A model generated the notes under the pieces. It was given only the letters and a program-made list of their open reading frames with translations. It made no database searches and was not told the DNA's origin. A stretch of 64,000 nucleotides of DNA from Leuconostoc rapi (GTDB lineage Bacteria; Bacillota; Bacilli; Lactobacillales; Lactobacillaceae), in NCBI RefSeq assembly GCF_016908715.1, contig NZ_JAFBEK010000006.1, positions 1 through 64,000 on the forward strand. Direction: 5' to 3'. The first letter of the stretch is position 1. Every line of letters starts with the position of its first letter. The position numbers were made by a program, and so were the translations under genes. Positions 1 to 64,000 of this stretch are shown piece by piece.

Positions 1-6
1 TATATT

Positions 7-35
7 ATCTTACCACGCTCAGTTCCCTTTGTCAA
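7..35 (-). promoter_or_regulatory. Strong promoter P2, rRNA-operon type, reading out of the window
   Basis: On the minus strand there is a perfect -35 TTGACA (30-35), a 17-base spacer and a -10 TAAGAT (7-12). It lies about 105 bases downstream of a second promoter in the same direction. No gene follows inside the window. Tandem, near-consensus promoters of this kind are typical of rRNA operons, so a 16S rRNA gene just beyond coordinate 1 is my inference. Confidence 0.7.
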
Positions 36-112
36 CTACTTCTTTTCAATCTCTTCTCAGATCTTCTTGAATTAATTGCCTCTTTCGCCTCGCGTATTGG
101 ACAACTATTAAT

Positions 113-140
113 ACTATACGCGCTTTTCAAAATAAGTCAA
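113..140 (-). promoter_or_regulatory. Promoter P1 of the same tandem pair
   Basis: Minus-strand -35 TTGACT (135-140), 16-base spacer and -10 TATAGT (113-118). The stretch between P1 and P2 is purine-rich on the transcribed strand and holds no ORF with a ribosome-binding site. Together with P2 this suggests a growth-rate-controlled double promoter for a stable RNA operon to the left. Confidence 0.65.
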
Positions 141-162
141 CACTTTTCTGAATTTTTTTCAA

Positions 163-531
163 TTATTCTTCAAAGCTCACAAATTCTGTTGTTTGTAGCG
201 TCTCTAATAAGCTGTGGAGTTTGTTTGCGGGTACAAATTCTAACTGATTATTTATAGCCTCTTCAATTATTTTCATATCTGGCACATCAAATGAATACAT
301 AGACATCAATGTACCTTCATAATTAACGCTTGTGAGTTCACCTAAACGCCACTGATCAAAATTAATTGGACCAAGTTTTTTAAATTCACGTAAAACCGCG
401 CCTAATGAAGTATCATGATTATGGCGGTGCATTTTAGCTGTAAAAAAATGATACCCTTCTGCATCATGCTTTACTAGAAAATATGGTAAATCGCCCTTTA
501 GTGAAATAGCAGTTGCTGCAATTAATGACAT
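163..531 (-). CDS. Hypothetical protein, 122 aa
   Basis: I do not recognise this protein family. The start at 531 is chosen because AAAGGAG lies just upstream of that ATG; an ATG 21 bases earlier has no such site. The product is soluble, with no signal peptide or membrane segment. Its middle (an AVLREF stretch after a Gly-containing loop) faintly recalls a Nudix fold, but the Nudix box residues are missing, so no function is claimed. It sits 10 bases after cvfD and is probably cotranscribed with it. Its 3' end runs straight into the tandem promoter region with no clear terminator. Confidence 0.6.
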   Translation of the reverse strand: MSLIAATAISLKGDLPYFLVKHDAEGYHFFTAKMHRHNHDTSLGAVLREFKKLGPINFDQWRLGELTSVNYEGTLMSMYSFDVPDMKIIEEAINNQLEFVPANKLHSLLETLQTTEFVSFEE

Positions 532-541
532 GGTTGCTCCT

Positions 542-919
542 TTATTTTGCAATACGTTTTAATGCTTCATCGACCCACTCATCACGATGAGCGGCAATCG
601 ATTCAAAGCCATAATCAAGGTGGTTATTCGTCCAAAAATATTTTCTCAAACTTAAATTTTTAGGTAATTTCTTTGCTAACGGCATGTTGTCTTGACGTAA
701 AGATAAACTTATTTTACCAGTATATTGTTCAATATCTAAAACAGTCACCTTAACTTTTTTACCGATACGCAACTCGTCTTTTAAATCCTGTACAATTCCA
801 GACTTGCATTCTGAGATATGAATCAAGCCTTGTGTATGATCATTTAGTACCACAAATGCACCGTAGGGCTGGATACCAGTAATTTTTCCTTCTAATTCTT
901 GACCGATGTGATATGTCAT
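542..919 (-). CDS. cvfD: S1 RNA-binding domain protein, CvfD / general stress protein 13 family
   Basis: A 125-residue cytoplasmic protein. Residues about 4-70 form one S1 RNA-binding domain (GQELEGKITGIQPYGAFVVL, then GLIHISE and KISLSLR). The remaining tail is Leu/Arg-rich and ends in a DEALKRIAK helix. Single-S1 proteins of this size (YugI/GSP13 of Bacillus, CvfD of streptococci) bind RNA or ribosomes and act as post-transcriptional stress regulators; that role is taken from the family. The start at 919 has TGAGGA upstream. A longer in-frame reading would run back into the ppi gene and is rejected. A TATAAT just after the ppi terminator gives it its own promoter. Confidence 0.85.
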   Translation of the reverse strand: MTYHIGQELEGKITGIQPYGAFVVLNDHTQGLIHISECKSGIVQDLKDELRIGKKVKVTVLDIEQYTGKISLSLRQDNMPLAKKLPKNLSLRKYFWTNNHLDYGFESIAAHRDEWVDEALKRIAK

Positions 920-944
920 AATTAATTCCTCATTTTCATTATAA

Positions 945-968
945 CAAAAAAGCAGACCTTTAGTCTGC
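945..968 (-). terminator. Rho-independent terminator after the cyclophilin gene
   Basis: On the minus strand GCAGAC, a short loop and GTCTGC are followed by six T residues. The loop contains the stop codon of the cyclophilin gene, so stop and terminator overlap. Confidence 0.75.
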
Positions 969-1469
969 AATTTCAATCGTATGAACTTCAACACTTTGAC
1001 GTGGCTTATCAGACATGTCAACGCTAACCTTAGCAATTTTATCAACAATATCTAGTCCTTCAATAACTTGTCCAAATACCGTGTGCTTACCGTTTAGCCA
1101 TGGCGTTTCTTCAGCTTGTACAATAAAGAACTGCGATCCGTTTGTATGAGGACCCGCATTTGCCATAGACAATGCACCACGAATATTCAATAACTTATCA
1201 GAAAATTCATCTTCAAAGCTACTACCCCAAATACTTTGACCGCCCATACCTGTACCGTCAGGATCGCCACCTTGTATCATAAAATCACGAATAACGCGGT
1301 GAAAGATGCCATTATCATAATAACCATTTTTAGCATGTGTAGTAAAATTTTCAACCGTCTTTGGCGCAATATCAGCAAATAATTTAACCTTAATGTCGCC
1401 TTGATTTGTTTTAAATGTTGCAACTGGCCCGTTATATACTAAAGCATCTTTTTGTGGATAATCTGTCAT
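960..1469 (-). CDS. ppiB: Cyclophilin-type peptidyl-prolyl cis-trans isomerase
   Basis: A 169-residue cytoplasmic cyclophilin that speeds cis-trans isomerisation of proline peptide bonds during folding. Visible motifs are [22 protein letters not shown] with catalytic Arg58, Phe63 and Gln66, then [18 protein letters not shown] and the Trp124 loop ([13 protein letters not shown]). There is no signal peptide or lipobox, so it is the cytosolic PpiB type rather than the extracellular PrsA or PpiA type. It carries its own terminator, which overlaps its stop codon. The gene is separated from rpoZ by a terminator. Confidence 0.93.
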
Positions 1470-1506
1470 TACTTTACTCCTTCTAAAACCATACTGTTTT
1501 AATCAA

Positions 1507-1537
1507 TAGAAAAACACCTTTTAGTCATTGGTGTTTT
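1507..1537 (-). terminator. Terminator after rpoZ
   Basis: Minus-strand stem AAAACACC / GGTGTTTT with a loop of 11 bases, followed by a T-run. It closes the gmk-rpoZ transcription unit. Confidence 0.8.
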
Positions 1538-1557
1538 AAATTATGTGGTTCATTCAA

Positions 1558-1770
1558 TTATACTTGGTCTTCTAGTTCTGGGTCGATGATAACATCCCCA
1601 TTTTCAATTTCTTCAAGTGCACGTCCAACGGACTTGTTAGAGTTGAAATTTTCTCTGGTTGCTGGTAACCCGGCATCCAATTCACGTGCTCGCTTTGCTC
1701 CCAAAGCAATTAACTTGTAACGTGAATCAACTTTTTCTAGTAATTTATCAACTGATGGGTAAAGTAACAT
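1558..1770 (-). CDS. rpoZ: DNA-directed RNA polymerase omega subunit
   Basis: A 70-residue omega subunit, which helps the beta' subunit fold and assemble into RNA polymerase. The N-terminus has the family pattern ([20 protein letters not shown], then [13 protein letters not shown]), and residues about 45-60 ([17 protein letters not shown]) form the usual second conserved block. The start is supported by AAGGAG. It begins 11 bases after gmk; the gmk-rpoZ order is shared widely across Firmicutes and supports both calls. Length is normal for the family. Confidence 0.95.
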
Positions 1771-1781
1771 CGTTATTCTCC

Positions 1782-2381
1782 TTATAGTGTTTTTTCAAAA
1801 ACACGTGTGACACGTAAACGTTCAGCTGTAATAATTGCTTTAATACGATCCACTGCATAGACGACACGATCATTTTCAACTGCATAATCGTAATTAATCA
1901 TCTGCTTTAACTCATCACGTGCAGCTGTCACACGTTTTTCGATCGTTTCTTGTGAATCCGTACCACGACCAACTAGTCTTTCACGCAAATTCGTCAAATT
2001 TGGTGGTGTCAAAAAGATATAAACACCCTCAGGCATCTTTGACTTTACTTGTAGTGCACCTTGTACATCAATTTCAAGAAATACATCTCGACCACTTGCT
2101 AATGTTTCATCAATAAAGCTTTTTGGTGTACCATAATAATTATTAACGTACTGCGCATATTCTAACATATCACCATTTGAAATTTTTTCTTCAAATGCTT
2201 CATGTGAAACAAAGAAATAGTCTTCGCCATCTACTTCGCCAACGCGTGGTTGACGTGTCGTAGCTGAAATTGAGTATTGAAAATCAATACCCTCTTCTTC
2301 AAAAATAGCCTTGCGTACTGTACCCTTACCAACTCCTGAAGGGCCAGACAGCACAATCAGTAAACCCCGCTGTGTCATCAC
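1782..2381 (-). CDS. gmk: Guanylate kinase
   Basis: A 199-residue guanylate kinase, ATP + GMP to ADP + GDP, needed for nucleotide synthesis and for recycling of GMP. The P-loop GPSGVGKGT lies at residues 13-21. The GMP-binding block [21 protein letters not shown] follows at about 37-57, and the lid and Arg-rich region ([17 protein letters not shown]) at about 135-150. Two adjacent ATG codons occur at the start; the upstream one sits behind AGAGGA. It is first in a gmk-rpoZ unit with a near-consensus promoter. Confidence 0.96.
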
Positions 2382-2408
2382 TTTTCCTCTTTATGTACTA
2401 ATGATAAT

Positions 2409-2437
2409 ATTATACCCACTTTCACTACAAGTTTCAA
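2409..2437 (-). promoter_or_regulatory. gmk-rpoZ promoter
   Basis: Minus-strand -35 TTGAAA (2432-2437), 17-base spacer and perfect -10 TATAAT (2409-2414), 28 bases before the gmk start. Confidence 0.8.
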
Positions 2438-2459
2438 TGGTGATTTAATATCTTAGTGC

Positions 2460-2503
2460 TAATGAATATTTGTTCCCCTTGAATATTCATTAGATATTCA
2501 AGG
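2460..2503. repeat. Two overlapping, mutually exclusive inverted repeats
   Basis: TAATGAATATT (2460-2470) is a perfect inverted copy of AATATTCATTA (2482-2492). CCTTGAATA (2477-2485) is a perfect inverted copy of TATTCAAGG (2495-2503). The two hairpins share bases 2482-2485, so only one can form at a time. They lie between the divergent gmk and 2636 genes and have no T-run, so neither is an ordinary terminator. An operator or alternative leader structure is possible. Confidence 0.6.
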
Positions 2504-2584
2504 CGTATTTACTGATTTAACAGCCATATTTCGTGAAATGAATCATCAAGAATTGGTAAAGGATTTTCTTATTATTTGCTTTTT

Positions 2585-2598
2585 CAAACATTTGTTCG
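2585..2598 (+). promoter_or_regulatory. LexA-like (SOS) box upstream of the 2636 gene
   Basis: CAAACATTTGTTCG matches the Gram-positive LexA/DinR consensus CGAAC-N4-GTTCG at 9 of its 10 fixed positions. It overlaps the spacer and -35 area of a plausible promoter (TTTTCA 2581-2586, 17 bases, TATAAA 2604-2609) and sits 38 bases before the start codon, as expected for repression. Confidence 0.65.
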
Positions 2599-2635
2599 TA
2601 TGATATAAATAACGAATCACTCAAGGAGTATCCTG

Positions 2636-2953
2636 ATGCAAAATTATCTCACACACCATCCAATGGACTCATACATGCACCATATCACCGTTTTACTGAA
2701 CAAATTGACAACACCCAAAAGACAAGTACCTTTGAAACAACAACTTTCAGCAGATGACCTAATTGCGCGATTAGAAATTGCATTAAATACTAAATCACCT
2801 GTCACAATTCAAATTAATAATTCCTTGTTAAGTGAGGATGTTGCCAATATTTACGGTTATGTCTATCAAAACAACAAAGGTGAAATTTTGGTACAATCTC
2901 CCAAAACACACTCAATGACAATCGTACTACCTGGCACGATCAGACATTTATAA
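2636..2953 (+). CDS. Small protein behind a LexA-like box, possibly YolD-like
   Basis: A 105-residue soluble protein on the plus strand, against the general direction. The start has CAAGGAGTATCCTG upstream. Residues about 55-105 (SPVTIQINN, then NIYGYVYQNNKGEILV and MTIVLPGTIRH) look like the beta-barrel half of YolD-like proteins, which often accompany SOS-induced Y-family polymerases. That resemblance is from memory and weak. The independent fact is the LexA-like box over its promoter, which suggests DNA-damage induction. No polymerase gene lies next to it; it stands alone, ending at a shared bidirectional terminator. Confidence 0.6.
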   Translation: MQNYLTHHPMDSYMHHITVLLNKLTTPKRQVPLKQQLSADDLIARLEIALNTKSPVTIQINNSLLSEDVANIYGYVYQNNKGEILVQSPKTHSMTIVLPGTIRHL

Positions 2954-2958
2954 TACTT

Positions 2959-3008
2959 ATAGCGTATCAAACAACCCGTAAGACTTCAGAACATGTTTGA
3001 TACGCTAT
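2959..3008. terminator. Bidirectional terminator between convergent genes
   Basis: A perfect 15-base inverted repeat (ATAGCGTATCAAACA 2959-2973 and its complement 2994-3008) with a 20-base loop sits between the plus-strand 2636 gene and the minus-strand 3013 gene, which converge here. T-rich sequence follows on the plus side. Confidence 0.8.
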
Positions 3009-3012
3009 TTAT

Positions 3013-4086
3013 TTATGCTAACTTATTTATTTTTTCCGAATCAAGTTGTGACAATAGGTAATTTAAGGCACTGATATCTATATATCGATCAATGTCAGTT
3101 GTGCCTTTGAGGATATTTCCTAACCCTTTTAATGCACCCTTCTGGCTTAAAAACGTCAAATAAGATTTTACCTCACCACCAATGCCATCTAAACTATCCC
3201 ATGATGGTTCCCAGTAATCAAGTAAATATGACATTGCAAAATGATTTAATATCTCAGCATCCCATAACTCATGCGTCACATGAAACATTTCTACAATACC
3301 TTCGTGGAAAGCAGACAGCATATTTGTAACATTGTCACTAACTACCCCCTTAACGGACGCCTCTTTAAATTGATGTAAATACTTTTCCGAAACGACCATC
3401 TCTTGATTTAAGATTTCAGGTTTTAATTCAGGTATTTGCGTTGCACCAACGTTTTCGATTAATGGCTTGATCTTGACCTTAGTTCCTCGAAATGTTTCTT
3501 CAATAACAGATAAATTAAAATCATCATCTTGTTCATTTTCTAACAAAAACTTAAATTGCAATTCATCTATCGCGTTAGAACTTTTCATTAACTCAGCAAC
3601 ATCTTTGCCTTGCCACTTAAAAAAGTTAAGCGCTAGTACTGTCCGTACAATCATACGCCAGAAGTTAATATCAAAACTAGAGGTTTGAACGACAAAACGC
3701 GCGCTAACATTGCCTTCTTTTAAAAGAAATTGTTGCATATCATACAACACGGGTACCAATAACACAAAATATCGCCAATCACGGTCATCACTATTAACTA
3801 ATGTTGCTTGCATCACCTCATTTAATTTGACGGTGGCACGTTCATTGCTGGTAAATTGCGTAAAATTATGGTTAACCATCATCGCAATAACATCGTCCAA
3901 GAAAAATGATGCAACTTCAAATGTTTCCTGACTATATTTGTCAATATGCGTGAGGTAGAAGCGTGCCCGTAAGAATCCAGCAAAGTCATTATAGTTAAAT
4001 TCCGGCAACTTGTTCTTTGAAACTAGCTTTTGTTTTCTCTGAACCTGTCTTATTTTTTTTATTTGAGCTGATTTTCCTTGCTTCAT
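3013..4086 (-). CDS. Hypothetical protein, 357 aa
   Basis: I do not recognise this family. The protein is soluble and mostly helical with a basic N-terminus (KQGKSAQIKKIRQVQRKQKL). Residues 29-110 hold hydrophobic helices (NYNDFAGFLRARFYLTHIDKY, FLDDVIAMMVNHNF), and the C-terminal half is acidic (NEQDDDFNLSVIEETF). There is no signal peptide, no membrane span and no cysteine. Its ATG overlaps the stop codon of a nine-residue ORF that carries the only Shine-Dalgarno sequence nearby, so translation is probably coupled. It lies 50 bases after the unknown 116-residue gene, so the two likely form one operon. No function is proposed. Confidence 0.75.
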   Translation of the reverse strand: MKQGKSAQIKKIRQVQRKQKLVSKNKLPEFNYNDFAGFLRARFYLTHIDKYSQETFEVASFFLDDVIAMMVNHNFTQFTSNERATVKLNEVMQATLVNSDDRDWRYFVLLVPVLYDMQQFLLKEGNVSARFVVQTSSFDINFWRMIVRTVLALNFFKWQGKDVAELMKSSNAIDELQFKFLLENEQDDDFNLSVIEETFRGTKVKIKPLIENVGATQIPELKPEILNQEMVVSEKYLHQFKEASVKGVVSDNVTNMLSAFHEGIVEMFHVTHELWDAEILNHFAMSYLLDYWEPSWDSLDGIGGEVKSYLTFLSQKGALKGLGNILKGTTDIDRYIDISALNYLLSQLDSEKINKLA

Positions 4087-4115
4087 TATTCTAAATGCAA
4101 TGCATCGTGATGCAT
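4086..4115 (-). CDS. Nine-residue leader ORF coupled to the 357-aa gene
   Basis: ATG at 4115 follows GAGAGGAAGC. The frame encodes MHHDALHLE and stops with TAA, whose last A is the first base of the ATG of the 357-residue gene (TAATG). The large gene has no Shine-Dalgarno of its own within a normal distance, so ribosomes may reach it by stopping and restarting here. Expression is not proven. The surrounding DNA also contains TGCATcacgATGCA, a small dyad that could hide the site. Confidence 0.4.
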   Translation of the reverse strand: MHHDALHLE

Positions 4116-4136
4116 GCTTCCTCTCTTTAATCGTTA

Positions 4137-4487
4137 TTAAATACTCAAATCTAAACTATACTTACCGTTACCAAATTCACGTAATTTGAACTGAAACACC
4201 TGTTCCCCACGGGCTAAATTGCCTGTTTTAACACTAGCTTGCTGTGTGCCCTCTAGTTCAGCAATTTCAATAGATCTATTTACAGCAGACATAACTGGTG
4301 CAAATTCTTTGACATCGGCTGCAACATAAAACATTTCTGCATTGCCATATGTTGCGGATTTACGTACTAAATTAACAGAAATTTTATAACGATTTGCATC
4401 AAAGATAATGTGATTAAAATTAAAATCGTGCGCATAGTGAAATAGTGATGATAAAAAAGCTGTTGCGTCAAATTTTTCTTTAGCCAT
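4137..4487 (-). CDS. Hypothetical protein, 116 aa
   Basis: I do not recognise this protein. It is soluble, with alternating beta-like segments (NHIIFDANRYKISVNLVRK, MFYVAADVKEFAPVM, VFQFKLREFGNGKYSLDL) after a helical N-terminus (DATAFLSSLFHYAHDF). There is no signal peptide or metal-binding motif. The ATG at 4487 has no Shine-Dalgarno of its own; a 14-residue ORF with an upstream AAAGGAG ends four bases before it. It is the first large gene of an operon with the unknown 357-residue gene. Function unknown. Confidence 0.7.
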   Translation of the reverse strand: MAKEKFDATAFLSSLFHYAHDFNFNHIIFDANRYKISVNLVRKSATYGNAEMFYVAADVKEFAPVMSAVNRSIEIAELEGTQQASVKTGNLARGEQVFQFKLREFGNGKYSLDLSI

Positions 4488-4491
4488 GTTT

Positions 4492-4536
4492 TTAAAGCGT
4501 AAAATAATGCGCTGCTATGGGCGGACCCATACTCAT
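4492..4536 (-). CDS. Fourteen-residue leader ORF before the 116-aa gene
   Basis: The frame MSMGPPIAAHYFTL starts at 4536 and ends with TAA at 4492, four bases before the 116-residue gene. AAAAGGAG lies upstream, though 12 bases separate it from the first ATG and 18 from the second, longer than ideal. The stretch ATGGG-tccg-CCCAT inside it can form a small hairpin. A leader peptide with translational coupling is an inference. Confidence 0.35.
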   Translation of the reverse strand: MSMGPPIAAHYFTL

Positions 4537-4581
4537 TATTAAACGCCACTCCTTTTAATTAATTATGGTCATTCTATAATA

Positions 4582-4617
4582 TAAAAAAGCAGATACTGAT
4601 AGCACTTTAGTACCTGC
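4582..4617 (-). terminator. Terminator after the YtxH-DUF948 operon
   Basis: Minus-strand stem GCAGGTACT / AGTATCTGC (one G-T pair) followed by six T residues, 13 bases after the YtxH stop codon. Confidence 0.8.
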
Positions 4618-4629
4618 ATGATTTATTTA

Positions 4630-5220
4630 TTAAAGTGTTTCTTTGGTTTCATCAACCTTCTTTGTGACATCATTGACAACTTGGTCAGCTTTTTTTGCTG
4701 CTCCCTCTTTTGCCTTGTCAATAGCATCTGTCGCTGTTTCAGTTACATCCTCAGCGCTTTCCGCAGCTTCCTCAGATAAATCTTTTAAAGCTTCCTCTAA
4801 CGTCAATTCATCTTGCGTCAGTTCAATATCCTCATTATTGAACTTTTCACGTAAATCATCTAAGGATTCATGTGCCTTATCAACATAAGTAGCTGCAAAA
4901 TCTTTCGCCTTATCAACATAAGGAGAGGCTTGGTCTGCAAGGTGTTTCACCTGATCAGTAGCTGAATCAATATGCTCACCATATTTTTCTTGGCTTTTCG
5001 CTTTTAATTCAGAAGCTTTGTCTTTTGCTTTTTCTGTGACATCTCCGGCGATATCAGCAGCCGAATAAGCTACATCGTAGGCTTTATCGCGTAATAATTC
5101 ACCAGTTTCATTAGCCCTTGCTTTTAGTTCATTTTGCTTTTCTTTTGGTAGCGCCTTAAAGGCCGCAACGGCTGCCGCTCCTGCTAATATACCTGCTAAA
5201 AATCCTTTTACTTTTGACAT
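4630..5220 (-). CDS. YtxH-domain protein with LEA/apolipoprotein-like repeats
   Basis: A 196-residue protein. Residues 4-22 (VKGFLAGILAGAAAVAAFKAL) form the single hydrophobic, Gly/Ala-rich segment typical of YtxH-like general stress proteins. The rest is a long amphipathic, charged helix with repeated AKDKA-, VDKAKD- and TDAIDKAKEGA-like units, as in LEA or apolipoprotein-like proteins. It is probably anchored in the membrane with the tail in the cytoplasm or along the membrane surface. Its start overlaps the stop of the DUF948 gene by one base (TAATG), so the pair is translationally coupled. YtxH and DUF948 proteins are commonly paired in Firmicutes and linked to envelope stress; the exact role is unknown. 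Confidence 0.85.
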   Translation of the reverse strand: MSKVKGFLAGILAGAAAVAAFKALPKEKQNELKARANETGELLRDKAYDVAYSAADIAGDVTEKAKDKASELKAKSQEKYGEHIDSATDQVKHLADQASPYVDKAKDFAATYVDKAHESLDDLREKFNNEDIELTQDELTLEEALKDLSEEAAESAEDVTETATDAIDKAKEGAAKKADQVVNDVTKKVDETKETL

Positions 5221-5633
5221 TACTTAGTCTCCTTTTTAGATGGTTTTCTGGTCTTATACTTATGCATGGCCGTCTTTGCCGCTTGTTTTGCAACTGCTGC
5301 AGCCACGCCACTCGCACCAAAACTTGTTGCCGCTTTAGCCGTTGAAAATTTATTAGTTACACTTTGAACGGATGCGTTGAGTTGTGAAACAGTTACTGAC
5401 AAATCTGCAACAGCTTGCACTGTTGGATCCAAAACCCTAACTTTTCCATTAATATCGTTTAATAATGTATTGGCATTTCCCAAAATCTCATTACTAGAAC
5501 GAGCGATACTATCAACATCAGTTGTGATAATATCTAGGGAACGTGTCAACCTGAGTAAAAATATGCCTATGAACACTACTAAAAGTAGAAAAGCTACAGC
5601 AAAAATAATTAGTGCTAATTGTCCTGGTTCCAT
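5220..5633 (-). CDS. DUF948 membrane-anchored protein
   Basis: A 137-residue protein with one N-terminal membrane helix (residues about 5-28, LALIIFAVAFLLLVVFIGIFLL). A coiled-coil region follows (residues about 30-95, SLDIITTDVDSIARSSNEIL and on), then a basic tail (HKYKTRKPSKKETK). This is the DUF948 layout. A strong AAAGGAGG precedes the start. It is the first gene of the coupled pair with the YtxH protein. Function is unknown beyond association with general stress proteins. Confidence 0.85.
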   Translation of the reverse strand: MEPGQLALIIFAVAFLLLVVFIGIFLLRLTRSLDIITTDVDSIARSSNEILGNANTLLNDINGKVRVLDPTVQAVADLSVTVSQLNASVQSVTNKFSTAKAATSFGASGVAAAVAKQAAKTAMHKYKTRKPSKKETK

Positions 5634-5731
5634 AAACGCCTCCTTTTTAAGATCATACCCAAACTTATATCATATATCACTCCATTCACTTTATATGAAA
5701 AAAGTCCTAGCATCGTATAATTTAATTATAA

Positions 5732-5759
5732 CAAAAAAAGTTACTCAATGAGTAACTTT
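5732..5759 (-). terminator. Terminator after rny
   Basis: Minus-strand AAAGTTACTCA and its complement form a tight stem followed by a run of seven T residues just after the rny stop codon. Confidence 0.85.
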
Positions 5760-5764
5760 TATAA

Positions 5765-7321
5765 TTAATGTGCATAATCAGTGGCACGTGTTTCACGTAT
5801 AACTGTCACTTTAACATGACCAGGATATTCGAGTTTTTCCTCTATATCTGACTTAATATCATGCGCAAGCACCGTGGCTTGTAGGTCTGTTAACTTTGTT
5901 GGTTCAACAATCACACGTACCTCACGACCTGCTTGAATAGCATATGTTGCTTCTACACCATCATAATGGTTAGCTATAGCTTCCAAATCTTTCAAGCGCT
6001 GAACATAATTTTCAAGTGATTCACTACGTGCACCAGGCCTTGCAGCACTGATTGCATCCGCAGCAGTTACCAATTCTGAAATTGGTGAAATTGATTCAAC
6101 ATCACCGTGATGTGAAGCAATTGCATTGATAACGATAGGTTTTTCGTTAAACTTTTCAGCTAAACGTACACCTAGCTCCACATGGGAGCCTTCAACTTCG
6201 GCATCAACTGCCTTACCGATATCATGTATTAATCCGGCGCGCTTCGCAAGCGCGACATCCATTTTAAGCTCTGCTGCCATCATTCCCGCAAGTTTTGCGA
6301 CCTCGATTGAATGTTGCAGCACATTTTGACCATATGACGTTCTATAATTCATACGACCAATCATTTTGATTAAGTCTGGGTGAAGACCACGTAGTCCTAA
6401 TTCAAAGACAGCTTCTTCACCCTTTACTCGTATTGTTTCATCAATTTGCCGACGTGCCTTCTCAACCATCTCTTCAATACGAGAAGGATTGATTCGTCCA
6501 TCTGCTACTAAAGCATCCAACGCCATTTTGGCAATTTCTCGTCGAATAGGGTCAAATCCGCTTAAAACAACCGATTCCGGCGTATCATCAATAATTAAAT
6601 CAATACCTGTCAACGATTCTAATGTGCGAATATTACGACCTTCACGACCAATAATTCGGCCCTTCATGTCTTCACTTGGCAAGTGCACGACAGATACCGT
6701 AATATCTGCTACAGCATCAGCCGCCGACCGCTGAATTGCTTGCACGATGATATTACGTGCTCGCCGTTCTGCTTCGCTTGTTGCGTCTTCTTCTGCCTCT
6801 TTAACTAAGGCCGCACGTTGCCGAACCAAACTTTGTTTCGTTTTGCTTAAAATCTGTGTTTTAGCGTCATTCGGCGTCAACTGCGCAATTTCTTCGAGTT
6901 TATCCTTTTGAGACGCTACCAAATCATCTGCTACTAACTGTTTTTGGCTAGCATCATCTAACCTAGTTTGTACTTGGTTCTCTTTTTGAATCAGCTGTGC
7001 ATCACGCTGATTCAAGGCCGCGTCTTTTTTATCGAGGTTCAAGACACGGTCTTCAAGCCGTTGTTTTTGTTGCTGCAGTTGGGACTGACGTTCCTTAAAG
7101 TCTATGTCCACTTGATTACGATAATCTTGCGACATTTCCTTAGCATCAGTCTTTGCTGCACGTGTTAAACTTTTAGCTTCTTTGTTTGCTTGTTCAAGAA
7201 TGTTAGCTGCAATTTCCTTTGTTGTGGTAATTTGTTTCTTGTCGTATGACAGACGAACAAAATAACCAACAATGAGGCTAATTACAATTGCGAAGAGCAC
7301 CGAAATGATTGTCACTACCAT
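5765..7321 (-). CDS. rny: Ribonuclease Y
   Basis: RNase Y, the membrane-anchored endoribonuclease that starts mRNA decay in many Firmicutes. At 518 residues it has the usual length. Residues about 1-25 are a membrane anchor ([21 protein letters not shown]). A long coiled coil follows (about 30-200, rich in Gln, Lys and Glu). The KH domain ([20 protein letters not shown], about 205-265) and HD phosphohydrolase domain ([18 protein letters not shown], then ASHHGD) complete it. The start at 7321 is fixed by AAAGGA upstream; a longer reading to 7399 would begin inside the -35 box of its own promoter. It is a single-gene unit with promoter and terminator. Confidence 0.96.
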
Positions 7322-7370
7322 GAGCTTCTTTCCTTTCAGCTTGTGAAATTTACTTACTTCACATATATTA

Positions 7371-7399
7371 AGTATATCTATAAACATCGATAACGTCAA
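7371..7399 (-). promoter_or_regulatory. rny promoter
   Basis: Minus-strand -35 TTGACG (7394-7399), 17-base spacer and -10 TATACT (7371-7376). The leader then contains TGTGAA / TTTCACA, a possible small hairpin, before the start codon. Confidence 0.8.
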
Positions 7400-7401
7400 A
7401 C

Positions 7402-7422
7402 AAAAAAAGCCGTTTGGCTTTT
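7402..7422 (-). terminator. Terminator after smpB
   Basis: Minus-strand AAAAGCC-aaac-GGCTTTT followed by T residues. It overlaps the last bases of smpB and lies directly before the rny -35 box. Confidence 0.8.
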
Positions 7423-7885
7423 AATTTTTTAAACGCCTTCTCAACTCACGTTCTTGATCACGTCGTTTAATATCTTCACGTTTATCATATCTTTTTTTAC
7501 CACGTCCAACGCCAATTAACACCTTAGCAAAGCCATGTTTTAAATAAACTTTTAGTGGGACAATAGTGACACCTGCCTCCGACGCAGCTTTACCAAGTGT
7601 CGCAATTTCATGCTTATGCAATAATAGCTGGCGTGAGCGTATTGGATCGACGTTAAATTGATTGCCTTGTTCATAAGACGCAATATTGACATTTGTTAAT
7701 ATTGCATTACCATCATGAATTGTGACAAAACCATCCCCAATAGTTATTTGCCCACTACGTACCGATTTAATTTCTGTTCCGGTTAAAGAAAGTCCGGCTT
7801 CAAACGTCTCTGCAATCGCATAATTAAATCGCGCTTTGCGATTTTGTGCAAGATATTTATCTGTAATTTGTTTTTTCTTGGCCAT
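7421..7885 (-). CDS. smpB: SsrA-binding protein SmpB
   Basis: A 154-residue tmRNA-binding protein that brings SsrA RNA to stalled ribosomes for trans-translation. Family blocks are all present: the [40 protein letters not shown] core, [35 protein letters not shown] and a basic C-terminal tail ([16 protein letters not shown]) that occupies the empty mRNA channel. It lies 46 bases after rnr. RNase R and SmpB work together in tmRNA-linked mRNA and protein quality control, and the rnr-smpB order (often with secG) is conserved. The tmRNA gene itself is not in the window. Confidence 0.96.
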
Positions 7886-7931
7886 AATCTCTTAGCCCCC
7901 ATCAGCATGTTGCAACATATCAGATTCAAAA

Positions 7932-10256
7932 TTAAAAATTGCGTTTTGAGTCCCGCTTTTGCCCTTGTTTGGCATCTAAAGGCCCTCGCTTTTGTCTTGG
8001 CCCCTCTGACTTGCCACGTCGTTCATTTTTACGACGCTCATCTCTATTGCGGCCAGTGCCAAACTTACCATGTGACTTTGTTGCTACTCTAATTTCCGTT
8101 GTTGGTGTACTTTCTATATCAATTAACATGAAATCGACTGTACGTTCGTCTTTATTAACGCGCAAAACCTTTACACGAACTTTTTGTCCAATTTGGAAAA
8201 TGCGATGCTTTGACCGACCAATTAACGCAGCATGTGACTCATCGTATTCATAATGATCATCTGTTAAGTTTGAAATATGAACCAATCCCTCAACTGTGTT
8301 TTCCAAACTAATAAACAACCCAAATTTCAATGCTGAATTAATCACACCATTAAACTCAAGACCAACTTTGTCCATCATGTATTCAGCCTTCTTCAAAGCA
8401 TCCACATCACGTTCTGTGTCGATGGCTCGACGTTCTCGCGTGCTCGTGTCAACACCAATTTGTGCTAATTTACCAGCATATTTTTCTTGGGCGTCAATAC
8501 CATAACCATGTTTTTCGTACCATTTGATTAAACGATGTACCGTTAAGTCAGGATAACGACGAATCGGAGAGGTAAAATGCGTGTAATACTTTGCGCCCAG
8601 ACCAAAATGTCCGACTGGATCTGGTGAATATTTGGCTTGCTTCATGGCGCGAAGCATCATCGTAGAAATCATTTGTTCAGTGGGATCACCAGCTACATCA
8701 GCCATCAACTTTTGTAACATAAGCGGTGTCACCTTACTAGGATCGCCATAAACCGGGTGTCCTAAGGCCTTTGAAAACTCGAAGAAAGATTTTGCGCGCT
8801 CTTCATCAGGAGATTCATGAATACGATACAAAAATGGCACTGCCATTTTGTCAAAATGTTCAGCAACTGTTTCGTTGGCCGTTAACATGAAGGATTCAAT
8901 CACACGCTCAGCCGTTCCACGTTCACGTAATTGAATATCGACTGCCTTGCCTTGTTCATCTACAATGATTTGCGCCTCTGGTGCATCAAATTCAATGGCA
9001 CCTCGAGCTTGCCGCTTTTTATACAAAATTTCGTGTAACTCACCCATGACCTTAAACATTGGGGTTAGTTGTGCGTATTCTTCCTGAACGAAAACATCCC
9101 CTTCTAAGATTTTGTTAACTGCATCATAGGTCATACGTGCATGCGATTTCATCACTGAAGTATGCAATCGATGGTTTACCACTTGCCCTTGCTTATCGAT
9201 TTCCATTTCTGCTGACATCGCTAAACGCACAACATTTGGATTTAGCGATGCGATACCATTAGAAATATTACGTGGTAACATTGGAATAACACGATCCGTC
9301 AAATAAACAGACGTACCACGCGTATAAGCTTCGGTATCAATGGTTGAACCCTCAGTGACATAATGTGATACATCCGCAATATGGACACCTAAATGATAAT
9401 TTCCATTATCTAACTTCCAAACAACTACCGCATCATCAATGTCTTTTGTGTCAGCACCATCAATTGTGACAAGTGTTTGTTCAGTAATATCTTCGCGACC
9501 TGCCCAATCTGATTTGGGCACATCAACCAAAATTTGTGCTGCATCATCTAGTACCTCTTGTGGAAATTCACTTGGTACTTTTTTTGAACGTACAATCTGT
9601 AGTATATCCATGCCAGGATCATCTTTATAACCTAATGACTCTACGACACTAGCAACCAACTCACGCGGATGTATTTTATCAGGAAAGCGTGTGACTTCGG
9701 CTACTACGACTTGACCATCATTAGGTGTCAGACCATCTGAATTCACCAAAACCTTGAAACTCATGGCTTTTTTGTCACTGATTTTTAGTTCCCCAATCAT
9801 ATTGTTAGCTTCGGAACCCAATGAAAAAGTCCCAACAATACGTTCATAGGCGTGCTCAATAATTTCTTCTACTTTACCCTCAGGGCCACGATCTGGTGAT
9901 GGTGACGGTTTCAATGTTGAAACACGGACTTTATCCCCTTGCATCGCTTGTAACGTGTTTTCAGGATTGATAAAAAAGTCAGGCAATTCGGTATCATACT
10001 TAACAAAACCGAATCCTTTATCATTTGCCCTATACTCACCCAACACAAATCCTGCATTAACATTATAAGCATATTGACCATTGTCGTCTAAGATATCCCC
10101 TTGACGAACTAATGCATTCATCGCATTAACAATTTGTTGATATTCAGCAGCCGAATTCATTCGTAATCCGTCAGCCATATTTTGTGCCGTGAATCGTTGT
10201 TCACGGTTAGCTTTTAAAAAGCCATTAATTTGAGATTTTAATTGTTCAATTTCCAT
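7932..10256 (-). CDS. rnr: Ribonuclease R
   Basis: A 774-residue 3'-5' exoribonuclease of the RNase II/R family that degrades structured RNA and helps clear non-stop mRNA. The N-terminal helix-turn-helix and cold-shock domains (about 1-210) lead into the catalytic RNB domain (about 245-570), where TIDGADTKDIDDAVV supplies the metal-binding aspartates. TSPIRRYPDLTVHRLI is the conserved end of RNB. An S1 domain follows (about 625-705, GVINSALKFGLFISLENTVEGLVHIS). The tail is very basic (GKSEGPRQKRGPLDAKQGQKRDSKRNF), as is usual for RNase R. It lacks cysteine entirely. The gene sits between secG and smpB. Confidence 0.96.
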   Translation of the reverse strand: MEIEQLKSQINGFLKANREQRFTAQNMADGLRMNSAAEYQQIVNAMNALVRQGDILDDNGQYAYNVNAGFVLGEYRANDKGFGFVKYDTELPDFFINPENTLQAMQGDKVRVSTLKPSPSPDRGPEGKVEEIIEHAYERIVGTFSLGSEANNMIGELKISDKKAMSFKVLVNSDGLTPNDGQVVVAEVTRFPDKIHPRELVASVVESLGYKDDPGMDILQIVRSKKVPSEFPQEVLDDAAQILVDVPKSDWAGREDITEQTLVTIDGADTKDIDDAVVVWKLDNGNYHLGVHIADVSHYVTEGSTIDTEAYTRGTSVYLTDRVIPMLPRNISNGIASLNPNVVRLAMSAEMEIDKQGQVVNHRLHTSVMKSHARMTYDAVNKILEGDVFVQEEYAQLTPMFKVMGELHEILYKKRQARGAIEFDAPEAQIIVDEQGKAVDIQLRERGTAERVIESFMLTANETVAEHFDKMAVPFLYRIHESPDEERAKSFFEFSKALGHPVYGDPSKVTPLMLQKLMADVAGDPTEQMISTMMLRAMKQAKYSPDPVGHFGLGAKYYTHFTSPIRRYPDLTVHRLIKWYEKHGYGIDAQEKYAGKLAQIGVDTSTRERRAIDTERDVDALKKAEYMMDKVGLEFNGVINSALKFGLFISLENTVEGLVHISNLTDDHYEYDESHAALIGRSKHRIFQIGQKVRVKVLRVNKDERTVDFMLIDIESTPTTEIRVATKSHGKFGTGRNRDERRKNERRGKSEGPRQKRGPLDAKQGQKRDSKRNF

Positions 10257-10283
10257 TTAATTATTCTTTCTAATTTTTTCCAA

Positions 10284-10318
10284 ATAAAAAGTCAGTCTAC
10301 AAAAAGAGCAAACTGACC
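10284..10318 (-). terminator. Terminator after secG
   Basis: Minus-strand GTCAGT / ACTGAC stem with a 15-base loop and a following TTTTTATTT run, between the secG stop and the rnr start. It may attenuate rather than fully stop readthrough into rnr, for which I see no strong separate promoter. Confidence 0.65.
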
Positions 10319-10329
10319 ACTATAGTTTT

Positions 10330-10572
10330 TTAATGTGCTGATAAGTACATCAACGCAAAGCCAATAATAAACCACAAGCCACCAAGAATGGCAGTTGCAC
10401 GGCGCATAACAGCTTCAAATCCACGCGACTTACGTTCCGCGAACAAGTCACCAGCACCACCTGACAATGCCGATAATGCATCTTGTTGCTTACTTGGCTG
10501 CATCATGACTGTCACAATAAGCAAAATACCCACGACAATCAAAGCAACAATAAGTGTTTGTTCCACAGTCAT
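10330..10572 (-). CDS. secG: Preprotein translocase subunit SecG
   Basis: An 80-residue membrane protein with two hydrophobic helices (about 4-20, TLIVALIVVGILLIVTVMM; about 55-76, AVMRRATAILGGLWFIIGFALMYL). They are joined by the conserved loop QPSKQQDALSALSGGAGDLFAERKSRGFE. This is the SecG pattern, the third subunit of the SecYEG export channel. AGTAGAGGTT precedes the start and a TATAAT lies about 30 bases further up. secG-rnr-smpB is a conserved Firmicutes order. Confidence 0.95.
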   Translation of the reverse strand: MTVEQTLIVALIVVGILLIVTVMMQPSKQQDALSALSGGAGDLFAERKSRGFEAVMRRATAILGGLWFIIGFALMYLSAH

Positions 10573-10650
10573 AACCTCTACTTTAAATCTTTAATACTCA
10601 TTATAGCAAATAAACATCTTGCTTGCACAAAAACATTTATGCTACGCGAA

Positions 10651-11424
10651 TTAATTACCTGCAGCTAAACTAAACATTAAAATACCACCAGCAATAGCAA
10701 CATTCAAACTCTCAGCTTGACCTTGAATAGGAATATACAAATTTGTGGTTGTTTTTTCAGCTAATTCACTTGACATGCCTTGCCCCTCGTTACCCACGAT
10801 TAAAGCAAATTGTGTGCTTGGGTCAATAGTACGGTATGATTGCGCCGCCTCATTTAACTGTGAGCCATAAACCGACAAGTTGTTGGCAGTAAGTGCGTCA
10901 GCCCATTCATTTAAATCACCATTCAATACTTCTAAATGAAATTGTGATCCCTGCATCGCACGTACAACTTTGGGTGAATAAGCATCAGCCGTTCCTTCAC
11001 CAAAGACAACACCCTTAAATCCAGCGGCATCAGCTGTTCGTACCAATGTTCCAACATTTCCAGGATCTTGTATGTTGTCAAGCAACAACCAAGCACCATC
11101 ATGCACATAAGTTGGATCAAATGTTTTGTCCGGTAAAGAAATTTCTGCAAATATACCTTGGGGTGTATTTGTGCCGGCAATATGTTTAGCTACTTCATCA
11201 CTGATTTCAAACGCGGGTACACCATGAGGAACGTCTGGCAAATGCGTTGCCATTTGTTCTTCGGTAGCCATCACTGCATGAAATTTAGCACTTGCTTTAA
11301 TTGCTTCCTCAACTAAATGCCAACCATCCAATAAGTAAGTCCGATTTTCTTGACGTCCTTTTTTTGTTGCAAGTTTTTTCCATGCCTTAACACGACTGTT
11401 TTGATTTGATAAAATGCGATCCAT
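10651..11424 (-). CDS. SpoU/TrmH-family RNA 2'-O-methyltransferase (YsgA-like)
   Basis: A 257-residue SPOUT-fold methyltransferase that should transfer methyl from SAM to a ribose 2'-OH in rRNA or tRNA. The N-terminal part (RILSNQNSRVKAWKKLATKKGRQENRTYLLDGWHLVEEAI) is the substrate-binding domain. The three SpoU motifs are DNIQDPGNVGTLVRTADAAGF, IVGNEGQGMS and IPIQGQAESLNVAIAGGILMF. The exact target nucleotide cannot be read from sequence; YsgA is the closest family I can name. It is transcribed just after the yidC terminator, 71 bases downstream. Confidence 0.9.
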   Translation of the reverse strand: MDRILSNQNSRVKAWKKLATKKGRQENRTYLLDGWHLVEEAIKASAKFHAVMATEEQMATHLPDVPHGVPAFEISDEVAKHIAGTNTPQGIFAEISLPDKTFDPTYVHDGAWLLLDNIQDPGNVGTLVRTADAAGFKGVVFGEGTADAYSPKVVRAMQGSQFHLEVLNGDLNEWADALTANNLSVYGSQLNEAAQSYRTIDPSTQFALIVGNEGQGMSSELAEKTTTNLYIPIQGQAESLNVAIAGGILMFSLAAGN

Positions 11425-11458
11425 AGTTTGAATTCTTTCTGTTCCTTATCAGAACTGA

Positions 11459-11488
11459 CAAAAGTACGTCAAACATTTTGACGTACTT
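11459..11488 (-). terminator. Terminator after yidC
   Basis: A strong minus-strand stem, AAGTACGTCAAA with its perfect complement and a very short loop, followed by TTTTGT, seven bases after the yidC stop codon. Confidence 0.85.
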
Positions 11489-11494
11489 AAACAA

Positions 11495-12406
11495 TTAACG
11501 TTGTTGCTTTCCAGCATTACGTTGCTTCTTATTTGACATATTTTCAGTGACAACTTTATTTTGTTCAACTGACACTGCTGCCTTAGCGGTATTAGCGCTT
11601 TCAGACATCAAATCATCAGCTGTTTTTTTAATTTTAAATTCTCGTGCCACGCGTTTTTCAAGACCTGGTCTCTGAAAATGTTGTATCAATGTTTGTAGCA
11701 AAGCAAACAGACCACCAATAACAAAGTAAAGTCCAATAGCACCGCTTGCAATCATTGCAAAAACAAAAATCATAACAGGGCTAATAAAAATCATCGCGGC
11801 TGATGTTTTCTTTTGTTCCTCAGGCATATGCTGCATAGCAAGCCAAGCTTGTATTAAATAAACAACACCAGCTGCAATTGCAAATATAATTTGTGGTTTT
11901 CCAAGGTCAAAACTTAAAAATGTGGCGCCTTGTAGGGCTGGTGCGTGCAAAATGGCTGAATACAATCCTGAGAAAATTGGCAATTGCATTGCCATTGTCA
12001 AAAATGATATACCACCGATAACGCTCACATCATTTTCACGATACAACGACATCATAGCCATGCTGGCCTGTTGTTGTTCTTGAGTTGTGCCTGCTTTTCG
12101 CGTTAAAGCTTGTAGTTTATCAATCTCTGGCTTCAGTGTTTGCATTTTGATTTGATTAATCGTTGTATTAATCTGTTGGTTTAAGAAGAATGGCAACAAT
12201 ACAAGGCGCAAAATAACTGTGATGATAATGATAGCCCAACCAATACCGTTAACGCCACCAATAAATTGAGCAATATTAGCCATAATATCAGCCAACGGAT
12301 GTCCTATCCACCGATACATTTTACTATGTTGATCATATCCACCGGTAATTAAGATAATATCTAAAATGACAAAAGCCGTTGTTAAAATACGCTTTACTTG
12401 TTTCAT
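11495..12406 (-). CDS. yidC: Membrane protein insertase YidC
   Basis: A 303-residue YidC/OxaA insertase that inserts and folds membrane proteins, alone or with SecYEG. The core has an N-terminal hydrophobic segment, the conserved positively charged groove residue in the first core helix (TVILRLVLLPFF), a cytoplasmic hairpin (about 85-125) and three further helices (about 130-245). A basic C-terminal tail (NKKQRNAGKQQR) can contact ribosomes. Gram-positive YidC proteins are usually lipoproteins with an LSGC-type lipobox; here that place reads LITGGYD with no cysteine, so lipid modification is not expected. It has its own promoter and terminator. Confidence 0.94.
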   Translation of the reverse strand: MKQVKRILTTAFVILDIILITGGYDQHSKMYRWIGHPLADIMANIAQFIGGVNGIGWAIIIITVILRLVLLPFFLNQQINTTINQIKMQTLKPEIDKLQALTRKAGTTQEQQQASMAMMSLYRENDVSVIGGISFLTMAMQLPIFSGLYSAILHAPALQGATFLSFDLGKPQIIFAIAAGVVYLIQAWLAMQHMPEEQKKTSAAMIFISPVMIFVFAMIASGAIGLYFVIGGLFALLQTLIQHFQRPGLEKRVAREFKIKKTADDLMSESANTAKAAVSVEQNKVVTENMSNKKQRNAGKQQR

Positions 12407-12441
12407 GAGTTTATTTTTTCTCCTGGTTATTACAGAGTTCC

Positions 12442-12471
12442 ATTATACCAAGATTTCTTACCTAATAGCAA
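12442..12471 (-). promoter_or_regulatory. yidC promoter
   Basis: Minus-strand -35 TTGCTA (12466-12471) inside the end of acyP, 18-base spacer and perfect -10 TATAAT (12442-12447). Confidence 0.7.
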
Positions 12472-12730
12472 AATTATTCGACTCAAACAATGCAATTGAC
12501 TGTTTAATAATTTTTTCAACATGACTATACGGACCGGGCCCTTGTTTTAATTTTTCAAGAAAACTAGTGACATCAATGGCATCACCCTGTATCTTCATGT
12601 CAACCGTGCCATCATTTTTATTTTGAACCCAGCCTACAATATGATATTCCTGTGCCAAATTTTGAGTGAACCAACGAAAACCAACACCTTGTACACGGCC
12701 ATACACTTTAATCTGATAACTTTTCTTCAT
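12458..12730 (-). CDS. acyP: Acylphosphatase
   Basis: A 90-residue acylphosphatase that hydrolyses carboxyl-phosphate bonds such as in acetyl phosphate. The phosphate-binding loop GRVQGVGFRWF carries the catalytic Arg19, and the second motif GWVQNKNDGTVDMKIQG carries the catalytic Asn in the NKNDGTV turn. Its start lies 23 bases inside the 3' end of the histidine kinase gene, so it is probably cotranscribed and coupled with the two-component system. It could influence the acetyl phosphate pool that feeds response regulators, which is speculation. Confidence 0.92.
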   Translation of the reverse strand: MKKSYQIKVYGRVQGVGFRWFTQNLAQEYHIVGWVQNKNDGTVDMKIQGDAIDVTSFLEKLKQGPGPYSHVEKIIKQSIALFESNNFAIR

Positions 12731-13814
12731 CTGTTTTCTCTTTGTATAAAGGCAATCTAATTGTAAACGCTGATCCAGATCCTAATGCACTCTCAAGGGT
12801 AATTTCGCCGCCATAGGCTTCAACCAGACGTTGGGCAATGCTTAATCCCAAGCCATTGCCACCCTTAGCACGTGAACGCGCTTTATCGACGCGATAAAAG
12901 CGATCAAACACCCGTTGCGCATCCTCACTTGATAGACCTTCACCAAAGTCTTGTACCCCGATTTCAACCCGATTAGGCGTTTGTGACAGTGCAAAATGAA
13001 TTTCTCGCCGATCTAATGAATATTTCACCGCGTTATCGGCAAGAATAATTAAAATTTGTTCCATGTGATCCTGACGAACTTTAACATTCGCACTTTGGCT
13101 TAAGTCATCGTCAAAAGTAAAAATAAAATCCGGGTGAATTAATTTAAAATTATCGAATACTCTATGAACTAAACCACCTATTTCAGTCACTTCTTGGATA
13201 TTTTCTATTGGAATCTGCTCTGCCCGTGTTAAATTAAGCATTTCATTAATCAATGTTTCCATACGCTGCATCTCTGCTAACGACGACTTAATTGAATCAT
13301 CTAAAACTTCTGGTTCGTCTTTCCCCCACCTGTTAAGGAGATCCATATGTCCCTTCACAATGGTTACGGGTGTTCGTAATTCATGAGAAACATCAGATAC
13401 AAATTGTTGCTGCGCACCAATCAAGTTTTGTAGACGATCAATCATGCGATTCAAAACAGTCGTTAAATCAGAAAACTCATCGTTTGCATGTGTTTTCTTA
13501 GCACGTACATTTGTCATAGGGTCATCTTGTAATGCTTCAATGGTTGTCTCAATCGACTTGACCGGTCTTAGAATATAACGTGTTAAAATAAATGAAAATA
13601 CAAAAACAGCACTACCACCCAAGAATACAGTCAACCACAGCCACTGATATAACGTATCTGGGATGTCACCAAAATACTGTTTAATCAATTCAGATATAAT
13701 CACTTCAAAAATAATAAATATAACAAAAAAACCAGACGCCATCCCCAATGAAAGCTTCCAGCTTAATGAAAAACGGTGTGCTGTTTTTTTAGTTTTGTTA
13801 GTTTCTTTAGACAT
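12708..13814 (-). CDS. Two-component sensor histidine kinase
   Basis: A 368-residue membrane kinase. Two membrane helices (about 22-44 and 60-80) enclose a very short extracellular loop of about 15 residues. HAMP follows (about 81-135, ILRPVKSIETTIEAL), then HisKA with phospho-acceptor His144 in SHELRTP. The HATPase_c domain has an N box (LADNAVKYS) and G boxes (DFGEGLS, GNGLGLS). The small sensor loop suggests it senses the membrane or a partner protein, like intramembrane-sensing kinases. It follows its response regulator by nine bases. It is of the CovS/LisK/YclK broad type; the signal is unknown. Confidence 0.92.
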   Translation of the reverse strand: MSKETNKTKKTAHRFSLSWKLSLGMASGFFVIFIIFEVIISELIKQYFGDIPDTLYQWLWLTVFLGGSAVFVFSFILTRYILRPVKSIETTIEALQDDPMTNVRAKKTHANDEFSDLTTVLNRMIDRLQNLIGAQQQFVSDVSHELRTPVTIVKGHMDLLNRWGKDEPEVLDDSIKSSLAEMQRMETLINEMLNLTRAEQIPIENIQEVTEIGGLVHRVFDNFKLIHPDFIFTFDDDLSQSANVKVRQDHMEQILIILADNAVKYSLDRREIHFALSQTPNRVEIGVQDFGEGLSSEDAQRVFDRFYRVDKARSRAKGGNGLGLSIAQRLVEAYGGEITLESALGSGSAFTIRLPLYKEKTDEEKLSD

Positions 13815-13823
13815 AATTTCTCA

Positions 13824-14513
13824 TTAGCTACGCATAACGTATCCAGTACCACGAACGGTTTGGATATATGATGCCTTGCTTTCTGGGTCATCGATCTTAT
13901 TACGCAAGTAACGAATATAAACATCGACAACGTTGGTCTCAACTTCTGAATCAAAACCCCAAACTTCTTTTAACAATTGTTCACGTGACTGCACAACATT
14001 AATGTTTTCAACTAACGTCAATAATAAATCATATTCACGTTTTGTTAAGTTGATAATTTGATTGTCACGGCGAGCAATACGGTTTTCTTTCTCGATGCGC
14101 AAATCTTTAAAATTAATAATCGCACGATGCTTATCATTTGACTCAGTCTCAATCGCAATACGACGGAGCAGTGAACGAATGCGTGCTAATAGTTCTTCAA
14201 TCGCAAATGGCTTAACCAAGTAATCGTCTGCGCCATAATCTAAACCAGAAATGCGATCAATCACTGAATCACGTGCTGTCATCATTATGATAGGTGTCTT
14301 TTTAGATTCACGCAAGCGGCGAGCCACCTCTAAACCATTTAATTCAGGTAACATTAAATCAAGCAAAATAACATCATAGTTATTTGCCAGCGCTGCATCT
14401 AGCCCTGCACGACCATCTAAAACAGTTTCAACTTCATAACCTTCGTGTTTTAGTTCCAGTCCAACAAATTTTGCTAAATTTTCTTCATCTTCAACAATCA
14501 ATACTTTACTCAT
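13824..14513 (-). CDS. OmpR-family response regulator
   Basis: A 229-residue transcription factor. The receiver domain (1-120) has the acidic pocket EDEEN at 8-12, phospho-acceptor Asp52 (ILLDLMLPE), Thr in MMTARDS and Lys in YLVKPF. The C-terminal winged helix (about 130-228) ends in the usual TVRGTGYVMRS. It should be phosphorylated by the kinase next to it, then bind direct repeats at target promoters, possibly including its own. It has a well-formed promoter and starts the RR-HK-acyP unit. GAGGATAACTA precedes the start. Broadly CovR/LisR-like; the regulon cannot be told from this window. Confidence 0.93.
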   Translation of the reverse strand: MSKVLIVEDEENLAKFVGLELKHEGYEVETVLDGRAGLDAALANNYDVILLDLMLPELNGLEVARRLRESKKTPIIMMTARDSVIDRISGLDYGADDYLVKPFAIEELLARIRSLLRRIAIETESNDKHRAIINFKDLRIEKENRIARRDNQIINLTKREYDLLLTLVENINVVQSREQLLKEVWGFDSEVETNVVDVYIRYLRNKIDDPESKASYIQTVRGTGYVMRS

Positions 14514-14571
14514 TAGTTATCCTCAATATTTGAATTGGTATTTCCGATTATATTTCTTATCACTTCTCTAT

Positions 14572-14600
14572 ATTTTAGAGTAATTCCTAAAATTTTGCAA
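14572..14600 (-). promoter_or_regulatory. Promoter of the two-component system
   Basis: Minus-strand -35 TTGCAA (14595-14600), 17-base spacer and -10 TAAAAT (14572-14577), with a leader of about 55 bases before the regulator start. Confidence 0.7.
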
Positions 14601-14608
14601 GTATTTTC

Positions 14609-15154
14609 TCATTTTTTGAAAAAATCATCTAATTTAGCCATTCTAGGATCTAAATCAATTTTATCAGCCTTTTTTTTCTCATTTTCAAAGGCTTTTTCGC
14701 TAATGACATGCCAATCTTTTCCAGCAGGTAACTGATCGCTTTCAATTTCTTCTGGTGTCAAAATTTGTAACGGCAATTCTGCAATCACATTATCAAGAAT
14801 AGCTTCATCAACATTTAATGTGTCATTTTCTAATACAAAAACAGGCTCAGTTTCTTCAAAATCCGCCAATCGTTTGTCATCTTCGATATAACGTTCATCA
14901 AAGTTTAAGTCAATTTCCCGAATAACTGGTGCCAATGATCTCGAAGAAGGCACTGTGATGTTTCCTGTTACCTTTGCTTGCAGTAAAATATCGTCATTTT
15001 CATCATAGCGTATACGACCTATCACGTGTAAACCTGATAAAGCTAGTACGGTTGTTGGAAATCTTTCTTTGGCTACTGCTTCCAATTCTAATGTCGTATC
15101 AAGATTTAATGGATTTTGTCGATACTTTTGAAGTTGATTTTTATTAAATTTCAT
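14609..15154 (-). CDS. yceD: YceD / DUF177 family protein
   Basis: A 181-residue cytoplasmic protein of the DUF177 (YceD) family, linked to ribosomal RNA processing or 23S rRNA accumulation in other organisms. The N-terminal half carries the conserved beta block (LSGLHVIGRIRYDENDDILLQAKVTGNITVPSSRSL), and the C-terminal half carries LPLQILTPEEIESDQLPAGKDWHVISE. In many homologues this second block holds paired cysteines; here there are none. In most bacteria the next gene is rpmF (ribosomal protein L32), but here the operon ends and a two-component system follows. AGGGAGAAAAG precedes the start. Confidence 0.88.
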   Translation of the reverse strand: MKFNKNQLQKYRQNPLNLDTTLELEAVAKERFPTTVLALSGLHVIGRIRYDENDDILLQAKVTGNITVPSSRSLAPVIREIDLNFDERYIEDDKRLADFEETEPVFVLENDTLNVDEAILDNVIAELPLQILTPEEIESDQLPAGKDWHVISEKAFENEKKKADKIDLDPRMAKLDDFFKK

Positions 15155-15177
15155 CTTTTCTCCCTAGGTTATGTCAG

Positions 15178-16386
15178 TTAATCACCTGGTATCATCTCAC
15201 GACTAACACGAGGTTCGTTGTTTTTAATATAAATTGGTTTGCGTGTCACATCTTGTTGCTCCGAGTGATTTGCTAACATTTGCCATAGCTTGCCTGCCTT
15301 GTAATCCAAACGCAAATTAGCTTTAGCTAAGTTTTGGTCAACTTTACTGATTAATGGTAATGACACTGTTTTTTTAATTTCATTTAAGTACTTTTGTCCA
15401 TCATCTGTAAAACCTAAAATTCTTAAATATGGGTCTTTCATAGCGGCTTGCATTTGGTCAACTTTAACATTAAGTAAGGTATAAAATAGTGTGCGTTGCA
15501 TACGTGCAAATGTATAACGCTTTGATTTAATTGATTTTATAAAACTCTGATAACTCTTCGGACCAGGCTCACCTAACGCTATAGCCGTCAACCGGTGTTC
15601 TAGCCCTTCTGCCATCTGATAGACTTGTCCTAATTGACCAACTGTATCCGTCATCAAACGATATTTTAATAATGGCCAAAACCGCTCTTCAAAGTTAATC
15701 GTATGAGTGCCATCATCAAGGGCTTGCAAAGTGGCGGCTGGTACAACGTCTTGAATTTTTTCTAGCTTACCTTTATGTAATGCCAGACGAATAGATGATG
15801 CTGATGCTATCTTTTGACCAGTTACAACAGTCTGATCATGATAGCCTGCTGCTACACGTTGAATGGGGTGTAGCTTCATCTCCACGCCTAGCTTAATTAC
15901 TGCCTTAGCATAACTAAATGCTAAAATATCATTAGGATCTGTTAATTTAAAACCAGTTCTCGCTTCTAGCTCTGCTGCATAAGCACTCGCAAACGTTTGA
16001 TTTTTGTCCTGCACACCACGACCCTGTTCAACACTAGGTGCTTGGTTGGCTAATTCTAAAAAATCAATATCAGCATGCTCACTACCAAACACCATATCAT
16101 GCACACCTAGTGCTGATAGTAATTTGACTGCACCTTCAGCAAACAAATGACTGGGTTGGACTGCAAAAAAAGTTGGCAATTCTACAACTAAATCAACACC
16201 ATTTTCTAACGCTGCTTTAGCTCGCGTCCATTTATCAAATAAGGCTGGTTCGCCGCGTTGTACAAAGTTTCCTGACATAACAACGACTACCACATCAGCC
16301 CCTGTTATTTTTTTTGCCTGTTGTATATGATATATGTGTCCATTATGAAACGGATTATACTCCGTTACCAAGCCAACCGCTTTCAT
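15178..16386 (-). CDS. tmcAL: tRNA(Met) cytidine acetate ligase (TmcAL, YlbM)
   Basis: A 402-residue nucleotidyltransferase-fold enzyme. TmcAL activates acetate with ATP and transfers acetyl to N4 of the wobble cytidine of elongator tRNA-Met. The N-terminal motif TEYNPFHNGHIYHIQQAKK contains the HxGH-type active site, and VVVMSGNFVQRGEPALFDKWTRAKAAL is the family's second signature. Length matches Bacillus YlbM. Its ATG overlaps the stop of the methyltransferase by four bases (ATGA), so translation is coupled. It belongs to the ribosome and tRNA operon that runs from yqeG to yceD. Confidence 0.92.
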   Translation of the reverse strand: MKAVGLVTEYNPFHNGHIYHIQQAKKITGADVVVVVMSGNFVQRGEPALFDKWTRAKAALENGVDLVVELPTFFAVQPSHLFAEGAVKLLSALGVHDMVFGSEHADIDFLELANQAPSVEQGRGVQDKNQTFASAYAAELEARTGFKLTDPNDILAFSYAKAVIKLGVEMKLHPIQRVAAGYHDQTVVTGQKIASASSIRLALHKGKLEKIQDVVPAATLQALDDGTHTINFEERFWPLLKYRLMTDTVGQLGQVYQMAEGLEHRLTAIALGEPGPKSYQSFIKSIKSKRYTFARMQRTLFYTLLNVKVDQMQAAMKDPYLRILGFTDDGQKYLNEIKKTVSLPLISKVDQNLAKANLRLDYKAGKLWQMLANHSEQQDVTRKPIYIKNNEPRVSREMIPGD

Positions 16387-17141
16387 GATTTCACCGCCTT
16401 AAAAAACCACCGTTGTGTTTTATCATTAACTGCTTGCTTTCCAAAATCAGCTGATACGCTAATATTTTTAAAACCAGCGACTTCAAGTTCACGTTGATAA
16501 GTGGCCAATGAATAGGTTTGCTCATGATGAATTTCACGTAAAATTTTAAATCCATCTTTTTTTTCGTCATAAACAAAAAATTTTAAATCATGATCGACAC
16601 TATCAGCCGGTTCCCCAGCATAACTTGTCCACATAAAAATATTGTCTTCATCATCATCGTTATTATAATAATAATTATCATACAATATATTGACTTGATA
16701 CGGCGTGATAACATCAAACAAAAACTGGCCGCCTGTTTCAAGATGATCATATACTTGACCAATTGCTGCCCTAAAATCGACAAGATTAGGTAAATAATTT
16801 AACGCATCTGCAAAACTCACTATTGTCGGATACTCAGCTTGCCAGTCAGACCATTCTCGCATGTCCGCCTGAATCAAACTAATATCAACGCCAGCATCAA
16901 AAGCATGTGTCTGCGCTAATGACAGCATTTCAGAAGATAAATCTAAAATGTCAACTTGATAATGCCGCTGTGCCAATAAAACAGCCAATCTGCCAGCACC
17001 GCCACCAAGATCCAGCACACGGCCTGCTTGTGTATTATCTACAACAAAATTTGCCCAATCTTGATACAACTCATCATTAAATAGTGTATCGTATTTTTCA
17101 GCAAATGTTGAATAATTTTCTTTTATATTTTTGTTAGCCAT
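16383..17141 (-). CDS. Class I SAM-dependent methyltransferase (YqeM-like)
   Basis: A 252-residue methyltransferase. The SAM-binding motif I is RVLDLGGGAGRLAVLLAQR (about 41-59), followed by motif II VDILDLSSEML and post-motif IQADMREW. Its place after rsfS matches yqeM in the Bacillus yqeG-yqeM cluster. The substrate of YqeM is not known to me. The start has no visible Shine-Dalgarno; a TAAAAT box lies only eight bases before the ATG, so a leaderless transcript from an internal promoter is possible, though the -35 is weak. A hairpin separates it from rsfS. Confidence 0.88.
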   Translation of the reverse strand: MANKNIKENYSTFAEKYDTLFNDELYQDWANFVVDNTQAGRVLDLGGGAGRLAVLLAQRHYQVDILDLSSEMLSLAQTHAFDAGVDISLIQADMREWSDWQAEYPTIVSFADALNYLPNLVDFRAAIGQVYDHLETGGQFLFDVITPYQVNILYDNYYYNNDDDEDNIFMWTSYAGEPADSVDHDLKFFVYDEKKDGFKILREIHHEQTYSLATYQRELEVAGFKNISVSADFGKQAVNDKTQRWFFKAVKS

Positions 17142-17155
17142 ATTATTATTTTAAC

Positions 17156-17186
17156 AGAAAAAGAGATGGGCAACAGCTCATCTCTT
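17156..17186 (-). terminator. Internal terminator or attenuator between rsfS and yqeM
   Basis: Minus-strand AAGAGATG / CATCTCTT stem followed by TTTTTC, directly after the rsfS stop codon and inside an otherwise tightly spaced operon. Confidence 0.7.
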
Positions 17187-17187
17187 A

Positions 17188-17559
17188 TTAATCTGTCACA
17201 AGAAACCTCGTTAAATCTAAGTAAGGGGCATCATGCCATAAGCGCTCTAAGTTGTAAAAATCACGTTGCTCGGTTGAAAAAATATGCACAATGACATCGC
17301 CCAAGTCAATCAACACCCAATCGGCTGTTTGAAAGCCTTCGATTAATTTAACTTGTCCACCTGCTGCCAAGACTTTGTCTTTTACCTCTGTTACAATGGC
17401 CTGTACTTGTCGGTTAGAAGCCGCATCAGCAATCACAAAATAATCAGCCATCAGGCTAACTTGTCGCATATCAAGTGCGACAATATGGTTGGCTTTTTTA
17501 CTATCTACTGCCTTAATAGCTGTTTCTAGTACTTCTTTTACATTTAATGCTATTGTCAA
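17188..17559 (-). CDS. rsfS: Ribosome silencing factor RsfS
   Basis: A 123-residue RsfS/Iojap protein. It binds ribosomal protein uL14 on the 50S subunit and blocks subunit joining when nutrients are short. Conserved blocks are ALDMRQVSLMADYFVIADAASNRQVQAIV and DWVLIDLGDVIVHIFSTEQRDFYNLERLW. I place the start at a TTG (17559) because AAAGGA lies seven bases before it and the resulting N-terminus aligns with family length. An earlier in-frame TTG at 17586 lacks such a site. It follows yqeK by 36 bases in the conserved cluster. Confidence 0.92.
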   Translation of the reverse strand: MTIALNVKEVLETAIKAVDSKKANHIVALDMRQVSLMADYFVIADAASNRQVQAIVTEVKDKVLAAGGQVKLIEGFQTADWVLIDLGDVIVHIFSTEQRDFYNLERLWHDAPYLDLTRFLVTD

Positions 17560-17595
17560 AATTTTGTCCTTTACTTTCCAATTCAATTCTTATAA

Positions 17596-18177
17596 TTACG
17601 CCTGTCGGAGCCAATAATTATACGTTGTAATACTTTTAGGATAAATAGCTGTTTCTTTTTGAACTAATCTCAAAACAGTGTGAACAATTTGATACCTAAC
17701 CCCTGCAGCAAGCGACTGGTCTGTTATTTGACGGGCTTTCTCAACACCGGGAAATGTGCGACCAATTTCTAAATAGTCAGCCATAAATAGCACTTGGGAT
17801 AATAACGTCATGTCTGATCCTGCACCCGTTGTATGTTCTCTGACTGCATTGAGAATATGCCTATCATCAATCCCCAACTCATCATGAATGATTTCTGCAC
17901 CGACAACACCATGCCAAATATAATTACCCCATTTGGCCAAGTCAGGATCCATATGCTTGTTTTGAATGACAGCTAAAAACTCTTCATCCGTTCGTTCTTT
18001 GGCATAGTCGTGTACCAATGCCGCAACTTCAGCCTGTTCAACATCCACGCCGTTTTTACTGGCGAGTTTTTTGGCATAATCACGAACACGTAAACTGTGT
18101 TGATAACGATAATCCGACAATTTTGTTGCTACGCGTTGTTCTAGTTCTTCAATACTACCATCAAAATATTTAGTCAT
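17596..18177 (-). CDS. yqeK: HD-domain hydrolase YqeK (Ap4A hydrolase family)
   Basis: A 193-residue HD phosphohydrolase. The metal-binding residues are visible in HSLRVRDYAKKL, ALVHDYAKE and the later LNAVREHTTGAGSDM and MADYLEIGRTFPGVEKAR. YqeK proteins hydrolyse diadenosine tetraphosphate symmetrically to two ADP, so it should lower Ap4A, a stress-linked nucleotide. The start at 18177 is chosen because GAGG lies upstream; it overlaps the nadD stop by eight bases. The nadD-yqeK-rsfS order is conserved throughout Firmicutes. Confidence 0.92.
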   Translation of the reverse strand: MTKYFDGSIEELEQRVATKLSDYRYQHSLRVRDYAKKLASKNGVDVEQAEVAALVHDYAKERTDEEFLAVIQNKHMDPDLAKWGNYIWHGVVGAEIIHDELGIDDRHILNAVREHTTGAGSDMTLLSQVLFMADYLEIGRTFPGVEKARQITDQSLAAGVRYQIVHTVLRLVQKETAIYPKSITTYNYWLRQA

Positions 18178-18808
18178 ATAATCCTCGATACAAATTATAT
18201 TCTGCCATAAAACATGCTTCACGTTCGGGTACTAAGTAGTTGACACTTTGATTAAGTCTGATTTTTGTTCTAATGTCTGATGATGAAATACGAATATCAG
18301 GCACATCGCACCATAACATAGGATAATCTGAATGTTTTTCTTGATTACCATGAACGCCAGCCACAAAAGTTACCAAACGTGTCAACTCCTCAATATGATC
18401 CCATGTGGGCAAATTTTTAACTTTTTCACCACCAATAATAAAGTAATAGTCATTTTCGGGATGTGTTTCAACAAGTTCACGCATTGTCTGGTATGTATAT
18501 GATTTACCACCATTTCGTACCTCAATCAACTCTATATCAAAAAATGGGTTCCCGGCAATTGCACTTTTAACAAGTTGCAACCGATATGCTGGCTCAATAG
18601 CGCTAGCATGCGTCCCATCAATTGGTTGTGCGTTTGGCATCCAAAAAACTTTTTCTAGGCCCAGTTGCTTCCCGACCGTTTCTGCTAAAACGAGTTGACC
18701 GATATGTGGTGGATTAAATGTCCCACCAAAAATGCCAATTCGCTTTTTAACAGGATTTAGCTGTACTTGGGATTGTGCTTGAGTTGACTTTGTATACACA
18801 CCATTCAT
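18170..18808 (-). CDS. nadD: Nicotinate-nucleotide adenylyltransferase
   Basis: A 212-residue enzyme that makes nicotinic acid adenine dinucleotide from ATP and NaMN in NAD synthesis. The N-terminal tail (about 22 residues) precedes the nucleotidyltransferase motif RIGIFGGTFNPPHIGQLVLAE with the HxGQ variant. The C-terminal signature is CDVPDIRISSSDIRTKIR. It holds two of the very few cysteines in the window. AAGGCGG precedes the start by eight bases. It lies between yhbY and yqeK in the conserved cluster. Confidence 0.94.
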   Translation of the reverse strand: MNGVYTKSTQAQSQVQLNPVKKRIGIFGGTFNPPHIGQLVLAETVGKQLGLEKVFWMPNAQPIDGTHASAIEPAYRLQLVKSAIAGNPFFDIELIEVRNGGKSYTYQTMRELVETHPENDYYFIIGGEKVKNLPTWDHIEELTRLVTFVAGVHGNQEKHSDYPMLWCDVPDIRISSSDIRTKIRLNQSVNYLVPEREACFMAEYNLYRGLYD

Positions 18809-18826
18809 TGATATAACCGCCTTAAA

Positions 18827-19141
18827 TTAAATTTTAGCTAATTCAACTGAAATTCTTTTATATTTATCTTCTTGAGCTGGTAAAAACAATACTAATGTAC
18901 GTCCAATAGTTTGGGCAACTGTGATATCAGAATGCGCTTGAATAAATGCCGCAACATCTTTTGCTGATTCATCAGTACTTTGTTGTAAACTAATTTTAAC
19001 TAATTCACGTTTTGATATGGCTAACACAAGCTCATCAACCCAAACTTGCGTTAAACCATTTTTACCAACAGAAAAAATAGGTGATAATGTGTTTGCTTGT
19101 GAACGCAAAAAGCGTTTCTGCTTACCTGTAAGTTGTAACAT
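18827..19141 (-). CDS. yhbY: YhbY-type ribosome-assembly RNA-binding protein
   Basis: A 104-residue CRS1-YhbY (CRM) domain protein, called YqeI in Bacillus, that associates with the 50S precursor. Family features are LTGKQKRFLRSQANTLSPIFSVGKNGLTQVWVDEL at the N-terminus and IGRTLVLFLP near the end. The start at 19141 overlaps the yqeH stop by one base (TAATG) and follows AAAGGC. A longer frame reading back into yqeH is rejected. In Bacillus aroE lies between yqeH and yqeI; here it is absent. Confidence 0.92.
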   Translation of the reverse strand: MLQLTGKQKRFLRSQANTLSPIFSVGKNGLTQVWVDELVLAISKRELVKISLQQSTDESAKDVAAFIQAHSDITVAQTIGRTLVLFLPAQEDKYKRISVELAKI

Positions 19142-20283
19142 TAAATCATTGCCTTTCGAATGAGGACGGAAACGCCCTTTGGTGCCCAACCAGCGACTTT
19201 AACACCAGCAGGAATAGAAATCCAACCTAGCCCCGCAAACACAATATCACTGTCTTCGGTAATACTAAATTCGTGTTTGATGAGATCAGTTTTTGTGCCG
19301 TAAGGCGAAGGAGCCAATAGTTCGCCAGCATGTCGATCATAAAAATCATCTGCGCCCGATAATTTCGTTCGATGCAAATTTAAATTATTTTCAAAATAAG
19401 CTGTCACGGCTATTCGCTGACCAAGTTCAAAATCAAAACGTGCCAAACCACCAATAAAAATAGTTTGTTCTGGATTTAACTGGTAAGTACGTGGTTTGAT
19501 TTCATTTTTTGGTAACGCAAATTTTAAATCTTTGTCGGTTAAGATATGGGCCATCTGATCACGCTTAATAATACCTGGCGTGTCGATCAATTTTTTACCA
19601 TCAGCAAGCGGTATCTCAATACGATCTAACGTTGTTCCAGGGAATCGAGAAGTTGTAATCAAATCCTGAACACCCGTCCCTGCCTTGATGATTTGGTTAA
19701 TCAACGTTGACTTACCAACATTGGTTACGCCAACAACATATACATCCCGTCCTTCACGAAAATGATCTATTGTATCTAACAAGTCATCGAGATTTTGTGG
19801 ATGTTTGGCAGACGTCAAAAAGATATCAATTGGTTTAATTCCCTGTGTTTTTAACTCAGCCTGTAACCAGTTTTTCAAGCGGTTTTTATTGAGTAATCTA
19901 GGCAACAAATCTACCTTATTTGCCACAACCAAAATAGGGTTATCCTGACCAACAAAGCGGGGTAAACCAGAAATTTCCGATCCTGTCACATCAAAAGCGT
20001 CAATAACATAGACAATTAGGGCACGTGTGTCTGAAATTTGATGCAATAAATTAGCAAAATCTGCGTCTGTCAACTCGACAGGCTGAATTTCATTGTAATG
20101 ACGTAAGCGAAAACAACGTCTGCAAAATAGTGCTTCGCTGTCAATAGATTTTTTCAGCGCGGCCATTGGTAAATATCCAGCTTTCTCTGGATCATCTATT
20201 TGCATTGTTGCGCCACACCCAATGCACCGTAAACCTTCATGTAATTGTTCTTGGACATATGCGTCCGTTATTTCAGTTGTCAC
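19141..20283 (-). CDS. yqeH: Ribosome-biogenesis GTPase YqeH
   Basis: A 380-residue circularly permuted GTPase needed for assembly of the 30S subunit. The N-terminus has a treble-clef zinc finger, CIGC at 20-23 and CRRC at 54-57. These are four of the rare cysteines in this window. The G motifs appear in permuted order: NKVD (G4), SA (G5), then GVTNVGKST (G1) and DTPG (G3). A C-terminal beta domain follows. It overlaps yqeG by 11 bases. The yqeG-yqeH-yhbY-nadD-yqeK-rsfS run is the classical Firmicutes cluster. Confidence 0.95.
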   Translation of the reverse strand: MTTEITDAYVQEQLHEGLRCIGCGATMQIDDPEKAGYLPMAALKKSIDSEALFCRRCFRLRHYNEIQPVELTDADFANLLHQISDTRALIVYVIDAFDVTGSEISGLPRFVGQDNPILVVANKVDLLPRLLNKNRLKNWLQAELKTQGIKPIDIFLTSAKHPQNLDDLLDTIDHFREGRDVYVVGVTNVGKSTLINQIIKAGTGVQDLITTSRFPGTTLDRIEIPLADGKKLIDTPGIIKRDQMAHILTDKDLKFALPKNEIKPRTYQLNPEQTIFIGGLARFDFELGQRIAVTAYFENNLNLHRTKLSGADDFYDRHAGELLAPSPYGTKTDLIKHEFSITEDSDIVFAGLGWISIPAGVKVAGWAPKGVSVLIRKAMI

Positions 20284-20821
20284 GTAGTGATTTCTCCCAT
20301 TTTAACTGTGGATGTGCTTTAAACACGATTTTTTTAATTTGCTTTTCAATGCTACGATTTAACCATGTTTGCCACATATCTGATGCGATTAACCGTTGCA
20401 CCAATACGCTACGCACACCAGCACCATGTGCTGCCCAAACATCAGTGAGCATTTGATCTCCCACCATGATGACTTCTGATCGTTTTAGATGTTGTGTTCT
20501 CAGCACATGCAAAATACCACGAGGCAACGGTTTAAGTGACCACGAGACAAATTCAACGCCGAGGGGCTTGACGGCTTTGGCAACACGTTTGGTTGTGTTG
20601 TTGGATACCACAATCACCTCAATGTTTCCGTTACGCAAATCTGACAACCATTTTTGCAGTTCAGGTGTTCCCTCAGGATTATTCCATGCAAGCAACGTGT
20701 TGTCTAAATCTGCTAACACCGCCCGAATACCGTGCGCTTTTAAATCTTCAACTGTTAAATCATATATTCGTTCAACCATATAGGTTGGCGTAAAGTGCTC
20801 TAAGCGCATTAATACCATCAT
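20273..20821 (-). CDS. yqeG: HAD-family phosphatase YqeG
   Basis: A 182-residue HAD superfamily phosphatase of the YqeG/Gep4 group, which includes phosphatidylglycerophosphate phosphatases. Motif I is VLADLDNTLLAW (nucleophile Asp followed by Asp two residues later), motif II VVSNNT, and motif III/IV KPLPRG with MVGDQMLTDVWAAHGAG. First gene of the operon. Several ATGs compete (20821, 20818, 20809); the third gives the family-like N-terminus MRLEHFTPTYM but none has a clear Shine-Dalgarno. A TATAAT at 20843-20848 supplies the promoter. Confidence 0.88.
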   Translation of the reverse strand: MMVLMRLEHFTPTYMVERIYDLTVEDLKAHGIRAVLADLDNTLLAWNNPEGTPELQKWLSDLRNGNIEVIVVSNNTTKRVAKAVKPLGVEFVSWSLKPLPRGILHVLRTQHLKRSEVIMVGDQMLTDVWAAHGAGVRSVLVQRLIASDMWQTWLNRSIEKQIKKIVFKAHPQLKWEKSLRDN

Positions 20822-20842
20822 CCAATTTTTTTATTCTATCTT

Positions 20843-20900
20843 ATTATACACTACAATGACGTATTTTTTAAAACCAGTATGATTTTAAAAAATATGTCAT
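20843..20900 (-). promoter_or_regulatory. yqeG promoter overlapping a 45-base inverted repeat
   Basis: The -10 TATAAT is at 20843-20848. The -35 region falls inside an inverted repeat with 18-base arms (20856-20873 and 20883-20900, one mismatch) around a nine-base centre. The arms read ATGACGTATTTTTTAAAA. It may also act as a terminator for the gene upstream, or as an operator for the operon. Confidence 0.55.
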
Positions 20901-21053
20901 GACAAAAACTCATAAAAAAACACACATGTGCCCAGTTAATTCTTCTCGTACGCTTGTCACGTATAAGCAGTCATTTCCACTTTGCACAGTGTATATTTTA
21001 AAATTATGAGTTATTGCAATGCTTAGTCTCACGTATAATGCAAATAGTTAGTA

Positions 21054-21740
21054 TTAATACCAATTATTTTGTTGCCAATGTGCAATTGCATGATCGACCG
21101 AACCATAACGTTCAGTAATATATTGCTGCATGGCATCCAATTGAACATTATAATTATTACGATAGTCTTGACCTGGAACATATTTTGCATAGTATGCTTC
21201 AGACAATTGACCAATACCATAATAATCACCATTACGAGCCTGTGTATCACCATGGCTCTCATGGGTAATTAACCAATTAATATCTGATGTTGGCGCCACC
21301 GCCACTGGCTGACTTTGCGCCCTAGCTTTTGTTGCAACGGTTGTATCATCTGTAACAACATTTGCACTAGATGCAGATGCCGTCACTGCGACCTGAGTCT
21401 CTTCATTTTTTTCTGAAATTTGATTCACTGACAAATCATCTGTAGCCACTTTTTCGACAACGTTTGGTTTTAATTCTTCAGAAGTCGGTTGTATCGACTG
21501 CGTAATTGATTTATCAACCGATCTTTCCAGATTTACCAATTTGGAGACTGCGGCTTGCTGTTCTAGCGAGTCAACGTTTGATAATGATTGAACTGCTGAA
21601 TCAGCTGCCTGAATAGTAACCTTCTCATTCAATGCCGCTGCGTCCGTTGATTGGTTAACAACACCAAGTTGAATTCCCAATACCGCTAAGGTAACTGCAG
21701 AAATAGTAACATTTGTAATTATTATTCTCTTTAACATCAT
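21054..21740 (-). CDS. Secreted Apf-like (aggregation-promoting factor) protein with lysozyme-like C-terminus
   Basis: A 228-residue exported protein. A short signal peptide (about 1-35, RIIITNVTISAVTLAVLGIQL, ending near STDAAA) is followed by a low-complexity Ser/Thr/Val/Gln linker (about 40-155). The compact C-terminal domain (about 158-228) reads INWLITHESHGDTQARNGDYYGIGQLSEAYYAKYVPG and ends AHWQQNNWY. This matches the transglycosylase-like domain of aggregation-promoting factors and related wall proteins of lactobacilli; Glu in HESHG is the likely catalytic residue. There is no LysM or LPXTG. Single-gene unit behind a weak promoter. Confidence 0.78.
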   Translation of the reverse strand: MMLKRIIITNVTISAVTLAVLGIQLGVVNQSTDAAALNEKVTIQAADSAVQSLSNVDSLEQQAAVSKLVNLERSVDKSITQSIQPTSEELKPNVVEKVATDDLSVNQISEKNEETQVAVTASASSANVVTDDTTVATKARAQSQPVAVAPTSDINWLITHESHGDTQARNGDYYGIGQLSEAYYAKYVPGQDYRNNYNVQLDAMQQYITERYGSVDHAIAHWQQNNWY

Positions 21741-21868
21741 GAAAACTATTGTCCTTGATTAACATTACACTAAGATAACATAATATAACAAAAACAAGTA
21801 CAAAACCAATATCATATACAAATGTTAGGTATTTGTTTAATTATTTAAATTAACTGACTTTATACCAA

Positions 21869-21901
21869 ATAAAAAACAACTCGTCACAATAACCAGCTGT
21901 T
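21869..21901 (-). terminator. Terminator after the PTS-IIC-like gene
   Basis: Minus-strand AACAGCT / AGTTGTT (with a G-T pair) and a following T-run, 19 bases after the stop codon. Confidence 0.7.
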
Positions 21902-21919
21902 TTCAATGTCATTCTATTT

Positions 21920-23158
21920 TTATAAATCTTGTTTAAAGTCTGATGGTTGATACAGTTTCAATAATTTACTAAATACATATTGCGCGATGAATCCAGCAAT
22001 AATTGGTACAATCAACCAAGCGACAACTGCTACTATAGGATTAATAAAGTGGTTCATCACAGTTGGTAGTACAGCCGGATCCTTAACCATTGATTGAATT
22101 GGTGAAACTAAACCAATATAACCAAATCCGGCTGTTGTGGGTGTCCCTTGGATATTAAGCAACGCAACTGGTATTCCAGAAATTGCTGCTGTAAGTAAGA
22201 ATGGTAACATTGTGATAGGTTTTGCGAATACTGATGGCATCATCCCCTTCATCGCACCTAATGCAATTGCGACTGTAACACCAGGCTTATTCACGCGCCA
22301 TGAGTTAATTAATAACACAATGGTTGTCGCAACAACACCCATTGCTGCAGCGCCTGAACCAATACCTGATAAAGAAATTGCCAAAGCAATTCCAACAGTT
22401 GATACAGGTGTGATAATAATAATAGAGAACGCCATAGCAATCAACATAGCCATTGGGACGGGCGCTAGAGTCGTAAATGTTTCTACAAGTTTACCGATCC
22501 AAGTTGTCACATCCCCGACAAATGGGGCGATTGTCTTCCCAAATAGGCCAACGCCGCCACCCACAATAATTGGGCTCAAAATAATAGCAACAGAGCCAAA
22601 TCCCTGTAGATAACGAGAAACTAACCAAGTTACCCATACAGCAATAGCCGCAACAATCATGGCGTTAATAACATCACCAGCACCACTTGCAATGTATACG
22701 TTGGCTGGGGCAACTGACTTGATACCAGTGACAGGGTTTGCAAAGCCAATAGGTGCTTGTGCCCACTTAATTGACCCTGAGGCAACCATAGTCGCAATGG
22801 CTACAACACCGACATCCAAACTTTTCATTTTAAATTGCAGAGCAACTGCCATACCAATCAAAAATGGAATTAACGAAGTGAATAATGTTAGTATTGCGCT
22901 TAGGTTAGCACCAAATGTTGTGGTACCTAACCCAGAGTACTGAATAATGTACTTCATCACAGCTGAAGGCAAAACACCTATCAAAATACCCTGTGCAGAT
23001 CCTGATAATACTTTAAAAAAGAAATCTTTTAATTTTAATTCTGTTGTACCGTTAAACGTGTCCGGTATATTCTCTGAAGCTTTGCGAGCATATTCTTCAT
23101 TGCGCACAACTTGTGATTCTTTCGTAGCCCACTTTTGGCCATTTGCCTTAATACTCAT
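21920..23158 (-). CDS. Orphan PTS-IIC-like membrane protein (PTS_EIIC_2 family)
   Basis: A 412-residue integral membrane protein with roughly ten hydrophobic helices and a soluble N-terminus of about 45 residues. It resembles the PTS_EIIC_2 family (repeated GIG/GGG-rich helices, SGIGSGAAAMGVVATT, the NHFINPIVA block). No EIIA or EIIB domain is fused and no PTS partner gene is nearby, so sugar phosphorylation by itself is unlikely; substrate and role are unknown. It lies immediately downstream of ldhD, in the same direction, but has its own promoter between the two. GGGAAAATT precedes the start. Confidence 0.8.
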   Translation of the reverse strand: MSIKANGQKWATKESQVVRNEEYARKASENIPDTFNGTTELKLKDFFFKVLSGSAQGILIGVLPSAVMKYIIQYSGLGTTTFGANLSAILTLFTSLIPFLIGMAVALQFKMKSLDVGVVAIATMVASGSIKWAQAPIGFANPVTGIKSVAPANVYIASGAGDVINAMIVAAIAVWVTWLVSRYLQGFGSVAIILSPIIVGGGVGLFGKTIAPFVGDVTTWIGKLVETFTTLAPVPMAMLIAMAFSIIIITPVSTVGIALAISLSGIGSGAAAMGVVATTIVLLINSWRVNKPGVTVAIALGAMKGMMPSVFAKPITMLPFLLTAAISGIPVALLNIQGTPTTAGFGYIGLVSPIQSMVKDPAVLPTVMNHFINPIVAVVAWLIVPIIAGFIAQYVFSKLLKLYQPSDFKQDL

Positions 23159-23188
23159 AATTTTCCCTTATTAATCATTCGCGTACGG

Positions 23189-23217
23189 ATTATCTAAGTT
23201 TCAATAATAAAGCTCAA
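23189..23217 (-). promoter_or_regulatory. Promoter of the PTS-IIC-like gene
   Basis: Minus-strand -35 TTGAGC (23212-23217), 17-base spacer and -10 GATAAT (23189-23194), directly after the ldhD stop. I see no strong terminator between ldhD and this promoter. Confidence 0.6.
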
Positions 23218-23227
23218 ACTACCGCTA

Positions 23228-24238
<1,011 letters not shown>

Positions 24239-24253
24239 TTATATTGCCCTTTA

Positions 24254-24282
24254 ATTTTACCCCATTTTGTGCATATTTGCAC
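24254..24282 (-). promoter_or_regulatory. ldhD promoter with a small dyad over the -35
   Basis: Minus-strand -35 GTGCAA (24277-24282), 17-base spacer and -10 TAAAAT (24254-24259). The -35 is part of GTGCA-aata-TGCAC, a dyad that could bind a regulator. Confidence 0.55.
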
Positions 24283-24326
24283 GTTAATCACCAAAAAAAT
24301 TACAAACAGTTTTTCTTAATATGATA

Positions 24327-24363
24327 TAAAAAAGTTCTGACATGATATAACTCACTCAGAACT
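24327..24363 (-). terminator. Terminator after clpP
   Basis: Minus-strand AGTTCTGA and its perfect complement flank a 15-base loop and are followed by six T residues, about 70 bases after the clpP stop codon. Confidence 0.85.
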
Positions 24364-24387
24364 TACTTTTACTATACAATAAGATTT

Positions 24388-24433
24388 CATTTTTATAGAA
24401 ATTAGTCTTACTTTTTTATAGAAATTAGTCTTA
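24388..24433. repeat. 23-base tandem duplication at the 3' end of clpP
   Basis: The unit CTTTTTTATAGAAATTAGTC plus TTA occurs twice in a row (24388-24410 and 24411-24433; one base differs), and a third partial CTTTTTTAT follows inside clpP. The second copy includes the clpP stop codon. Replication slippage is the simplest explanation. Confidence 0.85.
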
Positions 24434-25036
24434 CTTTTTTATGACAGGTTTTTCACCGGCTTTTGACAAAATACCATCAATGAAGCCATACTCTAAAGTT
24501 TCTTCAGCACTCATCCAATTATCACGTTCTGTGTCATGGGCAATTGTTTCCAAATCTTTATCTGATGCATCGGCTAAAATCTTATTCAACTTAGCACGTG
24601 TTTTAGTTAGCTGTTCGGCAATAATTGCCATATCAGTTTGTTGGGTACCACCCACTGCGCCACCCATTGGTTGATGAATGAGGTACTCCGCATTAGGTAA
24701 CATAAAGCGATGTCCCTTTTCTCCGGAACTTGCAATAATTGTTCCCATTGAAGCGGCCAATCCCATAACGATTGTTGTTACTGGTGCCTTAATAAAGTTC
24801 ATTGTATCTGTAATTGAGAGGCCTGCTGTCACAGATCCTCCTGGTGAATTAATGTACATTGAAATTTCTTTGGTTGGATCTTGAGCTTCCAAAAACAATA
24901 ATTGGGCAACAATTGACGTTGCCATACTGTCTTCGACTTCACCTTGAACCAAAATAATACGATCTTTTAACAAACGTGAAGGTAAATCATAACTTTCTCG
25001 TCCATTGGCTGTTTGTTCAATAACTCCTGGCCACAT
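24431..25036 (-). CDS. clpP: ATP-dependent Clp protease proteolytic subunit
   Basis: A 201-residue serine protease that forms the ClpP barrel and works with Clp ATPases in protein quality control. The catalytic triad is Ser96 (GLAASMGT), His121 (LIHQPMGG) and Asp172 ([10 protein letters not shown]). N-terminal loop and hydrophobic-pocket residues are present ([16 protein letters not shown]). AAAGGAG lies upstream of the ATG. A CIRCE element, the HrcA operator, lies upstream of its promoter, so heat-shock control by HrcA is likely. I do not see a clear CtsR operator, the usual control of clpP in lactic acid bacteria. Confidence 0.96.
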
Positions 25037-25132
25037 AATTGTTAGGCTCCTTTAATTTTAGAATACCTAACATCAACTACCCTATAGGCATCAAGCCATA
25101 ATTAGTATTGCGAACGCTGGCATACAGCATAT

Positions 25133-25177
25133 AGTTTAGTCGTGTTAGGTGGATTGACAAACATGCTTGTCTGTCAA
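25133..25177 (-). promoter_or_regulatory. clpP promoter overlapped by a 24-base palindrome
   Basis: Minus-strand -35 TTGTCA (25155-25160), 16-base spacer and -10 TAAACT (25133-25138). The -35 lies in an inverted repeat with arms TTGACAAACA (25154-25163) and TGTCTGTCAA (25168-25177), nine of ten positions paired. It is not a CtsR-type direct heptad repeat, and I cannot name the regulator. Confidence 0.6.
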
Positions 25178-25189
25178 CTTAATACTATT

Positions 25190-25216
25190 TTAGCACAAAG
25201 ACGACAAGAGTGCTAA
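25190..25216. promoter_or_regulatory. CIRCE element (HrcA operator) upstream of clpP
   Basis: TTAGCACAA (25190-25198), nine bases, then GAGTGCTAA (25208-25216). The consensus is TTAGCACTC-N9-GAGTGCTAA; the spacer length is exact, the right arm is perfect and the left arm has two mismatches. It lies just upstream of the clpP promoter, between whiA and clpP. Confidence 0.8.
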
Positions 25217-25224
25217 AATTTATT

Positions 25225-26169
25225 TTATAACTTACTTAAATCATAAATAGCCCCATCTTTAATCATTTGTGCCAGTTCTTTTAATTTCCGCATACGGTGG
25301 TTTGCCCCAGACTTACTAATATCCAACCGATCTCCTAACTCAGATAGGGAATCATCTGGGAACTCTAGCCGCGCCTTAGCAATGTCCCGTATTTTTGGTG
25401 GTAATAAGTCTAAATCGCCAATTGCATTGGCAATAAATAAAATTTGTTGTACTTGTTTGTTAGCAGCATCTGCCGTTTTTTGAATATTAGCCATTTCTGC
25501 ATTCGTCATACGATTAACAGAATTTCGCATATCACGCATCATACGAATATCTTCAAAACGCAACATTGTCTGTGTGGCACCAATAGTAGACAAAAAATCA
25601 ACAATTTTTTCAGCACGTTTCAAGTAAACGATATATCCGCCTGCCCGATCAGTTATTTTAGCCGGTAAGTTAAATTCTTTCATAATAATCAGCAACTGTT
25701 CAGCAAGTTCTTCATGGCTCGTATAAATTTCTAGATGATAATTTGCTTTTTCTGGGGAATTGACAGACCCAGCTGCTAAAAAAGCGCCCCGCAAAAAAGA
25801 ACGCCTTTTATCAACTTGGTTTAAAATACGGGACGGTATTTCAGGGTGTAAACCAAAAGGATCAACACCCAAATCGGCCATTACCTCATTGACTTGTGTT
25901 TTGAGTAACACACCGTATGATTTATGTTGCGAAATATGGTTATGATCTGCAACTGTTACCTCAACAATGATATCTGCGTAATTTTGCGTCAGTAGTGTAT
26001 ATATACGACGTGCAATCGCAGCATTTTCAGTACGCACAGAGACAGTCTGATCAAATCCTAATGTGCTCACCCCGTTCATCCGCATTAATGCTGATAGCTC
26101 TGCCTTTGCGTTGCCATTATGAACAAGTAACCCTGTTAATTCTTTTTTCACATCCGCTGCGTATGACAT
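25225..26169 (-). CDS. whiA: Sporulation/division regulator WhiA
   Basis: A 314-residue WhiA protein: an N-terminal LAGLIDADG-like homing-endonuclease fold without nuclease activity (about 1-200; [25 protein letters not shown]) and a C-terminal helix-turn-helix ([23 protein letters not shown], about 275-300). In non-sporulating Firmicutes it binds DNA and influences cell division and nucleoid segregation. Its ATG overlaps the stop of yvcK by one base (TAATG), so the two are coupled. The yvcK-whiA pair is conserved. Confidence 0.94.
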
Positions 26170-27143
26170 TAATTCTGCTCCAAAATTTGCAATAACTCTG
26201 CCATTATCTTTTCACCATCATGAAAGGCACCTGCATCACGCAGCTGTAAAAAATCTCCTGGAATTTGTATCGCGCCTTGAACACTAACAGCTGGTTCATC
26301 TAATTTTACTTGGTTAGAAATTTCATCCCATTTTTGAAAATCAACGAAATCCTCGGGTACTTCAGCATTATTAGCAATAACATAGTCAATCACCGGCGAA
26401 CCAATATGAGCATTTAATGCTAACAAATGCTGAGCATCTGTATAGGCATCAGTCTCACCTTTTTGGGTCATGATATTTGAAATATAGACTTGTTTTGCTT
26501 TAGTCTGACGTAGCGCCTCATTAACCTCAGGTACAACAACATTTGGCAGGATAGAGGTAAATAGGCTACCCGGCCCATAAACAATCATATCAGCGTTTAA
26601 AATAGCCGCTACTACTTCTGGTGCTGCTTTTGGTTCTTCTCCAGGCTCATCTCCAGTTACCCATACATGATCAATAGTTTTGTGCGCATGTGTAATTTCC
26701 GCCTCTCCAGCCATTATATCGCCATCTTTAAATTCGGCATGTAATACTAATGGTTCATTAGAAACTGGGTAAATTCGGCCACGAACGCGCATAAATCGCG
26801 CTAAATGCTGCACGGCATCAAAAATGCTCCCATGCATCTCTGTCATCGCGGCAATAATCAAATTACCAACAGCGTGCTTAGCAAAAAAATCGTCTTTTGC
26901 TTCAAAACGATATTGCATAACCTGAGTAATTGCTGGATCAACATTAGACATCGCTACAAGTATATTACGTATATCACCCGGTGGCACAATGTTGATGTAG
27001 TTTCGCAATAGACCGCTAGACCCACCGTCGTCTGCTACCGTCACAATTGCTGTTAGATCAATATTTTTTGTCACAAGTGGTTTAATAATAACTGGTAGAC
27101 CTGATCCACCTCCGATAATAACAATTTTGGGTTTGTTTGGCAT
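26169..27143 (-). CDS. yvcK: YvcK/YbhK-family gluconeogenesis factor
   Basis: A 324-residue protein of the CofD-like YvcK family. It binds UDP-GlcNAc and supports growth on gluconeogenic carbon and cell-wall synthesis in Bacillus. The N-terminal [19 protein letters not shown] forms the nucleotide loop; [13 protein letters not shown] and [14 protein letters not shown] are family blocks, and [13 protein letters not shown] follows. I place the start at 27143 to give the usual N-terminus; an in-frame ATG at 27164 is possible and neither has a clear Shine-Dalgarno. In most Firmicutes rapZ (yvcJ) precedes yvcK; here uvrA does, and rapZ is not in the window. Confidence 0.92.
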
Positions 27144-27320
27144 ATTAAATAGACATTGAACCATTTTAAAACGGTTTCATGACGACTAACCTATTGCAAA
27201 TAGGTACGCGATCATTAACGTCTTTTCACTTTCTGTAGTATTTTTAACTACGATTCTATTCTAATTTTACCAGATATTTCGTTGGTGAGTTATTTAAAAA
27301 TCACGCAATAAAAGCATCCC

Positions 27321-30191
27321 CTACCCTTGCGCATTAGCACGGACAACATCTCTTGCCATAATTGCTTTTAAATATTTACCAGTATATGATTTTTCACTCT
27401 TTGTAACTTTTTCGGGCGTTCCAGATACCAAAACATTCCCACCACCTTCACCGCCTTCTGGACCCATGTCAATAAGCCAGTCGGCAGATTTAATTACATC
27501 CAAATTATGTTCAATAACAATCACAGTATTTCCTGATTCAACCAATCGTTGTAAAACAATCAACAAGCGAGCAATATCATCAACATGTAAGCCAGTTGTT
27601 GGTTCATCTAAAATATACATGGTTTTACCGTTTGTACGTCGATGCAATTCTGAGGCTAACTTCATGCGTTGGGCCTCACCACCGGACAATGTTGTAGCAG
27701 ATTGACCTAATCTGATATAACCTAACCCAACATCATTAATTGTTTGTAACTTACGCGCAATTTTGGGAATTGGTGCAAAAAATGCTAATGCATCAGAAGC
27801 TGACATATCTAAAATTTGAGAAATATTCAAATTTTTATACAACACCTCTAAAGTTTCAGAATTATAACGAGTGCCATGGCACACTTCACATGTGACATAT
27901 ACATCTGGTAGAAAGTTCATTTCTATCTTAATAACACCATCACCGCGACAGTTTTCGCAACGTCCACCTTTTGTGTTAAACGAAAAACGCCCCTTATTAT
28001 ATCCTCTCATTTTAGCTTCGTTAGTTTGCGCAAACAAATCACGAATATCATCAAATACCCCTGTATAAGTGGCTGGGTTAGAACGTGGCGTTCGTCCGAT
28101 CGGTGCTTGATCGATATCAACGACTTGTTCGATGTTGTCGACGCCTTCAATGCTTCTGTATTTCCCAGGCTTTTCTGAATTATTATTAATTTTTTGTTTT
28201 AGAGCTCGTTTTAAGATTTGATTAACAAGTGTTGATTTTCCTGATCCAGAAACACCTGTTACTGCCACAAACTTACCTAACGGAAATTTTACAGTAACAT
28301 TTTTAAGGTTATTTTCTTTGGCACCTTTAAGTGTGATAAAATTACCGTTACCTTTGCGACGATTCGTTGGTACAGGAATAAATTTTTCACCTGAAAGATA
28401 TTGACCAGTCAATGAGTGTTTATTTTTTGCGACGATTGCTGGTGTCCCTGTTGCAACAATTTCGCCACCTAATTCACCAGCACCAGGTCCAACATCAATT
28501 AAGTAATCTGCTGCTAACATCGTATCTTCATCATGTTCAACAACGACTAATGTATTCCCCAAATCACGCATGCGATGCATTGATTCTAGCAACATATCGT
28601 TATCTCTTTGGTGTAAGCCAATTGATGGTTCATCTAATACATACAATACACCAGACAAATTAGACCCAATTTGAGTCGCTAAACGAATTCTTTGTGATTC
28701 ACCACCCGAAAGTGTACGTGCCGCGCGTGACAAGGTCAGATATTTTAAACCGACACTCTCTAAGAAGCCTAAACGATCTTTGATTTCTTTAAGAATTGGT
28801 GTCGCAATTGCTGTGTCTTGTTCTCCGAGTTTAACATCATCAAAAAATGCTAACTCTTGATCAACTGGCATTTCAGACACTTCACCAATGTGATGACCAT
28901 TAATTTTAACTGATAGTGCCGCTGAATTGAGACGGTAACCATGGCAAGATTGGCAAGTCAACTCTGTCATGTATTTAGACATTTGGTCACGTGTGTAATC
29001 AGAATTTGTTTCATTAAAACGTCGCGCAACATTGTTAATGACGCCTTCAAAAGGAATATCGACATCACGAACGCCACCAAAATCATTTTGGTAATGAAAA
29101 TGAAAATCTTGATTTCCTGAACCATCAAGAATTAAATCACGCTGAGATTTGGGCAATGACTCAAACGGTGTATCTAAGTCAATGCCGTTTTGATCTGAAA
29201 ACTGACGTAGCATTTCTGGATAATAATTAGATGATATCGGATTCCAAGGCGCAATAGCCCCCTCACGTAACGTTTTAGACTCATCTGGTACAACTAAATC
29301 AATATCCACTTCCCGTGTTACACCGATACCTTGACAGACTGGACATGCACCCAAAGGGGCGTTAAAACTAAACAGTCTAGGTTCTAAACGACCAACACGA
29401 AAATCCTTTAACTTGCCTAAGTAATGATCAGAAAATTTAAGCGGCGCAACTGATCCTTCACCTTCACGTGTCACAACATCTAACTGAACTAAACCGCCTG
29501 TTAGCCTTACAGCTGCTTCAATTGAGTCGTAAAGGCGTGAACGCGAGTCATCACGCAATACAATACGATCAATCATTACTTCGATATCATGTGCCTTATT
29601 TTTATCTAATTTTAAATCCTGCGTATCAAGCTCGAGAACTTCCCCATCAACACGAGCGCGTATATAGCCTTGCTTTCTCATGTTTTCAAAAGCCGTTTCA
29701 TGAGAACCACGTTTTTCTGTAATGATAGGCGCAAACACTAATAATCGAACGCCAAACGCTAAATGATCGAAAATATAGGTTATCATCTGATCAACAGTCA
29801 TCATAATTTTGGTGCCATCTTTAGGGTCGTCTGGCCGACCAACACGCGCATAAAGTAATCGGAAATAATCATTAATTTCAGTAACAGTACCTACAGTAGA
29901 ACGCGGATTATTAGAGGTCGTCTTTTGATCAATAGAGATAGCTGGCGATAGCCCATCAATAGAGTCAACATCTGGCTTATCCATTTGACCTAAAAACTGA
30001 CGCGCGTATGATGAAAGACTTTCAACGTAGCGTCGTTGTCCTTCAGCATAAAGCGTATCAAAGGCAAGTGACGACTTTCCAGATCCTGATAACCCAGTCA
30101 CAACCGTTAATTTGTCTTTAGGGATATCTACATCAATATTTTTTAAATTTTGGACGCGCGCGCCACGTATTTCAATATTAGTTTTTGCCAT
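27321..30191 (-). CDS. uvrA: Excinuclease ABC subunit A
   Basis: A 956-residue UvrA, the damage-sensing ATPase of nucleotide excision repair. It has two ABC-type ATPase modules: Walker [20 protein letters not shown] and [15 protein letters not shown], signatures [14 protein letters not shown] and [14 protein letters not shown]. Zinc modules have CPVC, CQSC, CENC and CEVC pairs, so eight of the window's rare cysteines sit here. I start it at 30191 ([19 protein letters not shown]); an in-frame extension of 27 residues has no family match and covers a leader hairpin. It lies 172 bases after uvrB. Confidence 0.96.
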
Positions 30192-30217
30192 ATATTTAAA
30201 TCGTTTGCCATCATACA

Positions 30218-30257
30218 ACAGTAACAAAGCATTCGCGTAGAGCTGGCTTGTTACTGT
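30218..30257 (-). promoter_or_regulatory. Leader hairpin upstream of uvrA
   Basis: ACAGTAACAA (30218-30227) and TTGTTACTGT (30248-30257) are perfect 10-base inverted arms, 27 bases before the uvrA ATG, with a weak TATAAT further up. No T-run follows, so it is a leader structure or operator rather than a terminator. Confidence 0.5.
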
Positions 30258-30363
30258 ATATGCTACAAACACAAATCCTTATCTCATTTTTTTGTAATTA
30301 ATTTCATTATAACAATTTTGTCGTCAATATGGGTTGTTAAACCCTCATACACCAGCCATCAAT

Positions 30364-32370
30364 CTACAAAACCGCTTTTAATTCCATCACACTATCTCTT
30401 AATTGTGCTGCCTCTTCAAAGTCTAAAGATTTCGCCGCAGCTTTCATTTGGCCTTCCATATTAGCGATAATATTTTGTTGCTCATCTTTAGGCAAATCTT
30501 TAAATGCAATTTGCGTCAAATCAACCGTTGCCTGCCCATCAGCAGAGTCTTTACGAACAGAAATTAAGTCGCGAATTTCCTTTTTTATTGTTGTTGGCGT
30601 GATGCCATTTTTACTATTATATTGCAATTGAATTTCTCGACGTCGTGCCGTTTCATCAATAGCAGCCTGCATAGATCTTGTCACCTTGTCAGCATACATA
30701 ATCACATGCCCATTAGCATTTCGTGCGGCACGGCCAATTGTTTGAATTAACGATCGTGGATTACGTAAGAAACCTTCTTTGTCAGCATCTAATATAGCTA
30801 CTAATGAAACTTCCGGTACATCAATACCTTCTCGCAACAAATTGATACCAATTAAGACATCATATTTTCCTAATCGAAGATCACGTATAATTTCTGTACG
30901 TTCAAGCGTCTTGATATCTGCATGCAAATATGCCACCTTGATACCAACATTTTTTAAATAATCTGTTAAGTCTTCTGCCATACGTTTAGTAAGTGTTGTG
31001 ATAAAAACACGTTCATTTTTACTTGCACGTTGATTAATTTCGCCAACAAGATCATCAATTTGCCCCATGACAGGACGCACCTCAATCTCTGGATCAAGCA
31101 GTCCCGTTGGTCGAATAATTTGCTGAGCCACATGGTTTTCAGTCACACGCTCTAGTTCATAATCACCTGGTGTTGCTGACATATAAATAATTTGGTTCAC
31201 ATGCTTCTCAAATTCTGGCAATTTTAATGGTCGATTATCTAAAGCAGATGGCAATCTAAAACCATAGTTAACCAGTGTTTCTTTACGCGCTTTATCACCA
31301 TTAAACATACCTCGAACCTGTGGCATGGTTACGTGACTTTCATCAGCCACAATCAAGAAATCATCTGGGAAAAAGTCAAGTAATGTAAATGGTGGCTCTC
31401 CTGGTTGACGACCATCCATCCAGCGAGAATAATTTTCAATACCGCCAACAAATCCCATCTCCTCAAGCATTGATAAATCATACTCTGTACGTTGCTTGAT
31501 CCGCTGAGCTTCGATTAGTTTACCTTCTGATTCAAATAACGCCACTTGGGCTAGCATTTCCTGTTTTATACCCGTTAACGCTATACGCATTTGATCATCA
31601 TCGGTCATAAAATGTTTTGCTGGATAAATGGCAACGAAATCCCGTTCTGAAGATGTTTCTCCAGTTAACGAATTAATTTCACGAATACGATCAATTTCAT
31701 CACCAAAAAATTCAATACGTAGCGCCATTTCATCTTCAGACGCTGGAAAAATCTCCATCACATCCCCACGCACACGAAAAGTGCCTCGATGGAAATCAAT
31801 GTCATTTCGTGTAAATTGAACATCAATTAAATCGCGCATCAATTGATCACGCCCATATTCGTTGCCTACACGCAAATTAATGACGTGCTCTTGGTACTGA
31901 TGTGGGTCGCCTAAACCAAAAATCGAACTCACTGATGCCACAACAATGACGTCATTACGTGACAGCAGAGAGCTCGTTGCTGAGTTACGTAGTTGATCAA
32001 TCTCATCATTGACAGCTGAATCTTTCTCAATAAATGTATCGGAACTTGGCACATATGCTTCTGGTTGATAATAATCATAATAGGATACAAAATATTCAAC
32101 CGCATTGTTTGGAAAAAATTCTTTTAATTCACTATAAAGCTGCCCAGCCAATGTTTTATTGTGACTCAATACCAACGTGGGTTTCTTGACACTCTTAATG
32201 ACATTAGAGATCGTAAATGTTTTGCCTGTGCCTGTTGCGCCCAGCAAGATTTGCTCTTTTACGCCCGCGTTAATACCACTTACTAATTGACTAATTGCCT
32301 GCGGTTGGTCACCTGTGGGTTGATATTTTGAAACAACTTCAAACTCATGATTAGTCACATTTTCACGCAT
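30364..32370 (-). CDS. uvrB: Excinuclease ABC subunit B
   Basis: A 668-residue UvrB, the DNA-loading helicase-like subunit of excision repair. Walker A is [16 protein letters not shown], the damage-verifying hairpin is [12 protein letters not shown], and the DEAD-like Walker B is [13 protein letters not shown]. Helicase motif VI is [17 protein letters not shown]. The C-terminal UVR domain ([15 protein letters not shown]) contacts UvrC. AAGGAAGAACACT precedes the start. A LexA-like box overlaps the promoter area, so SOS induction of uvrB and the following uvrA is likely. Confidence 0.97.
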
Positions 32371-32404
32371 AGTGTTCTTCCTTAATATACTTTAATATTA
32401 TTAT

Positions 32405-32443
32405 ACAATAAAACGAACAAACGTTCTATTGTTTGCTCGTTTT
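32405..32443 (-). terminator. Terminator after ltaS, overlapping the uvrB control region
   Basis: Minus-strand AAAACGAGCAAAC / GTTTGTTCGTTTT, one G-T pair, followed by ATTGTATAAT. The 5' arm overlaps the ltaS stop codon and the 3' arm contains half of the LexA-like box of uvrB. Confidence 0.7.
32414..32427. promoter_or_regulatory. LexA-like (SOS) box upstream of uvrB
   Basis: CGAACAAACGTTCT matches CGAAC-N4-GTTCG at nine of ten fixed positions. On the minus strand it falls where the -35 of the TATAAT at 32399-32404 should be, 44 bases before the uvrB start. uvrB is a classical LexA target. Confidence 0.75.
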
Positions 32444-34598
32444 ATTTAGATGACGTATTTGCATCATCATTCGTATGAGTAGAACTATTAAGTTCTGGCG
32501 CATCTGTTTTATATAAATCAATCGTTGATTTATTATTATTCTTAGCCAAAACACTGGATGGATTTGTCTTTTGCGCTTCACGTAATTTAGCTAACCCCAC
32601 ACTTTTTTTATAATCGAACTCTTTTTTGTTCACTTTATGAAAGTCAGCACGTGAGGTATCAAAACGTAATAAGTCACCGGTAATTACAGAATCAGAATAA
32701 GCTAGCACCTTATCAACATAGGTTTGTGTTTCAGCAGCGGTTTTCTTTAAATCATCATCTGTTTCTAAGGTCACTTGTTCTCCTGTTTTGGTATTGAAAT
32801 ATTGATTATTATACTTCATATAGGTCGGCGTTACCCAATCCCCATCACGGAATGGCACAACCCCTTCGTATTTCGTAGACAACATATCGCGACCAAACAT
32901 TGTCAGCTGATCATCAGGTACACCTAGAAGGTCTAATAGTGTCGGTAACATGTCAATTTCACCACCATAAGTGTGATCAATGCCGCCTTTCAAACCATTC
33001 GCATGAATCATGAAAGGCACTTTTTGAAATTGAGCTAAATCATAATTTGTGACCTTATCCTTGCCTAATAATTTGGCAATAGCTGGCTGATGATTTTCAG
33101 AAATACCATAATGATCACCATATAAGACAAATACTGAATTATCATACAGACCAGCTTTTTTTAAGTAATCAGTTAATTCAGCAAAAGACTGATCTAGATA
33201 ATGAGCTGTTTGTACATAACCGTCAACTGTTTTGTCACCAGTTGTTGTTGCTGGAAAATCAATATTATCCTTATCAAGATCATAAGGATAGTGGTTTGTT
33301 ACCGTCAATAATTTAGCATAAAACGGTTGTGGCAATTGCTCAATATACTTTGCACTATCTTGTAAGAAAATTTTATCTTTCAACCCATATCCAACATTAA
33401 AACTTGGTTTATTGGCATTTGGATAATAAGCTTTTGAAAAGAAATAATTATATCCAAAGGATTTATAGGTATTATCTCTATTCCAGAAACTCGCTACGTC
33501 GCCATGAAAGGCAGCCGTTGTATAGCCCCGTTGATTTAAAATGGCTGGTAAGGATTCAAATGTATTATTAGTCCCGTACTTCACCATGGCAGAGCCAGTC
33601 GACAAGCCATACAAAGAATTTTCTTGCATCATTTCAGCATCTGATGTTTTTCCTTGACCAACTTGATTATAAAAATTATCAAAACTTAACGTATTTTGAT
33701 CATGATAAAATTTATTCAAGTTTGGCGTGACCTCCCTACCGTCAACCTTATAGTCAATTAAAAATTGTTGAAATGATTCCAAATGAATCATAAACACATT
33801 TTTTCCTTTTTGGGTACCATAATATTGAATATTGTCCGGTAGTTTTTGTTGTGACACAAATTGCTTAATCTTATCAAGGTCAGCTGGTTTAGCACGCTTG
33901 CGACTTTCAGTCTGATTATATGTTTGCACAGCATTAAACACTGCATACTCATTAAGACCTAAGTATTTAACAATATAATTATTATCAAATGAACGCGTTA
34001 ATAGACCTGTGCGATCGGTTGATGCAATGCCATAATCTACTAACATCAATACAACACCCAGCACAGTTGTCAAAATTGCAAATCGTTTTTGAACGCCTTT
34101 GCGATCTATTGTGAGTTGTTTGAAGACTACCAATAGCACTAAAATAACAATATCTAAAAAAATCATATAATCTGACCAGTGAATAATAGCCGCAATAGAT
34201 TTGCCCAAATTGTTACCTGTAGAACTACCCGAGCCTAAAATACCCATGGATAAAAAATCAGAAAATTCGCGATAATACAAAATATTTGCAAATAACCATA
34301 ATGATTGGATAAAGTTAAAGGCAATAGCAATCCAATAACTTAACGCACCTCGAAAATATAACGCAATGCTCAAAAAGATGATTGCTGTTGGGATAGGGTT
34401 TAAAAACAGCAAAAACTGTTGAACAGACCCCTCTGCACCAAGGTTAAAATTCATATGATAATTCACAAAGGTTTTAAACCAAACTAAAACGACGTTTAGA
34501 ACAAAAAACCACACCAACGGTGCTGACGTATCCATTGTTTGCTTAACTTTTCGCCAGAGTATTTTTAGGTTCGTTACTTTCTTTAGGAGGTTTAGCAT
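32442..34598 (-). CDS. ltaS: Lipoteichoic acid synthase (LtaS family)
   Basis: A 718-residue membrane enzyme that polymerises glycerol phosphate from phosphatidylglycerol onto a glycolipid anchor. Five membrane helices occupy about 30-195. The extracellular sulfatase-like domain follows, with metal ligand Glu274 (MIHLES), nucleophile Thr318 (GQGKTSDAE, then NSLYG) and the GDHYG and HNH-type blocks near 490-510. The tail is Ser/Thr/Asn-rich. The start at 34598 follows AAGGAAAACAAT; an ATG five codons upstream lacks a site. Its neighbours make the glycolipid anchor, so the cluster forms one pathway. Confidence 0.95.
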   Translation of the reverse strand: MLNLLKKVTNLKILWRKVKQTMDTSAPLVWFFVLNVVLVWFKTFVNYHMNFNLGAEGSVQQFLLFLNPIPTAIIFLSIALYFRGALSYWIAIAFNFIQSLWLFANILYYREFSDFLSMGILGSGSSTGNNLGKSIAAIIHWSDYMIFLDIVILVLLVVFKQLTIDRKGVQKRFAILTTVLGVVLMLVDYGIASTDRTGLLTRSFDNNYIVKYLGLNEYAVFNAVQTYNQTESRKRAKPADLDKIKQFVSQQKLPDNIQYYGTQKGKNVFMIHLESFQQFLIDYKVDGREVTPNLNKFYHDQNTLSFDNFYNQVGQGKTSDAEMMQENSLYGLSTGSAMVKYGTNNTFESLPAILNQRGYTTAAFHGDVASFWNRDNTYKSFGYNYFFSKAYYPNANKPSFNVGYGLKDKIFLQDSAKYIEQLPQPFYAKLLTVTNHYPYDLDKDNIDFPATTTGDKTVDGYVQTAHYLDQSFAELTDYLKKAGLYDNSVFVLYGDHYGISENHQPAIAKLLGKDKVTNYDLAQFQKVPFMIHANGLKGGIDHTYGGEIDMLPTLLDLLGVPDDQLTMFGRDMLSTKYEGVVPFRDGDWVTPTYMKYNNQYFNTKTGEQVTLETDDDLKKTAAETQTYVDKVLAYSDSVITGDLLRFDTSRADFHKVNKKEFDYKKSVGLAKLREAQKTNPSSVLAKNNNKSTIDLYKTDAPELNSSTHTNDDANTSSK

Positions 34599-34709
34599 AT
34601 TGTTTTCCTTCATAATGTTATGTTTATAATGGCAAAATATTACAGTTATTTTCGTGCACTAATTTTAAGAACAAAATCAGCTCATTAGACACTACCATTG
34701 ATTGTACAC

Positions 34710-34976
34710 TTAAAATATTAATCTAAGATCATGTAATACGTCATAGATTTCAATAGCAACTAAATCGATATCGTCAAATTGAAATTGACGAACTTCACGA
34801 TGTTCATGAACAGTCCAAATACCAGTTAATTGATCGTAATCAACACGGACCGCTTCAATACCAAACGCGTCAAATCGACGTGTTTGGTATTGATTATCGT
34901 CTGAATCAATCATAGCACGCAATCGGCTTAAAATTTGCTTCAAACTACTTGTATCTTGCTTTTTTTCAAGTGACAT
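34710..34976 (-). CDS. DUF1797 family protein
   Basis: An 88-residue cytoplasmic protein of the DUF1797 (YktA-like) family. The characteristic end QFDDIDLVAIEIYDVLHDL and the middle TRRFDAFGIEAVRVDYD are present. No function is known to me. GAGAGGCAAAA precedes the start at 34976, which overlaps the end of the flippase-like gene by 11 bases, so it is probably translated from the same message. A longer in-frame reading to 35039 would overlap that gene further and is not supported by a ribosome site. Confidence 0.82.
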   Translation of the reverse strand: MSLEKKQDTSSLKQILSRLRAMIDSDDNQYQTRRFDAFGIEAVRVDYDQLTGIWTVHEHREVRQFQFDDIDLVAIEIYDVLHDLRLIF

Positions 34977-36006
34977 TTTTGCCTCTCTTTGAGCTTCTAG
35001 CAGGGACCATATAGGCAATAATACCCGCAAATAAGCCAAAATAATATGTAATTAAACGCCATAACAGAATCACCAGAATCATCGTGGCCGGATTCTTAAC
35101 AAAGGGTGAAAAAAGCAACTGAAAACTCAACTCTGCACCGCCAACACCACCTGGAATAGGAAACAATGAAATGACCATTACAATCATAATATTCATAGTG
35201 ATGATTAGCCATGGATTAACACTTTCATAACCAAACGCACGAATGACAAAATATGGAATCATATAGAAAACAACCAGCTGTAAAATTGTAAGGATACTTG
35301 CAACTATTAAAGCGTCCCAACTGCTAATCACACGACGAGATTCTCTATGAAAATTATCAATTTTCCGTTTCGTTGTTGTTATTACCCTGCGATGACGCTC
35401 TTGTGACATAAATCGACGGACTAACGGTGATAAAAAATCAACTAATCGTAACGTTAATGCTGGCCAAAACATGACCAGTATAATCCCTACAATCACAAAC
35501 GCATGAATAGCAATTGCAACAGGGATAAATTGTGCAAAAGTTGGATCCACTTGTGCATAAATAAAATGTTCGGCCGAAAAATAAGCAACGATAAAAAATA
35601 TGACTACTACAACCTGGTATACTAGAAATTTCATTAAGATAACGGACAGCGCGCGCCCGGCTTCAATGCCAGCTCTCGCCATACCGAATAATTGCGCCGG
35701 TTGTCCGCCGGTAGCAAAAGGGGTCACGCCCGTTCCTAATAAATTCAGTAAGGGTACACGTAGTAAGGATACAATTGTAGTTTTTTTGCGGTCGGTCTTA
35801 TTTAACATAGCGTAAGTGACTGCTGATTCTAAGAAAATTGACAAAATCATCATCAAAAAGCCAAAAAATAACCAACGCCAATCTAGGTGTTTAAGCGCTG
35901 ATGTCAACTGCTCACCCTTACCACGTAATTCATTTGTTAAAAAATATATGACAATTGCAGTCAAAATTGCGACGATTATCGCTGATATTTTGTTAGTTCT
36001 TGACAT
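34966..36006 (-). CDS. Lysylphosphatidylglycerol-synthase-like flippase domain protein
   Basis: A 346-residue polytopic membrane protein of the LPG_synthase_TM (UPF0104, YbhN-like) family. About eight hydrophobic helices are visible, with the conserved block LLNLLGTGVTPFATGGQPAQLF at about 88-110 and PIPGGVGGAELSF near 265-278. It lacks the soluble aminoacyl-transferase domain of MprF, so it is a membrane-only relative that may move lipids across the bilayer. It follows the two glycosyltransferases by 22 bases, and a role in glycolipid or LTA precursor handling is inferred from that place. Confidence 0.85.
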   Translation of the reverse strand: MSRTNKISAIIVAILTAIVIYFLTNELRGKGEQLTSALKHLDWRWLFFGFLMMILSIFLESAVTYAMLNKTDRKKTTIVSLLRVPLLNLLGTGVTPFATGGQPAQLFGMARAGIEAGRALSVILMKFLVYQVVVVIFFIVAYFSAEHFIYAQVDPTFAQFIPVAIAIHAFVIVGIILVMFWPALTLRLVDFLSPLVRRFMSQERHRRVITTTKRKIDNFHRESRRVISSWDALIVASILTILQLVVFYMIPYFVIRAFGYESVNPWLIITMNIMIVMVISLFPIPGGVGGAELSFQLLFSPFVKNPATMILVILLWRLITYYFGLFAGIIAYMVPARSSKRGKNVT

Positions 36007-36028
36007 TATTCCCCCTAACAGGCGGCTA

Positions 36029-37033
36029 TCACACCATCACTTCTTCATAAACCTGTTTTAACTGCTGCCCAATTTCTGGTAAGTTTCGTGCCACCGCCAG
36101 CTGATACCCCGCATCAACTAAATCTGGTAACTCATCATTGAGTATCTGCACCATTTTATCGTCGAAATCATCGATATTTTTTGCTTGATAGCTATTAATA
36201 CCATCTTTTAGCCAAGGATTGTACACTGGAATATCTCGCACTAATATACGTTGCTTCGAAGCCAATGCCTCTAAAACAACAATGCCCTCTGTTTCCTCAT
36301 ATGAAGGATACAAAAAAAGATTGGCTCCTTGGTAGGCTCCTTGAATAACATCCCCTGTAATATAGCCTGGAAAGATAAGATTATGAAGATGATTCTCTTT
36401 AACAAGACGTCTAATTTTTTGAGGGACTAACCTCAAATCTGTATAACCAAACCAAATAAAAATAAACTCTGGGTGCCGTTTAGCTAATTCAACAAAATCC
36501 AAAATTCCCTTTCGCTCAAAAAATAGTCCGACACTAATAACCACTTTTTGATTGTCAGATAAATCAAAATAGTGACGAAATTGCTTAATTTTATCATCAT
36601 CTGAGTTATATTTATCTAATGGAATTCCATTAGATATTGGTGTTATAGGTTGTTTCAAATGATAGCCACGTAATAATTTTTTTGAATATGGTGTCGGCGT
36701 AATTAAAGCATCGGCCTTTTGGTATAGTGATACCAGATACCGTTTAAAAAAGGGTGCTATGATGTTTGAACCAGTAAATGAGTTTCTAAAATCCTCATAA
36801 GTAGAATGGCCATGATAAACAACCTTCTTGCCCATTTTACGGGCTTTATTAATCATATGATGGCTATTGATACCATATGTATTAATATGTAGGATATCAT
36901 AATCTAAACATTTAGGATCAGTTGTCACCTCGACATCTGTGTACGATAAAGCCTCTTGTTGTAATTTCAACGCGCGACCGATCCCTGATTTAGCAATTAA
37001 GTTTTGATTTTCAAAATAAAGTAAAACTTTCAA
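36029..37033 (-). CDS. Glycosyltransferase family 4, second glycolipid hexosyltransferase (LafB-like)
   Basis: A 334-residue GT-B glycosyltransferase with no membrane helix. The donor-binding motif is EETEGIVVLEALASKQRILV (about 245-265), and an N-terminal acceptor domain has GIGRALKLQQEAL. It starts with TTG directly after the stop of the upstream glycosyltransferase (TAA-TTG), with AGGAGA eight bases before. In lactobacilli and other lactic acid bacteria two adjacent GT4 enzymes (LafA, LafB) make mono- and then dihexosyl-diacylglycerol for LTA; by place and order this is the second. The sugar added cannot be read from sequence. Confidence 0.82.
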   Translation of the reverse strand: MKVLLYFENQNLIAKSGIGRALKLQQEALSYTDVEVTTDPKCLDYDILHINTYGINSHHMINKARKMGKKVVYHGHSTYEDFRNSFTGSNIIAPFFKRYLVSLYQKADALITPTPYSKKLLRGYHLKQPITPISNGIPLDKYNSDDDKIKQFRHYFDLSDNQKVVISVGLFFERKGILDFVELAKRHPEFIFIWFGYTDLRLVPQKIRRLVKENHLHNLIFPGYITGDVIQGAYQGANLFLYPSYEETEGIVVLEALASKQRILVRDIPVYNPWLKDGINSYQAKNIDDFDDKMVQILNDELPDLVDAGYQLAVARNLPEIGQQLKQVYEEVMV

Positions 37034-38263
37034 TTAATTTCTCCTAAACGGATTACGTAAGATACGTTTCATATAACCTACTTCATCAGCAGTTGGATAC
37101 TCATCTTCGGATACGTCAGTTTCATGATAATCAGCTAAAATCAATTCGTAGAAATCTAATACACGACTGGCAAATGTGGCTGCATCAACATCCTTCATTT
37201 TACCCGCTCGCACCAACGTGTCATCTCGTGTTAACTGGCGTTGTACATAAGTCTCAATGCCGGATAAGAACTCATCATAATCTGAAACGAGCATACCAAT
37301 TGCGTCATGGTCTACCAAATTATCTAAATACGGTGAATGTATAGCGACAAATGGTCGATCTGCGGCCATAGCTTCTATGAATGTTAGCCCTTGCGTTTCA
37401 GTATCAGACGAACTGACAAAAACGTTGCTCATTTGGTAATAGTCTGTAATATCATCATGGTTTACCATGCCGGCAAAAATGACCTGATCTTCTAATGCCA
37501 ACTCAGCAACTTGTTCCTCTAGTGATTTTCTCGCAGGGCCATCTCCAGCAATGACTAATCTTGCCTCTGGATATGTTTGTAATAATTCAGAAAAAGCAGA
37601 AATTGTTAAAGCAACATTTTTCTCAAAGGCTAACCGTCCAAGTGATAAGATGACCGGTTGACACGGTTTGAATCCGTATTTTTCTCGCAAATCCTGATGA
37701 GCAACACTTGGATTTGGCAATGACACGCCGGTTGGAATAACACGTATGGGCGCCTTAATGCCATATCTAATCAGCGTTTCTTGTACCAATTGGGATGGTG
37801 CAATCACACCGGACATGCCTAGCATATAAGCTTTCATTAGCGTGCCAACACCCTTTGGGCCAATCAATAATCCCTTAGCTACATAATGCGTATAATCTTC
37901 ATACATCGTGTGATACGTATGGATCGCTGGAATTTTTAGTTGACGGGCAACAAACTTACCAAGTAACCCCAATGAAAATTCTGTTTGCGTATGCACAATA
38001 TCAAGTTGAATCGATTTCGCAATTTCAACAGCCTGTATCAAACCACGAAAAGCTAACCTTCTGTCTTTAAACCCAACATAAGGTACGCTAGAAAATCGGT
38101 AAACATGCGGTTCAAATCTATTTTTAGGCACTTTGGGATCAGTCGAGGTAAAAATATAAACTTGATGTCCTTGTGCCTCTAATGCTTCTTTTAAAGTTTT
38201 AATGGATGTCGAAACCCCACTAACTTGCGGGAAATACGTATCCGTAAAGAGACCAATATTCAT
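37034..38263 (-). CDS. 1,2-diacylglycerol 3-glucosyltransferase (LafA-like)
   Basis: A 409-residue GT4 enzyme. The N-terminal MNIGLFTDTYFPQVSGVSTSIKTLKEALEAQGH is the family's signature for diacylglycerol glucosyltransferases. The donor motif is SDTETQGLTFIEAMAADRPFVA (about 280-300), with the VIPTGVSL and LSLGRLAFEKNV blocks before it. The start at 38263 follows GGAGGACACA. It should add the first glucose to diacylglycerol to make the glycolipid anchor for LTA. A TATAAT about 60 bases upstream of the ATG provides the promoter for the lafA-lafB-flippase-DUF1797 unit. Confidence 0.86.
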   Translation of the reverse strand: MNIGLFTDTYFPQVSGVSTSIKTLKEALEAQGHQVYIFTSTDPKVPKNRFEPHVYRFSSVPYVGFKDRRLAFRGLIQAVEIAKSIQLDIVHTQTEFSLGLLGKFVARQLKIPAIHTYHTMYEDYTHYVAKGLLIGPKGVGTLMKAYMLGMSGVIAPSQLVQETLIRYGIKAPIRVIPTGVSLPNPSVAHQDLREKYGFKPCQPVILSLGRLAFEKNVALTISAFSELLQTYPEARLVIAGDGPARKSLEEQVAELALEDQVIFAGMVNHDDITDYYQMSNVFVSSSDTETQGLTFIEAMAADRPFVAIHSPYLDNLVDHDAIGMLVSDYDEFLSGIETYVQRQLTRDDTLVRAGKMKDVDAATFASRVLDFYELILADYHETDVSEDEYPTADEVGYMKRILRNPFRRN

Positions 38264-38393
38264 TGTGTCCTCCAAAGTTTATATGAACATTAAAGAAAAA
38301 CCGATAATGGCAATACTGCTATTATAACATAAATTAATATTAGGCCGAAGTACTAGAAAGCGATAAAGAGCAATCCTATCGTCACATAACTAA

Positions 38394-38435
38394 AATCAGC
38401 GCATCTCTTAAAAATTTAATTTCAAGAGACACGCT
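38394..38435 (-). terminator. Terminator after the ABC exporter pair
   Basis: Minus-strand AGCGTGTCTCTT and AAGAGATGCGCT, 12 bases with two wobble pairs, followed by GATTTTAG. It separates the exporter operon from lafA. Confidence 0.7.
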
Positions 38436-38446
38436 AATTCACTATT

Positions 38447-40228
38447 TTAATCAAATACCATTTGATTATGATACAACTCAGAATAAAAGCCACCTTCAGC
38501 TATTAATGATTCATGAGATCCTTGCTCAATAACTTGACCATCCTTGAGCACAACAATTTTGTTAGCGCCTAATATTGTTTTCAAACGGTGTGCAATCACG
38601 AAACTTGTTCTCCCTGCAATCACATTATCCATCGCAGCCTGAATGCGTGCTTCTGTCACGGTATCAACGTTTGAAGTTGCCTCATCCAAAATTAGAAATG
38701 CCGGATTAGTTAAAATTGTTCGAGCAATAGAAAGTAATTGCTTTTGTCCAGTCGAAAATACTGAATTTTCATCATCAACGCTTGTTTCATAACCATCTGG
38801 TAAAGACATAATAAACGCATGAATATTAGCCTGTTTAGCCGCATCAATCATTTCATCATCTGTCGCCTCTGGTTTGCCAAACTTAATATTATCGCCAACT
38901 GTACCACTAAACAAAACTGAATCCTGCAGAACAATCCCCACGTGATCACGTAATGATTTCAAATCTAAATCGCGTACATCAACATTGTCAAATTTAACCG
39001 CTCCCTCATTAACATCATAAAATCTGTTCAATAAGTTCATGACTGTTGTTTTCCCTGAACCGGTAGGCCCAACCAAAGCGACCATTTCGCCTTTTTTAAC
39101 ATCAATAGAGACGCCATGCAATATTTCTTTTTCAGTATTGTATCCAAAATGGACATTTTCCAATGTCACGCCCGATTGAACAGCCGTCATTTTTTTACCA
39201 TTTTCAGGACTCGCTTCTTCATTTTGTTCATGAACTTCTGACAAACGTCGCGCACCTGTAACTGCTAACTGTAGCATGTTATAAATTGACGTAATTTGTG
39301 TGATTGGTTGATAATACTGTTGTGAATAATTAACAAAGACAACTATCAAACCTAATCCTACTGCCTTATCCATACCCTCTGAAACGACCAACCATGATCC
39401 AAAGAAAATAACAATGGCTAAATTGAGCAAAGATAAGCCCTGCATCAGCGGGAACAACATACCAGAATATACTTGTCCTTTAAATGTTGCTTCCTTAACT
39501 TTTTCGTTATGTGGGATAAAGCCTGCGATAGATTCTGCTTGCAGCCCTTGCGTAATGATAATTTTCTCACCATTTATTTGCTCGTTAATATAGCCATTCA
39601 TAGTACCAGTTGCATCTTGTTGCGCATCAATAAAACGACGTGCTCGTGAAATAATAAACCATGCCACAACAATGGCAATGGGTGTTGAGGCCATTGTTAC
39701 CCAAGCTAATTTCGTATTTTGATTGAACATCATCCAAACAATACCGACAAATAACGCAAACTGTGACAATAACTGAAAAATTGCCTGGTTCATGGCATTG
39801 AAAATATTATCTAAATCCGATGTGAATAAAGATAGTATTTCCCCATCTTGGTGTGTGTCAAAATATTTGATAGTCATGCGTTGTAATTTACCAAATAGAC
39901 CAATACGCATGCGACCTGAAGCTTGTGCCGAGATACGTGACGAGATGAAACTCGAAATGAACATTGTCACTGCAGTCAGCGCAAAAAATATAATCATAGC
40001 TATCAGAGCATTATAAAATGGCGTCTTACTTGCCATCGCATGCGTTGCAGGATTCATGTACTGGCCCAAATATGTCGCTAATTCTGTAATCGCCTTTCCC
40101 ATATATGTTGGTGCTTTTACTTGAAAATAAGTCGAAACAACTGTGACAATAACGACAAAAGTTAAACTCACCCAATAACGTTTCAAATAGCTAGCGAAAT
40201 ATTTAATGGCACGTTTGATGTCTTTCAT
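38447..40228 (-). CDS. ABC exporter, ATP-binding/permease subunit (LmrD-like half)
   Basis: A 593-residue half-transporter, with six membrane helices (about 15-320) and a C-terminal ATPase. Walker A is GPTGSGKTT; Walker B is [12 protein letters not shown] with the catalytic Glu. The signature is degenerate, [11 protein letters not shown] instead of LSGGQ. The gene starts two bases after the stop of the partner, whose signature is good but whose Walker B is degenerate. This reciprocal asymmetry is the hallmark of heterodimeric exporters such as LmrCD and TM287/288. The substrate may be drugs, lipids or peptides. Confidence 0.9.
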
Positions 40229-40230
40229 GG

Positions 40231-41949
40231 TTAGTTGCCCCCCTTCGCTTTTTGCGTTTCATAGATTTCAGAATACACTGGGGATGCTTTTAAGAGCTCA
40301 TCATGCGTCCCCATACCTACTAATTTACCTTGATCAAGTACAAATATGCGATCTGCATGAATAACGGAACTTATTTTTTCAGCAATCACAAAAATAGTTG
40401 TGCCAGATAATTCTTTATCCAATGCCTCTTGAACCAATTTTTCAGAACGGGCATCTAAAGCAGAAGTTGAATCATCTAAAATCAAAATTTTAGGCGCGCC
40501 TACAACACCACGAGCAATAGATAGGCGTTGCTTCTGGCCACCTGAAAAATTAGCTGATCGCTCCTCAACTTGATGTTCAAAGCCATCATCATATTGATTA
40601 ACAAACTCGGCCGCTTGTGCAATTTCAGCAGCCTTGTTAAAGTCATCATGATTAGCATCTTTTTTCCCTTGGCGTAAATTATCGGAAATTTTACCGCTAA
40701 ATAAAATAGCACGTTGTAACACAAAAGAAACGGCTGACCGCAACGATTTCTCGTTAACTGCCTTGAGATTAGTCCCACCAACACTGACCTCGCCAACAGT
40801 GGGATCATATAATCGTGGAATAAGCTGCGCCAAAGTTGATTTCCCAGAACCAGTGGCGCCAACAATACCAATCATCTCACCTGCTTTAACTTGAAAAGAT
40901 ATATTTTCAAGAGCTGGTTGATTATCACCTGGATAAGTGAAAGAAACATTCTCAAAAGAAACATCCCCAGTCAAATTGACTTCAGGTGCATCAGAACGAT
41001 AGGTTAATTCAGACACTGTGTCAAGCACTGCCTTAATACGTCCCAACGAGACAAAACCTCGCGAGGCAAATGTTGACATCATGCCGCCAATCATAATGGC
41101 GAAAAATATTTGCATCAGGTACGATATAAATGATGTAATTGCTGCCAAATCATTAGGATGTTGGACAACACCACGCCCTACAAATAGCAAAGCAGCACCA
41201 ATGGCCATATAAGAAATCAACATAAACATTGGAATCATAATTGAAAATAGATAACCAATCATTGTTGTGACACGCGTTAAATCATTTGAGTTATCCGTGA
41301 AACGTTGTGTTTCATTTTCTTCCTGATTAAATGACTTAACGACCCGAACACCTTGTAGATTTTCTTTTGCTAATGTATTTGTTTTATCAATGAGGTTTTG
41401 AATTTTGGCAAAATATTTACCCATTTGTTTAAAAACAACCTGAGAAGACAATACGATTAAGATAACCATTAAAATAACTATCCACCACAAGCGTGGTAAA
41501 GTAATCAAAGCCAAAATAAACGCACCAACAAATAGTATCGGGATACGCGTTAATGATTGCAGCACCATCATAACAAGTTGTTGTACTTGATTGACATCGT
41601 TGGTCATACGGACAACCAAGTTACCAGCTGAAAATTTTTCAATGTCACTAAATGAAAATGATTGAATTTTTTGATATTCATGTGCACGTATATCTGCGGC
41701 AATGCTTTGCGACACTTTTGCTGCAAAGATCGTATTGATGACACCTGCGATTAAACCAATCACAGCCAAAATAATCAATTGCACACCATACGTCATAACC
41801 TGATCTTGATTGTCAGAGATAATTGCTTGCATGACACTTTGCAACAAACGTGGTTGCCAAAGCGATGCGCCTGCCATAACAATCACTGCGATAATCGAAA
41901 ACATAATATCGCGGAGATATGGCTTCGCATGTTCCTTTAAAATTTGCAT
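40231..41949 (-). CDS. ABC exporter, ATP-binding/permease subunit (LmrC-like half)
   Basis: A 572-residue half-transporter: six membrane helices (about 15-310) and an ATPase with Walker [14 protein letters not shown] and an intact signature [15 protein letters not shown]. Walker B reads [12 protein letters not shown], with Asp in place of the catalytic Glu, so this half forms the degenerate site. AGAGGAGTTAGTC precedes the start. It is the first gene of the pair and is controlled by a promoter whose -10 box lies in a 12-base palindrome. A multidrug exporter of the LmrCD/BmrCD kind is the closest match. Confidence 0.9.
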
Positions 41950-41985
41950 GACTAACTCCTCTTTAAACGACTGAATTTAAAATCT

Positions 41986-42019
41986 ATACTATAGTATGCT
42001 AAACAACACACAATAGCAA
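41986..42019 (-). promoter_or_regulatory. Promoter of the ABC exporter with a palindromic operator candidate
   Basis: Minus-strand -35 TTGCTA (42014-42019), 17-base spacer and -10 TACTAT (41991-41996). The -10 is inside the perfect palindrome ATACTATAGTAT (41986-41997), which a MarR- or PadR-type repressor could cover. Confidence 0.65.
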
Positions 42020-42062
42020 GTATTATTATATCAAATCAATGTCATATAACTTATTTTTTAAC

Positions 42063-42087
42063 AAAAAAAACGCAAAATGCGTTTTTA
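42063..42087 (-). terminator. Terminator after the MacB-type transporter
   Basis: Minus-strand AAAAACGCA-tt-TGCGTTTTTTTT, a compact stem with a long T-run, 22 bases after the stop codon. Confidence 0.85.
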
Positions 42088-42109
42088 ATTCTAACCCAAT
42101 TGCATCATT

Positions 42110-44092
42110 TTAATCTGCTGCTAAAGCATCAATTGTGTTGAGCTTTGCCGCACGTCGAGATGGGACAAAACTAGCAATGAGAGCAATAACTAATGAAATA
42201 ATTACTGCAAAGATAACATTACCAATAGAAATTTGAACAATACTGAAATGGATGAGACCGTTTAGCGCTATATTCATCACATTTTGTGCTATATAAGCCA
42301 TGACAATACCCAAGATTGCTGAAATAATACCCATTAGCAAGGCCTCATTTGTAAATAATCCACGAATGTCTTTAGCTCTGGCACCAAGTGCGCGAAGAAC
42401 ACCAATTTCACGTGTTCGCTCTGAAACAGACATATATGTTGTGACAATAATCATAATAGCTGAAACAACTAACGATATACCGGCAATTGCTGCTAGCACA
42501 TAAGTAGCCAAACTTGTGATCGTATTTACCGTACTTAAAATGTCATCCATTGAGATACCAGCAAAAGTTTGCATCCCGTTACTTTGTAGATGATTAATAC
42601 GTTTCATCGTCTCTTTTACTGCTTTTGTATCGTTAATTTCAACAGAAACATAGTTCGCGTCAGAAACAGCCTTATTTTTCTTTAGATCTTTTTGAATCGT
42701 TGACCAATTTTGAATAAATAAGGCACCTGACTGCCCACCATCAGTTATTCCAGAAATTTTTGCTGACGTCGAAATCAATACTGGCTTATTTTCCGAATCA
42801 AAAGCCATATAAGTAAACGCGATTGTTTTACCAATCAGAGCTTTATAATTACTTTGAATCTTTTTAGCGTATTCTCGATCAATAAGCACTTCACCATCTT
42901 TGGCTTGGTGACCATTCTTAATTGTTTTTTCGGAAAATTGCGGTGTCCATGACTGTAATTGTACGGGTTGTGATTTAACATTACCGTAGGTAAAGACGGC
43001 ATTATTGAAAACACCCCCAGCATGTACTTTGTCAACGCCTTTAACACTTTCCAGTCGTTGCAACATAGCACTATCCATAACTGTTGACGCATAGTCTGTT
43101 GCCATAGCTTGCCTTGATGCTTGCATACGCTCTGTGGCACTAGCTTTTTTATCCTTTGTTGTGTTTCGAACAACTGACTGATAATTTGGGTTCACTAAGG
43201 AATCAACTTGATCTGCAATATAGCCCTTGATGCCGTTACCTAAACCAAGAAACAAAATCACTGAAAATACGCCAATTGCGGATCCTAAAACAATTAAGAA
43301 GTTTTGGAGCTTTTTATATTTCAAATGATCAAAAGCCATATCCCAAATTGACGCAGTTTTTAATGGTCTTGATTTTAATCGTTCTGTGCCAGCCGGCACC
43401 ATAAAGGCATCTTTTAAAAATCTTTCTTCATCGATTTTACCATCAGCCATGTGCAAAATACGCGTACCATATTCTGCAACAGCCTGGGAATGCGTGACCA
43501 CAATGACAAGCTTACCTTCTTGGGCAATTTGTTTAAGTAATTCAAGCACTTCTGTCGTATTCACCGAATCCAATGCACCCGTTGGTTCATCAGCAATCAT
43601 AATATCCGGATCAGAGGCTAACGCACGTGCAATCGCGACACGTTGTTTTTGACCACCTGACAATTGCGATGGGTACTTATTGATATGTTCAGCTAACCCA
43701 ACTTTATTTAATAACGCTTTTGCTCGCTCTTTGCGTTCGGAAGCCGACAACGTTGTCATATTCAAACTTGTTTCAACGTTTTCTAAGTTTGTTTGATAAT
43801 TAATCAAATTAAAACTTTGAAAAATATAGCCAATTGTTTCTCGGCGATAAATATCCAGCTTTTTCTCTTGTTTATGATCAAGTTTGTCATTGTTAATATT
43901 TACTTGACCTTCAAAATTACGATCTAACCCACCAATAATATTCATTAATGTGGATTTACCACCGCCAGATTCACCTAGAATAGAAACAAATTCTCCTTTA
44001 TCAAATGATAAATCAATACCATTTAAAACTGGAAATTCCTCTTTACCTAAATAGTATGATTTTTTGATATTTTTAAGCTCTAAAAATGCCAT
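42110..44092 (-). CDS. MacB-type ABC transporter, fused ATPase and FtsX permease
   Basis: A 660-residue protein. The ATPase (1-230) has Walker A GESGGGKST, Q-loop FQSFNLINYQT, signature LSGGQKQRVAIARA and Walker B DIMIADEPTGALD. The permease part has one helix (about 268-290), a large extracytoplasmic domain (about 295-530) and three helices (about 545-650) with the FtsX block SERTREIGVLRALGA. Such fused MacB-like proteins work by mechanotransmission and often resist or export antimicrobial peptides, or handle lipoproteins. No histidine kinase partner lies beside it. It is followed upstream by a Nudix and an HD gene in the same direction. Confidence 0.9.
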   Translation of the reverse strand: MAFLELKNIKKSYYLGKEEFPVLNGIDLSFDKGEFVSILGESGGGKSTLMNIIGGLDRNFEGQVNINNDKLDHKQEKKLDIYRRETIGYIFQSFNLINYQTNLENVETSLNMTTLSASERKERAKALLNKVGLAEHINKYPSQLSGGQKQRVAIARALASDPDIMIADEPTGALDSVNTTEVLELLKQIAQEGKLVIVVTHSQAVAEYGTRILHMADGKIDEERFLKDAFMVPAGTERLKSRPLKTASIWDMAFDHLKYKKLQNFLIVLGSAIGVFSVILFLGLGNGIKGYIADQVDSLVNPNYQSVVRNTTKDKKASATERMQASRQAMATDYASTVMDSAMLQRLESVKGVDKVHAGGVFNNAVFTYGNVKSQPVQLQSWTPQFSEKTIKNGHQAKDGEVLIDREYAKKIQSNYKALIGKTIAFTYMAFDSENKPVLISTSAKISGITDGGQSGALFIQNWSTIQKDLKKNKAVSDANYVSVEINDTKAVKETMKRINHLQSNGMQTFAGISMDDILSTVNTITSLATYVLAAIAGISLVVSAIMIIVTTYMSVSERTREIGVLRALGARAKDIRGLFTNEALLMGIISAILGIVMAYIAQNVMNIALNGLIHFSIVQISIGNVIFAVIISLVIALIASFVPSRRAAKLNTIDALAAD

Positions 44093-44121
44093 ATTGTCTC
44101 TCTTTCAATTATTGTTTTGCT

Positions 44122-44619
44122 TTACTGACCATGTTCACGCAGCCAAGGTTTGTCACTTAATGCATTTTCTGTCAAAACGCGATGTAGTGTTTCTTGTGCC
44201 TGTGGCACAAACATCTGTGGCTCAGGATTGACAGGTACAAATTGCAAATCCAATGTTTCCGTGCCATCTTTTTTCATGGTACCACCGACTTGCCTAACTT
44301 CAAAACCGAGGCCTATTGTTTCTTGCGCATCGCCCCATGAGTTTTTATCAGTCATATTCGTCGATAAACCGAGCATGCGAACGACCTCAATATCTAAGCC
44401 CGTCTCTTCTTTAAATTCCCGCACAACAGCTTGCATTGGCGAATCACCATATTCTAAATAACCACCCGGAAATCCCCAACCTGTTTCAGAATCCCATCGT
44501 TTTTCTAATAAAATAGCGTCATGCCTATCGTTCCATAATATACCATATGCGGACACAAAAATCATACCCTCATGGCCAACTTTATCACGCATTCTTGCAA
44601 TATAATTTTTTTCTGACAT
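44122..44619 (-). CDS. Nudix hydrolase
   Basis: A 165-residue Nudix hydrolase that should cleave a nucleoside diphosphate linked to another group. The Nudix box is complete: GGYLEYGDSPMQAVVREFKEETGL (about 52-75), with the catalytic Glu pair in REFKEE. Residues around 30-50 (ILWNDRHDAILLEKRWDSETGWGFPGG) lead into it. The substrate cannot be told. It lies 29 bases before the MacB-type gene and after an HD nucleotidase, possibly as one unit. The Shine-Dalgarno is weak. Confidence 0.9.
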   Translation of the reverse strand: MSEKNYIARMRDKVGHEGMIFVSAYGILWNDRHDAILLEKRWDSETGWGFPGGYLEYGDSPMQAVVREFKEETGLDIEVVRMLGLSTNMTDKNSWGDAQETIGLGFEVRQVGGTMKKDGTETLDLQFVPVNPEPQMFVPQAQETLHRVLTENALSDKPWLREHGQ

Positions 44620-44651
44620 ATATTCTCACTTACTTAATAAATTTATGTGCG

Positions 44652-45320
44652 CTAGTTATTTTCAGCTGCGGCAAAATCTGGTAATAAACTCTTGGCTAGA
44701 TCGTATAACAAATCTTTATTAATAAAATCTTCGGCAAATATGTCTGGTAGAATGTCTGTCGCAATATACTTAACACTTGCCATATGTTTAAACTCAGATA
44801 ACGCCTCCAAACTACTTTGAAAAATATTAACAAACACCGGTTCTGGATTGAATTTTTCCAACTCTCCATATGCTTCATACATCAGATCAACTTTATCGGC
44901 TATCGATAATATTTGTCCCTCAATACTACCATCTTTACCTTCACCTAGACGACGTGTATAAGCCGACTGAAATTGACGAGGAATTTCTGTTTTAATGAAA
45001 TTCTCGGTCATTGAATCCTCAACATCAGCAAGCATAGAGCGTAATGTTGACGTTGCATACTTGACAGGGGTTTTAATATCACCAATAAATCGTTCAGTAT
45101 AATCATGGTTTAACGCTTTTTCATAGACAGACTGCCAATTAATTTTTGCGCCGTTTTGTGACTCAACATCGGCTAAGAATTGCGCAATCTGTGTCACTTT
45201 CCAAGAATGTGCGGCAACATTATGTGGCTGATATTTAAAGAAACCGGGTGCGCGGTTAATGAGTTCTAGTTGATTCATCCCCATAAAAAATTCGTGCATT
45301 GGCATAATAATATTTTGCAT
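44652..45320 (-). CDS. HD-domain protein, YfbR-like 5'-deoxynucleotidase
   Basis: A 222-residue HD phosphohydrolase of the YfbR group, which removes phosphate from deoxyribonucleoside monophosphates. Metal ligands are in VAAHSWKVT, ALNHDYTERFIGDIKTPVKY and IADKVDLMYE. The last resembles the catalytic block of E. coli YfbR, as does LELINRAPGFF near the N-terminus. Start is uncertain: the ATG at 45320 has AAGG 16 bases upstream, and a perfect AAGGAGG lies further away before a tiny ORF. Later ATGs (45305, 45299) are possible. Confidence 0.85.
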   Translation of the reverse strand: MQNIIMPMHEFFMGMNQLELINRAPGFFKYQPHNVAAHSWKVTQIAQFLADVESQNGAKINWQSVYEKALNHDYTERFIGDIKTPVKYATSTLRSMLADVEDSMTENFIKTEIPRQFQSAYTRRLGEGKDGSIEGQILSIADKVDLMYEAYGELEKFNPEPVFVNIFQSSLEALSEFKHMASVKYIATDILPDIFAEDFINKDLLYDLAKSLLPDFAAAENN

Positions 45321-45339
45321 TTGATAGTTAACAATTACC

Positions 45340-45363
45340 TTAGATGATTGTCATCCTAAACAA
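45340..45363 (-). CDS. Seven-codon ORF behind a perfect Shine-Dalgarno
   Basis: AAGGAGG (45371-45377) is the best ribosome site in this region, yet the only frame at the right distance is a TTG-started ORF of seven codons (ending MTII-stop). It ends 19 bases before the HD gene. It may be a leader ORF that affects the HD gene, or a relic. Not proven to be translated. Confidence 0.25.
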   Translation of the reverse strand: MFRMTII

Positions 45364-45513
45364 ACGCTTTCCTCCTTCTACTAAAAAATCGTTATTCTTA
45401 TCATACACGACTTTTATCATAGGTGCACGCACAACCATATACTCATTAATTTTATAATAAATCACACCTTGTTAATTTGACATTATTTGTAAGTCATATT
45501 AGTTGTTTCTACT

Positions 45514-45536
45514 AAAAAAGAGCTACTACAGCTCTT
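45514..45536 (-). terminator. Terminator after yajC
   Basis: Minus-strand AAGAGCT-gtagt-AGCTCTT followed by TTTTTT, seven bases after the yajC stop codon. Confidence 0.85.
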
Positions 45537-45543
45537 AAGCAAT

Positions 45544-45915
45544 TTATTTTTCTGAAGGCTTATCGGAATCAACAGTGATTTTTTCAACTGTCTCTTCTTT
45601 GTCTTCATTATCAGCAGGCTTCAAATCTTCAACAGCTGGTTTAGAATCTGTTGGGTTAATTTTTGGCTTAATTGTTCGAATAGCTGCTGCATCATATGTT
45701 AGGATAACACCTTCCGCATTGAGGTCAACTGTTTTATTAACATGATCTACGCTTTCCACAACAGCATGCAAACCACCAATTGTCACCACCTCTGAGCCTT
45801 GTTCTAAACTATTTTGACGTTCTTCTTGTGCGGCACGTTGTTTTTTCTGTTGACGGCTCATAAACCACAACATACCAACAATAACAACGATTGGGAGAAT
45901 TAAATTGATATTCAT
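45544..45915 (-). CDS. yajC: Preprotein translocase subunit YajC
   Basis: A 123-residue protein with one N-terminal membrane helix (about 3-20, INLILPIVVIVGMLWFMS). The typical YajC core follows (QQKKQRAAQEERQNSLEQGSEVVTIGGLHAVVESV), and then an acidic tail (LKPADNEDKEETVEKIT). YajC associates with the SecDF-SecYEG export machinery. It follows tgt, and tgt-yajC is a conserved pair. It has its own promoter (TATAAT after the tgt stop) and a hairpin in its leader. Confidence 0.93.
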   Translation of the reverse strand: MNINLILPIVVIVGMLWFMSRQQKKQRAAQEERQNSLEQGSEVVTIGGLHAVVESVDHVNKTVDLNAEGVILTYDAAAIRTIKPKINPTDSKPAVEDLKPADNEDKEETVEKITVDSDKPSEK

Positions 45916-45941
45916 AATAACGATTTCCTACTTTCTTAACT

Positions 45942-45966
45942 ATGTTTGCCTATTTTTGACAAACAT
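45942..45966 (-). promoter_or_regulatory. Leader hairpin of yajC
   Basis: ATGTTTG (45942-45948) and CAAACAT (45960-45966) are perfect inverted arms with an 11-base loop in the yajC 5' leader. No T-run follows. Confidence 0.4.
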
Positions 45967-46001
45967 TCTACTTTAATTATATCAAACTATTGTTTATTAA
46001 T

Positions 46002-47219
46002 TTAAAATAAACGCGCATTTGGTTTATTATAACCATACTCTTCCATGACTGTCTCGCGAAATTCCAGTAATTCATCATTTTCAATAGCTGTTCGCATATC
46101 TTCCATAAATTGCAATAGAAAACGCAAGTTATGTTGTGAAGCTAATTGTGCGCCCAATATTTCATTAGCATTAAACAAATGATGCAAATAAGAACGTGTT
46201 AAGTTTTCAAAGGGATTGTATGCTGGGTTATCAAATTGTGCTTGATTACCAAACTGTGTTGTCCTAATTTGATTTGGTGAATAATAACTCAAATCTGGAT
46301 CTAATGGTGTGAAATCGTTTTTGTACTTTGAATTTTTAATAACAACACGGCCACGTCGTGTCATTAATGTACCTTTACGCGCGATACGCGTTGGCAAAAC
46401 AGAGTCAAACATATCCACACCACGAATCACGCCATCTATTAATGAATCTGGCGCAGCGACACCCATCAAATATCTCGGCTTGTCTTCGGGTAACAATGGC
46501 ATTGTAAAATCTAGAACGCGATTCATTTCAAGCTTCGACTCGCCAACAGACAAACCACCAACAGCATAACCTGGCAAATCCATGCTGACTAAACCATTTG
46601 CTGATTCTGTACGTAGCGCTTTAAATCCAGCACCTTGGACAATACCAAATAGGCCTTGTGAATCTGGATTTTTATGTGCAACTTGTGCTCGCTCGGCCCA
46701 TCGTAAAGAGCGTTGCATTGAATTTTTGATATAATCATATGTTTCAAAATATGGGATGGCTTCGTCAAGTTGCATCATGACATCAGAGCCTAAGTTATTT
46801 TGGATACGCATGGCGACTTCAGGTGATAAAAACATTTTATCCCCATTAACGTGATTCTGGAAAGTCACGCCTTCTTCTTGCAGCTTGCGCGCATCAGACA
46901 ATGAGAACACTTGGAAACCACCCGAATCTGTTAAAATCGCCTGATCCCATCCCATATACTTATGTAACCCACCAGCTTGAGCAATCAGTTCATCTCCTGG
47001 ACGTACCCATAGATGATAAGTATTACTTAAAATAAATTGCGAACCAATATCTTTTAGCTCTCGTGTACCCACACCTTTTACTGCACCTTGTGTGCCAACA
47101 GGCATGAACATTGGTGTTTCAAAGGTCCCATGCGGCGTATGAATACGACCACGACGTGCACCTGTATGTTTTTCAGTATGGAGGTGTTCATACCATACTG
47201 CTGGTTTTTTATTTGTCAT
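46002..47219 (-). CDS. tgt: tRNA-guanine transglycosylase, without the usual zinc cysteines
   Basis: A 405-residue Tgt that swaps guanine 34 for preQ1 in GUN-anticodon tRNAs. Catalytic residues are present: [11 protein letters not shown] with Asp98, MQLDEA with Asp152, GGLSVGE and nucleophile Asp272 in [12 protein letters not shown]. It is odd in having no cysteine at all. Canonical Tgt carries CxCxxC for zinc in the region before the last helices; here residues 306-346 read [12 protein letters not shown] then an insertion with Phe, Asn and Gln, then [14 protein letters not shown] and LDEC positions are Ser and Ala, and QGG is QGA. Function is inferred from the intact catalytic aspartates. 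Confidence 0.88.
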
Positions 47220-47315
47220 TTTTCCCTCGTTTATTGTGCAATTTCAGTCCATTCCATTTTACCAGTTTTCTCATAACAAAAAAAGTATGACGAACATATC
47301 CCGATAATAATTTAA

Positions 47316-47669
47316 TTAAATCGTTGTCTCCAATTGCGCTTTCACTGCAATTAAACTTTGCTTTCTGTCATCTAAGACAGCCAATTCAGTGGCAACGGCA
47401 TCTAATGCTTCATCTATAATGGCAATATTTTGTTGCCGCTGTTCAGAGGTCCCGCAATGCTCATCATGCATTTTTTTGATTATTTTAATAATTGTTATTG
47501 ATAATCCCATCTTTTTAAGCGCAATAATCTCTTGATAATCGTCGACTGTTTGATCTGTGAAATTGTACTTTCCTGCTTTTTTAGACGGCGTTAATAATCC
47601 TTGCTCTATATAAAATCGAACAGTGTCTTTTGTTGCCTCTGTTTTGGTCAAAAATGTCTTCAAGAACAT
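47316..47669 (-). CDS. MerR-family transcriptional regulator
   Basis: A 117-residue MerR-type regulator. The N-terminal winged helix-turn-helix (about 1-70) has KTEATKDTVRFYIEQGLLTPSKKAGKYNFTDQTVDDYQEI; a coiled-coil dimer helix ends the protein (about 85-115). The C-terminal effector domain is very short, with only one Cys, so the inducer is unknown. The start at 47669 has AAGGAGAAATT; a longer reading would cross the operator. It faces a divergent small membrane protein, with a GGGGGT-CA-ACCCCC dyad between them, which suggests that it controls both. Confidence 0.85.
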   Translation of the reverse strand: MFLKTFLTKTEATKDTVRFYIEQGLLTPSKKAGKYNFTDQTVDDYQEIIALKKMGLSITIIKIIKKMHDEHCGTSEQRQQNIAIIDEALDAVATELAVLDDRKQSLIAVKAQLETTI

Positions 47670-47684
47670 AATTTCTCCTTGCGC

Positions 47685-47698
47685 GGGGGTCAACCCCC
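47685..47698. promoter_or_regulatory. MerR-type operator candidate between divergent genes
   Basis: GGGGGT-CA-ACCCCC is a perfect 14-base dyad of the shape used by MerR/AdhR-type regulators (arms around a two-base centre). It lies 16 bases upstream of the MerR ATG and 40 bases before the plus-strand gene. Confidence 0.6.
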
Positions 47699-47737
47699 TA
47701 TGTTTCAATAAATATAACACAAAAAGGCGGTAATTCA

Positions 47738-48019
47738 ATGACTGTTTCAATTTTAATTTTTCTCTATGCAACATTAACAAGTGTAGCTCTATTTTCGGCT
47801 CATAAGCAACTACCTGCTTGGCTCACGTTTTTCAATATATTTGCCATCACAATACTATACCTGTCAATTTTGCATCTTGGATGGCTCGTCATCGGCTTAA
47901 TCATGTTAATTTTGACTGCAATAAGCAATGCCCTTGTGTTAAATGGCAGAGTATCAGCTCGCCATTTAATCATCCGTATTCTTTTTTCAATATTGGTTTT
48001 CTTGCTCACTTTAGCATAA
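47738..48019 (+). CDS. Small membrane protein, 93 aa, divergent from MerR
   Basis: I do not recognise this family. The product is almost wholly hydrophobic with three probable membrane helices (about 3-18, 28-45, 50-68; a fourth near 78-92) and few charged residues. AGGCGG precedes the start by eight bases. It is read opposite to a MerR regulator with a dyad between the two, so it is probably the regulator's target. A role in transport, membrane stress or resistance is possible but not supported by any motif. It converges on the radC terminator. Confidence 0.6.
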   Translation: MTVSILIFLYATLTSVALFSAHKQLPAWLTFFNIFAITILYLSILHLGWLVIGLIMLILTAISNALVLNGRVSARHLIIRILFSILVFLLTLA

Positions 48020-48048
48020 TATTCCTCATTGGCGCTTATAACTTTAGT

Positions 48049-48082
48049 ACAAAAAAACTTTATTGGCTATAACCAATAAAGT
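48049..48082 (-). terminator. Terminator after radC
   Basis: Minus-strand ACTTTATTGG and its perfect complement with a six-base loop, followed by TTTTTTTG. The stem also lies after the convergent plus-strand gene and may serve both. Confidence 0.85.
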
Positions 48083-48090
48083 CATTAAAA

Positions 48091-48702
48091 TCATACAACA
48101 CCTTTTAATTGATTATTTTCCGACATACTCCAATAACTATCGCTTGTGACAATGAAGGAATCAAACATTGGTGACGACATTTGTTCACCCAAAACTTTCA
48201 AGCGTTGGCTAAATTGGATATCCGCATCTGACGGTTTGAGATTGCCACTTGGATGATTGTGTATAATCATAAATCCTAGCGCATTTGCTTGCAAAACACG
48301 TTGAAAAATTTCACGAGGCGATGCTTGAACGTGTGTCAGAGTTCCCACAAATACGGTTTCCCAACCAATAACATTGAGTTGTGCATCAAGTAGCGCAATG
48401 CATAACTGTTCTTGAGACAGATGCCCTAACTTACGTTGTGCATAATCGCCAATTTCTTCAGAAAATTTAGCGCTTAATAATTTTGGGCGTGTTGCAACAG
48501 CAATACTTTTCCCAATAGCAACACCAATTAACAACGCTTTATTATGTGTCGGATTCTGTGCTATAAAGTCTTCTCCAACATCATGGGTTATTTCATTTAA
48601 ATCATAATCGTTTGGAAAATAACGTCGTAAATCATGTACAGCTTTTTCCCCATTTTTACCAAAAACGGCATAATATTTTTTAATTTGGTCATTTAAAGTC
48701 AT
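48091..48702 (-). CDS. radC: RadC-family JAB/MPN-domain protein
   Basis: A 203-residue protein. The N-terminal half is a helix-hairpin-like helical part. The C-terminal JAB/MPN domain has Glu in GWETVFVGTL, the HNHPSGNLKPSDADIQFSQRL metal motif and a following SFIVTSD. RadC proteins are widespread, associated with recombination or DNA repair contexts, but their function is not settled. AGAGGTGAAAC precedes the start. It is the last gene of the folC-MFS-radC run and is a bit short at its N-terminus compared with many homologues. Confidence 0.85.
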   Translation of the reverse strand: MTLNDQIKKYYAVFGKNGEKAVHDLRRYFPNDYDLNEITHDVGEDFIAQNPTHNKALLIGVAIGKSIAVATRPKLLSAKFSEEIGDYAQRKLGHLSQEQLCIALLDAQLNVIGWETVFVGTLTHVQASPREIFQRVLQANALGFMIIHNHPSGNLKPSDADIQFSQRLKVLGEQMSSPMFDSFIVTSDSYWSMSENNQLKGVV

Positions 48703-48730
48703 GTTTCACCTCTGTAAAGATGATACGTGA

Positions 48731-50131
48731 TTACGACTGCTTTTTCACAGTCAGTAAAACACGAATTGATAAACATGCGGCTAATACAATCAAAACAACG
48801 TCTGTTCTAAATAACCAAGTCGTGCCGAGATGAGTTGATGAAACTAATTTACCCACTGCACTGGCATGGTTTTGAAAAGTTGCAATAATGCCAGCTGCCA
48901 GTGCGATACCCACCGCGGCTGAATAATTATTTGTGGCTGCAAAAATTGAATTTCCGGCGCTTTGATAATGAGCCGGTACATGACTAACGGCATGTGTCAT
49001 GTTATTACCAAACCAAAAACCAGCGCCTAACTGTATAACCATAAAACTAATGGTCATGCCATACAAACTAATCGGTAATGTCGCCATCAAAACTGTTCCA
49101 GTAATCATTAGCATCAAACCAATAGTAAGTGGCAATTTTGCGCCATAACGGTCGTACATTCGACCTGAAATAATTGCCATTAGCGCATAACCTACTGCAC
49201 CAGGTAATAACGCTAACCCAGCAACTTGAGAATTTTTAAGTAATACAATTTGCAGTGCCATAGGTACCGCGTAATTAAAGGTCAAGTTCACAACCTGGAT
49301 GATAAAAGAAGCGACAATACTTAACGAAAACACGTTAAACTTAAAAATATCTGGGTTCAAGAGTGGATTCTTAGCCTTTCGAGCATAGAAAAGATAACCA
49401 GCAATGCCACCAAACATGAGTATTAATAGCGCAACGCTCACCGTATTTACAAGGCCATGTGTACTGATGCGTTCAATTACAAAAATACCCGCTACGAAAA
49501 AAACGCTCAAAAGCAGCCAACCGATGATATCTAACTTTTCCTTAGTCAAAATTGACACCTGACGGATCGTAAACCAACCAAGAACCAATGAACCAATTTG
49601 TACGGGTAAAACCACCCAAAAAACTGTATGCCAACCAAAATTTTGAGTTAAGTAGCCACCAAACGCTGGGCCGAGGGCTGGCGCAAACGAAATGATTAAT
49701 GATCCCAATCCTACCATTGACCCTCGTTTACTTTCGGGCACCTGTTCAAAGATGACATTATACATCAAGGGTAACCCGACACCGCCACCAATACCTTGTA
49801 ATAAACGACCAAACAATGTCAAACCAAAATCACCACTTAACGCGTCGATTAAAACACCAATAATAGAAATGACTGTCGCTACCATAAATTGACTTCTATT
49901 GGTAAATCGTTTTTTCAGCCATGGTGATAGAATAACGACCATACTTGTGAGTAAGATAACGCCTGACGTCAACCATTGCACTGTGCTAGATGTCACATTA
50001 AATTCGACCATAAGTTGTGGAAAACTCACATTTAATGCTGTTTCTAGCATAATATCTGAAAATCCCAACAAGCCAATAGCTAAAACACTTAAAATTAAAC
50101 GTGGGGATAATTTTTTATCTAATTGTTTCAT
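48731..50131 (-). CDS. MFS drug exporter, DHA2 (EmrB/QacA) family
   Basis: A 466-residue transporter with about 14 membrane helices, as expected for the DHA2 family of proton-driven drug exporters. Motif C-like glycine-rich stretches are visible (LGSLIISFAPALGPAFGGYL, residues about 145-165) and motif A (GRLLQGIGGGVGLPLMY, about 108-125). The substrate is not known. Its ATG overlaps the folC stop by four bases (ATGA), so it is translationally coupled to a folate gene, an odd pairing that probably reflects shared transcription rather than function. Confidence 0.88.
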   Translation of the reverse strand: MKQLDKKLSPRLILSVLAIGLLGFSDIMLETALNVSFPQLMVEFNVTSSTVQWLTSGVILLTSMVVILSPWLKKRFTNRSQFMVATVISIIGVLIDALSGDFGLTLFGRLLQGIGGGVGLPLMYNVIFEQVPESKRGSMVGLGSLIISFAPALGPAFGGYLTQNFGWHTVFWVVLPVQIGSLVLGWFTIRQVSILTKEKLDIIGWLLLSVFFVAGIFVIERISTHGLVNTVSVALLILMFGGIAGYLFYARKAKNPLLNPDIFKFNVFSLSIVASFIIQVVNLTFNYAVPMALQIVLLKNSQVAGLALLPGAVGYALMAIISGRMYDRYGAKLPLTIGLMLMITGTVLMATLPISLYGMTISFMVIQLGAGFWFGNNMTHAVSHVPAHYQSAGNSIFAATNNYSAAVGIALAAGIIATFQNHASAVGKLVSSTHLGTTWLFRTDVVLIVLAACLSIRVLLTVKKQS

Positions 50132-51309
50132 ATCTTTCCTCGTACCTGACTAACAAAATATAATGAGCCAGTAAAAACTACAATATCAGTCTTAGTTTGA
50201 TGGTAAGCTTCACGCCAACTAGGCGCAGTCGAGACGCCATATTTTTTGGCAACAGAATCAATATCCAAACTGTGACGTCCATTTGGGCCAACAAACGGCA
50301 CCAATATCATTTGAAATCGGCGATTCTTTATAATTTCATCAAACTCCAATACCACGTTTTTGTCCATCAAGCTACCAATAATTAAGGTGATCGTTTTTTC
50401 TTGGTAAGATTTTGTATTAAGAGATTCATATAATTTCTTTAAGCCTTGGGCATTGTGTGCGCCATCAATTAGCACACCAGGCTTAACACGTTCAAAACGG
50501 GCTGCCAGTTGACTATCGCCCAGGCCTTTACTGATTTGTTCAGGCGTAATTCTACTATCAAATGCACTAACCGCTGCCACAGCCGTTGCAGTATTTTGAA
50601 TTTGGTAATGACCCGGTAAGCCTTGCTCAAATACACCAATTTTTCCTCTCAACAAAGGGCTTTTTGAACGACTAGCAACGACTAATTGTGCCTCTTCAGG
50701 TAGATCACCAATAACCACTGAGCTATCATCTTGAATAATTCCTGCTTTTTGCCAAGCAATTTCCGCGATTGTATGGCCTAACAAAGCTTGATGATCCAAA
50801 CCAACACTAGTAATAACTGCCACTTTTGTCCGTTTCATCACATTAGTTGAATCTAATTGACCACCAATCCCCACCTCGATAACCATGGCATCTAATTGTT
50901 GTTTTGAAAAGTAGGTCAACATAATAGCCGTTAATACCTCAAACTCAGTGGGTATATCTGGCGTTAACTGTTTATCTAATATTTTCAAGCATTCAGCCAC
51001 CTCTTTTGTGGTGGTCACTAGATCCGTTTTAGAAATCAATTGATTATTGATTTGTATCCGCTCCCGAAAATCAGTAATGTATGGTGACATATATAGACCA
51101 GTTTGATACCCCGCCACACGCAAAATATTACTTACCATGGTAGACACTGATCCTTTACCATTTGTTCCTGTTATGTGAATAGCTGGTGGTAATTTATTTT
51201 GAGGATTATCTAAAGCACCGAGTAAATCATACATCCGATCCATTGACTCTTTTTTGCCGCCCTTTGGTCGACTGTGTATAAACTGGATTGCCTCTTCAAC
51301 TGTTTTCAT
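50128..51309 (-). CDS. folC: Folylpolyglutamate synthase / dihydrofolate synthase
   Basis: A 393-residue FolC that adds glutamates to folates, and perhaps joins dihydropteroate to glutamate. The ATP-binding motif is HITGTNGKGSVSTMVSNIL (about 42-60), with the catalytic loop LYMSPYITDFRERIQIN and EVGIGGQLDSTNV following. The length is near normal. The start at 51309 follows TGGAGC; a longer reading starts upstream of the promoter-like TTATAATTATAA and is rejected. It follows a strong terminator after cshA and overlaps the MFS gene. Confidence 0.92.
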   Translation of the reverse strand: MKTVEEAIQFIHSRPKGGKKESMDRMYDLLGALDNPQNKLPPAIHITGTNGKGSVSTMVSNILRVAGYQTGLYMSPYITDFRERIQINNQLISKTDLVTTTKEVAECLKILDKQLTPDIPTEFEVLTAIMLTYFSKQQLDAMVIEVGIGGQLDSTNVMKRTKVAVITSVGLDHQALLGHTIAEIAWQKAGIIQDDSSVVIGDLPEEAQLVVASRSKSPLLRGKIGVFEQGLPGHYQIQNTATAVAAVSAFDSRITPEQISKGLGDSQLAARFERVKPGVLIDGAHNAQGLKKLYESLNTKSYQEKTITLIIGSLMDKNVVLEFDEIIKNRRFQMILVPFVGPNGRHSLDIDSVAKKYGVSTAPSWREAYHQTKTDIVVFTGSLYFVSQVRGKI

Positions 51310-51345
51310 TAACTTGCTCCATAATTTACTAGTTATAATTATAAC

Positions 51346-51377
51346 GAAAAACCATCCAAATTTTGTTTTGGACGGTT
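51346..51377 (-). terminator. Terminator between cshA and folC
   Basis: Minus-strand AACCGTCCAAA / TTTGGATGGTT (one G-T pair) with a short loop, followed by TTTTTCG. It stands about 100 bases after the cshA stop codon. Confidence 0.8.
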
Positions 51378-51418
51378 TCATCGTGTGTATTTAACTATGA
51401 TATGCCTAATTTCACCAC

Positions 51419-51450
51419 TTCAATTGATGACAAATCGACCCTCAATTGAA
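51419..51450. repeat. Perfect inverted repeat TTCAATTGA after cshA
   Basis: TTCAATTGA (51419-51427) and TCAATTGAA (51442-51450) are perfect nine-base arms, 14 bases apart, in the region between the cshA stop and its terminator. No T-run follows. Possible mRNA stabilising 3' structure. Confidence 0.45.
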
Positions 51451-51475
51451 TAGCCACTAAACAACACTAATATAA

Positions 51476-53083
51476 TTAATCTTTTTCACGTACAGTAAAT
51501 TCACGACGTTGGCGCGGTGCGCCGCCGTTTGAATGACGTTCAGTAGAACGGCCATCACGACGCTTATAGTCACCAAAACGACGTTCGCTACTTGCAGCAG
51601 AAGAGCCACCATCACGTCCTGAACGACGTTGTCCACCACCGTTACGTGATGATTCGCCATTGCCGCGACGATCGCGATTACCACGATAACCGCCGCCACC
51701 ATTGCCGCCACGACGACGATCACCACCGCCATTACGTGAACCACCACCACCGCCACGACGACGTGGTAATGGACGTTCACGCGTAATCTCGACAGGTGTG
51801 TTTTGTTTTTCTAAATCGGCAACAGAAGATAATAGTGCAGCTGCTAATTGCTCAGATGAATACTTTGACGTCAACTTATCAACTTCTGATTGAATGTCTT
51901 TAACGTCTACAGCGTTAACAATTTGATCAACTTCGCCCGCAGCATTTTTAATTTTACCAACACGTGCTTCTTGCAAAGAAGCTGGTTCTAATGCTGTCAT
52001 ACGCTTTTTAGTTAAGTCTTCAACAGCACGTAAGTAATCCATTTCATTTGGCGCTACAAGTGTGACAGACACACCCTTTGCTCCAGCACGCCCAGTACGT
52101 CCGATACGGTGAACGTATGATTCAGGATCTTGTGGAATATCAAAGTTATAAACGTGAGAAACGTCCTTAACATCCAATCCACGTGCTGCCACATCAGTTG
52201 CAACTAGTATATTGATTTCATGTGATTTAAATTGCGCCAAGACACGTGAACGCATTTGTTGTGTCAAATCACCATGCAGACCAGCTGCATGATATCCACG
52301 TGCTTCTAATCCGCGTGATAATTCTTCAACACGACGCTTTGTACGACCAAAGACGATCGCCAATTTTGGTGCTTGTACATCAAAAATACGTGTCATGGTA
52401 TCAAATTTTTCATTTTCGCGCATGCGAACAAAGTATTGATCAACTAAATCAGTTGTTAATTCTTTGGCTTCAATTTGAATATGCTCTGGGTTCGTCATGA
52501 ACTTAACACCGATGCGCTTAATTGCTGGTGGCATCGTTGCTGAAAATAGTAATGTTTGACGATCAGCAGGTGTGTTCTTAATGATTGACTCAATATCTTC
52601 CAAGAAGCCCATGTTCAACATCTCATCAGCTTCGTCCAATACTAACGTCTTCACGTTATCAATTTTAACGGTCTTACGGTTGATATGGTCAAGTAAACGA
52701 CCCGGTGTACCAACAAGAATTTGAGGATGTGACTTCAGATTTTGGATTTGGCGACGAATGTCAGAGCCACCAAAGACAACCTGTACATCAACGTGCTTAT
52801 CATGACCCAATTTCTTTAATTCATCGGCTGTTTGAATAGCTAATTCACGAGTTGGTGATACAATTAATGCTTGTATATTTTTATTGTTTAAATCAATATG
52901 TTCTAATATTGGCAAACCGAAAGCTGCTGTTTTACCAGTTCCTGTTTGCGCTTGTCCAATAACATCTCTACCAGACAAAGTTAACGGAATTGTCTTTTCT
53001 TGGATTGGCGTTGCTTCCACATAACCATGTGTTGTAATAGCATCTAAAATATCCTGTGACAAACCTAATTCACTAAACTTCAA
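51476..53083 (-). CDS. cshA: DEAD-box RNA helicase (CshA-like)
   Basis: A 535-residue helicase that unwinds RNA during decay and ribosome assembly. Motifs: TPIQEKTIPL (Q), AQTGTGKT (I), PTRELAIQ (Ia), DEAD at about 150-153 (II), SAT (III), ATDVAARGLDV (V) and HRIGRTGRAG (VI). The C-terminal tail is RGG-rich (RRGGGGGSRNGGGDRRRGGNGGGGYR), which binds RNA and makes nearby frames look like false ORFs. The start is TTG at 53083, behind AGAGGAGAAAAATT. GCGC-caaaga-GCGC forms a small hairpin just upstream. Confidence 0.93.
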   Translation of the reverse strand: MKFSELGLSQDILDAITTHGYVEATPIQEKTIPLTLSGRDVIGQAQTGTGKTAAFGLPILEHIDLNNKNIQALIVSPTRELAIQTADELKKLGHDKHVDVQVVFGGSDIRRQIQNLKSHPQILVGTPGRLLDHINRKTVKIDNVKTLVLDEADEMLNMGFLEDIESIIKNTPADRQTLLFSATMPPAIKRIGVKFMTNPEHIQIEAKELTTDLVDQYFVRMRENEKFDTMTRIFDVQAPKLAIVFGRTKRRVEELSRGLEARGYHAAGLHGDLTQQMRSRVLAQFKSHEINILVATDVAARGLDVKDVSHVYNFDIPQDPESYVHRIGRTGRAGAKGVSVTLVAPNEMDYLRAVEDLTKKRMTALEPASLQEARVGKIKNAAGEVDQIVNAVDVKDIQSEVDKLTSKYSSEQLAAALLSSVADLEKQNTPVEITRERPLPRRRGGGGGSRNGGGDRRRGGNGGGGYRGNRDRRGNGESSRNGGGQRRSGRDGGSSAASSERRFGDYKRRDGRSTERHSNGGAPRQRREFTVREKD

Positions 53084-53127
53084 AATTTTTCTCCTCTGCG
53101 CTCTTTGGCGCGTAAACGATTAACAAG

Positions 53128-54291
53128 TTACTTCACAATTTTAATCGCTGTCATTTGTTCAAAAAGTGCCTTAGCCAATGGCTGCCAAGCAGCACCTTTT
53201 GCATGTTCGTTACTCAATAAAATCACTGCATCCTGACCATTATTTGTCGCTACTATTGTGGATTCAAACCCCATAATAACACCATGGCCGGTGTTGTAGT
53301 CACCATAATGATACAAACCACTTGCATACTTCATACCATCGGCGGGGCGCCACATAGCATTTAATTCCTGCACATCCAACAACTTATGATCTGACAATAA
53401 GCGATAATAACGATATAGCATACCTGTTGTCATTGCCATGTTGCCAGTACCTGTCTCGGTAGCATAGGCAACAGAATTATCTGTGTTGAACTGACTATAA
53501 TCAGTGGTTTTGTAACCAATTGTTCGATGTGAATTGGTTACGAACGTTTTATAGTCAGACACATTCAGGTGGTGATGCTTATTGAAAAAATCATTAAACA
53601 ATTCTGAATATGTTTTATGCGTAATTTGCATCAAAATACCAGCTAACAAACGATAATTAACCGCCTGGTAAGACCAATTATTTGATGCTAACAACGATAC
53701 ATGATCCGCATCAAATTGAACATTAGCAGCTTCCGATGTAAACGTTTTGGCACTTACCTTTTGCGTCAGCCCGCTAGTCATTGTCAACATCTGTTGAATA
53801 GTGATATTCTCCGCATTAGGTATATTAGGATAATATCGACTCAAAGGTGTTTCGAGACTTATTTTTCCCGCACGGACCTGCTGCATCACTAGCGTGGCAG
53901 TAAAGCCCTTTTGAATGGACGCAATTTGATAGACGGATTGCGCATTATTCAAACGGTTCTGCTCCTTATCCGCATAACCAAAACCTTGTTGCAAAATAAC
54001 ACGGTTATGATGAACAATTAAAGCGGTGCCAATATACCCAGAATCTTTTAGTTGCGTGTTCAGGCTAACTGCTAGCTCATCGTTTTTTAAAAAGATATCC
54101 TTATCAAGGTCATTCTTCTCATTATTACGCGAAATTGGTTGCTTACTTTTTTTCACAACTCTTGACCGGTTCATCGTCAAGTGTTTGACGATATACACGC
54201 TGCCAGTACCTAACATAACAAGCAAAATCACCCATAAAGCAAGGCATCTCCAAGTATGATACGTGATTTGATGATGTTGTGTACGTTTCAT
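53128..54291 (-). CDS. Serine hydrolase, beta-lactamase/penicillin-binding-like
   Basis: A 387-residue membrane-anchored hydrolase. A membrane helix (about 17-38) leads to an extracytoplasmic serine beta-lactamase-like domain with SIQK (Ser125-x-x-Lys128), a YQAVN block (Tyr in the YxN position) near 208 and GHGVIMGFE in place of the KTG motif near 347. Such proteins (FmtA, EstB and others) include D-Ala-D-Ala-related and teichoic-acid-linked enzymes; the substrate cannot be told. GGGGATGCAAAG precedes the start. It is 22 bases after murF. Confidence 0.8.
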   Translation of the reverse strand: MKRTQHHQITYHTWRCLALWVILLVMLGTGSVYIVKHLTMNRSRVVKKSKQPISRNNEKNDLDKDIFLKNDELAVSLNTQLKDSGYIGTALIVHHNRVILQQGFGYADKEQNRLNNAQSVYQIASIQKGFTATLVMQQVRAGKISLETPLSRYYPNIPNAENITIQQMLTMTSGLTQKVSAKTFTSEAANVQFDADHVSLLASNNWSYQAVNYRLLAGILMQITHKTYSELFNDFFNKHHHLNVSDYKTFVTNSHRTIGYKTTDYSQFNTDNSVAYATETGTGNMAMTTGMLYRYYRLLSDHKLLDVQELNAMWRPADGMKYASGLYHYGDYNTGHGVIMGFESTIVATNNGQDAVILLSNEHAKGAAWQPLAKALFEQMTAIKIVK

Positions 54292-54313
54292 CTTTGCATC
54301 CCCAATACAAAAA

Positions 54314-55645
54314 TTATTCTATCAATGCGTTAACAACGTTTTCAAGATGGATTCCGTGACTTGCTTTTAACAAGATCACATCGCCCGCCTCACCTAACGT
54401 TTGTAAATCCAAGGTCAATTCGGCTAATTGGTCGGTTGTATATTGATGCACATCCGATGATTTGAATTGTGTCTTTAAAATTGGTGCCATATTCTGATTG
54501 AATAAGTCACCGACTAAATAAACACCGTCAACATTGGCATCCAATACTTTTTGCCCTAAACCAGCATGCAATTCATTTGCCTGTTCGCCTAATTCTAACA
54601 TATCACCCAGCACAACATACTTATGTTGTGCTGGTATTGCTTTTAAAGTCGCCAAAACTGCTGCCACTGCTGTCGGATTTGAATTATAGACATCACTAAT
54701 CAAAATCACGCCGCGAGCAGTAACGAGCCGTTCTGTGCGATTTTTTGTCAAATCAAATGTTTGTAGCGCCTGTACGGCATTTTTTAAATCAATATGTAAT
54801 AAGATACCCGCTGAAATCGCTGCGAGCGCATTCATAATATTATACCCACCAATTAAAGGAATTGCAAATCGAGTATTTTGGTAGACAAAATTTGTATGAT
54901 CAGATGCTGTTTCCACAGCACCAATATCTTGTCCAAACCGCACCACTTTTTGAGTGACAACAGCTTGTGTCAAAAGTGGCTCATCAAAGGGAATAAACAA
55001 TACGCCTTCAGCCTTCAAACCACTTGTAATTTCTAATTTTGCCTTGGCAATGTTTGCGCGTGTTTTAAAAAATTCAATATGTGCTTCACCTATCATGGTA
55101 ATAATTGCAACATCTGGTTGAACTAATTGAGATAACATAGTGAGCTGCCCAGGACGATCCATGCCAAGTTCAACAACTAATACCTCTGTTTCCTTTGACA
55201 TGGTTAACAAAGTCATTGGGACACCAATTTCATTATTGAAGTTATCTGGTGTTTTAAATGTTTTAAATCCCGTTGAGACAATCGCCGATGTCATATCTTT
55301 CGTTGTGGTTTTACCATTAGATCCTGTAATGGCAATTACTTTAGGGTTAATTTGTTGTCTATGATAGCTAGCAAGTTGCTGTAAGGCTTTTAGGGTATCC
55401 TTGACTATAATTGCAGGTAGCGCCTCACTGATGGCATGGTTATCATCAACTAAAACGGCTGTTGCGCCTCTATCTAGGGCATCTTGTAGATATCGATGAC
55501 CATCACTATCAGCAACTAGTGCAACAAATAAATCACCAGTCTTGACATCTCGAGAATTAAACGCCACACCTGTTACCTTAATTTGATCATTACCTTGTGT
55601 CGTAGCACTTAAAATAGTGCCTATTGTTTTCATTGAATAATTCAT
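54314..55645 (-). CDS. murF: UDP-MurNAc-tripeptide-D-Ala-D-Ala ligase
   Basis: A 443-residue MurF that adds D-Ala-D-Ala (or D-Ala-D-Lac in vancomycin-resistant Leuconostoc) to the peptidoglycan precursor. The ATP motif is AITGSNGKTTTKDMT (about 104-118), with ELGMDRPGQ and DVYNSNPTA downstream. The TTGGAG upstream supports the ATG at 55645. The Leuconostoc genus is intrinsically vancomycin resistant because its precursors end in D-Ala-D-Lac; MurF is expected to accept the depsipeptide. The serine hydrolase follows 22 bases after. Confidence 0.94.
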   Translation of the reverse strand: MNYSMKTIGTILSATTQGNDQIKVTGVAFNSRDVKTGDLFVALVADSDGHRYLQDALDRGATAVLVDDNHAISEALPAIIVKDTLKALQQLASYHRQQINPKVIAITGSNGKTTTKDMTSAIVSTGFKTFKTPDNFNNEIGVPMTLLTMSKETEVLVVELGMDRPGQLTMLSQLVQPDVAIITMIGEAHIEFFKTRANIAKAKLEITSGLKAEGVLFIPFDEPLLTQAVVTQKVVRFGQDIGAVETASDHTNFVYQNTRFAIPLIGGYNIMNALAAISAGILLHIDLKNAVQALQTFDLTKNRTERLVTARGVILISDVYNSNPTAVAAVLATLKAIPAQHKYVVLGDMLELGEQANELHAGLGQKVLDANVDGVYLVGDLFNQNMAPILKTQFKSSDVHQYTTDQLAELTLDLQTLGEAGDVILLKASHGIHLENVVNALIE

Positions 55646-55714
55646 TTATACTCCAAAATAACAGCACTACTATGTCAAAAGTTTAACCGCGACTGTGTAA
55701 CATACGCGCTCAAC

Positions 55715-55744
55715 TAATTATCATTAGTGCATTAATGATAATTA
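55715..55744. repeat. Perfect 12-base inverted repeat upstream of murF
   Basis: TAATTATCATTA (55715-55726) and TAATGATAATTA (55733-55744) with a six-base centre, just after the rlmD stop codon. AT-rich, no T-run, so an operator or a weak terminator of rlmD. Confidence 0.5.
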
Positions 55745-55751
55745 CATTGTA

Positions 55752-57128
55752 TCAAGAATTTTTCTTAAATACTGTAATGCTTTCAATATGTGACGTTTGT
55801 GGGAACTGATCTACTGGTAGAATCGTGCCATTAAGATGATACCCTTGTTCTAAAATTTCAGCTGCATCGCGCGCTAAAGTAACTGGATTACAACTAATGT
55901 AAACCAAACGATCTGGTCCCATATCAACTGTTGCTTGGATGAGTTGACTCGTTAGTCCTCGTCGTGGTGGATCAACAAAAACAACATCTGGTTTAAGCCC
56001 AGCGTCTTGCCAACGTTTAAACTGCTCCGGTGCATCTGCTAAAATATACGTCACGTTTTTGATTTTATTAGCCTTAATATTCAGTTGCGCATCTGCGACA
56101 GCACCTGGCACAACTTCTACACCCAGCACCTGTTTAACCTGATTAGCAACGGTGATGCCAATTGTTCCAATCCCTGAATACGCATCAATAACAACATCAG
56201 TTGTTTTGAGATTAGCCTTCTGAGCAGCTAGCTCATACAATTTCTCTGTCATCTGTGGATTGACTTGATAAAAGGAATTTGGACCAATAACAAAATTATA
56301 CCCCAATAATGTATCATGAATAGCGGATAGTCCCCAAAGCGTTCTATTATTCGGACTTAACAAAACATATTCTTTTTTAGGACTATAATTAAAAATCAAG
56401 CTCGTTAAATCGGGTAACTGTTGACAAATATCAGCGATAATATTTTCTTCAAATTTAATCGTCTCATGATTGGATACGAGTACCACCATTAGCTCATGCG
56501 AGTAAAAACCCCGACGAATCATAATATAACGCATAGCACCTTGCCCAGTATCTGGGTCAAAAGCGCTAATATCGTATTTTTCTAATATATCACGCACCGT
56601 AGTAATAGCCTTGTCAATGTTAGCATCATTCACAAAATAATCTGTCATGGGTACTAACTCATGGCTTCCACGACGATAAAAACCACTTGTTAAATGACCG
56701 CCTTGCCATTTAAGTGGGACAATTGTTTTATTACGGTAATACGACGGTTCATTCATACCAACAGTTGAATCAACGGTGCTCACTATACCACGTTGATCAA
56801 ACAAACGTTGAATTTGCATTTGTTTTAATTCAAGTTGTGCCTGATATTTTAAGTTCACTAGTGGTGCTGTTCCTGCATCGATTAAATATTGACGCTGGCT
56901 ATCTTGGCGTTTATTGGACACATTTAAACGTTCGAGCACTTGAGCATAGCCAGAAAACTTATCAACTTGCGTCACTTCTAATACTATTTTTTCACCTGGA
57001 ATAGCATCTGCTATATATAATGGATATGATGGTGTGATATTCACGATTCCCATGCCATCAATTCGTATATCATTAACTTCTGCCACTATTTTTTCATGTA
57101 GTTTAACTGGAATAATTGTCCGTGCCAT
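55752..57128 (-). CDS. rlmD: 23S rRNA (uracil-C5)-methyltransferase, RlmD/RlmCD type
   Basis: A 458-residue methyltransferase for U747 and/or U1939 of 23S rRNA. Residues 1-65 are a TRAM domain without the iron-sulfur cysteines seen in proteobacterial RlmD. The SAM-binding motif is DAYSGIGTIGI; motif FVDPPRRGL and YISCNPVTLARDAA carry the catalytic Cys. Which uracil is modified cannot be told from sequence, because Gram-positive RlmCD often does both. The start has a weak Shine-Dalgarno. It is transcribed as a single gene between the rpmE2 terminator and murF. Confidence 0.88.
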   Translation of the reverse strand: MARTIIPVKLHEKIVAEVNDIRIDGMGIVNITPSYPLYIADAIPGEKIVLEVTQVDKFSGYAQVLERLNVSNKRQDSQRQYLIDAGTAPLVNLKYQAQLELKQMQIQRLFDQRGIVSTVDSTVGMNEPSYYRNKTIVPLKWQGGHLTSGFYRRGSHELVPMTDYFVNDANIDKAITTVRDILEKYDISAFDPDTGQGAMRYIMIRRGFYSHELMVVLVSNHETIKFEENIIADICQQLPDLTSLIFNYSPKKEYVLLSPNNRTLWGLSAIHDTLLGYNFVIGPNSFYQVNPQMTEKLYELAAQKANLKTTDVVIDAYSGIGTIGITVANQVKQVLGVEVVPGAVADAQLNIKANKIKNVTYILADAPEQFKRWQDAGLKPDVVFVDPPRRGLTSQLIQATVDMGPDRLVYISCNPVTLARDAAEILEQGYHLNGTILPVDQFPQTSHIESITVFKKNS

Positions 57129-57245
57129 AATTTCAATACATATGCAATGGTAAATTTTGTCAATTCATCGGTCTCAACGGGGATAATATAGCATCCACAA
57201 TAACAAATTATTTATCACTTGCGATATTCTCTTTCATTATAATTT

Positions 57246-57280
57246 AACAATAAAAGCGTTCACCAAAGTGAACGCTTTTA
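57246..57280 (-). terminator. Terminator after rpmE2
   Basis: Minus-strand AAAAGCGTTCAC-tttg-GTGAACGCTTTT, a perfect 12-base stem with a four-base loop, followed by ATTG. Confidence 0.85.
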
Positions 57281-57295
57281 TAAAAACGAAGTATA

Positions 57296-57562
57296 TTATT
57301 GTTCTTCGTTGTTTTTGAAGCCAAATCCAGCGAATTTCTTGTTGAACTTGTCGACCGCACCATCTGCTTGCGTAAACTTTTGCTTACCCGTGTAAAATGG
57401 ATGTGAATCTGATGTAATATCCATACGAATAACAGGATATTCTGTACCTTCAAAATCAGTTGTGTCATTTGATGTTACAGTTGAAGCTGACAAAAACTTC
57501 TTACCTGTTGAAGCATCAAGGAAGACGACCTTTTGATATTTTGGATGGATTTCTGCTTGCAT
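57296..57562 (-). CDS. rpmE2: Ribosomal protein bL31, type B
   Basis: An 88-residue type B L31 protein, recognised by [28 protein letters not shown] and [22 protein letters not shown]. It has no cysteine and so lacks the zinc motif of type A L31, as expected for a zinc-independent form. AAGGAGAATTTATT precedes the start. It has a strong promoter. It stands alone between murA and rlmD, with its own terminator. Confidence 0.95.
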
Positions 57563-57620
57563 AATAAATTCTCCTTAGCGCCCTGATACTTCTGTAACAG
57601 AGTCAGTATATAACTAGTAT

Positions 57621-57649
57621 ATCTTAGCATAACGCATATTAAATTGCAA
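57621..57649 (-). promoter_or_regulatory. rpmE2 promoter
   Basis: Minus-strand -35 TTGCAA (57644-57649), 17-base spacer and -10 TAAGAT (57621-57626), 59 bases upstream of the start codon. Confidence 0.75.
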
Positions 57650-57668
57650 CAACTTCAGAGATACCTAG

Positions 57669-58955
57669 TCATGGCATTAAGTTAATAAGGTCAATGCCCT
57701 CAATTGTAATATCAGCACCTAATGTCGTTAACTTATTTTGAATGCGATCGTAGCCTCTTAAAATATGATCGGCGTCATTAATGATTGTCTTTCCTTCGGC
57801 CATTATAGCTGCAATGATTAAGGCCGCACCTGCTCTAATTTCAGCTGCCTCGACATCTGTTCCAACTAATCTAGGTGAATGATTAACGCGAATGTGGCCT
57901 GGCTTATCAGAATCAATATCCCCACCCATTCTCCTCAATTCTGCAACATGTTTAACACGTTTTGGATAGATTGTATCGTTAATACTACTCTCACCAGAAG
58001 CCATCAACAATAACGGCGTGATTGGTTGTTGTAAATCTGTCGCAAATCCAGGATATGGCATCGTTTTAATATTGACTGGTTTCAGATCATCTGATTTGTA
58101 TACATGAATCGTATCTTCACCGATGTCTAAATTAACACCCATTTCAATCAATTTTGATGTATATGATTCCAAATGTTCTGGGATCACATTTTTAATTGTC
58201 ACACCGTCACCAAATGCAGCTGCCATACTCATGTAAGTACCCGCTTCAATACGATCTGGAATAACAGTATGTGTATTACGCGCTTTAAGACTCGGTACAC
58301 CAGCAATTCGAATCGTATCTGTCCCTGCGCCTCGCACATTGGCACCCATATTATTTAAAAATGTTGCGATATCAATAATTTCTGGTTCACGTGCCGCATT
58401 TTCGATCACTGTTTGACCCTTTGCACGCACAGCGGCCAAAATAATATTAATTGTCGCACCCACAGACACAGTATCTAATGCAATTCGTGCACCTATTAAC
58501 CCATGTTCTGTTGCATCAATATGAATAATATCATTACTTTCAGTAACTGTCGCACCAAGCGCTTCAAATCCCTTGATGTGTTGATCAATAGGACGCCTGC
58601 CTAAATTATCACCACCAGGGAATGTGACGGTTGCACGGTTAAAACGACCCAAAAGCGCACCCATAAAATAATATGAGGCACGTAAGGACTTGATTGCACC
58701 ACTTGGTAAATCACTCTCTGTAATATGTGTTGGATCGATGTCTAGATTACCATTTGCAAAAGTTGACTGCACATTCATTGCGTTCAAAATCAACTGCAAA
58801 TTTTTAACATCCAAAATCTGTGGCACCGTGTCAAATTTGACCGGTGTGTCGGCCAAAATAGCAGCCGGTATTAATGCTACTGTCGAATTTTTTGCGCCAC
58901 CGATTGTGACCTCACCATGGAGGCGTTTGCCACCGCGTACAATTATTTTAGCCAT
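57669..58955 (-). CDS. murA: UDP-GlcNAc 1-carboxyvinyltransferase with Asp at the catalytic Cys position
   Basis: A 428-residue MurA, first committed enzyme of peptidoglycan synthesis. The enolpyruvyl transferase repeats and UDP-GlcNAc residues are present ([24 protein letters not shown] with the general-base Asp, [13 protein letters not shown]). The active loop reads [14 protein letters not shown]: residue 116 is Asp (codon GAT at 58608-58610) where most enzymes have the Cys attacked by fosfomycin. Asp at this site is known from Mycobacterium and Chlamydia and gives natural fosfomycin resistance. It has a near-perfect promoter and follows pheST. Confidence 0.94.
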
Positions 58956-58989
58956 GAATTTTCCTTGTAAAAGTTATAGTCCAAATTCA

Positions 58990-59018
58990 ATTATACAGTG
59001 AAAATGGCTGTAACTCAA
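58990..59018 (-). promoter_or_regulatory. murA promoter
   Basis: Minus-strand -35 TTGAGT (59013-59018), 17-base spacer and perfect -10 TATAAT (58990-58995). I see no strong terminator between pheT and this promoter. Confidence 0.8.
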
Positions 59019-59036
59019 ATTAAATTAGAAATTAGA

Positions 59037-61493
59037 TTAACGAATCTCCACATGAAGTTCGTTAATCAAGGCAGTTGTTACCTTTTCAAAATCCGCGTTG
59101 ACCTCTGCTTCTAGCAATGTCCCATCGTTATCTTGATAGGTTAGTGTGTAGGCTAATGACTTTTTCCCAGAAGGTAGTTTATCCCCTTTATAGACATCAA
59201 ATAACTTAATATTGACTAGTTTATCACCCGAGACTTGCGCGATTAGTGATTCAATAGTTGCATGCTTAATATCTGCGTCAACTAATAGCGCGGCATCACG
59301 ACTCATCTGAGGAAAACGTGAAACCTTATGATAGTGTACATCAAGTTCTGAATTAGACATCACAGCAAACAAATTTAACTCAAATCCAAAAACTGACGAT
59401 AACTTTTGAGCTTTAGTAATTAGTGGGTGTATTTGACCAACAAAACCAAGATACACCTCACCAGCATATATATCGGCCGTCTGTCCTGGATGCATGTTAA
59501 CATGACGATCAGTTGCGACATAGGTCACATGATTAACACCTATTTGATTCAAATAGTCTGAGACAATGCCCTTGATATCATAGAAATCAACCGGTCGATC
59601 TGTTTTCAGTGCTTGCCAAGTCGAGTTTGCATAATTACCAGTTAAAATACCAGCAATATGTTCCATTTCAGTGGGTAATTCATTCTTTTCATTTGCTATA
59701 AAAACACGTCCTTGTTCGTAAAGTGCAATATCACGAACAAAGTGATTCACATTATAGGCCACATCTTCAAGCAAACCTGCTAATAAGTTTTGACGTGCAG
59801 TGGTACGATCTGAGCTCATTGGATAGTCTAACGTTAATAGCTTTGCTGTTGTATTTTCAGCAAATTGTTGTGCCTTTTCTGGCGTCGTCAACACATAAGA
59901 AATAGCTTGGTTCAGACCCAGACTTTCCATAATACGCCGGCTAGCACGTATTTGGCGTTGTTGTTGTGTTAATTGACCAGGCGTTGTTGGCCCATATGGC
60001 AATGTCACAGGCAGGTTATCATAACCATACAACCGTGCGATTTCTTCAATGAGATCAGCTGTAATGCCCATATCCGGACGGCGTGCTGGCAAAATTACTT
60101 CAGCATAATCGTCATGCGTTTGATAGTCAAAAGATAGTTGATCTAGAATCGCTGTTATATCACTTAAGGTCAACGCTGTTCCTAGAATTTGATTAACCCG
60201 TTGTGTTGACAGCGCGATTGTCTTAGTTGAGCGCTGAATATTTGACGCTACTACTTGCCCTCTAGCAACCTGTCCACCTGCCAATTCATCTGACAATTGC
60301 GCAGCATGATCTAGTGCTGTCAATGTATTGTCCCAATTGACACCGCGTTCAAAACGTGATGATGCCTCTGAATGTAAGTTGTGACGACGTGCTGTTGCAC
60401 GAACAAGACTAGGATTAAATACTGCACTTTCTAGCACAATGTGTTTAGTTTGTCGGTCAACCTCAGAACTTTTCCCACCCATAACGCCTGCTAACATCAA
60501 AGGCTCGTCAACGGTTGCAATCACAATATCTTCACCTGATCGTAATTGACGTGTTTGCTCATCTAAGGTCACTAATTGCTCATCTTTTTTTGCACGACGA
60601 ATATGTAATTCATGATGCGTTAATTTATCTAAATCAAAAGCGTGTATTGGCTGACCGTACATCAACATCATGTAATTCGTAATGTCAACAATATTATTAA
60701 TTGGTCGCATGCCTGCGTTCCATAATCGCTTTTGTAACCAAAGTGGTGAATCCGTCACTGTCACATTGTTTATCACGCGTAATGCGTATTTAGGTGCTAA
60801 TGAATCATCATCCAATGTAACGGTTACTTGCTCGCTGGCTAAAGACTCATACTCCACCAAATCAAAATCAGGCACCGTGACTTTTTGCTTAAGCATCGCC
60901 CCAAACTCGTAGGCAGTGCCGATCATCGATAACATATCTGCACGATTAGGTGTTAAATCTGTATCTAAAACAGGTTCATTCATTCCCAAAACTACAAGTG
61001 CATCATCCCCTGGTTTAACATGATCTTGTTCAGAAAAAATGTGTATACCATCTTCAAAATTTTTGGGTGCAATCTTGTTGTCAAAACCAATCTCTTGTAA
61101 GGCAACTAACATGCCATAAGAATCTTGACCACGTAATGTTACTTTTTCTAACGTCACCAACTCACCTGTATCATGCTTGATAATATGTGCACCAACGGTT
61201 GCCAAAATCACTAGCTGCCCTTCTGCAATATTAGGTGCCCCCGTAACAACTTGCACGAGATCAGATGTGCCAACATTCACTTGTGCTATCACCATATGAT
61301 CAGAATCAGGATGGGGTTGAACCTGCATAACTTGTGCCACGATAAGACCGTCTTGTCCTTTTGCAATCGTTGTGCTCTCATTAATTTCAACACTCGTTCG
61401 TTCCACTTGCTCTGCTAAATCCGCTACAGCTGCTGGTTCCAAATTAATGGTGTTATTTAGATATTCATTCAGCCATGTCAAACTTGTTTTCAT
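59037..61493 (-). CDS. pheT: Phenylalanine-tRNA ligase beta subunit
   Basis: An 818-residue PheT. The tRNA-binding OB-fold (about 40-150, VAQVMQVQPHPDSDHMVIAQVNVG) is followed by the B3/B4 editing domain, the B5 domain (DMGITADLIEEIARLYGYDNLPV) and the C-terminal anticodon-binding FDX-ACB domain (FPQMSRDAALLVDADIKHATIE). Length is normal. It has no cysteine. It starts two bases after pheS, and both are controlled by the T-box upstream of pheS. The synthetase is an alpha2beta2 heterotetramer. Confidence 0.96.
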   Translation of the reverse strand: MKTSLTWLNEYLNNTINLEPAAVADLAEQVERTSVEINESTTIAKGQDGLIVAQVMQVQPHPDSDHMVIAQVNVGTSDLVQVVTGAPNIAEGQLVILATVGAHIIKHDTGELVTLEKVTLRGQDSYGMLVALQEIGFDNKIAPKNFEDGIHIFSEQDHVKPGDDALVVLGMNEPVLDTDLTPNRADMLSMIGTAYEFGAMLKQKVTVPDFDLVEYESLASEQVTVTLDDDSLAPKYALRVINNVTVTDSPLWLQKRLWNAGMRPINNIVDITNYMMLMYGQPIHAFDLDKLTHHELHIRRAKKDEQLVTLDEQTRQLRSGEDIVIATVDEPLMLAGVMGGKSSEVDRQTKHIVLESAVFNPSLVRATARRHNLHSEASSRFERGVNWDNTLTALDHAAQLSDELAGGQVARGQVVASNIQRSTKTIALSTQRVNQILGTALTLSDITAILDQLSFDYQTHDDYAEVILPARRPDMGITADLIEEIARLYGYDNLPVTLPYGPTTPGQLTQQQRQIRASRRIMESLGLNQAISYVLTTPEKAQQFAENTTAKLLTLDYPMSSDRTTARQNLLAGLLEDVAYNVNHFVRDIALYEQGRVFIANEKNELPTEMEHIAGILTGNYANSTWQALKTDRPVDFYDIKGIVSDYLNQIGVNHVTYVATDRHVNMHPGQTADIYAGEVYLGFVGQIHPLITKAQKLSSVFGFELNLFAVMSNSELDVHYHKVSRFPQMSRDAALLVDADIKHATIESLIAQVSGDKLVNIKLFDVYKGDKLPSGKKSLAYTLTYQDNDGTLLEAEVNADFEKVTTALINELHVEIR

Positions 61494-61495
61494 TT

Positions 61496-62545
61496 TCAGT
61501 TTCCTTTCCGATTAAATTGCGATAAGAATCGTATGTCATTGAGATAGAATTGGCGAATATCATCCACGCCATACTTTAGCATAGCAAACCGGTCTGGTCC
61601 TAAGCCAAAAGCGAAAGCAGAATATTTTTCAGGATCAATGCCATCCATCCTTAACACATTTGGATGTGTCATACCGGCACCCAGCACTTCAATCCATTCA
61701 ATATCTTCTGGTTTCATATCTGGGGTGACTTCATTCCACGAAACGTCAACTTCGACAGAAGGCTCAGTAAATGGAAAATAAGATGGTCTCATACGGATTT
61801 GGTGTTTTTCACCAAACAATGCTTGCATAATCGAAAGTAACGTACCCTTCAAATCAGCCATTGTAATATTTTCACCAACAACCATCCCCTCAACTTGATG
61901 AAACTGATGAGAATGCGTAGCATCATCAGTATCACGACGGTACACTTTCCCAGGTGCAATCATTTTCAAAGGTCCTTTTGAAAAATCATGTTTTTCAAGT
62001 GAACGTGACTGTACGGGTGATGTCTGTGTACGCATTAAGATTTCTGGTGTGATATAAAATGTGTCTTGCATATCGCGTGCTGGATGATCTTTAGGCAAAT
62101 TTTCTCGTTCAAAATTATATTCATCTGTTTCAACTTCTGGTGAATCAACTGTATCATCAATAATTTTAAAACCTAAACCAAGAAAATGTTGTTCAATTTC
62201 ATCAATGATTTGTTGCAAAACATGCGGTTGTCCAACAGCATGTGAGCTGCCAGGTAATGTCACATCAATTGTTTCAGATGCTAATTGTTGATTTAATTTT
62301 GCAACTTCTTCGGCTGCTTTTTTTTCGGCTAACAAATTAGTAATTGTTTGACGTACATCATTACCAATTTCACCAACTGTTTTGCGTTCTTGAGCGGGTA
62401 CATTCTTCATACCCTTAAGTAAGTTTGTTAACTCACCTTTTCTGCCTAACAAACTTACCCGTAATGATTCAATATCTACGCCAACAGTATTAATTCTTTC
62501 AATCGCTGTTGCTTTTAGCGCCGTGAGATCTTCAACTAAGCTCAT
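61496..62545 (-). CDS. pheS: Phenylalanine-tRNA ligase alpha subunit
   Basis: A 349-residue PheS carrying the class II catalytic core. An N-terminal coiled coil (about 1-85) binds tRNA. Motif 2 is RTQTSPVQSRSLE and KVYRRDTDDATHSHQFHQVEG, and motif 3 is GLGPDRFAMLKYGVDDIRQF with the catalytic Arg. AAAGGAAATAATT precedes the start. Its leader is a Phe T-box with specifier TTC, so the pair is induced by uncharged tRNA-Phe. Confidence 0.96.
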   Translation of the reverse strand: MSLVEDLTALKATAIERINTVGVDIESLRVSLLGRKGELTNLLKGMKNVPAQERKTVGEIGNDVRQTITNLLAEKKAAEEVAKLNQQLASETIDVTLPGSSHAVGQPHVLQQIIDEIEQHFLGLGFKIIDDTVDSPEVETDEYNFERENLPKDHPARDMQDTFYITPEILMRTQTSPVQSRSLEKHDFSKGPLKMIAPGKVYRRDTDDATHSHQFHQVEGMVVGENITMADLKGTLLSIMQALFGEKHQIRMRPSYFPFTEPSVEVDVSWNEVTPDMKPEDIEWIEVLGAGMTHPNVLRMDGIDPEKYSAFAFGLGPDRFAMLKYGVDDIRQFYLNDIRFLSQFNRKGN

Positions 62546-62586
62546 AATTATTTCCTTTCAACTCCTGAATATCATGACTAATTCAT

Positions 62587-62814
62587 AAAAAAATCCCATG
62601 CTATCAAAAAGATAACATGGGACGTTAATAACCGTGGTACCACCCAATTTTCTGGTTTACACCAGCTTTAATGACGATAACGTCGTCTGCCGTTGGCAAT
62701 TAAGCCAAACACTCCTGACTGAAATTCTTTGAACGCTTTACTATGATACTTTCACCAAAAATATACCATTCGCTGAATCAAGCATGCAATTACTAGGTCA
62801 TTCTCTGTGCTTAA
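62587..62814 (-). ncRNA. T-box riboswitch of pheST, specifier TTC (Phe)
   Basis: On the minus strand the leader has a stem I region (AAGCACAGAGAATGAC paired with GTCAGGAGTGTTT). The specifier loop shows TTC (62721-62723) followed by A and the lower stem. The T-box GGGTGGTACCACGG (62632-62645) lies further down, with the terminator TCCCATG-x-TATC stem (62594-62622) and a T-run at 62587-62593. Uncharged tRNA-Phe pairs with the TTC and T-box bulge and favours the antiterminator. This accounts for most of the long gap between pheS and the HxlR gene. Confidence 0.9.
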
Positions 62815-62855
62815 AATATATAATTCTAATAATAATCCGTCGTATGCCGTCTATT

Positions 62856-62904
62856 AAAAAACGATACGTTATGACTATACTGTTAGTATATCATGCCCTA
62901 TCGT
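62856..62904 (-). terminator. Terminator after the HxlR gene
   Basis: Minus-strand nested stem: ACGATA / TATCGT, ATGA / TCAT and TATACT / AGTATA around an AAC loop, followed by TTTTTTAAT. It ends the HxlR transcript before the pheST leader. Confidence 0.7.
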
Positions 62905-62921
62905 CTCTGTCTTCAATATTT

Positions 62922-63266
62922 TTATTTTACTGGTTCGCTATTGTTAAATTTATCAGACCACTCATGTATGGCCGCCATCATAGGTCGCATTGCCTCACCA
63001 GCAGGTGTTAGCTTGTATTCAATTAAGCTAGAGTCTTCGTAAGTCACGCGATTAACGATGTTCACTGCTTCTAATTCTTTCAATCGCTCTACTAACACAC
63101 GGTCTGAGCAGACTGGAATTGCACGTGAAATTTCTAAAAAACGCTTAGCCCCACCTATGAGTAGTGTTTCTATAATGAGACCATTCCATTTTCGTCCAAG
63201 AATTTGAAATGTCCTTGTAAAATTTTCGCAAAGTAAATCGTCTGTTTGTTCTGCCAATTTTGCCAT
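62922..63266 (-). CDS. HxlR-family transcriptional regulator
   Basis: A 114-residue winged helix-turn-helix protein of the HxlR family. The conserved block is FQILGRKWNGLIIETLLIGGAKRFLEISRAIPVCSDRVLVERLKELEAVNIVNR, ending with SSLIEYKLTPAGEAMRPMM. Some members sense electrophiles or redox through cysteines; this protein has two (LLCENF and PVCSD), among the few in the window. The start at 63266 has GAGGAC upstream; an extended reading lacks a site. No target gene lies beside it. It is transcribed between the ROK kinase gene and pheS. Confidence 0.88.
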   Translation of the reverse strand: MAKLAEQTDDLLCENFTRTFQILGRKWNGLIIETLLIGGAKRFLEISRAIPVCSDRVLVERLKELEAVNIVNRVTYEDSSLIEYKLTPAGEAMRPMMAAIHEWSDKFNNSEPVK

Positions 63267-63297
63267 ATTTTTTGTCCTCGAAATGATATATACGTTA

Positions 63298-63326
63298 ATA
63301 CTAACACAAAACCGTTCTATGGACAA
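63298..63326 (-). promoter_or_regulatory. HxlR-gene promoter with a small dyad
   Basis: Minus-strand -35 TTGTCC (63321-63326), 17-base spacer and -10 TAGTAT (63298-63303). GTTAGTATTAAC around the -10 is a dyad that could be an autoregulatory site. Confidence 0.5.
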
Positions 63327-63338
63327 AAAGTAAGCAAG

Positions 63339-64000
63339 TTAAATGAGCGTCTTAGCAAGGTAGAAGCAACCCAAGATACCAGCATTATCACCATTTGCTA
63401 CGGGTACAATATAATCGTCTAAATCTGGCACTTCCAAATAATCACTCATTTGCTTAGCAAAGCTTTCACGAATAAGTGGAAACAGGTCTTCTCGATGAGA
63501 AACGCCACCGCCAAATACAATTTTTTCAGGACGCAGGATCATCGTGTAATCTAGTGCAGCTTGTGCCAAATAATAAGCTTCAATCTTCCAAGCTAAGTGG
63601 TCAGCTGGTATTTCTTTAGCGCTCATTTGCCAACGTGCTTCAATCGCTGGTCCAGCAGCCAGTCCTTCTAAACAGTTGTCCCCGTGGAATGGGCAATGAC
63701 CTTCATACGTGTCTTCTGGATGCTTTTGTAGGAAGATATGTCCTGCCTCAGGATGTCCGTAACCACTCACTAGATGACCACCAGAAACAATCCCAGCGCC
63801 CACACCAGTACCAACTGTCAAATAAACCATGTTGTTAACATCTTTTGCAGCGCCGGTTTCAAATTCCGCCCATCCAGCACCGTTAACATCTGTTGTCCAG
63901 AAATAAGGAATATCGCGCCATGCCTTCATACGTCCCAAAAAGTCATAACCTGACCAACCATGCTTAGGTGTAGCTAAGACATAGCCATATGTTTTAGAGT
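63339..64000 (-). CDS. ROK-family fructokinase, 5' end beyond the window
   Basis: A partial gene: about 220 C-terminal residues are in the window and the start lies beyond coordinate 64000. The frame begins SKTYGYVLATPKHGWSGYDFLGRMK, and the ROK zinc-type motif reads GHPEAGHIFLQKHPEDTYEGHCPFHGDNCLEGLAAGPAIEARW. The zinc ligands (His and three Cys-type positions in HCPFHGDNC) are intact. This matches the ScrK/GmuE fructokinase group, which phosphorylates fructose to fructose-6-phosphate. The substrate is inferred from the motif. A glucokinase would lack the zinc-type HCPFHGDNCLEG block. Confidence 0.88.
   Translation of the reverse strand, partial: SKTYGYVLATPKHGWSGYDFLGRMKAWRDIPYFWTTDVNGAGWAEFETGAAKDVNNMVYLTVGTGVGAGIVSGGHLVSGYGHPEAGHIFLQKHPEDTYEGHCPFHGDNCLEGLAAGPAIEARWQMSAKEIPADHLAWKIEAYYLAQAALDYTMILRPEKIVFGGGVSHREDLFPLIRESFAKQMSDYLEVPDLDDYIVPVANGDNAGILGCFYLAKTLI

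Follow-up and report, generated by a model that had tools for sequence, protein, structure and literature searches.

Sequence Evidence for Control of clpP by HrcA in Place of CtsR in Leuconostoc, With an Apparent Fusion of the CIRCE Operator and the Promoter

Comparison of Leuconostoc genomes lends good support to the loss of the gene for CtsR in this genus and to a switch of clpP from CtsR to HrcA, as the preliminary description of this DNA had proposed, in that ctsR was found in 0/19 genomes and hrcA, together with a CIRCE element upstream of clpP, in 19/19. According to passages of PMC6305308, ClpP is normally under CtsR, which senses heat directly in several Firmicutes, and part of PMC3842655 describes the presence of CtsR as quite consistent among lactic acid bacteria. 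The components found at Leuconostoc clpP are known ones, and their arrangement appears to be an unusual fusion of operator and promoter.

Loss of CtsR and Retention of HrcA

The gene for CtsR (PF05848) was absent from all 19 Leuconostoc genomes in a search that was positive in 34 of 60 relatives, and HrcA (PF01628) was present in 60/60 and, within the genus, in 19/19 Leuconostoc; the HrcA of this genome also matched TIGR00331 above the cut-off. In the Leuconostoc sample (n = 19), the kilobase compared showed complete identity of G017 with a record of L. pseudomesenteroides and of G009 with one of L. palmae. The preliminary description had suggested a genome search for both genes, which placed Leuconostoc without ctsR and with hrcA, and it had allowed for CtsR being present with an overlooked site; neither the gene nor its box was found. 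The best match to the CtsR box (RGTCAAA-N3-RGTCAAA) in the 19 Leuconostoc clpP upstream regions had 4-6 mismatches, and a hidden CtsR site at Leuconostoc clpP was rejected on this count.

In a wider sample of Lactobacillaceae, CtsR was present in 107 of 151 genomes and in 27 of 40 genera, which qualifies the view taken in PMC3842655 of a consistent presence in lactic acid bacteria, and HrcA was present in 31/31 further ctsR-less genomes. For 24 ctsR-less genomes of the 151, the assignment was made by absence from the table of CtsR matches. The Oenococcus genus (g46; G181 is identical to O. oeni) showed ctsR present and hrcA absent in 5/5 genomes, in agreement with the absence of hrcA published for O. 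oeni, where heat shock control is by CtsR only according to a passage of PMC6305308.

The clpP Locus and Its CIRCE

The window, that is, the whole stretch of 64,000 nucleotides of Leuconostoc rapi DNA that was analyzed, has the following features at clpP:

24431-25036, minus strand: clpP, 201 amino acids (NCBIfam NF001368, 277.9 bits against a cut-off of 249)
25047-25053, minus strand: Shine-Dalgarno sequence AAAGGAG of clpP, by direct reading of the sequence
25153-25178, minus strand: hairpin of 11 pairs at the predicted 5' end of the clpP mRNA, containing the 24-base palindrome 25154-25177 (fold -12.2 kcal/mol, p 0.004 against shuffles)
25180, minus strand: approximate clpP transcription start, predicted from the -10, 7 bases after the -10 hexamer
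25187-25197, minus strand (hexamer 25187-25192): extended -10 TGTGCTAAAAT, common to the right CIRCE arm, invariant in 19/19 and matched in a promoter scan with TG
25190-25216, minus strand: CIRCE, presumed HrcA operator of clpP, TTAGCACTC-N9-TTGTGCTAA, 2 mismatches, at clpP in 19/19 Leuconostoc
25211-25216, minus strand: possible -35 TTAGCA, weak, spacer 18, inside the left CIRCE arm (alignment and promoter scan)
25225-26169, minus strand: gene upstream of clpP, presumably whiA, whose stop codon ends 8 bases before the CIRCE

A search of 25030-25330 revealed no terminator-like site. The 27-base CIRCE with exact N9 spacing that had been reported at clpP was confirmed: TTAGCACAAAGACGACAAGAGTGCTAA at 25190-25216 is the sole CIRCE-like match in the window at up to 3 mismatches (~0.02 expected from shuffles), and, read in the direction of clpP as TTAGCACTC-N9-TTGTGCTAA, it has one perfect arm and one changed at 2/9 positions, which amounts to 2 mismatches in 18 against TTAGCACTC-N9-GAGTGCTAA with a spacer of exactly 9. 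In the whole genome, four matches were found at the same limit, with 0, 0, 2, and 2 mismatches, the other three lying before clpE, hrcA, and a gene that we take to be groES. The CIRCE pattern read backwards, used as a control, also gave four matches in this genome at this limit, and the genome-wide count therefore proves nothing; the case for the clpP CIRCE rests on its place and its conservation, not on the number of matches. Across Leuconostoc, the backwards pattern is about as frequent as CIRCE, with 2-6 matches in each genome when 3 mismatches are allowed, and other genera mostly have 0-3.

A CIRCE lies upstream of clpP in 19/19 Leuconostoc genomes, with its first base 81-180 bases from the start codon and with exactly two mismatches, always in the clpP-proximal (promoter-side) arm. 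Among 300 shuffled upstream regions there was no site with up to 4 mismatches, and among 3120 there was one, with 4. Aligned without gaps, the 19 sites agree in all nine bases of TTAGCACTC and in all eleven of TGTGCTAAAAT, and 17 of the 18 arm positions are invariant; genus-wide the right arm reads (T/A)TGTGCTAA, not GAGTGCTAA, its first base being T in 13 genomes and A in 6. None of the nine spacer columns (0/9) is invariant, and seven hold three or four different bases.

Proposed Fusion of the Operator With the Promoter

The alteration of the right CIRCE arm creates TGTG before C and TAAAAT, which together form an extended -10 (TGTGCTAAAAT) with one mismatch among the nine fixed positions of the consensus TNTGNTATAAT, as quoted in part of PMC3179173. 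The genus-invariant predicted promoter, TTAGCA-N18-TAAAAT with TGTG before the -10, occupies 25216-25187 (minus strand) inside or overlapping the CIRCE, and its invariant AAT past the right arm is a promoter feature. Because these last three invariant bases fall outside the 27-base CIRCE, the site is read as a promoter and not as an operator alone. This arrangement departs from the preliminary description, in which the CIRCE lay directly upstream of the clpP promoter and a second palindrome covered the -35: the invariant promoter overlaps the CIRCE, and the palindrome belongs to the leader, where it begins 9 bases past the -10. The promoter scan gave four matches (1.1 expected in shuffles), one of which is the same CIRCE read on the plus strand and another of which takes half of the palindrome as a -35 (TTGTCA-N16-TAAACT, 25160-25133). 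A scan match by itself does not prove the promoter, since TTAGCA-N18-TAAAAT arises wherever AAT follows a CIRCE, as at the nine +24 sites described below. The weak points of the clpP site are the 2 mismatches in the CIRCE and the weak -35.

The register of the CIRCE to the promoter was compared with that in other genera. Outside Leuconostoc and g8, 26 of the ctsR-less genomes bear a CIRCE, and in these the best -10 hexamer begins 4-5 bases before it, so that the CIRCE would cover the start site; the same 26 genomes keep a TTGAC -35, which is TTGACC, as in the CtsR box, in 5/8 genera, and it is their left arm that fits the CIRCE less well. In Leuconostoc and g8 (20/20), the -10 shares bases with the end of the right arm, which is here the poorer arm, the single genome of g8 (G025) having the same layout as Leuconostoc. 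Among 63 other CIRCE sites at clpP with up to 4 mismatches, the left arm is poorer in 57, the right in 5, and the two are equal in 1, and the best -10 stands at -4/-5 in 39, at -17 to -19 in 12, at +24 in 9, and elsewhere in 3. The +24 register, as in Leuconostoc, thus occurs at nine sites outside Leuconostoc and g8, all of which have a CtsR box too. In its register, Leuconostoc differs from the other ctsR-less genera, which would suggest a separate origin.

Comparison Over the Lactobacillaceae

The clpP upstream regions of 156 Lactobacillaceae (100 ctsR-bearing and 56 ctsR-less) were scored with limits of 2 mismatches for the CtsR box and 3 mismatches for CIRCE. This set is the 151-genome sample minus 8, plus 13 further Leuconostoc; the excluded genomes are G068 and G113, in which nothing matched clpP at the cut-off, G103, whose clpP lies at the end of a contig, and the ctsR-bearing G155, G178, G156, G179, and G183. 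The ctsR-bearing genomes had a CtsR box at clpP in 96/100 and a CIRCE in 24/100, and the ctsR-less genomes had a CIRCE in 46/56 and a CtsR box in 0/56. Counted by genus (CIRCE in the majority of genomes), the figures were 10/13 ctsR-less vs 6/26 ctsR-bearing (p 0.002) and, at up to 4 mismatches, 10/13 vs 9/26 (p 0.02), in a test that ignores the species tree in both cases. Since 24/100 ctsR-bearing genomes carry a CIRCE at clpP, HrcA control of this gene appears often to predate the loss of CtsR.

The preliminary description had proposed a regulatory switch in this lineage; the switch from CtsR to HrcA is well supported by sequence, and HrcA sites at clpP are not peculiar to Leuconostoc. Uniqueness to the Leuconostoc lineage was rejected on the CIRCE counts of both groups, and a gain of HrcA control strictly after the loss of CtsR was rejected on the CIRCE sites of ctsR-bearing genomes, at clpP in 24/100 and at clpE in G029 and G032. 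Oenococcus, which that description had named for comparison, is the opposite of Leuconostoc in its repressor genes (ctsR, no hrcA, 5/5). Periweissella has both a CtsR box and a CIRCE at clpP. The clpP genes of three ctsR-less genera are without CIRCE in 10/10 genomes, namely g2 (L037, L199-L202, and L205), g7 or Convivina (L034 and L198), and g56 (L203 and L204); g2 is Fructobacillus-like, its nearest record being Fructobacillus broussonetiae with 76% over the compared kilobase. Identity of clpP to the query is 77-80% in the Oenococcus genus and 56-64% in other ctsR-less genera outside the Leuconostoc group, and these identities, taken without a species tree, suggest at least two independent losses of CtsR. 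Four of the 100 ctsR-bearing genomes (three of g18 and one of g51; L056, L245, L252, and L313) lack both a CIRCE and a clear CtsR box at clpP.

A Hairpin at the Predicted 5' End of the clpP Message

The 24-base palindrome noticed earlier exists, in imperfect form, at 25154-25177, where it makes a near-perfect dyad in the DNA of this genome; the chance estimate for this palindrome carries little weight, as the search pattern had been derived from the site. The second factor that had been suggested is not supported: at up to 3 mismatches the palindrome has matches in 3/19 Leuconostoc genomes and at clpP in this genome only, and what recurs is a hairpin in the same place of the transcript. The palindrome was rejected as a CtsR site, having no heptads, and as a conserved operator, with matches at clpP in this genome only among the 19 searched. 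An operator is thus unlikely, and the palindrome probably belongs to a hairpin with which the clpP mRNA is predicted to begin.

Folding of the first 35 bases of the predicted transcript gave a stem beginning at position 1-4 in 19/19 Leuconostoc, with 5' stems that differ in sequence between species. The fold reached p 0.004 in this genome (500 dinucleotide shuffles) and p <0.05 singly in 10/18 distinct leaders; the combined p of nine representatives was 4e-6, or 1e-6 with the stem required to begin at the 5' end (200 shuffles for each), values that serve as a guide only, the species being related. Two of the 11 hairpin pairs are G-U, which pair in sense-strand RNA only. The sense strand folded better than the antisense in 12/12 distinct long leaders; in six short, AU-only leaders the stem was weak (~-3 kcal/mol) and the antisense folded slightly better. 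With 50 bases folded, G002 favors another structure. At this length, no 5' hairpin of note was found in Convivina G024, the Fructobacillus-like G019, or G025; G024 and G019 are without TGTGCTAAAAT, and a different -10 served to place their start. Protection of the clpP message by a 5' stem-loop would be the simplest reading.

Proposed Mechanism and Alternatives

We consider it likely that, with CtsR gone from Leuconostoc, clpP belongs to the HrcA regulon together with clpE, groES, and hrcA, and that the clpP CIRCE is also the core promoter; the 5' hairpin may be stabilizing. HrcA would bind the CIRCE at 25190-25216, the right arm of which would bear the extended -10 while the left arm would sit where a -35 is expected, and, because the CIRCE would at once be the core promoter of clpP, bound HrcA would exclude RNA polymerase and repress the gene. 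The activity of HrcA depends on GroE, as stated in a passage of PMC3842655; with GroE occupied by unfolded protein, HrcA would become inactive and clpP would be derepressed along with the chaperonin, and breakdown by ClpP and folding by the chaperonin would probably be switched on together. Because the promoter-bearing arm is off-consensus, an operator of weaker affinity than that of clpE is expected, with basal ClpP left. In the transcript, the palindrome would fold the first ~25 bases into a hairpin, most simply a message-stabilizing 5' stem-loop. With both clpP and clpE under HrcA, the chaperonin load would serve as the signal for protease synthesis. A further proposal is advanced tentatively, as possible but short of probable: after the loss of CtsR, Leuconostoc may have remodeled one CIRCE arm into an extended -10 and tied Clp proteolysis to GroE genus-wide, with an origin separate from that of the other ctsR-less genera and with the related Oenococcus going the opposite way.

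Control of clpP by HrcA could also be combined with a promoter elsewhere, either at the end of the presumed whiA, with the CIRCE in the leader, or at 25160-25133, with the palindrome as -35. The first position would accord with the best -10 hexamer lying 4-5 bases before the CIRCE in 39/63 other CIRCE-bearing clpP genes and with TATAAA-like bases just before the CIRCE in this genome, and the other with the match TTGTCA-N16-TAAACT, but we judge this account unlikely, given that TGTGCTAAAAT with its AAT is invariant in 19/19, that the bases immediately preceding the CIRCE vary, and that the downstream stretch varies between species (by eye). Far less probable is an operator of a second regulator of clpP in the palindrome; the near-perfect DNA dyad of this genome would fit such an operator, yet the hairpins found at this position in other species differ from it, few genomes match the palindrome, and its two G-U pairs would form only in RNA. 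The reading to which we give the lowest probability treats the CIRCE as a relic without present function, with clpP either constitutive or transcribed by read-through from whiA. That clpP can do without a CIRCE is clear from the three ctsR-less genera (g2, g7, and g56) that have none there, and the lack of a terminator-like site in 25030-25330 would suit read-through; against a relic, the left arm and TGTGCTAAAAT stayed invariant in 19 genomes while the spacer drifted.

Relation to Known Systems

Chastanet and Msadek, in work of 2003, reportedly described dual control of clpP by CtsR and HrcA in Streptococcus salivarius. The Leuconostoc gene is similar in having a CIRCE at clpP, which stands beside a CtsR box in 24/100 ctsR-bearing Lactobacillaceae, and differs in that CtsR and the CtsR box are missing and that the CIRCE is in another register to the promoter. 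Operators of the HrcA-CIRCE (class I heat shock) system are known at groE and dnaK, according to part of PMC3842655; the clpP site shares with this system the 27-base inverted repeat with N9 and an hrcA gene with its own CIRCE in the genome, but its target is clpP, its operator would be the promoter, and one arm is altered genus-wide. Another lactic acid bacterium, Lactobacillus gasseri, is reported to have its clpL controlled by HrcA (Suokko, 2008, as mentioned in a passage of PMC3192767), so that there, too, HrcA takes the place of CtsR at a Clp gene; the clp gene and the genus are different, and the ClpL-like gene of the present genome is without CIRCE.

An expanded HrcA regulon and a mosaic of CtsR and HrcA were described for the Lactobacillaceae in passages of Ravcheev (2013; PMC3616900), a study whose set held two Leuconostocaceae genomes and whose table names L. 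mesenteroides; clpP has 0 occurrences in its main text, and its supplementary regulon tables may list the gene. A statement that HrcA alone controls Leuconostoc clpP was not found in the parts of the open-access literature consulted, which is a weak result. Oenococcus resembles Leuconostoc in that one repressor would be in charge of both gene sets, and differs in that the opposite repressor was lost there. Leuconostoc (HrcA only), Oenococcus (CtsR only), Periweissella (both sites), and Convivina (no CtsR and no site) form a natural series for the study of repressor replacement and the order of its events.

clpE and Other Putative HrcA Targets

One of the other CIRCE elements of the genome precedes a gene for a Clp ATPase of 688 amino acids, which is ClpE by its best solved relative; no NCBIfam model matched the protein above its cut-off. 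Within 300 bases upstream of the genes of this genome that we take to be clpC and a ClpL-like gene, there is no CIRCE, the best match having 7 mismatches. The clpE CIRCE has 0-1 mismatch in 19/19 Leuconostoc and 0 to 2 mismatches in G025 and in 8/8 genomes from other ctsR-less genera. Among three ctsR-bearing genomes inspected for CIRCE places, a site at clpE was found in G029 (2 mismatches) and G032 (1 mismatch), not in G031. HrcA control of clp genes thus appears to have been partly in place before the loss of CtsR, in line with the expansion of the HrcA regulon in Lactobacillaceae described in part of PMC3616900.

Further observations concern ClpE itself, which is without the N-terminal CxxC pair (zinc finger) in 18/18 Leuconostoc genomes with an intact start (L193:1328-3394, equal to G000 C3:22327-24393; L317-L336) and in G025; the clpE gene of G018 is broken near its start in this assembly. 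The zinc finger is kept in 8/8 genomes from other ctsR-less genera, and its co-loss with CtsR was rejected for this reason. A search for ClpE in G019 (g2) and G024 (Convivina) gave no close relative; each genome had just two matches, with identity of around one half. The hrcA gene (G000 C3, L196) has a CIRCE at 42 bases and a second one, with perfect arms and an 8-base spacer, ~85-110 bases upstream. Perfect or near-perfect CIRCE elements also stand before genes that, judged by eye, resemble those of small heat shock proteins in five Lactobacillaceae, both ctsR-bearing and ctsR-less (L348, L352, L358, L360, and L361).
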